Below, piece after piece: positions 1-33,841 of a DNA stretch of 33,841 nucleotides (position 1 is the first letter of the stretch; each line of letters opens with the position of its first letter). Made by a program: the position numbers and the translations under genes. The stretch spans positions 1 to 33,841 of the forward strand of contig JADYYS010000008.1 of assembly GCA_020853525.1 (NCBI GenBank), read 5' to 3'. This stretch comes from Ardenticatenales bacterium (GTDB lineage Bacteria > Chloroflexota > Anaerolineae > Epilineales > Epilineaceae). The notes below the pieces were generated by a model, which saw only the letters and a list, made by a program, of their open reading frames with translations, did not search any database and was not told the DNA's origin.

Positions 1-76
1 CTTCTGGGTGCCCGCGAAGGCGGGCACCATGGCGGCCCGCCAGGGACGCCTGCAGCCGGCCAGCTTCAGCTGCCGG
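1..76. repeat. Half copy of a long palindromic repeat
   Basis: The reverse complement of this stretch matches 148-223 with only about eight to ten differences, so the two form a long inverted repeat separated by about 70 bases. It holds two inner hairpins: GTGCCCGC/GCGGGCAC type arms around a GAAG-like loop near 8-28, and CCGGC..GCCGG type arms near 52-76. No gene is visible in it. It is cut by the window edge. Confidence 0.8.
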
Positions 77-122
77 TGGATTGCGACTCGCCGTCATCCG
101 CAGATCGTCACGTGACGGTCTA

Positions 123-325
123 CTAGGGCGTGTTTGCAGACCCAGTCCCGGCAGCTAAAGCTGGCCGGCTAGAGGCGCCCCTAGCGGGTCGCCATGGTGC
201 CCGCCTTCGCGGGCACCCCGAGGTTTGAAGCGCCCGCGCAGGCGGGCGCAATGGCCGAAGGCCATCAGCCGGCCGGCTTCAGCCGCCGGTCTTTTCCGTG
301 GCCACCCTTTGCAAACACGCCTTAG
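123..325. mobile_element. MITE-like element with 16-bp terminal inverted repeats
   Basis: CTAGGGCGTGTTTGCA at 123-138 is matched by its inverted form TGCAAACACGCCTTAG at 310-325, 15 of 16 bases. The interval is about 200 bases, has no transposase and contains family B repeat 148-289. CTAG/TTAG at the tips would fit a TNA-type target duplication, as in some IS5-group elements, but that is inference. The right tip supplies the TAA stop (322-324, minus strand) of the next gene. Confidence 0.55.
148..289. repeat. Bipartite inverted repeat element, family B copy 1
   Basis: A minus-oriented unit (148-223) is followed at once by a plus-oriented unit (226-289), making an imperfect palindrome of about 140 bases. 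Each unit has an outer CCGGC(A/G)GCTGAAGC-type half and an inner GTGCCCGC-type hairpin next to ATGGC. The same bipartite layout recurs at 17450-17592, which marks it as a dispersed family and not a chance structure. Confidence 0.8.
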
Positions 326-1542
326 CCCGCCATCACCCCGCCCACCGCTGCCAACGCCAGCTGGAACGCCCCCATCGCCCCGGCCGCGAACGCCGCGGCG
401 TAGCCGAGCCGCGCCAGCTCGACGCGCGGTGCGGCACGGGTCAGGGCCACGACGAGCGCCAGCCCGATCGCCAGGTCGAAGCTGCCGGCCACGAGCCGCG
501 GTGTGATGCCGGTCGGGGGCAGCGGTACTCCGGCGACGACGAACGCGATGCCGGCAGCGGCGAGCCAGCCGACGACGGACGGCGGAGCACCTTCCGCCGC
601 GCCCGCGGTCCGCTGGCCGACGACCGCCGCTGCCAGCAGCCCGGTGCCGGTGAGCACGAGGAGCAGGGACAGCGGGCCGACCGTCGGGACGAGGATGCGC
701 GATGCGGGCCAGAGCACGACGAGCGCCCACATCGACAGGTTCCAGGCCGACGGCTTGGTCGACACCGGCAGCAAGCGGCGCATGACCAGGACCGCCGCCA
801 ACGTCCAGACGGCAGCGAACCAGGCATCGAGCGACGCCGTTCCGGACAGCGCGGAACGCCACGGCACGAGGCGTGCGAGCGCCGTCCCAAGCGCGACGGC
901 CGACAGCACCGCCAGGACGGGCAGGAAAGGACGCACGGCGCGGCTGAACGACAGCATCCGTGCAGCGAAGGCGGTCTCGGCCGGCGCACCGTCGAGCGTC
1001 GTCGCGGCTGCCAGATGCATCCCGGCGACGGCGGCCGCGGCGAACAGCCATGCCATGAGGAACAGTTGATGCAGCCGCAGCGTCGGCCCGCCGGCGGGTG
1101 TCGGGCCGGGTTCGACGTGCACGTTGAACCCGGCGTCGGGGTAGATCGTGCAGTCCATCGCGTAGTCGCCGACGACCGCGAACTGGCGCGCCCAGCGCTG
1201 GCCGGGTGCCAGGACGAACGGTCCGAAGGCATGGTCCTGGACATCGTGGTTGACGACGATCAGCCGGTTGCCGACGGTGGTGCCGACGCGCTGCGGCAGC
1301 ACGTCGGCCACGGACTCGCCGCGCGCGACGCGCTCGGCGGTGCCCGGAGGGATCGTGTACACGTCGTCGCGGGTCGCGCGGCGCACCGGATCGAGGCGCG
1401 CCGCGGCGGCGATGGCCACGGCTCCGACCACGGCGAATGCCAGCGCCCCGCGGACGGCGCGCGCGCGGCGGGGCGCGTCGTCGATCTTCGCGGCGGTGTC
1501 GGACATCGTGGCGGGCGTCCGCTGTGCCTCCGTGGGCGTCAT
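322..1542 (-). CDS. Membrane protein with N-terminal cupredoxin-like domain
   Basis: The 406-residue product has one membrane segment (about 31-49), then an extracytoplasmic domain (about 60-147), then about seven more membrane segments to the C-terminus. The soluble part looks like a cupredoxin fold: a beta-rich VVNHDVQDHAFGPF stretch (His99, His104), then a GDYAMDC stretch (Cys131) and NVHVEP (His142). The usual Cys-x-x-His...Met ligand run after the cysteine is not intact: Tyr134 sits where His is expected. Copper binding is therefore not assured. Its ATG overlaps the SCO1 stop by 4 nt (ATGA), so the two are probably co-translated. SCO1 partnership suggests a role in copper handling or respiratory oxidase assembly, but no oxidase gene is present here. 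The TAA stop lies in the tip of a MITE-like element. Confidence 0.75.
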   Translation of the reverse strand: MTPTEAQRTPATMSDTAAKIDDAPRRARAVRGALAFAVVGAVAIAAAARLDPVRRATRDDVYTIPPGTAERVARGESVADVLPQRVGTTVGNRLIVVNHDVQDHAFGPFVLAPGQRWARQFAVVGDYAMDCTIYPDAGFNVHVEPGPTPAGGPTLRLHQLFLMAWLFAAAAVAGMHLAAATTLDGAPAETAFAARMLSFSRAVRPFLPVLAVLSAVALGTALARLVPWRSALSGTASLDAWFAAVWTLAAVLVMRRLLPVSTKPSAWNLSMWALVVLWPASRILVPTVGPLSLLLVLTGTGLLAAAVVGQRTAGAAEGAPPSVVGWLAAAGIAFVVAGVPLPPTGITPRLVAGSFDLAIGLALVVALTRAAPRVELARLGYAAAFAAGAMGAFQLALAAVGGVMAG

Positions 1543-2459
1543 CGAGCCTTGGCCGCACGGTGATCACTGACCAGGACGTTGACGTCGGCGGCCAGTTCGG
1601 CCGGATCGAATGGCGCCAGGTAGGACGAGCGCAGCCGGCCCTCGGGGTCGATGAGGAACACGACGCCCGAGTGCGCGACCGTGTAGGCCGGCGAGCCGGG
1701 CTCGAAGCCGCCGGGCACTCCGGCGTTGTGACCGAGGGCCGATGAGCCCGCGGCGCGGTCGTCGTCGCCGGCCGCCGCGTCACCGCTGTGGTCGTCGTCC
1801 GGGAGATCCGCAGCCCCACCGTGACCGTCGCCCGCCGCCTCGTCGTGTCCGGCGATCTGTGCCGCCCGGGTCGCGACGTCCGGCGGGAGATCGCGCGTGT
1901 ACGTCGTCCCAAAGGCGTCGGCGATCGCCGGCAGGCCGTCGCCCGCTTCGAGGCCGACGAATGACGGGTCGAACCCGGCCATGTAGCGGCCGAGAACATC
2001 GGGCGTATCGCGCTCCGGGTCGACGGTGATCATCGCCACGTCGAGCGCGTTCGACCCGTCGCCGAGGGCGGCCTTGGCCGCGGCGAGGAGAGCCAGCGTC
2101 TGGGGGCAGACGTCCGGGCACGTGGTGTAGCCGAAGAACAGGGCCACGACCTTGCCGCGACGCTCGGCCAGGTCCCACGGCGCGCCGGCGGTGTCCCAGG
2201 CGCGGACGTCGGGGGCCGGCAAGGCGGGCGAGAGCACGAAGCCGTGCAGTTCGGCGGCCGCGGCATCCGCGGGGACATCGTCGCGCACGCCGTCCGGCAC
2301 ATCGGTGCCCTCCGCGGTCACGTTCGGCCGGACGGACAGGTGCGCCGGCGTCGTGATCACCTGCCGTGCGATCAGGGCGCCGGCCGCCAGGAGCGCCGCG
2401 AGGGCCGCGGGGGCCAACCACCGGGAGCCGTGCGTAGCGCGTCGTTCGGGGGGTGTCAT
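1539..2459 (-). CDS. SCO1/SenC family copper chaperone-like protein
   Basis: The protein has 306 residues: an N-terminal membrane anchor (about 15-33), then a thioredoxin-fold SCO domain. The family motif is present as TTCPDVCP (Cys114 and Cys118), with the conserved distal histidine in YTVAHSG (His263). In characterised members these three residues bind copper, and the protein delivers it to cytochrome oxidase CuA or acts as a thiol reductase. Between about residues 189 and 257 lies an unusual Asp/Gly/His-rich insert (His205, His213, His224, His244) absent from typical SCO proteins; it could be a flexible metal-binding loop. The gene is 4-nt overlapped with the downstream cupredoxin-like gene. 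An inverted repeat lies upstream at 2498-2524. Confidence 0.92.
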   Translation of the reverse strand: MTPPERRATHGSRWLAPAALAALLAAGALIARQVITTPAHLSVRPNVTAEGTDVPDGVRDDVPADAAAAELHGFVLSPALPAPDVRAWDTAGAPWDLAERRGKVVALFFGYTTCPDVCPQTLALLAAAKAALGDGSNALDVAMITVDPERDTPDVLGRYMAGFDPSFVGLEAGDGLPAIADAFGTTYTRDLPPDVATRAAQIAGHDEAAGDGHGGAADLPDDDHSGDAAAGDDDRAAGSSALGHNAGVPGGFEPGSPAYTVAHSGVVFLIDPEGRLRSSYLAPFDPAELAADVNVLVSDHRAAKAR

Positions 2460-2497
2460 GGGGTCATCGTCCTGGTCGCTAGTTGCCGGAATGCACG

Positions 2498-2524
2498 CTG
2501 GCCGCCGTGCGGGACGGCGGCCAG
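2498..2524 (-). terminator. Perfect 11-bp inverted repeat between two minus-strand genes
   Basis: CTGGCCGCCGT and ACGGCGGCCAG are exact reverse complements around a GCGGG loop, and flanking bases could extend the stem by about three pairs. It sits between the His-rich membrane gene and the SCO1 gene. No T-run follows, so it may be an intrinsic-like terminator, an mRNA stabiliser or an attenuator for the SCO1 operon. Confidence 0.55.
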
Positions 2525-2574
2525 TGTACAGGAGGTTTATGATGACGGGCCGTACATGAATCGCCCATGCGCCC

Positions 2575-3198
2575 CTATGCGGCGCTCGTCAAGCCTGCCG
2601 GCTTCCGCGTGCACGAGCACGTCGGGGGATGCGCGACATACTCGGCCTTCGACGGGTACATGTGCTTGTACATGGCGATGACCATCGGGATGAACACGAC
2701 CGTGTTGTAGAAGAGGTGGAGCTCGACGCGGAACTGGTGGGGCTTGTCGCCCAGCTGGAACAGCACCCACTGGAGAATGCTCGTCGGAACCGCCGAGCCG
2801 AACAGGTTCTGGTGCAGGGCGTACTGTGCCTGAAGCAGCAAGTGCTCGATGTGGTGCCAGAACTGGATCGCGAGTGAAATGGTCCACCACGTGCGCGACG
2901 AACCCTTGAAGCCCGGCCGCAGCAGGAACAGACCGATCAGCATGACGATCGCGTAGCCGTAATGGAGCGTCTCGCTCTTGGCGAGCCACGGGAAGAACTG
3001 CCCGAGGAACCCGCGCGACGCCGGACGCGGCCACCCGAGGACGAACACCTGGACGGCCTGGGTAAGGTGCTCGGCCCAGTGCGCGAGCACGATGAACAGG
3101 TAGACCTGCAGCGCGCGCTCGTGCCACACGTTGTTCAAGCGGTCCATCATGTTCGCCCAGCCCGAGACGCGGGGCGCGGACAGCGTGGAAGTGGTCAT
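2575..3198 (-). CDS. Histidine-rich multi-pass membrane protein, unknown function
   Basis: From the ATG at 3198, preceded by GAGGAG about 12 nt upstream, the product has 207 residues; an upstream in-frame ATG at 3354 would add an Arg-rich tail that overlaps mutM and is unlikely. I see four or five hydrophobic segments (about 30-54, 79-95, 106-124, 138-150, 160-178). Histidines lie in or next to these segments: His40 and His44 (HWAEH), His79, His115, His116 and His119 (WHHIEH), and His161. HxxxH and HHxxH pairs inside membrane helices recall membrane metal or haem sites, but I do not recognise the family. The protein is aromatic-rich and has a promoter of its own. The neighbouring SCO1 and cupredoxin-like genes make a metal link possible; this is inference only. 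Confidence 0.75.
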   Translation of the reverse strand: MTTSTLSAPRVSGWANMMDRLNNVWHERALQVYLFIVLAHWAEHLTQAVQVFVLGWPRPASRGFLGQFFPWLAKSETLHYGYAIVMLIGLFLLRPGFKGSSRTWWTISLAIQFWHHIEHLLLQAQYALHQNLFGSAVPTSILQWVLFQLGDKPHQFRVELHLFYNTVVFIPMVIAMYKHMYPSKAEYVAHPPTCSCTRKPAGLTSAA

Positions 3199-3234
3199 GG
3201 TTCGGGTCGACTCCTCGTTCCTGGAATGATCCCG

Positions 3235-3263
3235 ATTATCCTGCGGCGTCCGGATCGCCGCAA
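3235..3263 (-). promoter_or_regulatory. Sigma70-type promoter for the His-rich membrane gene
   Basis: On the minus strand TTGCGG (3258-3263) and GATAAT (3235-3240) are 17 bp apart. The -10 matches consensus in 5 of 6 bases and the -35 in 3 of 6. Predicted transcription starts near 3228, about 30 nt before the ATG at 3198, with GAGGAG between. This supports the shorter start for that gene. Confidence 0.55.
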
Positions 3264-3298
3264 TCCGGTTCGCGCGCCAACGGCATGGGGTGTTTCCG

Positions 3299-4183
3299 TC
3301 AGCCCGGCGCCGGTTCGATCCGCGGTGCCTGTTCCGTCTGCGGCGACCCGCCACGTTTCGCCGCAGGCGGCGCCTGACAGGTCGGGCAGACGTGCGTGCT
3401 CCGCCCGCCGACGACCAGGCGCTCGACCGGCGTGCCGCAGGCGGGGCAGGGCTCGCCGGTTCGCCGAAATACGAGCAGCGTGCCCTGCATCTCGCCGCGA
3501 TTGCCGGTCAGGTCTCGGTAGCCGCCGGTCGAGAAGCTCGTTCCGCGCAGCTCGACGCCGCGCGCCAATACGGTGCGGATCGCGCCGTGCAGCCGCCGGA
3601 TGTCGTCGTCCGTCAGGCCGTCGGCCGTGGCCAGCGGGTGGAGGCGGGCGGTGAACAGCGCCTCGTCGGCGTAGATGTTCCCGAGGCCGGCCACGAAGTG
3701 CTGGTCGAGCAGGAGCGGCTTGAGGCGGCCGCGGCGCCCGCGCAGGCGCGCGGCGAATGCGGCCAACGTGAAAGCGTCGTCCAGCGGCTCAGGGCCGAGG
3801 GCTCCGGTGACGGCCGCCGGATCGGCCACCACGTAGAGGCGGCCGAACTTGCGCGGGTCGTGGAAGCGCAGCTCGTCGCCCCGGTCGAGCGCGAAGACGG
3901 TGTGGGCGTGCGGGTTGCGCGGGTGGGCGGCGGGGACGAGCTCGAGCCGGCCGCTCATCTTGAGATGGAGGATCAGCCAGTCGTCCGACAACTGGAGGCA
4001 GAGGTACTTGCCGCGCCGGCCCACGGCAAGGATCGTCTGGCCGGCGAGGCGCGCGTCGACCGCCTCCGGCGTGTTGCGGGGCGCCTGACGCGGCCAGCCG
4101 ACGCGGGCGCCGACGAAGCGGCGGCCGGGCAGGACGGCGGCCAGGTCGCGGGCGTAGGTCTCGACCTCGGGAAGCTCGGGCAT
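3299..4183 (-). CDS. mutM: Formamidopyrimidine-DNA glycosylase (Fpg/MutM)
   Basis: This is a bifunctional base-excision repair enzyme that removes 8-oxoguanine and formamidopyrimidines and nicks the abasic site. The 294 residues begin MPELPEVET, so the catalytic Pro2-Glu3 is intact after Met removal. The conserved lysine of the beta-hairpin is Lys59 (RRGKYL). The helix-two-turn-helix region includes GLGNIYADE (167-174). A C-terminal zinc finger uses Cys246, Cys249, Cys266 and Cys269, with Arg261 in the DNA-contacting GGRSTHVC turn. About 25 extra Pro/Ala-rich residues follow the finger. Length and motif order fit the family fully. It stands alone between two unrelated genes. Confidence 0.97.
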   Translation of the reverse strand: MPELPEVETYARDLAAVLPGRRFVGARVGWPRQAPRNTPEAVDARLAGQTILAVGRRGKYLCLQLSDDWLILHLKMSGRLELVPAAHPRNPHAHTVFALDRGDELRFHDPRKFGRLYVVADPAAVTGALGPEPLDDAFTLAAFAARLRGRRGRLKPLLLDQHFVAGLGNIYADEALFTARLHPLATADGLTDDDIRRLHGAIRTVLARGVELRGTSFSTGGYRDLTGNRGEMQGTLLVFRRTGEPCPACGTPVERLVVGGRSTHVCPTCQAPPAAKRGGSPQTEQAPRIEPAPG

Positions 4184-4216
4184 GGGCCGATTGTACCTTC
4201 CGCGCGCCCATCCCCT

Positions 4217-4249
4217 CGCGGGGGCCGCTCGAACGCGTCGCCCGACGCA
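4217..4249 (+). repeat. Degenerate REP copy
   Basis: The right half (GAACGCGTCGCCCGA) is identical to the REP copies at 5800 and 20304, but the left arm has drifted (GGGGCCGCTC in place of GGGGCGACGC), so the hairpin is weakened. It lies between mutM and the promoter of the lipoprotein gene. Confidence 0.6.
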
Positions 4250-4283
4250 CCGCCGCCTGCCGACGGTGTTGCGGCACAGGGGG

Positions 4284-4312
4284 TTGACGGCGCGCGTTCA
4301 CCGCGCTATGCT
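4284..4312 (+). promoter_or_regulatory. Strong sigma70-type promoter for the lipoprotein gene
   Basis: TTGACG (4284-4289) and TATGCT (4307-4312) are exactly 17 bp apart; the -35 is 5 of 6 and the -10 is 4 of 6 against consensus. It predicts a start near 4319 and a leader of about 80 nt before the ATG at 4401, which has GGAGG 5 nt upstream. It is the best-looking promoter in the window. Confidence 0.7.
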
Positions 4313-4400
4313 GGTTACCGTTGCATTAAGAAGTCCGTCCCCCCGCCGATGCCTCACGCATTCCGTGCTGCGCCGGTGGCCGACGTTTCTGGAGGACCAC

Positions 4401-5738
4401 ATGCCCATCCGCCGCCGCGGAGGCGTTTGGCCGGCCGTTGCCCTGCTGCTTGCGGCCGGATGCGCCGCGGCCGGTTGCCAGGGCGACGACAAAGGCGCTT
4501 CGTTGTCCCAGCTGAAGCGCGACCTCGAGCCGATGACGACTGTGCTCGGCGGCGCCTCGATCTTCAACCTGCCGCCGATCCCGATCGAGGTCGACAACGA
4601 TGGCCGGATCGCGCGGATCGGCGGGTTCAAGAGCGCGCAGGTCGACGAGCTCTGGGAGCGGATCACGGGCAACCCGCTCGTCGGGCGGGTGCGGTTCTTC
4701 AGCGACGACGAGGACGGCGAGAGCTACACCCGCTGGTTCGCCCGCGCCGGCATCCGTCAGCTGACGGTGGCGTCGCGCCGCGACGGGCTGTACGTCCTCG
4801 TGAACGGCCGCCCGCTGCCGTACATCGCCTGGAGCCCGCGCGAGCTCGACAACGTGCTCGACCTCATCGACCGCATGGCCGTCGACGACGACGGCGATCC
4901 GCTCCTGTCCGCCGAGCAGCGCGACATGCTGGCCGACCTGGCGCCCCTCCTGCAGTCCGTGCCGCTCCAGCTGGACTTCAACTTCCCGCCCGCCAAGGGC
5001 GCGCCGCGCGCGCCCAAGCCCCCGTCGCCGGATGCGGACGCGTTCATCATCTCGCTGACCGACGCCGAGCGCGAGACCCTGCCGAGCCAGACGATCGACA
5101 TCGACCTCGACTACGAGCGCCGCAGCGCCGACCGGAGCTGGGTGCCGAGCTGGCTCGGCTTCAGCACGGACGATCTGCGCACGCTGCTGGCGCCGGCCGA
5201 TGTTCGATCGCCGCTCCTGCGCTTGCGGCGCGACCTGCAGGCGCGTCTGCAGCGCGCATCCGTCGACGATGCCGAGCTGCAGCTCACGAACTCCGGCCTT
5301 TACCTCATCGTGGATGGCCGTGCCTTGCCGCACGTCGGCTGGAACGAGGAAACGCTGGCCAACCTGGTCGGCGTCCTGAACCAGCTCTACCCCGCCGGCG
5401 AGCCCCGCACGCGCGACAACGCCTGGGTCGACGTGCTCCGCGCCACGGCGCCGCTCTACAACGACGTCTCGCTCGGCTTCCGTGTCCACTTCCCGGACAG
5501 CGAACGCGTCCGCGCCGCCGCGGCCACCGCCACCGCCGGCGTCGACCCCACCGCCACGCCGACCCGCACCCGCCGCCCGCGGCCGTCCGCGACGCCGCGG
5601 GCGGCGACCAGCGACGCGACGGGCGGGCGTGGGCAAGGGGCATCGGCGACGACCCTTCCGCGCCGGATCGACGTGGACGCGACGTTGACCGCGGCGCCCG
5701 CACCTCGGGCGGTGGCGACGAGGACGCGCCGGCCGTAG
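4401..5738 (+). CDS. Putative lipoprotein with a duplicated domain, unknown function
   Basis: The start is the ATG at 4401, with GGAGG 5 nt upstream and a promoter about 90 nt upstream; an earlier in-frame ATG at 4182 precedes that promoter. The 445 residues open with a basic, hydrophobic signal and a lipobox, LLAAGC (Cys21) or AAAGC (Cys26). Two halves are homologous at an offset of 170 residues: 57-156 and 227-326. Each has an acidic beta stretch (IEVDND / IDIDLD), a G-F-x-S/T-x-x-D-x-L stretch, and the clear motif G-L-Y-x-x-V-x-G-R-x-L-P-x-x-x-W-x-x-x-x-L-x-N-L (from 129 and from 299). The C-terminal 80 or so residues are Ala/Thr/Pro/Arg low complexity. I do not recognise the family; it is probably an extracytoplasmic, lipid-anchored protein. 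No partner is visible. Confidence 0.8.
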   Translation: MPIRRRGGVWPAVALLLAAGCAAAGCQGDDKGASLSQLKRDLEPMTTVLGGASIFNLPPIPIEVDNDGRIARIGGFKSAQVDELWERITGNPLVGRVRFFSDDEDGESYTRWFARAGIRQLTVASRRDGLYVLVNGRPLPYIAWSPRELDNVLDLIDRMAVDDDGDPLLSAEQRDMLADLAPLLQSVPLQLDFNFPPAKGAPRAPKPPSPDADAFIISLTDAERETLPSQTIDIDLDYERRSADRSWVPSWLGFSTDDLRTLLAPADVRSPLLRLRRDLQARLQRASVDDAELQLTNSGLYLIVDGRALPHVGWNEETLANLVGVLNQLYPAGEPRTRDNAWVDVLRATAPLYNDVSLGFRVHFPDSERVRAAAATATAGVDPTATPTRTRRPRPSATPRAATSDATGGRGQGASATTLPRRIDVDATLTAAPAPRAVATRTRRP

Positions 5739-5799
5739 ATCACCTCGCTCCGTGATCCCGCGCCCCGGAAGCATGATCGTCGGATCCCGTCCATCCACC

Positions 5800-5875
5800 G
5801 CGTAGGGGCGATGCGAACGCATCGCCCGATCCCCGTCGCAACACCATGCCCATCATGCCCGTTGCGCCCCTACGG
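5800..5875. repeat. REP palindrome plus inverted head
   Basis: A complete REP (5800-5832) has arms GGGCGATGCG and CGCATCGCCC around AA, with head GCGTAG and tail GATCC. About 30 bases later the head recurs inverted (5864-5873, GTAGGGGCGC on the minus strand), giving a BIME-like pair. The TAG of that inverted head is the stop codon of the 5870-6355 gene. Confidence 0.85.
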
Positions 5876-6355
5876 CGCCGGCGGCTCCATCGACCGCACG
5901 CGCGTCGCCAAGATCATCCGCCACGTCAGGAAGCGGCATGGGTCCGGCGCCAGGTCGACCCCACCGTTCAGGCGGACGTAGTCGTTCACGAACAGGTCGA
6001 GCGTCAGGCCGGGCGCTGCCGGGGCGACGACGGCCTCGACGACGTTGTTCAGCGCGCCTTCCGGGAACCGCAGGAGGACGTGCGTTGCCGGGACGCAGGC
6101 GGTACGACCTTCGGGTTGCAGGGCGGCGAGCCAGCCGAGGGCGATGTTGTCCACCGGCTCGGGCGCCAGCGGATCCCAGTTCCGGTTCACATAGGGCGCG
6201 TAGATCGGGCGCGGTGTCGGTTCCGGGGGCACGACGATCGGGGTCGTATCCTGGCGGGTCAGGGCGGCCGTGGCGGGGGGATGGGGCGGAGCGGCGGTCA
6301 GCAGCGTCAGGGCGGCGAGGCCGAGCGCGGACGCCAGGGCGGCAGGCAAGCGCAT
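5870..6355 (-). CDS. Small secreted protein, unknown function
   Basis: The 161-residue product begins with a clear signal peptide (MRLPAALASALGLAALTLL, cleavage probably between about 22 and 31), then a Pro-rich segment (about 36-55) and a compact domain to the end. It has two cysteines, Cys87 and Cys140, which could form a disulfide outside the cell. I recognise no family. The ATG at 6355 has GGAG 6 nt upstream. It is transcribed divergently from plsX; a short inverted repeat ACTCTG/CAGAGT (6375-6392) lies just downstream of a TATAGA candidate -10 (6392-6397, minus strand) and could be an operator. The TAG stop coincides with the head of an inverted REP. Confidence 0.65.
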   Translation of the reverse strand: MRLPAALASALGLAALTLLTAAPPHPPATAALTRQDTTPIVVPPEPTPRPIYAPYVNRNWDPLAPEPVDNIALGWLAALQPEGRTACVPATHVLLRFPEGALNNVVEAVVAPAAPGLTLDLFVNDYVRLNGGVDLAPDPCRFLTWRMILATRVRSMEPPAP

Positions 6356-6509
6356 GACGGTCTCCAGGGCGCGTACTCTGTCCCTGCAGAGTCTATACGG
6401 ATCGCTGCCTCCGTCGGAGATCCGAGGCGGATCCCGCGACAGAGGGCATGGGCGACGGGGTGAGCCGGACGGCGCCCATTCTAGGCGCCTCGATCGGCGG
6501 GTACAACGG

Positions 6510-6538
6510 TCGAACCGGCCGCGGCGCTATGCTAGAAT
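6510..6538 (+). promoter_or_regulatory. Candidate plsX promoter, possibly leaderless
   Basis: TAGAAT (6533-6538) matches the -10 consensus in 5 of 6 bases; the -35 (TCGAAC, 6510-6515) is poor, with 17-bp spacing. Transcription would start near 6545, almost at the GTG at 6547 where the PlsX family sequence begins. An overlapping TATGCT lies at 6528-6533. Confidence 0.4.
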
Positions 6539-6546
6539 CGCCGGTC

Positions 6547-7605
6547 GTGCGGATTGTGGTGGATGCGATGGGCGGTGACCACGGCGCGGCCAGCAGCGTG
6601 GCCGGCGCCGTTCTCGCCGCGCGCGCCGGCACCGGCATCGTTCTCGTGGGCCGGGAGGCGGAGGTCGTGCGCGAGCTCGATCGGCACGACGTGCGCGGGC
6701 TGCCGATCGATGTCGTGAACGCGGACGCCGTCATCGGGATGGACGAGAAGGCGCCGGCGGAGGCCGTCCGCTCCCGGCGGGACAACTCGATGTCCGTCGG
6801 CGTCCAGCTGGTGCGGCACGGTTCGGCCGATGCGTTCGTCACGGCCGGCAACACCGGTGCGGCGATGACCGCGGCCACGTTCGGGCTCGGCCGGGTGAAG
6901 GGCGTCCTGCGGCCGGCGCTGGCGATGGTCTTCCCGGCGATCGACGGCCCGGTGGCACTCCTCGACGTCGGCGCGAACCCCGAGGTTCGGCCGGAGCATC
7001 TCCTCCAGTTCGCGATGATGGGCGCCGCATACGCCGAGCGCGTCCTCGGCATCGAGCGGCCGCGTGTCGGCTTGATCTCGATCGGCGAGGAGCGCGGAAA
7101 AGGGACGACGCTGGTCCAGGCGGCGTTGCCGCTGCTCGAGGCCGCGCCGCTGCACTTCATCGGCAACATCGAGGGCCACGACGTGCCGCAGAGCCGGGTG
7201 GACGTGGCCGTCACGGACGGCTTCACGGGCAACGTCATGCTCAAGCTGTCCGAGGGCATCGCCGGCTTGGTGACGGCCACGCTCAAGCGCGAGGCCAAGG
7301 CGGACTTCCTGAGCGCGCTCGGCGGGTTCCTCATGCGTCCGGCCCTCGGCCGGATCCGCCGCGGCTGGGACTACCGCGGCCACGGCGGCGCGATGCTGCT
7401 CGGGGTGCGCGGCGCCGTCGTCATCGGCCACGGGCGATCGGATGCGATGGCCGTGGCAAGCGCCGTGGCCGTCGCCCGGCGCGGCGTCGAACACCACCTC
7501 GTCGACGCGATCGCCGAAGGGATCGCGCGCGTCGAGGCGGCGGTCGAGGCGGAGGCTGCCGTCGGGCACGCGTCCGAGATCGCGTTTGCGTCCCGTGGCG
7601 CGTAG
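6547..7605 (+). CDS. plsX: Phosphate acyltransferase PlsX
   Basis: PlsX converts acyl-ACP to acyl-phosphate, the acyl donor used by PlsY in bacterial phospholipid synthesis; it is a peripheral membrane enzyme. The signature start (RIVVDAMGGDHG) is present, followed by the family motifs TAGNTGA, LDVGANPEVRPEHL, GLISIGEERGKG, FIGNIEGHD and VAVTDGFTGNVMLKLSEG. From the GTG at 6547 the product has 352 residues, the usual family length. Upstream in-frame ATGs at 6529 and 6448 add residues the family lacks, and the 6529 ATG overlaps the -10 candidate. There is no Shine-Dalgarno before the GTG, so translation may be leaderless. The gene stands apart from fabF-fabH but belongs to the same lipid pathway. 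Confidence 0.95.
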   Translation: MRIVVDAMGGDHGAASSVAGAVLAARAGTGIVLVGREAEVVRELDRHDVRGLPIDVVNADAVIGMDEKAPAEAVRSRRDNSMSVGVQLVRHGSADAFVTAGNTGAAMTAATFGLGRVKGVLRPALAMVFPAIDGPVALLDVGANPEVRPEHLLQFAMMGAAYAERVLGIERPRVGLISIGEERGKGTTLVQAALPLLEAAPLHFIGNIEGHDVPQSRVDVAVTDGFTGNVMLKLSEGIAGLVTATLKREAKADFLSALGGFLMRPALGRIRRGWDYRGHGGAMLLGVRGAVVIGHGRSDAMAVASAVAVARRGVEHHLVDAIAEGIARVEAAVEAEAAVGHASEIAFASRGA

Positions 7606-7633
7606 AGGCGCGCCCGCGCCGCACGGCGGGGCC

Positions 7634-8356
7634 ATGATCTTCACCGCGACGGACTATGCCCGCAAGCGGCGCAGCCTCGCCGTGCGCGTCGCGGTGCTCG
7701 GTTTCGGGCTCCTGTTGGGCGGGCTCTTCCTGAACAGTCCGCGCACGCAGCCGATCGCCCTGTTCTGTCTCGTGGCCGGCACGTTGGCGTCCTGGTTCGG
7801 CATCGCGCTGATGGATCGCTGGGTGGCGGTCCCGCGCGCCGAGGTGGCGCTCGCGGCGGCGCTGTCGGACGCCGGCCCGCTCTTCACGCTCTACAACTGG
7901 GCGCTCCCGGCGGCGGAGCACGTGCTCGTGGCGCCGTGGGGTCTTGCCGTGGTGCACGTCTTCAACACCGAAGGTCCGATCGACATCGACGGCGCCCGGT
8001 GGCACGACCGCCGCCCTCTCTGGCGCCGCTTCCTGGCCTTCGGCCGCCGGGCGGTCCGCAACCCAAGCCCGCTCATCGACGCCGACATCGCCGCCGTGCG
8101 CGCCGCCCTTGCCGACGCCGACGAGACGCTGGCCGCGGTGCCGATCGCGCCCGTCATCGTCTTCACCCGCCCCGGCCTCGTCCTGACCACCGACGCGCCG
8201 TCCCCGATGGCCGTCCGCGACGTCGAACTACGCGGCTGGCTGCGGGACGAGGGGCGGCGGCACAGCGCGCTGGCGCCGGGGGAGGCGCGACGGTTGAAGG
8301 GGGTTGTAGCGCGGCTGGCAGAGGGGCGCCTGGGGGGAGCGGCGCCGGCCGAGTAG
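7634..8356 (+). CDS. Two-TM protein with NERD-like domain
   Basis: The start is the ATG at 7634, 28 bp after plsX and probably co-transcribed with it. The 240 residues have two membrane helices (about 17-33 and 39-60) and a cytoplasmic domain whose core, ALPAAEHVLVAPWGLAVVHVFN (split over about 90-111), resembles the NERD (nuclease-related) pattern in which a hydrophobic strand precedes a conserved G-x-x-x-x strand and Lys/Asn. The catalytic Asp/Glu/Lys set of active NERD nucleases is not clear, so nuclease activity should not be assumed. The remainder (about 120-240) is Arg/Ala-rich and may be helical. Plain hypothetical membrane protein is the alternative. Confidence 0.7.
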   Translation: MIFTATDYARKRRSLAVRVAVLGFGLLLGGLFLNSPRTQPIALFCLVAGTLASWFGIALMDRWVAVPRAEVALAAALSDAGPLFTLYNWALPAAEHVLVAPWGLAVVHVFNTEGPIDIDGARWHDRRPLWRRFLAFGRRAVRNPSPLIDADIAAVRAALADADETLAAVPIAPVIVFTRPGLVLTTDAPSPMAVRDVELRGWLRDEGRRHSALAPGEARRLKGVVARLAEGRLGGAAPAE

Positions 8357-8406
8357 GGCGTGCGGGCGTCGACGAGATGAGCTCGACACGATCCCGGTGC
8401 GTGTAG

Positions 8407-8426
8407 GGGCACGGCATGCCGTGCCC
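8407..8426. repeat. 20-bp perfect palindrome with REP-like head
   Basis: GGGCACGGC and GCCGTGCCC flank AT, giving a perfect 20-bp palindrome. It follows GTAGG, so it has the same TAGGGGC head as the REP copies but a different stem. It lies in the gene-free stretch after the NERD-like gene. Confidence 0.7.
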
Positions 8427-8460
8427 TCGACGGGACGGCGCGATGCGGGCGGCCTGCGGC

Positions 8461-8546
8461 CCTCACCCCCCGACCCCCTCCCGAACCCCACCGCACCTTC
8501 GGTGCGGCGGGGACCCCGTCGGACCGTCTGGGGGAGGGGGAGGATT
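8461..8546 (+). terminator. Large GC-rich stem-loop
   Basis: The core is CCGCACC-TTC-GGTGCGG (8491-8507), extended by CCCC/GGGG across one mismatch, and then by C-rich (8463-8483) and G-rich (8531-8545) flanks that can pair. It lies about 100 bases after the 7634-8356 gene and may end that transcript. It also resembles the C-rich/G-rich intergenic repeats common in some bacterial genomes. Confidence 0.45.
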
Positions 8547-8660
8547 ACGGGTTGGTGGGAGGAAGCAGTAGGGCGCGATGGGCGGGCCAAGCGCGAAGGT
8601 TAACGGTTGCGCGGCGGTTGTGCGGCGGCTTGAGGGGCTTCCATCGACGTCGAGATCTCG

Positions 8661-9056
8661 TATGCTGGACGCACGCTCGCAGCCGTGGTCGACGGGCGGC
8701 GCCAGTCATAGGGGGTGGAGTGCGATGAAACACTTGAACGAATCCGCGAGTCACTTTTGCATGCGCGTTATGATTGCCGTGACGATAGATTTGGGCTTGC
8801 TTGGCGGGCGACTGGCATCGGCAATGTGGATCACGCGCGGGACTTCGCGGACTTTCAGGGGAATGGAATGCCGAACGGCTGGGCGAATGCCGTTCGGCTT
8901 CGAGCGGCGGCGGCCTTGCCAATTCATCCGATCGACGGGCACGCGTACAGTGCTTCCGGAGTTGCGCGGGCAATGATGCCCTGTGTCAGCAATTTGGCGA
9001 CGATTCGGAGGGACGGGGAGCTGCCCAGGAGCAGCAACCCGTCCCTTCTTCTTGTT
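8661..9056 (+). ncRNA. Possible structured transcript
   Basis: A TATGCT -10 candidate (8661-8666; -35 weak) is followed by an SD-like GGAG with ATG at 8724, a perfect 10-bp hairpin (GCCGAACGGC 8870-8879, GCCGTTCGGC 8889-8898, 9-nt loop) and a textbook terminator at 9010-9056. The set looks like one transcription unit of under 400 nt. Whether it is an RNA gene, a leader or an mRNA for a small protein cannot be told from sequence. It matches no RNA family that I recognise. Confidence 0.25.
9010..9056 (+). terminator. Strong intrinsic terminator
   Basis: GGGACGGG (9010-9017) pairs with CCCGTCCC (9038-9045), and inside it GCTGC (9020-9024) pairs with GCAGC (9031-9035), with a small GA/AA internal loop between the stems. 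TTCTTCTTGTTT follows directly. It is the clearest terminator in the window and implies plus-strand transcription through 8700-9000, where no known gene lies. Confidence 0.75.
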
Positions 9057-9086
9057 TAGGCGTCGCGAGAAGGAGCGCGGGGGCTT

Positions 9087-9194
9087 GAAGCACGGTGAAT
9101 GGACGGGCGAAGCACAGTGAAACGAGCGGCGATGCACAGTGAATCGGGCCGCGGAGCACAGTGAATGCGGTGGCGATGCACCGTGATTCGGCGG
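9087..9194. repeat. Five tandem 22-bp direct repeats
   Basis: Units begin at 9087, 9109, 9131, 9153 and 9175 (last one 20 bases), with exact 22-bp period and consensus close to G(A/T)AGCACAGTGAATCGGGC. The core CACAGTGA is kept in units 2-4 and changed by one base in units 1 and 5. There are no spacers, so this is not a CRISPR array. Related units occur at 11333-11412. Confidence 0.85.
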
Positions 9195-9224
9195 ACATGT
9201 CACACGGCCGTTAATTGCTAGCCG

Positions 9225-9530
9225 TTACTCTTGAACGAAGTAGTCCGAGTCAATGCGTTTCACGGCGTATAGTGCCACATGACTCACGCCGACTCCATGG
9301 TCAATCATATGACCAGCAAGATCTTCTCCATCCATGAGGATCAGCTTGCTTTCGATCGCAGCAGCGAAGTCGAGTGCATCTTTTGTAAAGGTTGATGTTG
9401 TGATGAATATCCCTTTTCGTGCCAGTTGTCCCTGCGACGCGCCGAGTCTGTTCGCCTGTACGGTTTGGCCCCCACTTGGGAGAAGCTGTGCGCGTTCGTC
9501 ATCCGATAGGTGGAACTCACCGTCCCCCAT
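9225..9530 (-). pseudogene. mrr: Remnant of Mrr-type restriction endonuclease
   Basis: Mrr proteins cut modified DNA using an N-terminal winged-helix domain and a C-terminal PD-(D/E)xK domain. This 101-residue ORF joins a short N-domain piece (LSDDERAQLLPSG, 8-20) directly to the end of the catalytic domain (KGIFITTSTFTKDALDF, then MDGEDLAGHMIDHGVGV and KRIDSDYF near the C-terminus). Most of the roughly 300-residue family length is missing, including the G-x-D-G-x-D strand. The catalytic Q-A-K is Q-A-N (25-27), so the lysine is lost. There is no room upstream for a full N-terminus before the MBL gene at 9594. It is almost certainly dead, a relic of a lost defence gene. Confidence 0.85.
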
Positions 9531-9593
9531 CCGCTCCTCAGATCGAACGAGAGAATCGAATTGCGCAACACGGTGCGGCTGGTCGGACTCGCC

Positions 9594-10232
9594 TCATGCT
9601 ACCACCGCCTCCATCCCCCGCACCGGCCCGTGCCCCGGATACACGCGCCTCGCGCCATGATCCCGCAACCGCCGCCAGCTGGCCGCGACGACGGCCGCAT
9701 CTTCCACGCCGACCATCTGCGGATGCGTGAGGTCCCCCGTGAACGCCGCGCCGTCGTCGAGCACGACCGACACGCTGTCGTCCGAGTGCCCAGGCGTGGG
9801 CACGATCTCGCCGGCTAGGCCGATGCGCGCGAGCACGGCGCGGCTCTCGGCGAACGAGATCGTCACGTTGTCGTGAAGGGCGATGTCGACGTAGCGGTCG
9901 ACCGGCTTCGTCCACCGCTTCATCCACGGGATCCAAGGTGCCTGCGGCTCGAGGACGAGGAGCGGCACGCCGGCGTCCTTCAGCTCCTGCGCCAGCCCGG
10001 CGTGGTCGATGTGGTAGTGCGTCGCGACGCCGTAACGGAGCTCGCTGAGCGGGATTCCCATGCGGGTCAGGTTCGCGCGCATCGTGCCCATCGAGCCCGG
10101 CCAGCCGAGGTCGACGAGGAGTCGCGACGGGCCGGCGCCGATCACCCAGAAGTTCGTCGAGCGGTAGCCGACGTTGACGATCGGGACGGGGGGCAGTGGC
10201 GTCGCGGTGCCGACGTCACCCCGCTGTTTCAC
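9594..10232 (-). CDS. MBL-fold metallo-hydrolase
   Basis: The 212-residue protein has the metallo-beta-lactamase metal-binding set: THYHIDH (His72, His74, Asp76, His77), His149 in PTPGHSDDS, Asp167 in GDL and His201 in YPGHG. These bind two metal ions in characterised members. The short length and early strands (NFWVIGAGPSRLLVDLGW) fit the glyoxalase-II/RNase-Z-like general hydrolase group; the substrate is unknown. The start is GTG at 10232 and overlaps the stop of the upstream DUF1801 gene by 4 nt (GTGA), so they are probably translationally coupled. Its stop is followed by the mrr remnant. Confidence 0.9.
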   Translation of the reverse strand: MKQRGDVGTATPLPPVPIVNVGYRSTNFWVIGAGPSRLLVDLGWPGSMGTMRANLTRMGIPLSELRYGVATHYHIDHAGLAQELKDAGVPLLVLEPQAPWIPWMKRWTKPVDRYVDIALHDNVTISFAESRAVLARIGLAGEIVPTPGHSDDSVSVVLDDGAAFTGDLTHPQMVGVEDAAVVAASWRRLRDHGARRVYPGHGPVRGMEAVVA

Positions 10233-10645
10233 GAGCCGACCGCGCCGCCCGCCGGACCGCCCGCCTCACTGTCCAAGTGCGGTCCTGCGGCCGCGTCGTC
10301 CAACCGGAACCGCACGATGCGGCGGATCAGGTCGAGCGGCAACGGCTGGTCGTACGGAAACCGCAGCGTCGCCTTTCCGGCGCCGTAGGCGGCCACGTCC
10401 GCATCGAACTCCGCGACGCCCACCGGCGCGGGGTAGAGTCCGATGTGCTTCTTGTACGCGGCGTAGTAGACGAAGTACTTGCCGTTCGCGGCGAACGCCG
10501 GCATCTGGTAGCTGATGCCTTCGATCGCCTCCGGCGCGGCTGAACGGATGACGGCGCGCACTGCGGACAGCACCTGTTGAATGCCGTCCGGGAACGTCGC
10601 GATGTATGCATCCACGGCGCTGGAATCGTCTCGCTTCGCCTGCAT
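10229..10645 (-). CDS. DUF1801 (YdhG-like) protein
   Basis: The 138 residues match the DUF1801 pattern: an N-terminal helix (VDAYIATFPDGIQQVLSAVRAVIRSAAPEA), then EGISYQMPAFAANGKYFVYYAAYKKHIGLYP, then a segment ending in GKATLRFPYDQPLPLDLIRRIVRFRL. Bacillus members of this fold have been described as frataxin-like iron chaperones, but most are uncharacterised. The last 25 residues are Gly/Ala-rich and extend past the domain. It is upstream of, and overlaps, the MBL-fold gene; about 70 bases separate it from the PhnB-like gene. Confidence 0.88.
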   Translation of the reverse strand: MQAKRDDSSAVDAYIATFPDGIQQVLSAVRAVIRSAAPEAIEGISYQMPAFAANGKYFVYYAAYKKHIGLYPAPVGVAEFDADVAAYGAGKATLRFPYDQPLPLDLIRRIVRFRLDDAAAGPHLDSEAGGPAGGAVGS

Positions 10646-10716
10646 GCGATCGCCTCCTGTCGGCCGTTCGGGTTAGTGGACGTTCGGGCGACGCCCCTGG
10701 GCGCTGGGACACACGA

Positions 10717-11217
10717 TCACTCGCCCGCGTACGCCCGCTCGAGCTCGGCGATGTCGAGCTTCTTCATCTTCAGCATCGCCTCCATCGCCCGCTTTGCGCC
10801 GGCGGAGGTGTGGTCGAGGAACATGCGGTTGATCGTCGTCGGGACGACCTGCCACGAGACGCCGTACTTATCCTTGAGCCAGCCGCACGCCTGCGCCGAC
10901 TCGTCTCCGCCGCCAGCAAGCTTCATCCAGTAGTGGTCCACCTCGTCCTGCGTCTCGCAGTTCACCTGGAGCGACAGCGCCTCGTTGAACGTGAACGCCG
11001 GCCCGCCGTTCAGCGCGGTGAAAGGCTGCCCGTCCAGCTCGAACTCCACGGTCATTACGGACCCTGCCGGCTTGCCGTGGACCTCGAAGCCCGCCTCTCC
11101 GTAGCGGGCGATCTGCACGATCCGGGCGTTCTTGAAGATGCCGACGTAGAAGTTGGCGGCTTCCTCGGCTTGGTGGTCGAACCAGAGGCAGGGCGTGAAA
11201 CGGTGGGTGATGGACAT
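10717..11217 (-). CDS. PhnB-like VOC superfamily protein
   Basis: The 166-residue protein begins ITHRFTPCLWFDHQAEEAANFYVGIFKNARI and contains GSVMTVEFELDGQPFTALNGGPAFTFNEALSL, CETQDEVDHYWMKL and YGVSWQVVPTTI. This order is typical of the PhnB-like (3-demethylubiquinone methyltransferase-like domain) branch of the vicinal oxygen chelate superfamily. Members usually lack a proven activity; the name does not imply ubiquinone synthesis. The start ATG at 11217 has GGAGAC-type SD upstream (minus strand). It is followed by the DUF1801 gene, a pairing often seen with small stress or bleomycin-type VOC proteins. Confidence 0.9.
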   Translation of the reverse strand: MSITHRFTPCLWFDHQAEEAANFYVGIFKNARIVQIARYGEAGFEVHGKPAGSVMTVEFELDGQPFTALNGGPAFTFNEALSLQVNCETQDEVDHYWMKLAGGGDESAQACGWLKDKYGVSWQVVPTTINRMFLDHTSAGAKRAMEAMLKMKKLDIAELERAYAGE

Positions 11218-11292
11218 GGGGGGTCTCCTCTACCTATCGGGTATGCCGGGACGCGAATACATGTCGGCAATCTTTGTACATGTCGGCAGTCG

Positions 11293-11318
11293 TTGTCGAC
11301 AGTGGCCATTGTCGACAA
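11293..11318. promoter_or_regulatory. Paired TTGTCGACA palindromes
   Basis: TTGTCGACA (11293-11301) and TGTCGACAA (11310-11318) are inverted around 8 bases; the second, with the preceding T, is itself a full palindrome TTGTCGACAA. Just before them TACATGTCGGCA occurs twice in direct order (near 11257 and 11277). The region separates the SDR gene end from the PhnB-like gene start, so it may be a terminator for the first or an operator for the second. Confidence 0.45.
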
Positions 11319-11331
11319 GGCAGCCGACAGA

Positions 11332-12834
11332 TCACAGTGATTCGGAAGACGAACCGCTGTGATTCGGGCCACGATCCACCGCAATGGCACGATCCACCGC
11401 AATCTGTCGCGCAATTCCCTTCAGCATCCCGCCGAACACCAGCTGATGCAGCGGGAACAGCGCGTACCAATACGCGCGTCCGAAGAGCCCGACCGGATCG
11501 AACACCGCCGTCTGTCGGATCGTCGACGACGAGCCGTCGCCCCCGTCAGCCGTGACCTCGAACTCGAGCCACGCCCGCCCGGGCACCTTCATCTCGGCGA
11601 TGAGACGTAGCCGGCGGTCCGGCTCGAGCGCTTCTACGCGCCAGAAGTCGACGGTGTCGCCGACGCGGAGGGCCGTGGGCGACGGCCGGCCACGTCGCAG
11701 GCCGACGCCGCCGGCCAGCAGGTCGAGAAAGCCGCGCAGGCGCCACAGCCCGTTCCACGCGTACCAGCCCGTGTCGCCGCCGATGCGTTGAATGGGTGCG
11801 AAGGCGACGGCGGGCGGTGCGGCGACGGTCAACGTGCGCGAGTCCACCAACCGCGATCCGAACTGCACGCCGCCCCACGTCGGTACCGCGCCGGAGGACG
11901 ACAGGGCGTCGGACCAGCGCGTCGCGTACTGCAGGTCTTCGCTGGCGAGGGCGCGGCGGACGGCCTCGTCGATCCCCATCGGGCGTACGGGAAACGTCGT
12001 GAGCGCCGCGTCGTCGCGTACCACGGTGGAGTGGATGATGCTCTCGATCAGCTTGCGCCCGATGCGCGCGTACAGCGGTGTGACGAGGCCGAGCCACAGG
12101 CTGGACAGGTAGGGCGTCAGGACCGGCACCGAGATCATTCGCAGCCGCATCCCGCGCTGCCGCGCGTACGCCCGCATGATGTCGGCATAGGACACCTGGT
12201 CGGCCCCGCCGATCTCGTACACCCGGCACTGCGCAACCGGGAGCTGAAGCGCCGCAACCAGGTACGCCAGCACGTCGTCGACGGCGATGGGCTGCGCCGG
12301 CACGTTCACCCACGTGGGGGTGATCATGAACGGCAGCCGCTCCACCAGCGACCGGATCATCTCGAACGACAAGCTGCCGGGACCGACGACGATCGACGCG
12401 CGAAACTCGACGACCGGCACGCCCGACCGGCGCAAGATCTCGCCGACCTCGTGCCGGCTGCGCAGATGCGGCGAGAGCGCATCCTCGCTGCGGCCGAGGC
12501 CCCCGAGATAGATGATGCGTCCGACCCCCGCCGCTTTCGCCGCGTCACCGAAGTTCTTCGCCGCCTGCCGGTCGGCCTCTTCGAACGAGCCCGTCGATCC
12601 CATCGAGTGGACGAGGTAGTAGGCCGCCTCGATCCCGCGCAACGCGGTGTCGAGGCTGTCGCGATCGAGAATGTCGCCCGCGACGACCTCGGTGGGCGGA
12701 TGGGTCTTCGGTGTGAGGATCTCGGGGCGCCGGGCCAGGCAACGGACGCGGTACCCCTGCCGCTCCAACAACGGAAGCAGGCGGCCGCCGACGTAGCCGG
12801 TTGCACCGGTGAGAAGGAGGCGGGGCGTGCTCAG
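11332..12834 (-). CDS. SDR-type NAD(P)-binding protein with DUF2867 domain
   Basis: The N-terminal half is an atypical short-chain dehydrogenase fold; the C-terminal half (from about 320) is a DUF2867/polyketide-cyclase-like domain. The nucleotide-binding motif TGATGYVG (9-16) is only included if translation starts at the CTG at 12834, which overlaps the aqpZ stop by 4 nt (CTGA), with GAGGAA just upstream. A TTG start at 12771 would delete this motif, so I prefer CTG and a 500-residue product. Other family motifs are [48 protein letters not shown] and [15 protein letters not shown]. The last 20 or so residues (IAVDR repeated) are encoded by a tandem repeat. The substrate is unknown. Confidence 0.88.
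11333..11412. repeat. Tandem repeat related to that at 9087-9194
   Basis: Two 22-bp units (11333-11354 and 11355-11376) share GTGATTCGG and an ACGA(A/T)C end, and two 18-bp units (11377-11394, 11395-11412) share CACCGCAAT. The core CACAGTGATTCGG is one base from that at 9133. The array covers the last 26 codons of the SDR gene and begins within its stop codon. Confidence 0.7.
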
Positions 12835-13520
12835 ACTTCCTCACCGGCGATGCGCCGATAGACCACCGCGCCGAGCACAGCCCCGGCGATCGGCGCGAGC
12901 CAGAAGAGCCAAAGCTGGCCGACCGCCCAGTCGCCCACGAAGAGCGCCACGCCCGTGCTGCGCGCCGGGTTCACCGACGTGTTCGTCACCGGAATGCTGA
13001 CCAGGTGGATCAGCGTGAGGGCGAGGCCGATCGCGATCGGCGCGAAGCCGGCCGACGCACGCTTGTCCGTGGCGCCGAGGATCACGAGCAGGAAGAACAT
13101 CGTCATGACGACCTCGGTGACGAGCGCCGCCACGAGGGAGTAGCCGCCGGGGGAGTGCGCCCCGTAGCCGTTCGAGGCGAAGCCGTTGGCCACGTCGAAG
13201 CCGGGCGCCCCGCTGGCGATGACGAAGAGCACGCCGCCCGCCGCCACGGCGCCGAGCACCTGGGCCGCGATGTACGGTGCGAGATTGGCCGCCGGAAAGC
13301 GACCGCCGGCCCAGAGGCCGATCGAGACGGCGGGGTTCAGGTGGCAGCCGGAGATGTGCCCGATGGCGAACGCCATCGTCAGCACGGTCAGACCGAAGGC
13401 CAGCGACACGCCGAGCAGCCCGATGCCCACATCCGGGAACGCAGCCGCCAGGACGGCGCTGCCGCAGCCGCCGAGGACGAGCCAGAACGTGCCGAGGAAC
13501 TCCGCGCTGTACGCCTTCAT
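12831..13520 (-). CDS. aqpZ: Aquaporin Z
   Basis: This is a water channel of the inner membrane with six membrane helices and two half-helices. Both NPA boxes are intact (62-64 in HLNPAVSIG, 184-186 in SVNPARSTG). The selectivity filter residues of E. coli AqpZ are conserved: Phe42, His172, Thr181 and Arg187, which predicts water, not glycerol, transport. Whole stretches ([44 protein letters not shown]) are nearly identical to proteobacterial AqpZ, as remembered. The ATG at 13520 follows GAGAGGG by 5 nt; the upstream in-frame ATG lacks support. 229 residues is the normal length. The next gene (SDR) overlaps its stop. Confidence 0.97.
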
Positions 13521-13629
13521 CGGTACCCTCTCGTGTGCATGGCCGGATGGCGACCTGCATGGTAGGGCGATCGGCGATACCGTCAACCGCGACGGCCCGC
13601 CGTGCGCTCCGCTCCTCGCCATCGCCCCG

Positions 13630-14871
13630 TCAGAACGGCAGCCCGCACAGCGACCCGCCGGCCCCGACACCGCCCATGAACTGCAGCGGCACCGGCGTCA
13701 CGAGCACGAAGAACAACAACAGCGTCCCGATCCCGAGCACACGCCGGAATCGCCCGACGTCCGTGATGTCGTCGAGGGCCGGCGGGTGCTGGAGGCCCAT
13801 GAACAGGATGAGGACGAGCATGATCAGGTAGCTCGACGAGATCGTGACGGCCACCAGGACCGCCGCGCCGTACATCGCCCAGGCCACGTAGCGGTGGGCG
13901 CGGCCGAAGACGGCGTAGTTGATGTGACCGCCGTCCAACTGGGAGACCGGCAGCAGGTTGATCGCCGTCACCAGCAGGCCCCACCAGCCGGCCATGAGGA
14001 GAGGGTTCATCTCGATGTCCATCCCAGCCGGTCGCGTGCCGATGACGAGCCACGCCAGGCCGCGGAAGAGGAGCGGCTCGTTGAACACGACGCCGCTCGT
14101 CTCGGGCGTGACGATCGGCAGGAACGTGGCCTGCGCCAAGCCCGCGATCAGCACCGGGACGGCCACCGCCAGCCCCGCCAGCGGCCCGGCGATGCCGACA
14201 TCGAACAGGGACTTGCGGGAGGTGAACGGCGAGTCGATCCGGATCACCGCTCCGAGCGTGCCGGTGAACGGGTTCGGGAACGGAAGGAAGTAGGGCAGGC
14301 TGGTGTCCAGCTTGTAGCGCCTGGCGGCGAAGTAGTGGCCGAACTCGTGCACGCCGAGGATGCCGAGCAGGGCGAGCATGAACGGGAGGCCGGCGTGCCA
14401 GTTGGCGGCGAACATCGAGCCCGTCACGCCCTTGCTGGCCAAACTGCACGCCAGCCGGGCGGACAGGTCGGCGCCGGGTGCGACGGCCAGGCGGGTGAGG
14501 GCCGCGTCGTAGGCGGCGGCCGCCGGGCCGGACAGGTTCATCATCACCCCGGCGTACAGCACGGACAGGACGGTCAGCGCGAACAGCAGGACGTTGATCC
14601 GCACCCGCCGCCGGCCGCGCTTCGGCGGGGCCGGCTGGGCGATCAGGATGTCCCGGCCGCCCTCCCGCCGCAGGACCGGAATCCGATCGCGCGCCGCGAA
14701 GCGCTCCGCCACGGTGTCGAATACGAGCGCCGGGCTGCGCAGGAACTCGCCGGCGAACCGCACGGCCCGCCCGCCCGCCTGCACGCGGACGTCGTGGATG
14801 GCGAACACGTCGGCGATGTCGTCCTCGAGGGCCAGGATCGCGGGGTCGGACGGGATGAAGTCGGGGGTCAC
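13630..14871 (-). CDS. M50 family (site-2 protease type) membrane metallopeptidase
   Basis: From the GTG at 14871 the product has 413 residues. The first 85 form a soluble domain; then come about seven membrane segments. The zinc-binding HEFGH is His175-Glu176-His179 inside a membrane helix, and the third ligand is the Asp in [11 protein letters not shown], the usual NxxPxxxLDGGH pattern. Such enzymes cut substrates within the membrane; substrates here are unknown. It lacks an obvious PDZ domain, unlike RseP, so it is closer to the plant EGY-type or general M50 proteins. No strong SD precedes the GTG. It is divergent from fabF, and a promoter candidate with an extended -10 lies at 14909-14917. 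Confidence 0.9.
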
Positions 14872-14908
14872 GCGGCGGCTTTCGGGCGCAGGGGAGGGTG
14901 TGCGGGGA

Positions 14909-14917
14909 AGTGTAGCA
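14909..14917 (-). promoter_or_regulatory. Extended -10 promoter candidate for the M50 gene
   Basis: On the minus strand the bases read TGCTACACT, a TG-N extension plus TACACT (4 of 6 matches to consensus). Transcription would begin near 14902, about 30 nt before the GTG at 14871. No good -35 is visible, as is common for extended -10 promoters. Confidence 0.35.
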
Positions 14918-14967
14918 TGGCGCCTGCGGCGGCATCCGGATCGCTGCGCCCCGATCGCTGCGCAATG

Positions 14968-14973
14968 TACAAT
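14968..14973 (+). promoter_or_regulatory. -10 candidate for fabF-fabH
   Basis: TACAAT matches consensus in 5 of 6 bases and lies 30 nt before the fabF ATG; the -35 is not recognisable. The same hexamer stands before gyrA (17656-17661). An SD (GGGAG) follows, 6 nt before the ATG. Confidence 0.4.
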
Positions 14974-15003
14974 ATGCGATCTCTGCATCCCCGGGAGATC
15001 CGC

Positions 15004-16290
15004 ATGACCTCATCTCATCCTCCAACCCACCGCGTCGTCGTCACCGGTCTCGGGGCGGTCACGCCCGTCGGCCTCGACGCGCCCGCCACGTGGGACGCGT
15101 TCGTCGCCGGACGCAGCGGCGTCGCGCCGATCACCCTGTTCGATGCCGCGGGCATGGGCTTCGAGGCCAAGGTTGCGGCCGAGGTGAAGGGCTTCGTGCC
15201 CGAGAACTACATGGACCGCAAGGTCGCACGGCGATCCGACCGCGTCATGCAGTTCGCGATCGCCGCGGCGCGCGAGGCGCTGGCCGACGCCGGCCTGCTC
15301 GACGGCGACGGGCGGATCGACGCGGCGGCGTACGACCCGAACCGCGCCGGGTGCTACATGGGCTCGGGCGTCGGCGGCGTCGGGACGCTGGTCGACGCGG
15401 AGAACGTTCGGCTCGAGAAGGGCCAGAACCGGATCAGCCCGCTGGCGGTGCCGATGATCCTGAACGACTCGACGCCGGGCGCGGTGTCCATCCAGCACGG
15501 CCTGAAGGGGCCGAACATGTCCATGGTCAGCGCCTGTGCCTCGGCCGCCAACGCGATCGGCGAGGCGCTCGAGCTCATCCGACGCGGCGCGGCGGACATG
15601 ATGGTCGCCGGCGGCTCGGAAGCCGCGATCCTGCCGGTCGTCGTCGCCGGCTTCCAGAACATGGGCGCGCTTTCCAAGTGGGCGGGCGATCCGCCGCTTG
15701 CCAGCCGCCCCTTCGATGCCGCGCGCGACGGCTTCGTCATCGGCGAGGGCGCGGCCGTGCTGATCCTCGAGCGGCTGGACATCGCCCAAGCCCGCGGCGC
15801 ACGGATCTACGCCGAGCTGGCCGGCTACGGCCTCTCCGCGGACGCCGGGCACATCACGGCCCCCAGCGAGGACGGCAACGGCCTGATCCGCGCCGTCACG
15901 ATGGCGTTCGACTCCGCCGGTGTGACATCCGCCGACATCGACGTCGTCAGCGCGCACGGCACGAGCACGCCGATCAACGACAAGGTCGAGACCGTCGCGC
16001 TGAAGTCGCTGTTCGGCGAGCGGGCGTTTGCCGTTCCGGTGAGCGCCGTGAAGAGCATGATCGGTCACCTGCTGGGCGCCAGCGGGGCCGTGGCCGCGCT
16101 GGCCAGCTGCCGGACGATTCAGACGGGCATCGTCACACCGACGATCAACCTGCGCACGCCCGACCCGGCGTGCGACCTCGATTACGTGCCGAATGCGTCG
16201 CGCACGATCCCGGGCGGCGTGAACAGCGTGCTCCTGAACTCGGCCGGGTTCGGCGGCCACAATGCGGCGCTCGTGTTCCGGAAGGTATAG
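15004..16290 (+). CDS. fabF: 3-oxoacyl-ACP synthase II (KAS II)
   Basis: KAS II condenses acyl-ACP with malonyl-ACP in fatty acid elongation. The 428-residue product has the catalytic triad: Cys178 (VSACASAANAIG), His318 (SAHGTSTPIND) and His355 (KSMIGHLLGAS, with Lys350). The start ATG has GGGAG 6 nt upstream and opens with HRVVVTGLGAVTPVG, the normal N-terminus; longer upstream reading frames belong to the antisense of the M50 gene. Only 18 bp separate it from fabH, so they form an operon. fabD, fabG and acpP are not nearby. Confidence 0.97.
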   Translation: MTSSHPPTHRVVVTGLGAVTPVGLDAPATWDAFVAGRSGVAPITLFDAAGMGFEAKVAAEVKGFVPENYMDRKVARRSDRVMQFAIAAAREALADAGLLDGDGRIDAAAYDPNRAGCYMGSGVGGVGTLVDAENVRLEKGQNRISPLAVPMILNDSTPGAVSIQHGLKGPNMSMVSACASAANAIGEALELIRRGAADMMVAGGSEAAILPVVVAGFQNMGALSKWAGDPPLASRPFDAARDGFVIGEGAAVLILERLDIAQARGARIYAELAGYGLSADAGHITAPSEDGNGLIRAVTMAFDSAGVTSADIDVVSAHGTSTPINDKVETVALKSLFGERAFAVPVSAVKSMIGHLLGASGAVAALASCRTIQTGIVTPTINLRTPDPACDLDYVPNASRTIPGGVNSVLLNSAGFGGHNAALVFRKV

Positions 16291-16308
16291 GCCGATCGGA
16301 GGCACTGC

Positions 16309-17460
16309 ATGCGCTACGCGCACATCACCGGTTGGGGCGCCTACACGCCGCCCCGCATCGTCACGAACGAAGAGCTGAGCCATCTCGTCGAGACCTCGGA
16401 CGAGTGGATCGTCGAGCGCACCGGCATCCGGACGCGGCACATCGCCGACGCCGAGGACCACACGAGCACGATGGCGATCAAGGCCGGGCGCGAGGCGCTC
16501 AAGGTGGCCAACCTGGATCCCGCCAAGCTCGATCTCGTCATCTGCGCCACGAGCACGCCCGACTACCTGATGCCGAACACGGCCAGCCTGGTCCAGGACG
16601 GCCTCGGCGCCTCGCACGCCGGTGCGTTCGACCTGAACGCGGCGTGTTCAGGCTTCGTGTACGGCCTGACCGTCGGCGCGGCGATGCTCAGGAGCGGCCT
16701 GTACAAGAACGTCCTCGTCATCGGCGCCGAGGCGATGAGCCGGGTGATGGACTGGACGGACCGCACGACATGCGTGCTGTTCGGCGATGGCGCGGGCGCC
16801 GTCGTCCTCGAGGCCAGCGACGAGCCGGGCGGCGTGATGAGCTGCCGGCTCGGCTCGGACGGCTCGAGCGCGGACGTCCTCAAGGTCGCGCTCGGCACGC
16901 GCGTGCCGTTGAACCCGCTGAACATGGTGAACGGCAACGGCCCGTACATGAAGATGTCGGGCAACGAGGTCTTCCGTTTCGCCACGAAGACGATGAACCA
17001 GGTGACCCGCCAGGTGGCGGCCGAGGCCGGCATCGCGGTGGACGACATCGACCTGATCATCCCGCACCAGGCGAACCAGCGGATCCTGGCCACCGCCGCC
17101 AAGCAGCTGAACTACCCGATCGACCGGATCTACTCCAACCTCGAGCGGGTCGGCAATACCTCGGCGGCCAGCATCCCGATCGCGATGATCGACGCGCTCA
17201 AGGAAGGCCGCCTGCATGCGGGCGACCACCTCCTGATGATCGGCTTCGGCGGTGGCCTGACGTGGGGCGCGTGCCTGGTCCAGTGGAGCTACAGCCCCGA
17301 GGACCGGCGCTGGTCGTCCTACAAGCGCACCCGCCAGGCGATGCGCATGGCGCTGGCCGGGCCGCGCCGGTGGGCGAGCCGGATCGAGCGGGGGCTGGAC
17401 TTCTGGGAGCTGCGGCGGCGGCGGGCGGAGCGGAAGAGGACGAAGAAGTCCGGCGGCTGA
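16309..17460 (+). CDS. fabH: 3-oxoacyl-ACP synthase III (KAS III) with basic C-terminal tail
   Basis: KAS III starts fatty acid synthesis by condensing an acyl-CoA primer with malonyl-ACP. The catalytic residues are Cys113 (NAACSGF), His253 (IPHQANQRI) and Asn283 (VGNTSAA). The family core ends near residue 326 (GLTWGACLVQW). Here about 57 more residues follow, very rich in Arg and Lys and ending KRTKKSGG; this tail is unusual. The stop codon and last codons lie in a family B repeat (17450-17592), so the tail end is partly made of repeat sequence. GGAGG precedes the ATG. It follows fabF in the same operon. Confidence 0.96.
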   Translation: MRYAHITGWGAYTPPRIVTNEELSHLVETSDEWIVERTGIRTRHIADAEDHTSTMAIKAGREALKVANLDPAKLDLVICATSTPDYLMPNTASLVQDGLGASHAGAFDLNAACSGFVYGLTVGAAMLRSGLYKNVLVIGAEAMSRVMDWTDRTTCVLFGDGAGAVVLEASDEPGGVMSCRLGSDGSSADVLKVALGTRVPLNPLNMVNGNGPYMKMSGNEVFRFATKTMNQVTRQVAAEAGIAVDDIDLIIPHQANQRILATAAKQLNYPIDRIYSNLERVGNTSAASIPIAMIDALKEGRLHAGDHLLMIGFGGGLTWGACLVQWSYSPEDRRWSSYKRTRQAMRMALAGPRRWASRIERGLDFWELRRRRAERKRTKKSGG

Positions 17461-17592
17461 AGCCGGCCGGCTGGAGGCGGCCTTGCCAGGCCGCCGTTGC
17501 GCCCGCCCTCGCGGGCGCCCGGACATCGGAGGTGCCTGCGAAGGCAGGCACCATGGCCACAGGCCCCCAGCCAGCCGGCTTCAGCCGCTGGC
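17450..17592. repeat. Bipartite inverted repeat element, family B copy 2
   Basis: The minus unit (17450-17520) and plus unit (17531-17590) match the layout at 148-289, including the CCGGCGGCTGAAGCCGG-type arm, inner GC-rich hairpin and ATGGC. The element contains the TGA stop of fabH (17458-17460). Confidence 0.8.
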
Positions 17593-17594
17593 CG

Positions 17595-17635
17595 TTCGGC
17601 TGCCCCCATATGACTTTCGGCTGCCCCATATGACT
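17595..17635. repeat. Tandem 20/21-bp repeat upstream of gyrA
   Basis: TTCGGCTGCCCC(C)ATATGACT occurs twice back to back (17595-17615 and 17616-17635), differing by one C. It ends about 20 bases before the gyrA -10. It is either a pair of regulator sites two helical turns apart or recent slippage. Confidence 0.8.
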
Positions 17636-17655
17636 GTTAAATAAGCCCCCCATGG

Positions 17656-17661
17656 TACAAT
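17656..17661 (+). promoter_or_regulatory. -10 candidate for gyrA
   Basis: TACAAT (5 of 6) lies in a locally AT-richer patch about 54 nt before the gyrA ATG. There is no convincing -35 at 17-bp spacing; TGACTG (17631-17636) is at 19 bp and overlaps the tandem repeat. Confidence 0.45.
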
Positions 17662-17714
17662 TTCCCCCTTGACGCCGTCCCCTCCCGACGCCGCGTCGCA
17701 CCCCCGGGGGTAGC

Positions 17715-20309
17715 ATGGAAGGCGAGAGCACGAACGCCGCCGTCACGCTCGTCAACATCGACAAGGAGATGCGCGAGGCCTACCTGGATTACGCGATGAG
17801 CGTGATCACGAGCCGCGCGCTGCCCGATGTTCGCGACGGCCTCAAGCCCGTCCAGCGCCGGATTCTCTACACGATGTACGATGCCGGCCTCCGGCCGGAC
17901 CGCGCCTACAAGAAGAGCGCCGCCACCGTCGGCGACGTGCTCGGCAAGTACCACCCGCACGGGGACTCGTCCGTCTACGACGCGATGGTCCGCATGGCCC
18001 AGGACTTCTCGATGCGCTACATGCTCATCGACGGCCAGGGCAACTTCGGCTCCGTCGACGGCGACCGGGCGGCGGCCTACCGCTACACCGAAGCGCGGCC
18101 GTCGCGGATGGCGTTGGAACTCCTCGCCGACATCGACGAGGACACCGTCGACTGGCGGCCCAACTACGACGACTCGCGCCAGGAGCCGACGGTGCTGCCG
18201 GCGCGCATCCCCAACCTGCTCATCAACGGCGCGTCCGGCATCGCCGTCGGCATGGCCACGAACATCCCGCCGCACAACCTCGGCGAAGTGTGCGATGCGC
18301 TCATGTACTGCATCGACCACTGGACGACGCTGGACGACGTGACGCCCGAGGACATCCGGCAGTTCATCCACGGCCCGGACTTCCCGACCGGCGGGCAGAT
18401 CGTCGGCTTCGAGGGGATCGCCTCGGCGTACGGCACCGGGCGCGGGCGGGTGATCATGCGCGCCAAGAGCGAGTTCGAGGAGGTGCGCGGCGAGCGCATG
18501 GCGATCGTCGTCACCGAGATCCCGTTCCAGGTAAACAAGTCGACGCTCCTCGAGCGGATCGCCGAGCTCGCCCGCACGAAGCGGATCGACACGATCCACG
18601 ACCTGCGCGACGAGTCCGACCGCGACGGGATGCGGATCGTCATCGAGCTCAAGAAGGGCGCCGACGCGCACTCGACGCTGAACCGGCTGCTGAAGTACAG
18701 CCAACTGCAGCAGACGTTCGGCATCAACACGCTGGCGCTCGTCGACGGCCAGCCGACGATGCTGCCGCTCAAGCGGATGCTGGTGCACTTCCTGGAGCAC
18801 CGCCGCGAGGTCATCCGCCGCCGCAGCGAGCACGAGCTCGAGAAGGCGCGCCAACGCCAGCACATCCTGGAAGGCCTCCTGAAGGCGATCAGCGCCCTTG
18901 ACGACGTGATCCGCACGATCCGCGCCGCCGACGACGTGGCGGATGCGCGCGACGCGCTGATGGCCCTCCTGTCGATCACCGAGGTGCAGGCGCAGGCGAT
19001 CCTGGACATGCAGCTGCGCCGGCTGGCGGCACTCGAGCGCCTGAAGATCGAGAACGAGCACGCGGAGATCACCGCCCGCATCAACTTCCTGCTCGATCTC
19101 CTGGCGCACCCCGAGAAGGTTCTCGGCGTCATCCGCGACGACCTGCAGGACATCAAGTCCACCTATGGCGATCCGCGCCGGACCGAGATCGTCGCCGGCG
19201 CCGGCGAGTTCTCGGAGGATGACCTCATCGCCTCCGAGGACGTCCTCGTCACGCTGACGGACCGCGGCTACATCAAGCGCGTCCCGGCCGACACGTACCG
19301 CAGCCAGCGCCGCGGCGGCCGCGGGATCATCGGCGCGCGCACCCGCGATGAGGACGCGCTGCAGCACGTCTTCCTGGCGAACACGCGCGACCGTCTGCTG
19401 TTCTTCACGGACCGCGGCCGCGTCTACCAGCTCCGGGCGCACCACATCCCGGCCTCGAGCCGCGAGGCGGCCGGCACGCCGCTGATCAACCTGATCCAGA
19501 TCCAGACCGGCGAGAAAGTCACGGTGGCCGTCGCCGCCCCGGAGTGGCAGTTCGAGCACGGCAACTTCCTGATCATGGCCACCCGCCGCGGCCGGATCAA
19601 GCGCACCGTCCTCTCCGAGTACGACGGTGTCCGCCCGAGCGGCCTGATCGCCGTGAACCTGGACGCCGACGACTCGCTCGACTGGGTGAAGATCACGACC
19701 GGCGAGGACGAGCTGATCTTCGTCACGCGCCTGGGCATGGCGCTGCGCTTCCACGAGCGCACCGTCCGCCCGATGGGTCGTGCGGCCGGCGGGGTGAACG
19801 CGATGCGCCTGAAGAAGGGCGACATCGTCACCGCCGTCGACCTCGTCAAGCCCGACGCCGACCTCTTCGTCATCACCACCAAGGGTTTCGGCAAGCGCTC
19901 GCCCCTGGCAGAGTACCGCCCTCTCGGCCGCTACAACCAGGGCATCCGGACGATCGACATCGGCCGCCTGGACGAGATCGGCGAGATCGTCGACGCCCGC
20001 GTCGTCGAGGACGGCACCGAGCTGACCGTCATCACGGACCGCGGGATCATCATCCGCACGTCGACGGACGAGATCAGCCGCATGGGCCGCCTGACCCGCG
20101 GCGTGCGCGTGATCCGCCTGGACAGCGGGCAGAAGGTGGCCGCGGTGGCATACATGCCGGGGCGGGCGGCGGTGGACGAGGACGCGGATGAGGAGGTCGA
20201 CGGCGACGTCGATGGCGCGGTCGCCGCGGCGCCGAACAGCATCTCGCGGGACGAAACGAACACCGCCCCAGATGACGGCACCTCGGCCCCCACGTCCCCA
20301 TCCGCGTAG
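17715..20309 (+). CDS. gyrA: DNA gyrase subunit A
   Basis: GyrA cuts and rejoins DNA in the gyrase A2B2 complex that introduces negative supercoils. The 864 residues show the breakage-reunion domain with active-site Tyr124 (AYRYTE) and the quinolone pocket [13 protein letters not shown], where Ser85 and Asp89 match E. coli Ser83 and Asp87, so the wild-type residues are present. The GyrA box QRRGGRG (531-537) distinguishes it from ParC. The C-terminal beta-propeller follows, then about 50 acidic, low-complexity residues. gyrB is not in the window. A tandem repeat and TACAAT stand upstream. Its TAG stop is the TAG of a REP head. Confidence 0.97.
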
Positions 20310-20336
20310 GGGCGACGCGAACGCGTCGCCCGATCC
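20304..20336 (+). repeat. REP copy overlapping the gyrA stop
   Basis: Arms GGGCGACGCG and CGCGTCGCCC surround AA, with head GCGTAG and tail GATCC. Compared with the copy at 5800 the two differences are paired (C to T in one arm, G to A in the other), which keeps the stem. The head TAG (20307-20309) is the gyrA stop. Confidence 0.88.
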
Positions 20337-20392
20337 AACGTCCGACCCCTCGCCGTCGTCCGCAACCCACAAACCCGCGATCCGCGCGTCAC

Positions 20393-20419
20393 GGGCGACG
20401 CGATGGCATCACCCGATCC
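20393..20419 (+). repeat. Degenerate REP copy
   Basis: This 27-base stretch differs from the REP core plus tail at four positions, with the stem partly lost. It lies between the two intact, opposed copies. Confidence 0.55.
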
Positions 20420-20443
20420 CGGTTCGCATGGCGGCCGGCCCAC

Positions 20444-20471
20444 GGGCGACGCGTTCGCGTCGCCCCTACGC
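20444..20471 (-). repeat. Inverted REP copy beside the RAYT gene
   Basis: Its reverse complement is identical over 28 bases to the copy at 20304. The two face each other about 107 bases apart, immediately downstream of the RAYT gene end (20495). Confidence 0.88.
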
Positions 20472-20494
20472 GTGGGGTGTGCAGGAGCCGTGGA

Positions 20495-21016
20495 TCATGC
20501 ATCTGGGGCGTTGGGTCGCCAGAGAAGCGGGTTGTTGGCGATGTATTGGCGGATGCGTTGGAGGTCGGGTTCGTTGCGGACGACGTGTTCGTAGTAATTC
20601 CGTTGCCAGACGGGTTGCCCAGGCGTGCCGCGCAACGCGTTGATTTGTTTGGCCGATACGGTCTTGAAGGCGCCGATCACGGCGCCCAGGGATCGCGGTG
20701 GAGGTCCGGGTCGGAAGATGTTGGAGTGCTCCTTGCCGCCCGGCGTGTGACCGGCGTTCAGCGCGATGATCCCGTGGAAGTGGTCCGGCATCACGACGTT
20801 GTCGTCGAGCCAAACGTACGGGAAGCGGTCAGCCAGCGCCCGCCAAGCCTCCTCGACAATCCGCCCGTTGGCGCTCAACACCACCCGCCCGTCCGCAACC
20901 TCGCCCAGCGCTTTCTCCCGCCCCCGCACGCACAGCGTCACGAAGTGCACTGCGGTAGATGCGTAGTCGAACGTGCGTAGCCGGATCGAGCGACGTAAGT
21001 GCGCGCGGCGCGACAC
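20495..21016 (-). CDS. REP-associated tyrosine transposase (RAYT)
   Basis: RAYTs are single-copy, HUH-type Y1 relatives of the IS200 transposase that cut REP hairpins in single-stranded DNA and are thought to spread them. The 173 residues carry the HUH motif as MPDHFHG (His79, His81), the family's early VHFVTLCVRGRE strand, a FKTVSAKQIN helix, and the catalytic Tyr region QRNYYEHVVRNEPDLQRIRQYIANNP (Tyr141 or Tyr142; split over 138-162). The length fits a complete gene. Opposed REP copies follow its 3' end, the normal REPtron arrangement, so these palindromes are the likely substrate. There are no terminal IS-like ends, as expected. Confidence 0.92.
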   Translation of the reverse strand: MSRRAHLRRSIRLRTFDYASTAVHFVTLCVRGREKALGEVADGRVVLSANGRIVEEAWRALADRFPYVWLDDNVVMPDHFHGIIALNAGHTPGGKEHSNIFRPGPPPRSLGAVIGAFKTVSAKQINALRGTPGQPVWQRNYYEHVVRNEPDLQRIRQYIANNPLLWRPNAPDA

Positions 21017-21070
21017 TGGGATGCGAATCCGTCGGGGTGTAGGTCGGTGAGCGCAATTGCGCAGGCAATC

Positions 21071-23233
21071 CTACGGGTACCCCGTTCCGCCCCCGTCCCG
21101 CACCGTGCCGCCCGGCCCCGGATACGCGCCCTCGACCGGCGTCGCTCCGCCCTGCGGCCAGAGCCGGTAGCGGCCGGGGTGCCGCGTGCCCGGCGTCATC
21201 GCGCTGACGATGACGATGACTTGGCCGTCGGGATCGACGTCGTCGACTTCGATGGTTTGGCTGGCGGGCCAGGGTCCGGTGCCCGTGTCGAGTTGCATTC
21301 CGTCCCTCGTCGCCCCACGCTGGACGTACTGGACCGACCACCGCTGCGGCAGCGTCGGATCGACGCGCAGCCAGCCTTCGGCCATCCAGTCGCCGTCCGC
21401 CTCGGCGTCGTCGTGGAAGCCGAGGGCGTCGAGCGCGATGTCGTCGATCGCCCAGCCCTCGAGGCTGACGGCGTCGTCCGTGATGACCTCGAACGCGATG
21501 TCGACGCGCTGGCCGGCGAACGGGGTGAGATCCGCCGAGTCGTCGATCCAGCCGTAGGCTTCGCCGGTCATCCCGTCGCCGAGGCTGTTGCCGTTCGGGT
21601 TGTCGGTGCGGGTGTTCAGCGTCGGGACCGTGCGCCACGTGCGGCCGCCGTCCGTCGAAGCCATCAGGTAGGCGTAGTCCCAGCTGTCCTCGAGTGCGTA
21701 CCAGCTGCGCCACGTGAGCACCGGCGCCGCGTCGGCGGCGACGTCGGTGAGGTCGAAGGTGCGCATCAAGCGGCTGTCCGCGCTGTCGGCGCTGTTCGAC
21801 CACCAGAGGTGGCCGGGCGGCGCATCGGGCAGCAGCGGTACGGTCGGATCGCCTTCGAACGACAGCACGATGCGGCCATCCGCGCCGACGAGCGACGTGA
21901 CGTCCCAGTAGTCGACGCCGTAGGGCTGGACGGTGGACGAGATGCCGTCTGAGGGCAATCCTTGAGGCTGCGACGTACCGATACCTGGAGTTGGGTAGTC
22001 AAACCGAACGTCGCCGACATCGCGGACCACGTTGACGATCGCCCAACAGGCGAATGCCGCATCGAACGACCGTGGCTGGCATCCGTGGGTTCTTTGAAAG
22101 TGGAAGTCGGCGCTGTCCGGATCATTGCCGGGTGCCACGCTCACTGCCGCGTTCGCCGCCGCCAACGCCTCATCCACCCCGTTCATCCCGTTCCCCTGCG
22201 CCTTGACCAGCTCCGTCAGGAATGCATCCCCGTACAGCCCCCGCAGCCAGTCGAAGAACAGGAAGCCCGCCGCGTAGTGCGGCCCGTTGTTGCCCCCCGT
22301 CGCCTCCCAGTTCGGAAGCGAGACGTCCGTGTCCGAGAGGTACGCCGCTCCGTTCTGCCGCCCATAACCCGCGACGTACGGCGCGACCTCGCTCAGCCCC
22401 TCGTTCACCCAGACGGGCTCGCCGAGGTCCTGGTGCCAGTGGATCATGTGCTGGAACTCGTGCGCCAGGAGCTGGAGGTAGTCGGGCGTGCCGGGGGCGT
22501 ACGTCTGGAGGTTGACGTAGAAGATCTCACGCGCGTTCGACTTCTCGTCGACCGCGCGCGTCGCCTCGTCGGCCGAGGAGTAGAAGCCGGCGATGCCGGC
22601 GATCGGCTCGGTGTGGAGGATGTGGACCCGCGGGTCGTTGTCGACGCCCGGCGACCACTCGCTGCCGAAGACGGCGCGCACTTTGGGGTAGATCTCGGTG
22701 TCGAACGCGCGGGAACCGGATTCGAGCCCCGGCCGATCGACGGGCTGGCCCTCCTGCACCCACAGATAGGCGTGCGCGCCGATCACCTCGAGGCGGGCCT
22801 GGACGCGCAGGTGGCGGTTGTTCGGGATGTCGTGTACCCAGAACGGCTCGACGTCGCCCTCGGCGTAGACACGGGGCGTGCCGGCTGCGAGCTGCCTCGG
22901 CAGGGGGCCGTCCGCCGGGATGCGGCCCATGCGACGGGCGATCACGACCTGATCGCGCGCCGGCGGGTCGGATCGCAGCTGGGCGATCACGGCATCCACG
23001 GCAGATTGCGACGTCCGGTCCTCGTTGTCGGTGCCCATGGTGGATGTCACCGAGGTCGGTGTGGCGCCATTCGGGGGCAGCGGGTTGGCGTCTGAGCGCC
23101 ACCGGTGCCAAAGCCCATACGCGGCCAGCACGATGAGCGTGGTCAGTCCGGCAACTACGGTCCACAGGACGAGGCGCCGTACGCTGCGCTCACGCGTGGT
23201 TGAGGACGGATCGTGCGCACTCGGCTCGATCAT
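21071..23233 (-). CDS. Secreted or anchored HEXXH metallopeptidase with immune-inhibitor-A-like C-terminus
   Basis: The 720-residue protein has an N-terminal membrane segment (about 20-42), a Ser/Thr-rich spacer, and a zinc-peptidase domain. The site is HEFQH (His258, Glu259, His262), with a likely third ligand Glu278 in VNEGLSE, 15 residues on: the gluzincin pattern of M30 (hyicolysin) and some M6-like enzymes. Beyond about 470 are beta-rich parts (SWYALEDSWDYAYLMASTDGG, DDIAL) like the immune inhibitor A/MAM-type region. The C-terminus is Pro/Gly-rich. It lies 11 bp after the PDZ gene, so it is in the same operon, and is likely active outside the cell. Substrates are unknown. Confidence 0.85.
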   Translation of the reverse strand: MIEPSAHDPSSTTRERSVRRLVLWTVVAGLTTLIVLAAYGLWHRWRSDANPLPPNGATPTSVTSTMGTDNEDRTSQSAVDAVIAQLRSDPPARDQVVIARRMGRIPADGPLPRQLAAGTPRVYAEGDVEPFWVHDIPNNRHLRVQARLEVIGAHAYLWVQEGQPVDRPGLESGSRAFDTEIYPKVRAVFGSEWSPGVDNDPRVHILHTEPIAGIAGFYSSADEATRAVDEKSNAREIFYVNLQTYAPGTPDYLQLLAHEFQHMIHWHQDLGEPVWVNEGLSEVAPYVAGYGRQNGAAYLSDTDVSLPNWEATGGNNGPHYAAGFLFFDWLRGLYGDAFLTELVKAQGNGMNGVDEALAAANAAVSVAPGNDPDSADFHFQRTHGCQPRSFDAAFACWAIVNVVRDVGDVRFDYPTPGIGTSQPQGLPSDGISSTVQPYGVDYWDVTSLVGADGRIVLSFEGDPTVPLLPDAPPGHLWWSNSADSADSRLMRTFDLTDVAADAAPVLTWRSWYALEDSWDYAYLMASTDGGRTWRTVPTLNTRTDNPNGNSLGDGMTGEAYGWIDDSADLTPFAGQRVDIAFEVITDDAVSLEGWAIDDIALDALGFHDDAEADGDWMAEGWLRVDPTLPQRWSVQYVQRGATRDGMQLDTGTGPWPASQTIEVDDVDPDGQVIVIVSAMTPGTRHPGRYRLWPQGGATPVEGAYPGPGGTVRDGGGTGYP

Positions 23234-23244
23234 GGATGTCCGCG

Positions 23245-23943
23245 CTACGGTTGGATCAAAGCGTCGGCACCGCCCAGCGTCGCTTCGAACTCCAGCTCGG
23301 CCTCGCCGCGGAGCACGACAAGCGCCACGGCGTCCCCGGATGCGTGCGCCGCGATCGCCGCGGCCAGCTCGTCGCTCGTTTGCACCGGCGTGCCGTCGAC
23401 GGCGACGATGACGTCGCCCTCCCGAATCCCGGCCTCCGCCGCCGCGGAGCCGGGCGTCACGGTCATCACGCGCGCCCCCGATGCGTAGTCGTCCACCGCC
23501 AGCGGCTCGGTGGCCACCTCGACGCCGAGGCGCGGTCGATCGCCCGCCATGCCGGCCTGCCGGCCGCCCTTGGAGCGGCCCGCGCCGTCCGCGTCGGTAG
23601 CGTCGGCAGCGTCCGCATCGTTCTCCGACGCGTCGGAATCGTCCGATGCCCCGGACGGATCCGACGCGTCGGCTGGTTCATCCTTCGCCGACTCGTTCGC
23701 GTCCGCGGCATCGTCGCCCACCTCGGCGGGCGACGACTTCGAAGCACGCTCGCGCGGCACGAGGCCGAGACGCTCGATCGCCGCCGGGACGACGACGTCG
23801 CCGCCGGCAGCCCGCTGGCCCGCGACGTAGCCGAGCATCCCGCCGATGGCCGCGCCGCCGGCCAGGCCGAAGAGGAGCGCGCCGAGTGCCGCGAGCAGCG
23901 CTACGGGGGTGCGGACGCCGCTGGCCGTGGGGCTGTCGTTCAT
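23245..23943 (-). CDS. Membrane-anchored PDZ-domain protein
   Basis: I use the ATG at 23943, which has AGGAG 9 nt upstream; the ATG at 23952 abuts the SD. The 232 residues have a membrane segment (about 12-43), a long Asp/Ala/Ser-rich acidic linker (about 65-125) and one PDZ domain (about 135-225: RLGVEVATEPL, GARVMTVTPGSAAAEAGIREGDVIVAVDGTPV). There is no protease domain. PDZ domains of HtrA-type systems bind C-termini of misfolded proteins. It sits between the HtrA protease and the secreted metallopeptidase, so it may act as a substrate adaptor; that is inference. The acidic linker is low complexity. Confidence 0.85.
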   Translation of the reverse strand: MNDSPTASGVRTPVALLAALGALLFGLAGGAAIGGMLGYVAGQRAAGGDVVVPAAIERLGLVPRERASKSSPAEVGDDAADANESAKDEPADASDPSGASDDSDASENDADAADATDADGAGRSKGGRQAGMAGDRPRLGVEVATEPLAVDDYASGARVMTVTPGSAAAEAGIREGDVIVAVDGTPVQTSDELAAAIAAHASGDAVALVVLRGEAELEFEATLGGADALIQP

Positions 23944-24048
23944 CGAAGTCATCTCCTGGGCGGAGGGGGGAACTGCGCGGAAGCAACGTTACCAGGAATG
24001 ACGCGGCGCGGGAACTTCATGGGATGTCGACCCTCGGCCCCGGCGTCC

Positions 24049-25446
24049 TCAGTTCGTCGGCTGAACCACCGCTTCGCACCGGTCCAGCACGAGCGACGTC
24101 TCGAGGATCTGTCCGCCGCGGTCGAGCGTCAATGTCACGGTGTCGCCGGCACGGTAGCGCCACAGGACGTCGCGCAGGCCGCGGTCCAGGTTCAAGTCCA
24201 CCTTGTCGACGGCGATGATCACGTCACCCTCGCGCAGGCCGGCCAACGCGCCGGTGCCGGCGGCGTTCGGGACGCCGGAGACGTAGGCGCCGGCGGCGCG
24301 GGCGAGGCTGAGCTCGCGCGCCACCTCGGGGTCGAGGGGGGCGAACGTGATGCCGAGGCAGCCGCGCGGCTGGTTGTCGATCCACTCGTCGGCCAGCGCG
24401 TTCACGACGTTGCTCGGGATCGCGAAGCCGAAGCCCTCGACGTCGGACTGGCCTTCGCGGCGCACGATGAGCGTGTTCAGGCCGACGATCTGACCGCGCA
24501 GGTCGATCAGCGGTCCGCCCGAGTTGCCGGAGTTGATGGCCGCGTCCGTCTGGATGAGCGGGGCGCCGTTCACGTCGCGCTCTTCCAGCGTGTAGCCCCA
24601 CGGCCCGGCGGCGCGCGGTGCAAGGTCCTTCACCCGGCGGTTCAGCCCGGCGATGATCCCGCTCGTCACGCTGTTCTGGTAGTCCGTGCCCAGCGGGCTG
24701 CCGATGGCGATGACCGCCATCCCGGGCTCGAGCGCCGCCGAATCGGCCAGCGGGGCGACAGCCGGCAGCACGGTCCCGTCGGCCACTTTCAGGATCGCGA
24801 CGTCATAGTTCGTGTCCAGGTTGACGAGCGTGGCGGCCGCGCGCTGGCCGTTGATCAGCACGACCTCGAGTGACCGCGCGCCGTCCACGACGTGGGCGTT
24901 GGTGGCCACGTATCCACGGGCGTCGAAGATCACGCCCGAGCCGCTGGATGCCGGCGCCAGCTGGGCCGGCGCGTTCCAGCTTTGGCGGACGTACTGCATG
25001 TTCCAGACGGTGACGACGGCCGGCCGCGTCGCGCGCACCGCTTGCAGGAGCGTGCCCTCGCCGGTGGCGGTGCTGGCCGCCGGCTCCGCCAGCCAGACGT
25101 CGCCGGTGCCCGCCACGGCCGCCGGTGCCCGCGACGACCCGTCGCGGGCGTCCAGCCAGATGGCCGTGGCCGCCCCGCCGATCGCGCCGCCGAGGATCGT
25201 CATCGCCACCAGCGCGCTCACGCCGAGCACGACGCCAAGGCCGAGGATGCGCCGGCGACGGGGACGGGCGGGCGGCGGGATGCGGGATGCGGCGGCAGCG
25301 ATCGGCGTCCAAGCCGCCGGGGGGGCGGCTGCCGGCGTGACAGCCGGCGTGGCAGTCGGTGTGGCTTGGGGCGTGGTCGGGGGTGTCGTCGTCAAGGCCG
25401 TCGAATCCGGCGCCGGCGAATCGTCCGGCCAGTCGTAGGGGTTCAT
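24049..25446 (-). CDS. HtrA/DegP-like serine protease (S1C)
   Basis: This is an extracytoplasmic quality-control protease. The start ATG at 25446 has GGAGG 5 nt upstream; an ATG at 25464 lacks an SD at the right distance. The 465 residues have a Thr/Pro/Ala-rich N-terminal cytoplasmic stretch, a membrane helix (about 67-98), a trypsin-like domain with His185 (TNAHVVDG), Asp215 (NYDVAILK) and Ser309 (NSGNSGGPL), and a C-terminal PDZ domain (GLREGDVIIAVDKVDLN). This is the normal plan of HtrA in Gram-positive-like and Chloroflexi-type cells. It lies between a two-component system and the PDZ and metallopeptidase genes. Confidence 0.95.
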   Translation of the reverse strand: MNPYDWPDDSPAPDSTALTTTPPTTPQATPTATPAVTPAAAPPAAWTPIAAAASRIPPPARPRRRRILGLGVVLGVSALVAMTILGGAIGGAATAIWLDARDGSSRAPAAVAGTGDVWLAEPAASTATGEGTLLQAVRATRPAVVTVWNMQYVRQSWNAPAQLAPASSGSGVIFDARGYVATNAHVVDGARSLEVVLINGQRAAATLVNLDTNYDVAILKVADGTVLPAVAPLADSAALEPGMAVIAIGSPLGTDYQNSVTSGIIAGLNRRVKDLAPRAAGPWGYTLEERDVNGAPLIQTDAAINSGNSGGPLIDLRGQIVGLNTLIVRREGQSDVEGFGFAIPSNVVNALADEWIDNQPRGCLGITFAPLDPEVARELSLARAAGAYVSGVPNAAGTGALAGLREGDVIIAVDKVDLNLDRGLRDVLWRYRAGDTVTLTLDRGGQILETSLVLDRCEAVVQPTN

Positions 25447-25574
25447 GGCGTCCTCCAATCGCACAAAACGTGCGCGCGGTCAGGATAGGCGGGGAGGATG
25501 AGAGGGCGATAGGTGGAGGCTGAACGTCGGCGCTGAGGCAGGATGGGCGCGCGTCGGGCTGCGGCGCGGTGATG

Positions 25575-27194
25575 TCAGCCCCCCGCCGGCAGCCGGACGC
25601 TGAACGTCGTCCCGGTGCCCGGCGCGCTCTCGACGGCCACGCTGCCGCCGTGGGCCTGGGCGATGGACTGGACGATCGCGAGGCCGAGGCCGGTGCCGCC
25701 GGAGGCGCGGGCGCGGGCCTTGTCGGCGCGGAAGAAGCGGTCCCAGATGTGGAGGAGGTCGGCTTCCGGGATGCCGGGGCCGTTGTCCGCCACGGTCACG
25801 ATGACGTCGCGGCCGGCGGGGCGCAGGCCGAGGCGGACCATCGTGCCGGCGGGGGTGTGGGCGAGGGCGTTCATCATGAGGTTGAGGACGAGCTGCTTCA
25901 GCCGGTCCGGATCGCCGATGACGACCGCCGGCTGGTCGATGTCAAGCTCGACGCGGTGGCTGCCGCGCGACAGCATGCACGCCTGCTGGTAGACGTCGAG
26001 CAGCAGGCCGTCCACCGACACCGGCCGCGGGTCCTTCACGACCGGCACGCCGGAGTCGGCGCGGGCGAGCATGAGGAGGTCGTCGATCATCCGGCTCATC
26101 CGCTCGGCCTCGGCCTGGACGGCCTTGAGCGCGTCGGGGTCCGTGATGCCGGTGCGGCTCATGAGCTCGACCTCGCCGCGGATCGTCGTGAGCGGCGTGC
26201 GGAGCTCGTGCGAGACGTCGGCCAGGAAGCGGCGCTGGCGATCGAACATCCCCTCGATCCGGTCGAGCATGAGGTTGATCGTCACCGCCAGCCGGCCGAG
26301 CTCGTCCTCGGCGCCCGTGCTGGCGATCCGCCGCCCGAGGTCCTGCTCGCGGTTGATCCGGTCCGCCGTCCGCTGGATCCGTCCGATCGGGGCGATGGCG
26401 GTCTGGGCCAGCGCGGCGCCGATCAACAGCGAGAGCAGCGTCGCGAACAGCGTTCCGAGGACGAGCATCCGTCGCAGCTGCGCCAGGGCGCGGTTGTGCG
26501 GCGTCAGCGACGTGAGGATCTGGATGTAGGCCACCGGCTCCGCCCGGCCCCGCGCACGGTCCACCTGCATGATGATCGGCCGGCTGAAGATGTACATGGA
26601 CTCCGTGTCGAACTGGGCGATGCGGGCGTCGTGGCCCACCTGGGCGATCCGGTTCCGGACGTCGAGCGGGATGAGCTGCGTCCCGCGCTCGATCGCATCG
26701 TCCTTGTCCGGTTCGATGAGCAGCCCCTCGCCCGTCGGCGGCCGGCTGGCGCGCGCGCTCTGGCGCGAGGAGTAGACCTGCTCCCCGTTCGCCCAGAACA
26801 GCTGCAAGTCGAGACCAGGCAGCCGGAGCTCGTCCAGCTTCTCGCCAATGCTCTGGCTCCGAGCGATACGCAGGACAATATCGCGCGCTTCCGGCGGCAT
26901 CTCTGTGCCGGCCGCCTGCGCCACGGCCGCGCTGATCGCCTGCGCACGGAACAGCGCGCTGCCGATCTGCTCGTTCGCGAAGTCGGCGCCGCTCCGGCTG
27001 GCGCTCAGGATGTCGGCGATCGCGCGCTGGGCGAAGTAGTAGTACGCGCCCATGCTGAACGAGCTGAGCATGAGGAAGACGACGACCGTGAACGTCAGCG
27101 TCAGCCGCCAGCGCAGGGACGACAGCACGCCGCGCACGAAGGACAGCGACGGCAGCGTGATGCGGACGAACGTGCGGCGATCGGCGACGGTCAC
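25575..27194 (-). CDS. Sensor histidine kinase (OmpR-partner type)
   Basis: The 539-residue kinase has a first membrane helix (about 31-55), an extracytoplasmic sensor domain (about 56-242), a second helix (about 243-265) and a HAMP domain (about 266-318). The phospho-accepting His329 is in [10 protein letters not shown]. The ATP-binding domain has [11 protein letters not shown] (N box), DNGPGIP (G1), [11 protein letters not shown]-like F box and GTGLGLAIV (G2). Its GTG start overlaps the stop of the response regulator gene by 4 nt (GTGA), so the two are co-translated. The signal is unknown; the neighbouring HtrA genes suggest envelope stress, as in CssS or CpxA systems, but this is inference. 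Confidence 0.95.
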
Positions 27195-27880
27195 GTCGGC
27201 TCCCGCAGCACGTAGCCGACGCCGCGGGCGGTGTGGATCAGGCGCGTGAGGTCGTTGTCCTCGAGCTTCATCCGCAGGTAGCGAACGTAGACCTCGATGA
27301 TGTTGCTCTCGCCGCCGAAGTCGTAGCCCCAGACATCGTCGAAGATCTGGTCGCGGGTCAGGACCTGGCGGGGGTGGCGCATGAAGAGGTGGAGCAGATC
27401 GTACTCCTTGGCCGTCAGGTCGATGACCTTGGCCCCGCGGCGCGCCTGGCGCGTGCCGGTGTCGAGCTCGAGGTCCATGAACTTGATGACCTCGGGCGTC
27501 GTCGACGTCGGCGCCTTGACCGCGCGGCGGAGGAGCGCCCGGACGCGGGCCAGGAGCTCCTCGAACGCGAACGGCTTGGCGAGGTAGTCGTCCGCCCCGG
27601 CGTCCAGGCCGGCCACGCGGTCGCCGATGGCGTCCTTGGCGGTGAGCATGAGGATCGGGACGTCGCCGGCGGCGCGGAGGCGGCGGCAGACCTCCATGCC
27701 GTCCATCTCGGGCAGCATGAGGTCAAGGATGACCATCTCCGGCATCCGCTCGCGCGCCTTCGCCAGCCCGTCCGTGCCGGTGTGCGCCACGTCGGCCTCG
27801 TAGCCCTCGAAGATCAGGCCGCGGCGGAGCATGTTGGCGATGCGCTCGTCGTCCTCGACGATCAGGATATGGTCGGGCAT
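27191..27880 (-). CDS. Response regulator, OmpR/PhoB family
   Basis: A 229-residue DNA-binding regulator. The receiver domain has Asp10, Asp11, the phosphorylated Asp53 ([12 protein letters not shown]), Thr80 and Lys102 (AKPF). The C-terminal winged helix (about 130-225) has the PhoB-type ending [26 protein letters not shown] and [12 protein letters not shown]. The start is the ATG at 27880, preceded by AAGAGG; the longer frame to 27985 passes the promoter candidate. It is first in a minus-strand block of kinase, HtrA, PDZ protein and metallopeptidase, which it may control. Confidence 0.96.
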
Positions 27881-27947
27881 GGGAGCGGCCTCTTGTGGGG
27901 CGGGCGATAGGCGCCGAGTGGTTCCGGCGCCGGGCGCTGACAGGGGG

Positions 27948-27976
27948 AGGATAGGCGCACGACGTGAGCCCGTCAT
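27948..27976 (-). promoter_or_regulatory. Promoter candidate for the two-component operon
   Basis: On the minus strand ATGACG (27971-27976) and TATCCT (27948-27953) are 17 bp apart, each 4 of 6 against consensus. Upstream of the -35, two 14-bp near-identical direct repeats, GGTCTGTGCAGGCT-like, lie at 27994-28007 and 28008-28021 (plus-strand reading), which could be a regulator site, possibly autoregulatory. Transcription would start near 27941. Confidence 0.4.
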
Positions 27977-28050
27977 TAATACCACGTCAGGCCGGTCTGT
28001 GCAGGCTGGTCCGTGCAGCCCGGCCGCCCCGCGCCCCGCTCAAGTCACGC

Positions 28051-29304
28051 TCAGCCGCCCTCCCCGCCGCCGACCACCGCCCGATACGCCCCCACCGCCT
28101 CCTCCGCTCCCCCCGCCCACGTGAACCCCGCCGCCCGCACCGGCCCCGCCGCCGCCAGCCGCGCCCGCAGCGCCGCGTCGCCGACGAGCGCCCGCAGCGC
28201 CGCCGCCCAAGCCGCCACGTCGCCCGCCGGCACGTGCAGCGCCGCGTCGCCCGTCACCTCCGGCAGGCAGCTTGCGGCGCTCACCGCCGTCGGCACGCCG
28301 CACGCCATCGCCTCGAGCGGCGGCAGGCCGAAGCCCTCGTAGCGGGACGGGAAGGCGAACGCCTCCGCGCCGCGGTAGACCGCCGGCAGGTCATCGTCCG
28401 CCACGAAGCCGAGGAGCCGCACGTCGACGCCGGCCGCACGGGCCGCCGCCGCTGCCGCCGTCGTCGCCTCCGTCCGCCAGCCGAGGCCGCCGGCGAGCAC
28501 GAGCGCCCGATGGCCGACGTCGCCCGAGTCGCCCGGATCGTGGCCGCCCATGAACGCCGCGCGGAAGGCGGCGATGAGCGTCGGCCAGTCCTTGCGTGGT
28601 TCGATCGTCCCGACGCCGAGGACGTACGGCTTGTCGAGGCCGAGCCGGGCGCGGACGCGCGCGTCGTCGATCTCGCGTGCGCTGCCGCCGCCGCCCACGC
28701 CGATGTCGACGGCACGCCGCGGCCGGAAGGCGGCGTCGATGCCGGCGTAGGCCACGCTGACGCGCTCCGGCGGCACGCCGAGGAGGTCGATCACGTCGCG
28801 GCGCGTCCAGGCCGAGTCCGCCAGGACGTGGGCGGCACGGCGGGCGGCGCGCGGGACGGTGCGGCGCAGGAAGCGCGCCAGGGACGGCTCGGCGAGCCCG
28901 GGGTGGCGCAGGAAGCTCAGGTCATGGATCGTGACGACGGTGGGTGCGCCGGGCCGCGGCGGTGCGAGGTAGTCGGTTGCGTGGAATGCGTCGATCCGCC
29001 CCCCAGCCCCCCACGCCCCCATCCCCATCCCCATCCCCATCCCCACCGGCACCCCCATCCGATGCCACAACAACGTCACCCACCGCGCCCCGATCGCCAT
29101 CGACCGCACGTCGCCCGGCGCCGCGCCGACGATGGCCGCCGCGGCCGCCCGCCCGGCCTCGTCCAACCGATCGGCAACGAACCACACGACGTCGACGTCG
29201 CCCCGCGCCGCGATCGCCCGCCCGAGCTCGCGCGCGTAGCGGCCGATGCCGGCCCGCTGGCGTACGGCAGGCGTCAGATCGAAAGCGACGCGCAGCCGTC
29301 TCAC
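28051..29304 (-). CDS. GT4 family glycosyltransferase
   Basis: The 417-residue product from GTG at 29304 is a GT-B fold, GT4 enzyme, transferring a sugar from a nucleotide donor, probably to a growing polysaccharide. It opens RLRVAFDLTPAVRQRAGIGRYAREL, the usual GIG loop. The donor domain has VGTIEPRKDWPTLI and the E-x7-E pattern in PSRYEGFGLPPLEAMACGVP. A Gly-Met dipeptide repeat encoded by GGGGAT units (see 29017-29040) sits in the N-domain. The gene begins 20 bp after the flippase-like gene, so it is the last of the polysaccharide operon. The reading frame runs upstream into antisense of the next gene and is not real there. Confidence 0.93.
   Translation of the reverse strand: MRRLRVAFDLTPAVRQRAGIGRYARELGRAIAARGDVDVVWFVADRLDEAGRAAAAAIVGAAPGDVRSMAIGARWVTLLWHRMGVPVGMGMGMGMGAWGAGGRIDAFHATDYLAPPRPGAPTVVTIHDLSFLRHPGLAEPSLARFLRRTVPRAARRAAHVLADSAWTRRDVIDLLGVPPERVSVAYAGIDAAFRPRRAVDIGVGGGGSAREIDDARVRARLGLDKPYVLGVGTIEPRKDWPTLIAAFRAAFMGGHDPGDSGDVGHRALVLAGGLGWRTEATTAAAAAARAAGVDVRLLGFVADDDLPAVYRGAEAFAFPSRYEGFGLPPLEAMACGVPTAVSAASCLPEVTGDAALHVPAGDVAAWAAALRALVGDAALRARLAAAGPVRAAGFTWAGGAEEAVGAYRAVVGGGEGG
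29017..29040 (-). repeat. Hexanucleotide repeat inside the glycosyltransferase gene
   Basis: Four CCCCAT units (plus strand) encode four Gly-Met pairs on the minus strand. The unit is two codons, so slippage keeps frame. Together with nearby G-runs on the minus strand (29001-29046), the mRNA could form a G-quadruplex. Confidence 0.8.
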
Positions 29305-29324
29305 GCCCGCCCCCCCCCGGCCGA

Positions 29325-30608
29325 TCAGCGCGTCTTGTCGCTGACGACGAACACGATGAGGCCGCCGACCAACAGGCTCAGATAACTGATCGCCCGATAC
29401 AACACCGTCAAAGCGATCGCCGGCCCGGCGGCGAAGCCCTTCAGCTCGATCGCGGCCTTCAGGATACCCTCGAAGCCGAGAGCGCCCGGCGTGGCCGGGA
29501 TGGCGGTGAGGAACGCTTGCAGCAGGCTGAAGAACAGGACGAGCGGTACCGGCAGCGGCACGGCCAGCGCGCGGCTGACGCACCAGAACGCGGCGCCCTC
29601 GCACAGCCAGGCGCCGGCGCTCAGCGCCAGCAGCGGCCCGAAGCGGCCGAACGACAGCACGAGTCCGTGCGCGAACGTGGTGTAGGCCGTCCCGAGGCGC
29701 TCGAACCGGCGCGGGATCCAGCGCTCCACGTGGACGCCGAAGCGGGCGAAGGCCACGAGGCCGCCGACGAGGACCACGACCCCGATCCCGCCGACAACGA
29801 AGAGCTCGGCCAGCACGCAGCCCAGGTCGGCCACGTCCAGCCCGTGCCGGAAGCACGCCGCCACGTCGCCGTGCGTGCTCTTGGCGACGACGTCGCCGTA
29901 CGTCAGGATGCCGGCCGTGACCATCAGGACCACCAGGACGATCAGGTCGAGCGCCCGCTCGGCGACGATCGTGCCCATGCCGCGCGACCAGCCGCCGCCG
30001 GGGGCGACCGGAGCATCGACGTCGTTCCTGCCGGGTGCGACGACGGTCGCCACCCGCGCCGCCCGCGCCCGCGAGGTGCGGCCGTACAGCCAGCCGCGGT
30101 AGACATCGCCCAGCTTGGCCGGCACGAGCGTGTTGACGAACCACGAAAGGTAGATGATCTCGACGAGGTCGCGCAGCCGCGGGATGTGCTCCGGCCTCTC
30201 GCCGGCGTTGCCGAGCAGGATCCGCCAGCGGAGCGCGCGCAGCGGGAAACTGGCGTAGTAGACGGCCAGCGCCGCGACGAACCACATCGGCCGCACCGCG
30301 CGCAGCATGGCCCCGGCCTTGGCCAGCTCGCCCTGGTCCTGGCGCTGGAGCGTGAACCAAACCAGGCCGCCCGCAACCGCGAACGACAGCAGCGTGCGCG
30401 GGCTCGCCAGGCGGCGCCAGAGTGACGGCGGGCGGGTGGCGGGCGGGTCGGCGGGCGTGTGGGCGGCGTGCTCCGCGGCGTCGATGGCGGCTTCGGCGGC
30501 GGCGGCTTCGGCGCGGTCGTCGGGGTGGAGATGGCCGAGGACGTCGAGGACGTCGAGGATCTCGTCGGGGTCGGTCCCAGCGTCGGCGTCATGGGTGGGC
30601 GGGGTCAT
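29325..30608 (-). CDS. Flippase-like (LPG synthase TM/UPF0104) membrane protein
   Basis: The 427-residue protein has an N-terminal Asp/Glu/Ala-rich soluble part (about 1-62) and about eight membrane segments. It has family traits of the lysylphosphatidylglycerol synthase membrane region (YbhN/UPF0104): RALRWRILLG, SWFVNTLVPAKLGDVYRGWL, AERALDLIVL, FFSLLQAFLTAIPATPGALGFEG and LYRAISYLSLLVGG. Members are thought to move lipid-linked molecules across the membrane, and those near glycosyltransferases may transport sugar-lipids. The ATG overlaps the O-antigen-ligase-like gene stop by 4 nt (ATGA). Confidence 0.92.
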   Translation of the reverse strand: MTPPTHDADAGTDPDEILDVLDVLGHLHPDDRAEAAAAEAAIDAAEHAAHTPADPPATRPPSLWRRLASPRTLLSFAVAGGLVWFTLQRQDQGELAKAGAMLRAVRPMWFVAALAVYYASFPLRALRWRILLGNAGERPEHIPRLRDLVEIIYLSWFVNTLVPAKLGDVYRGWLYGRTSRARAARVATVVAPGRNDVDAPVAPGGGWSRGMGTIVAERALDLIVLVVLMVTAGILTYGDVVAKSTHGDVAACFRHGLDVADLGCVLAELFVVGGIGVVVLVGGLVAFARFGVHVERWIPRRFERLGTAYTTFAHGLVLSFGRFGPLLALSAGAWLCEGAAFWCVSRALAVPLPVPLVLFFSLLQAFLTAIPATPGALGFEGILKAAIELKGFAAGPAIALTVLYRAISYLSLLVGGLIVFVVSDKTR

Positions 30609-32293
30609 GGCGCGTCGCCTCGTTGGGCGAACCCCTCCCGGCGCGCTGGGGCGCGCCTGTCCTCCCCAGCTGACGCTGGAGAGGACGGTCCAGTTGCTGG
30701 CCGAACCGTCGCGCTTCCCGAGGGGCGCTCAACGAGGGCGCGGACGGAGAGGGGGTCCCACGTCCGCGCGGCCAGCGTCACCCCGATCAGCACCCCCAGG
30801 AGCACCGTCATGTCGTGGACCCACAGCAGATCGAACAGGCTGTGGACCGCGACGGCCGTCAGGCTGCCGGCTGCGGCCAGGCCGAGCGCGCCCTCCAGCG
30901 CGCTGCGCGGTGCGACGGCGGCCCGCACGGCCAGGGCGAGGGCGGCGGCCATGAGCATGCACGTCGCCAACAGGCCGAGCACGCCGGTCTCGGCGAGCGT
31001 GTTCAGATAGGCGTTGTGGGCGTGACCCAGATCGTACGGCCAGCGGGGCAGGCGGTAGGCCTGGTAGCGGAGCGCATAGTGCCCGGGACCTTGCCCGAAC
31101 CATGGCCGGTCGGCCCACATCCGGGCCGCGGCGTCCCAGTGCGCCAGGCGCTCGATCGTCGAGAAGTTGGCGCCGGTGACGTCGGCGCGCGCCAGGTCGA
31201 GCCCGTCGCCGCCGTTGGAGGCGGCACCCGCCCCGGCGGCACCGGTGATCGTGGCGATGCGCGCCGCGACGGAGGACGGGACGCTGGGCGCGACGCCGAA
31301 GGCGACCGCGGTGACGACGGCCGTGAGGCCGAGGTAGGGCAGCACGACGGCAACCGTGTCGCGCGGCCGGCGCAGTCCGGCGGCGCAGCGCAGCACGGCC
31401 ATGGCACCGCCCCCGGCGACGGCGGCGAGCCAGGCGCCCCGCGACCACGACAGGCCGAGGCCGGCGAGGCAGGCGGCGGCCGCCAGCGCCGCGATGGGCA
31501 GCGCCAGGCGGTGGCCGGGGGTGAGCGGCAACCGCCCGCCGCGCGGATCGCGTCGCGGCCACAGCCGTTCGGCGATGAGCGCGACCCCGAGCGGCCAGAC
31601 GAGGTTCATGTAGCCGCCGAACGGGTTGGGCTGGCCGAAGTTGCCGAAGGCGCGCGACCGGCCGCCGGGCAGCCCGAAGGCGTCGGGGCCGATGCCGGCG
31701 AGGGCCAGGCGGCTGCCGTACGCGGCTTCGGCGGCGCCGCTGGCCAGGATCGCGATGACGAGAACGACGCCCCAGCGTCGGCCGCGGTGGCCTTCAAGCG
31801 TGCCGGCGACGGCCACGGCAGCGCCGAACACGCCCCAGCGCACGATCTCGACGGCCGCGGTGCCGGGCGAAGGGGCCCGCACGGCGCTGGCGACGAGGGC
31901 CGCGAGCGACAGGGCGGCGAGGCCCAGCAGCGGCAGGACGCCCGGCGCGATGCGTGGCCGTCGCCGCGTCGCCAGGTGGCCGAGCGCCACGCCGCCGACG
32001 GCCAGGGCCACAAGGGGGGACGGCGGGGTGAGGACGGCCGGGCCGAGGTGCATGGCCAGGCGCGGGCCGAACGGGACGAGCGCGACGGCGGCGGCCAGCG
32101 CGAGGGCGGGGGCGCGGGTCATCGCGAGGAGGGCGGCGAGTGAGAGGGCGGCAGCGAGGAGGGGGGCGAGGTCGCGGAGCGGGAGCCAGGCGAGGGCGGC
32201 GGCGAGGGTCGTCGCAGCGAGGAGCGGCCAAGCGCGCGCGGCCGCGCGTCCGAGGGCGGCGGTCGTCACGTGACGCGATTCGGCGACGGCGGA
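30605..32293 (-). CDS. O-antigen ligase/polymerase-like membrane protein
   Basis: I place the start at GTG 32293, five bases after the epimerase stop; GTG at 32269 is an alternative and no SD decides between them (563 or 554 residues approximately). About twelve membrane segments are visible. The Wzy_C/O-antigen-ligase signature is present: LAHWDAAARMWADRPWFGQGPGHYALRY, followed by HAHNAYLNTLAETGVLGLL (the segments are adjacent but continue separately). Such proteins join or polymerise lipid-linked glycans on the outside of the membrane. The last 45 residues or so are low complexity and include a palindromic repeat (30659-30686). The gene is downstream of the UDP-glucuronate decarboxylase-like gene. 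Confidence 0.88.
   Translation of the reverse strand, partial: SAVAESRHVTTAALGRAAARAWPLLAATTLAAALAWLPLRDLAPLLAAALSLAALLAMTRAPALALAAAVALVPFGPRLAMHLGPAVLTPPSPLVALAVGGVALGHLATRRRPRIAPGVLPLLGLAALSLAALVASAVRAPSPGTAAVEIVRWGVFGAAVAVAGTLEGHRGRRWGVVLVIAILASGAAEAAYGSRLALAGIGPDAFGLPGGRSRAFGNFGQPNPFGGYMNLVWPLGVALIAERLWPRRDPRGGRLPLTPGHRLALPIAALAAAACLAGLGLSWSRGAWLAAVAGGGAMAVLRCAAGLRRPRDTVAVVLPYLGLTAVVTAVAFGVAPSVPSSVAARIATITGAAGAGAASNGGDGLDLARADVTGANFSTIERLAHWDAAARMWADRPWFGQGPGHYALRYQAYRLPRWPYDLGHAHNAYLNTLAETGVLGLLATCMLMAAALALAVRAAVAPRSALEGALGLAAAGSLTAVAVHSLFDLLWVHDMTVLLGVLIGVTLAARTWDPLSVRALVERPSGSATVRPATGPSSPASAGEDRRAPARREGFAQRGDAP
30659..30686. repeat. Palindromic repeat inside a gene end
   Basis: GTCCTCCCCAGC and GCTGGAGAGGAC are inverted, 11 of 12 bases, around TGAC. 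It encodes part of the last 25 or so residues of the O-antigen-ligase-like protein. I see no second copy in this window. Confidence 0.65.
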
Positions 32294-32297
32294 CACG

Positions 32298-33251
32298 CTA
32301 GTGGCCGGCCCGCTGCAACTCGCTTGCGAACCACGCCACCGTCCGCGCCAGCCCGTCGTCCAGGCTGACGGTCGGCTGCCAGCCGAGGAGGGTGGTGGCA
32401 CGGGTGATGTCGGGGCAGCGGCGGGACGGGTCGCCGGTGCGTTCGGCGGGCAGGGGAAGAAGGGCGACGCCGGCCGGGTTGCCGGTGAGGGCGTTGATCC
32501 GCCGGGCGAACTCGAGCACGGTGAGCTCGAGCGGGTTGCCGATGTTCACCGGCCCGGTCACATCGCTGGCCATCAGGCGGACGATGCCGTCGACCAGATC
32601 GTCGACATAACAGAACGAGCGCGTCTGCTCGCCGTCGCCGAACGCCGTCAGCGGCTCGCCCTTGAGGGACTGGCTGACGAAGTTCGGGACGACGCGGCCG
32701 TCGTCCAGGCGCATCCGCGGGCCGTAGGTGTTGAAGATGCGGACGATCCGGATCGGCACGCCGTGCATCCGGTGGTAGGCCATCGTGATCGCCTCGGCGA
32801 AGCGCTTGGCCTCGTCGTATGCGCCGCGCGGGCCGAGCGTGTCGACGTTGCCGTGGTAGTCCTCGGTCTGCGGGTGGACGTCGGGGTCGCCGTAGATCTC
32901 GCTCGTCGAGGCCAGGAGGAAGCGCGCGCCCTTGGCCCTGGCCATGCCGAGCGCGTGGTAGGTGCCCAGGCTGTTCACCTTGAGAATCTGGATCGGCAGC
33001 CGCAGGAAGTCGATCGGGCTGGCGGGGGAGGCCAGATGGGCGATCGCGTCCACCGGGCCGTCCACGGTGAACGGGCGCGAGACGTCGTGCTCGATGAACG
33101 TCAACCGCGGGTGATCGGCCACCGCTTCGAGATTGCGCCGGCTGCCGGTGATCAGGTTGTCGACGACGATGACCTCGTCGCCCGCCGCCAGATAGCGTTC
33201 GACGAGATGCGAGCCGACGAATCCGGCGCCGCCGGTGATGACGATGCGCAT
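32298..33251 (-). CDS. UDP-glucuronate decarboxylase-like NAD-dependent epimerase (UXS type)
   Basis: UXS enzymes turn UDP-glucuronate into UDP-xylose by an NAD-linked oxidation, decarboxylation and reduction. The ATG at 33251 gives 317 residues; GGAGG lies upstream at about 11 nt. The Rossmann motif is [10 protein letters not shown] (7-16), the catalytic TSE is at 116-118 ([15 protein letters not shown]), and YDEAKR gives Tyr145 and Lys149. Motifs [35 protein letters not shown] and [13 protein letters not shown] are normal for the group. The STSEIYGDP and [11 protein letters not shown] forms favour UXS over dTDP-glucose dehydratase or UDP-galactose epimerase. It is the first gene of the polysaccharide operon. 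Confidence 0.9.
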
Positions 33252-33279
33252 GGGGTGCGTTTCCTCCAGCGGCCGGCAC

Positions 33280-33355
33280 GGGGGCGGCACGGGGGCGGTT
33301 CGGGGGTTGGGGGAGTGTAAGGGGTGGGGTGGGGGTGGGTCAAAGGGTGGAGGGG
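33280..33355 (+). other. G-run tract upstream of the polysaccharide operon
   Basis: The plus strand has about eleven runs of three to five Gs, most one to six bases apart, including an 11-bp tandem unit GGCACGGGGGC (33275-33296). It can plausibly form G-quadruplexes. It lies just upstream of the operon's first start (33251, minus strand), in the promoter or leader. The rest of 33252-33447 has no gene that I can see. Confidence 0.6.
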
Positions 33356-33435
33356 TACGGGTATCGCACGCACGGGATCCGTGGGATGAGGGGGCGGTTC
33401 TTGTAGGCCGCATGGGTGGCGAACGGCGAATGCGT

Positions 33436-33477
33436 GGCCCTTTGGGCCTAACGCCCTGCGAGCCCCGAACGCAGGGC
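33436..33477 (-). terminator. Two hairpins at the end of the small secreted ORF
   Basis: GGCCC-TTT-GGGCC (33436-33448) is a perfect hairpin. GCCCTGCG (33453-33460) and CGCAGGGC (33470-33477) form a second one with a 9-nt loop. They bracket the stop of the ORF 33448-33627 on the minus strand. No T-run follows. Confidence 0.4.
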
Positions 33478-33627
33478 ACCGCCGAACTGCGCGACCGGCG
33501 CGGCCGTCCACGGCGGCGCCGGGCTGTCGGCGCGGGCGCGGGGCACGGCGGGCGCGAGCGAGACGGCGATGAGGACGACGGCGGCATAGCCGACAGAGAA
33601 CCGGGTGTGATGAAGTGGGTGATGCAT
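33448..33627 (-). CDS. Small secreted ORF, 59 residues, unknown function
   Basis: The ATG at 33627 has GAGG 5 nt upstream. Residues 1-33 look like a signal peptide: His/Arg-containing start, hydrophobic [17 protein letters not shown] and a cleavage-like ARA (31-33). The mature part would be about 26 residues, Pro/Ala/Trp-containing. It may be a tiny exported peptide or the broken 5' end of a longer secreted protein; the reading past the TAG shows no recognisable continuation in any frame. An IS256-like end lies about 90 bases upstream of its start. Confidence 0.35.
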
Positions 33628-33716
33628 GGAAACCTCGCGTGCTCGTTGGGCGGTGAATAAGGTCGGTGGGACGAGGCATCGGGCGGGTTGCTCAGCGGCG
33701 GATCAGCAAACATTAG

Positions 33717-33742
33717 GGTGCGTTGGGAATCTTGTGTAACCA
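33717..33742. mobile_element. Probable right terminal repeat of an IS256-like element
   Basis: From GGGTGCGTTGGGAATCTTGT onward the sequence resembles the ends of IS256-family elements (the TTGTGTAACC end is typical of many). It lies 12 bases beyond the transposase stop. The other end is outside the window, so inverted-repeat matching cannot be tested here. Confidence 0.5.
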
Positions 33743-33754
33743 GCCGGCCGCAGG

Positions 33755-33841
33755 TCAGAGGGGGAGGCGGTCATCGAAGCGGATGGCGAGCTGATTGAGG
33801 ACGAGGGGCCAGCCTTGGATGGCTCCGGTCCAGCGTTTGGA
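33755..33841 (-). CDS. IS256/Mutator-type transposase, C-terminal end only
   Basis: The 28 codons at the window edge end in TGA (33755-33757). They read [20 protein letters not shown], then DDRLPL. The W-x(4)-I-x-x-W-x-x-x-L-N-Q-L-x-I-x-F-x-D-R pattern is the C-terminal end of IS256-family DDE transposases as I know them. The rest is beyond the window. Confidence 0.75.

Follow-up and report, generated by a model that had tools for sequence, protein, structure and literature searches.

A conserved histidine-rich membrane protein linked to UnbU adjoins a SCO1-cupredoxin gene pair

Results

P0001, a histidine-rich membrane protein, belongs to an unnamed family that is separate from the SCO1/cupredoxin gene pair beside it and that is tied to UnbU by both co-occurrence and neighborhood. 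It is encoded in a 33,841-nucleotide stretch of DNA from an Ardenticatenales bacterium (here called the window), in which all three minus-strand genes described in the initial annotation are indeed present (Table 1). For the span as a whole, we give an even chance to two separate functions lying adjacent, with no single module. No Rfam families and no tRNA were found in the window.

Table 1. Coordinates of the three-gene span and of the UnbV-UnbU locus on another contig (C50) of the window's genome (G000)
Feature	Position	Strand	Remarks
P0001, His-rich membrane protein	2575..3198	-	207 aa, from ATG (3198) to stop (2575)
P0002, SCO1	1539..2459	-	PF02630 match
P0003, cupredoxin/membrane gene	322..1542	-	fold matches to cupredoxins
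Perfect hairpin, 11 bp, without T run	2498..2524	-	z -5.7
UnbU	G000:C50:151876-152757		beside UnbV
UnbV_ASPIC domain	G000:C50:152821-153018		beside UnbU

The reading frames of SCO1 and P0003 share 4 bases, and a gap of 115 bases lies between P0001 and SCO1 on the same strand. The hairpin sits within this gap and possibly marks a transcriptional separation of P0001 from SCO1; it is not among the entries of a terminator scan of the window. Among the matches listed, with up to 8 kb on each side, neither SCO1 nor P0003 was found near P0001 at any of 81 other loci, a sample drawn on the best 80 of 223 matches. The proposed three-gene unit was thus seen at none of these loci, and the expectation that the three genes stay together across genomes did not hold, P0001 being apart from SCO1 in 81 of 81 within the stretches examined.

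The P0001 family carries nine conserved histidines (26, 40, 44, 79, 115, 116, 119, 161, and 179), eight of them present in 82 of 82 sequences and the ninth in 81, across many phyla. Conservation of these residues, on which the initial annotation had staked its reading, was therefore borne out: 9 of the 12 histidines of P0001 fall within the 42 invariant columns of its 207 residues (hypergeometric p 4e-5). Glutamates 43, 76, 118, and 159 are conserved as well, and the C terminus carries a CxC motif. The annotated HxxxH and HHxxH pairs (HWAEH, 40-44; HHIEH, 115-119) do lie in helices (26-52 and 99-128) of the AlphaFold2 model, which is a four-helix membrane bundle (mean pLDDT 90.1, pTM 0.82) with seven histidines and the conserved glutamates near one end, as judged by helix boundaries without coordinates. 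Searches of Pfam and NCBIfam returned no named family for P0001, nor did Pfam give a P-type ATPase match. Fold searches against the PDB and a viral structure library gave no match at E <= 0.001, the best VIA match was a designed helical bundle (Z 9.1), and comparison of the P0001 profile with PDB sequences gave only a partial match to xenorhodopsin (E 0.14).

We take UnbU to be RnfD-like and presumably flavin-carrying, and UnbU and UnbV to be E5 and E4, respectively, of enediyne clusters. Of 49 genomes with P0001, 47 also contained UnbU; without the six that contributed rows to the UnbU profile, the figure was 41 of 43. The background covers one other, non-actinobacterial phylum and the window's class, in counts uncorrected for relatedness. 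In the phylum sample, for which scoring was limited to the top 10 or 8 candidates in each genome, UnbU occurred in 34 of 297 genomes: in all 3 that had P0001 and in 31 of the 294 that did not. In the window's class, scored on the best 16 or 12 candidates per genome, P0001 was found in 2 of 199 genomes, both with UnbU, and UnbU was found in 5 of 199, with G000, G001, and G002 having supplied rows of the profile used. UnbU is thus frequently found in genomes that lack P0001 and does not depend on it.

The neighborhoods agree with this association. A sister genus has P0001 immediately upstream of UnbV-UnbU, in the same orientation; in the window's genome UnbV-UnbU is on another contig, so the placement of P0001 next to SCO1 is a local arrangement. 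Among the matches listed, however, UnbU fell inside the examined stretch at only 17 of 81 loci. Where distances were taken, which assumes P0001 and UnbU on one contig, the two lay within 50 kb of each other in 24 of 47 cases, on contigs over 60 kb; another 13 were on short contigs that allowed no call, and in 10 UnbU was far away or on another contig. UnbV counts are not specific, the window's genome containing 15 FG-GAP/ASPIC matches. We found no naming of a P0001-UnbU/UnbV link in the open-licence PMC literature, and to our knowledge neither UnbU nor UnbV has a settled role in the making of enediynes.

Copper-type and Fe-S genes recur around P0001. Among the matches listed, tblastn placed YtkA-like genes at 38, polyferredoxin at 39, and FixH-like genes at 38 of 48 non-actinobacterial loci; at the 33 actinobacterial loci, CopC was found at 26 (tblastn plus script-called genes) and DUF1702 or an enediyne-type PKS at 18 (tblastn). 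No PKS and no DUF1702 were found by tblastn at the 48 non-actinobacterial loci; Pfam placed DUF1702 at one of them, L044. None of the partners sought was found at 9 of the 81 loci among the matches listed, partner absence being a lower bound because some stretches are short. Except for CopC, the partner counts rest on tblastn because the gene-calling script is rough: it recovered P0001 at only 67 of 81 loci, putting it on the wrong strand in L088, and it largely called the wrong strand in L106, L142, and L147.

Many P0001 loci resemble ccoGHIS (fixGHIS) in having YtkA-like, Fe-S polyferredoxin, and FixH-like genes in a row, although neither CcoI nor CcoS was recognised by eye in the neighbor list. 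The polyferredoxin may resemble the cupric reductase CcoG; it has invariant Cys pairs in 22 sequences and scores 21.1 bits against Fer4_5, just under the cutoff of 22. It was not found in G000, G001, or G002 in a search in which three positive genomes gave matches, and another 11 genomes with P0001 likewise showed none, so there is no copper partner common to all. The suggested metal or electron-transfer theme is likely for P0001, but its partners are UnbU/UnbV, YtkA-like, CopC, and polyferredoxin rather than the genes beside it in the window.

On plasmid SGLP1 of S. globisporus C-1027, a P0001 relative (WP_010056327.1, "hypothetical protein") is separated by one helix-turn-helix gene from an enediyne row, PKS - RnfD-type - CRTAC1 - DUF1702 - DUF1702, and adjoins a small protein that matches nothing in Pfam and is not CopC. 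A published comparison (PMC5181780) gives E3, E4, E5, E, and E10 as the genes common to all enediyne clusters, and P0001 is not among these five. Like C-1027, the window's genome carries UnbV-UnbU; unlike in the enediyne clusters, no gene reaches PKS size in the examined stretches of the window, G000:C50, G001, and G002. The largest gene call in the window is 933 aa, and judged by size there is no enediyne PKS near P0001.

The second function of the span belongs to the gene pair. P0002 is SCO1, a predicted copper protein: it matches PF02630 with 98.4 bits (E 4.3e-28; cutoff, 22.8) and contains the SCO1/SenC motif of CxxxC and a later His, as TTCPDVCP at 112 (C114, C118) and AHSG at 262 (H263). 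The annotated His/Asp-rich insert is present at 197-257, where 61 residues include 4 His and 10 Asp. In the relative from L117 the SCO1 parts flanking the insert align with almost nothing between them, so this stretch is not general.

P0003 has a cupredoxin fold without the full type 1 copper ligand set, which agrees with the degenerate domain described initially. Its model (mean pLDDT 63.2) has one transmembrane helix, a beta domain predicted with confidence (roughly residues 59-144), and then low-confidence helices of a polytopic membrane part; PDB matches at ranks 1 to 33, some of them presumably larger copper proteins containing cupredoxin domains, are all cupredoxin-type (best E 1.4e-3, probability 1.00), and Pfam gave no match. 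Type 1 copper is held by His, Cys, His, and Met. Of seven aligned sequences, all have C131 and six have H104; by our by-eye assignment, P0003 has Tyr and Phe where the second His and the Met are expected, and the relative from L146 has a His after the Cys.

The linkage of SCO1 to the cupredoxin gene is supported as a real pair across the class: among 199 genomes, SCO1 lies within about 1.5 kb of P0003 relatives at 20 of 25 other places. Of 4 such stretches inspected, 3 are cytochrome c oxidase operons. As in the oxidase operons of the class (coxB-coxA-coxC, SURF1), SCO1 in the window stands beside a cupredoxin-domain gene; the window differs in the long additional membrane portion of P0003 and in that no oxidase gene was recognised among the rough gene calls. 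Because of the conserved pairing and the oxidase-operon context, we assign this half of the span to ordinary oxidase copper-site assembly.

Discussion

Our explanation, with P0001 as a metal protein of UnbU/UnbV, is one that we regard as evenly poised between right and wrong. SCO1 and the cupredoxin-domain protein would serve in copper-site assembly for a terminal oxidase. P0001 is predicted to be a membrane metal-site protein serving UnbU and UnbV, with copper as the probable metal. Its conserved histidines, most of which sit in what we take to be the outward-facing half of the bundle, would hold one or more metal ions, and P0001 would work for a membrane unit made of UnbU and UnbV, the latter an FG-GAP protein that is presumably exported. 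Lineage-specific outer proteins (YtkA-like, CopC) and the CcoG-like polyferredoxin may reduce the metal or hand it over.

Other readings of the same histidines have to be weighed. P0001 might be a b-type cytochrome whose His pairs hold heme and carry electrons between UnbU/quinol and an outer acceptor, as suggested by the four-helix membrane bundle with His on each helix, by b561, Dcytb, and b6 among the VIA matches (Z 6.7-7.3), and by the redox nature of its RnfD-like and Fe-S partners. However, such Z scores are common for helical bundles, seven His and four Glu at one end exceed what heme needs, and no cytochrome b family appears among the Pfam matches (E up to 1) obtained for 56 members; we consider this reading possible, if somewhat unlikely. 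The spacing of HxxxH and HHxxH also resembles the His boxes of desaturases and hydroxylases, and P0001 could accordingly be a membrane di-iron enzyme with an acyl or polyene substrate (in enediyne producers, the polyketide) with electrons from UnbU. The enediyne-type PKS or DUF1702 genes at 18 of the 33 actinobacterial loci among the matches listed are in keeping with this idea. We nevertheless find it quite unlikely, given that no desaturase/hydroxylase family appears in the same Pfam matches, that P0001 stands outside the common enediyne set of PMC5181780, and that at the 48 non-actinobacterial loci tblastn found neither gene and Pfam placed DUF1702 at L044 alone.

That the three genes form one metal-acquisition or electron-transfer module is highly improbable: the shared strand, the short gap, and the common copper theme speak for it, but the gap contains a hairpin, P0001 joins SCO1 or P0003 at none of the 81 other loci among the matches listed, within the stretches examined, and in the sister genus P0001 accompanies UnbV-UnbU.

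The reading of P0001 as a metal protein of UnbU/UnbV can be taken further, to a rather unlikely proposal: P0001, UnbU, and UnbV may constitute a previously undescribed bacterial membrane metallo-oxidoreductase, fed by copper-handling proteins, a version of which was recruited by enediyne producers for warhead chemistry or containment. If this is true, UnbU and UnbV are in essence a redox unit of respiratory type rather than enzymes of enediyne synthesis. That many bacteria carry the P0001 family away from enediyne clusters, next to copper-type and Fe-S genes, makes a membrane redox/metal role of UnbU/UnbV a testable idea, and P0001 may help explain what these two proteins do.

A phage origin of P0001 was rejected, with no match to phage records, no confirmed match to viral contigs, and no PHROG or PADLOC family. 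A distant relative is located on a cyanobacterial plasmid. An internal duplication suggested by eye (HxxEH in helices 1 and 3; E..LHxxY in helices 2 and 4) was rejected by shuffle tests: when profiles were compared (E 0.32), 149 of 200 shuffles equaled or beat the real alignment, as did 786 of 2000 in the consensus comparison, and 9 of 56 single sequences fell below 0.05.

Organization of the genes

Three genes occupy the first 3.2 kb of the window, and all of the features listed for them in the initial annotation were found. The genome to which the contig belongs comprises 4.27 Mb, with a completeness of 96.85%. SCO1 is the only one of the three proteins named by Pfam, and a profile search of all three against NCBIfam returned no names.

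Genes in the first 3.2 kb of the window
Gene	Position	Strand	Description
P0003	322-1542	-	cupredoxin-domain/membrane gene
P0002	1539-2459	-	SCO1, named by Pfam
P0001	2575-3198	-	small His-rich membrane protein

A dispersed repeat carrying a 74-nt inverted repeat is present at 3-294, the very start of the contig, and at 17450-17596; the assembly may have broken inside it. At 20302-20475 and 20498-20950, a perfect 30-nt inverted repeat pair, which may be a REP-like element, and a Y1 transposase gene (PF01797) adjoin each other; related copies lie at 4214 and 5798.

P0001 is associated with UnbU

The three genes had been proposed to form one metal-acquisition or electron-transfer module. A scan of genome contigs yielded 223 relatives of P0001, and the best 80 of these (51-64% identity) carry record names from Planctomycetota, Acidobacteria, Micromonospora and other actinobacteria, Gemmatimonadetes, Bacteriovorax, Elusimicrobia, Paenibacillus, Fodinibius, and others. 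Within at most 8 kb (often less) on each side of P0001, relatives of SCO1 or P0003 were found at none of these 80 loci, nor at the sister-genome locus. This absence at 81/81 other loci argues against a single module, and P0001 stands outside the SCO1/cupredoxin pair.

By the co-occurrence counts, P0001 goes with UnbU, an RnfD-like protein, in the genomes sampled here, and UnbU frequently occurs without P0001. We searched for UnbU in 49 genomes from 50 of the 80 P0001 loci (the best 80 of 223), picked for spread. It was present in 47, 43 of them with E < 1e-70; the two genomes without a match have assembly sizes of 1.4 and 3.0 Mb. Removing six genomes that had supplied rows of the UnbU profile left 41 of 43. 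In a sample of 297 genomes from the phylum to which G237 belongs (locus L061; Acidobacteriaceae record), 34 carried UnbU (E 1e-10), including all 3 with P0001; in genome G261, ∼120 bases separate the matched parts of the two genes. UnbU occurred in 5 of 199 genomes of the window's class (two matches being weak), including both P0001 carriers. Fisher's test of 47/49 versus 31/294 gave a p value of 2.5e-34, which ignores relatedness and phylum. By coordinates, P0001 and UnbU would be within 50 kb of each other in 24 of the 47 genomes, if on the same contig.

Neighborhoods of P0001

At the 48 non-actinobacterial loci, P0001 was accompanied by a YtkA-like gene (38 loci), a polyferredoxin of ∼490 residues (39 loci), and a FixH-like gene (38 loci), all three being nearby at 36; UnbV, an FG-GAP/ASPIC protein, was near 26 and UnbU near 6. 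At the 33 actinobacterial loci, CopC was found near 26, DUF1702 or an enediyne-type PKS near 18, and UnbV or UnbU near 11, with at least one of DUF1702, PKS, UnbV, or UnbU at 24. None of the partners sought was seen at 9 of the 81 loci. Of these counts, those for UnbV have the lowest specificity because of the abundance of FG-GAP/ASPIC genes (fifteen UnbV_ASPIC matches in the window's own genome versus a single UnbU). By sequence search, polyferredoxin is not a universal partner: it was not found in the window's own genome or in comparison genomes G001 and G002, with the same search positive in three control genomes, nor in 11 other genomes with P0001.

In G002, from the sister genus, P0001 is followed by UnbV and UnbU on the same strand; it is absent from the automated gene calls and was placed at 9855-10421 by a separate search. 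The window's own genome has its UnbV-UnbU pair on another contig, adjoining a large TPR/FG-GAP gene, and the G001 contig ends inside UnbV, so that the expected P0001 site is missing from it. In Streptomyces globisporus C-1027, a P0001 relative annotated "hypothetical protein" is separated by one helix-turn-helix gene from the row DUF1702, DUF1702, CRTAC1, RnfD-type, PKS, an arrangement also present in Streptomyces sp. NBC_01237. P0001, UnbV, and UnbU occur together in two Paenibacillus loci (L044 and L053). In L044 they are joined by DUF1702 and by an acyl carrier protein, together making up a set that resembles an enediyne cluster but is not actinobacterial.

P0001 has no name in Pfam, NCBIfam, PHROGs, or PADLOC, and no description of it was found in open-licence PMC papers. 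The genes that a published comparison (PMC5181780) gives as common to all enediyne clusters (E3/E4/E5/E/E10) do not include P0001. While the UnbU and UnbV genes are already known, their partner P0001 and its spread outside enediyne clusters are new.

Conserved residues and possible function of P0001

The P0001 histidines are indeed conserved, being invariant at eight positions in 82 sequences, with H116 in 81. An alignment of 56 members contains 42 invariant residues, including E43, E76, E118, R157, and a C-terminal CxC. The predicted model has four long helices, compatible with a membrane protein; judged from its helix boundaries rather than from coordinates, H40, H44, H79, H115, H116, H119, and H161 lie towards one bundle end and H26 and H179 at the other. 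Lys/Arg residues are richest around the helix 2-3 loop (mean, 3.2 versus 2.1 and 0.6 for two other loops), a weak hint that the end rich in His is directed outwards.

A distant relative (34.5% identity) is encoded on a Geminocystis plasmid (L148:9980-10444; NZ_AP014826.1) among genes that are for the most part unknown and may be phage-like. Judged by eye, eight of the nine His are retained in this relative, whereas H179 and the CxC are missing.

RnfD-type subunits carry flavin. PMC7558416 describes the polyferredoxin CcoG as reducing Cu(II) and CopC as a copper-binding protein located outside the membrane. Taken with the conserved His-rich membrane protein, these roles suggest that P0001 is a redox protein that contains copper or iron and is coupled to UnbU, UnbV being located outside; the main alternative is that P0001 binds heme.

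The SCO1/cupredoxin gene pair

The proposed link between SCO1 and the cupredoxin gene was borne out in the window's class: 24 of 199 genomes carry P0003 relatives, at 26 places if that of the window is counted. SCO1 lies within ∼1.5 kb in the same fetched stretch at 20 of the 25 other places and was not seen beside the relative at five (L108, L109, L111, L127, and L131), L109 and L111 being short stretches. Four longer stretches, centred on short cupredoxin-only relatives, were opened. In L143, L144, and L145, SCO1 and the cupredoxin gene are found together with oxidase genes and one of SURF1 type (COX1, COX2, and SURF1 confirmed by Pfam in L143 only, the other stretches being judged by eye). 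The fourth stretch, L146, contains SCO1 and the cupredoxin gene along with a YtkA-like gene and the copper chaperone PCuAC (identified by Pfam). Given the closeness of SCO1 at 20/25 places and the oxidase genes in three of four stretches, we read the pair as belonging to the copper assembly of a terminal oxidase. Because relative L117 lacks the His/Asp-rich stretch that SCO1 has at residues 197-257, this stretch is given little weight.

The beta domain of P0003 (∼59-144) is confidently predicted, with cupredoxins as its best PDB matches. Cys 131 is kept in 7/7 aligned sequences and His 104 in 6/7; P0003 itself is without the usual second copper-ligand His and Met, and one relative, L146, does have the second His. 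These ligand positions are presumed, having been assigned by eye from the cupredoxin motif. Among the seven aligned sequences, P0003 shares a long membrane part with its G001 relative and with a second copy in its own genome. Both of these additionally have a cytochrome c domain, which passes the Pfam cut-off in the second copy and falls below it in the G001 relative, and P0003 has none; no SCO1 was seen beside either in the stretches examined. In L141:8114-9685 and L140:7476-8981, P0003 relatives join cupredoxin, membrane part, and C-terminal cytochrome c domain in one chain, the Pfam cut-off being passed in L141 and missed in L140.
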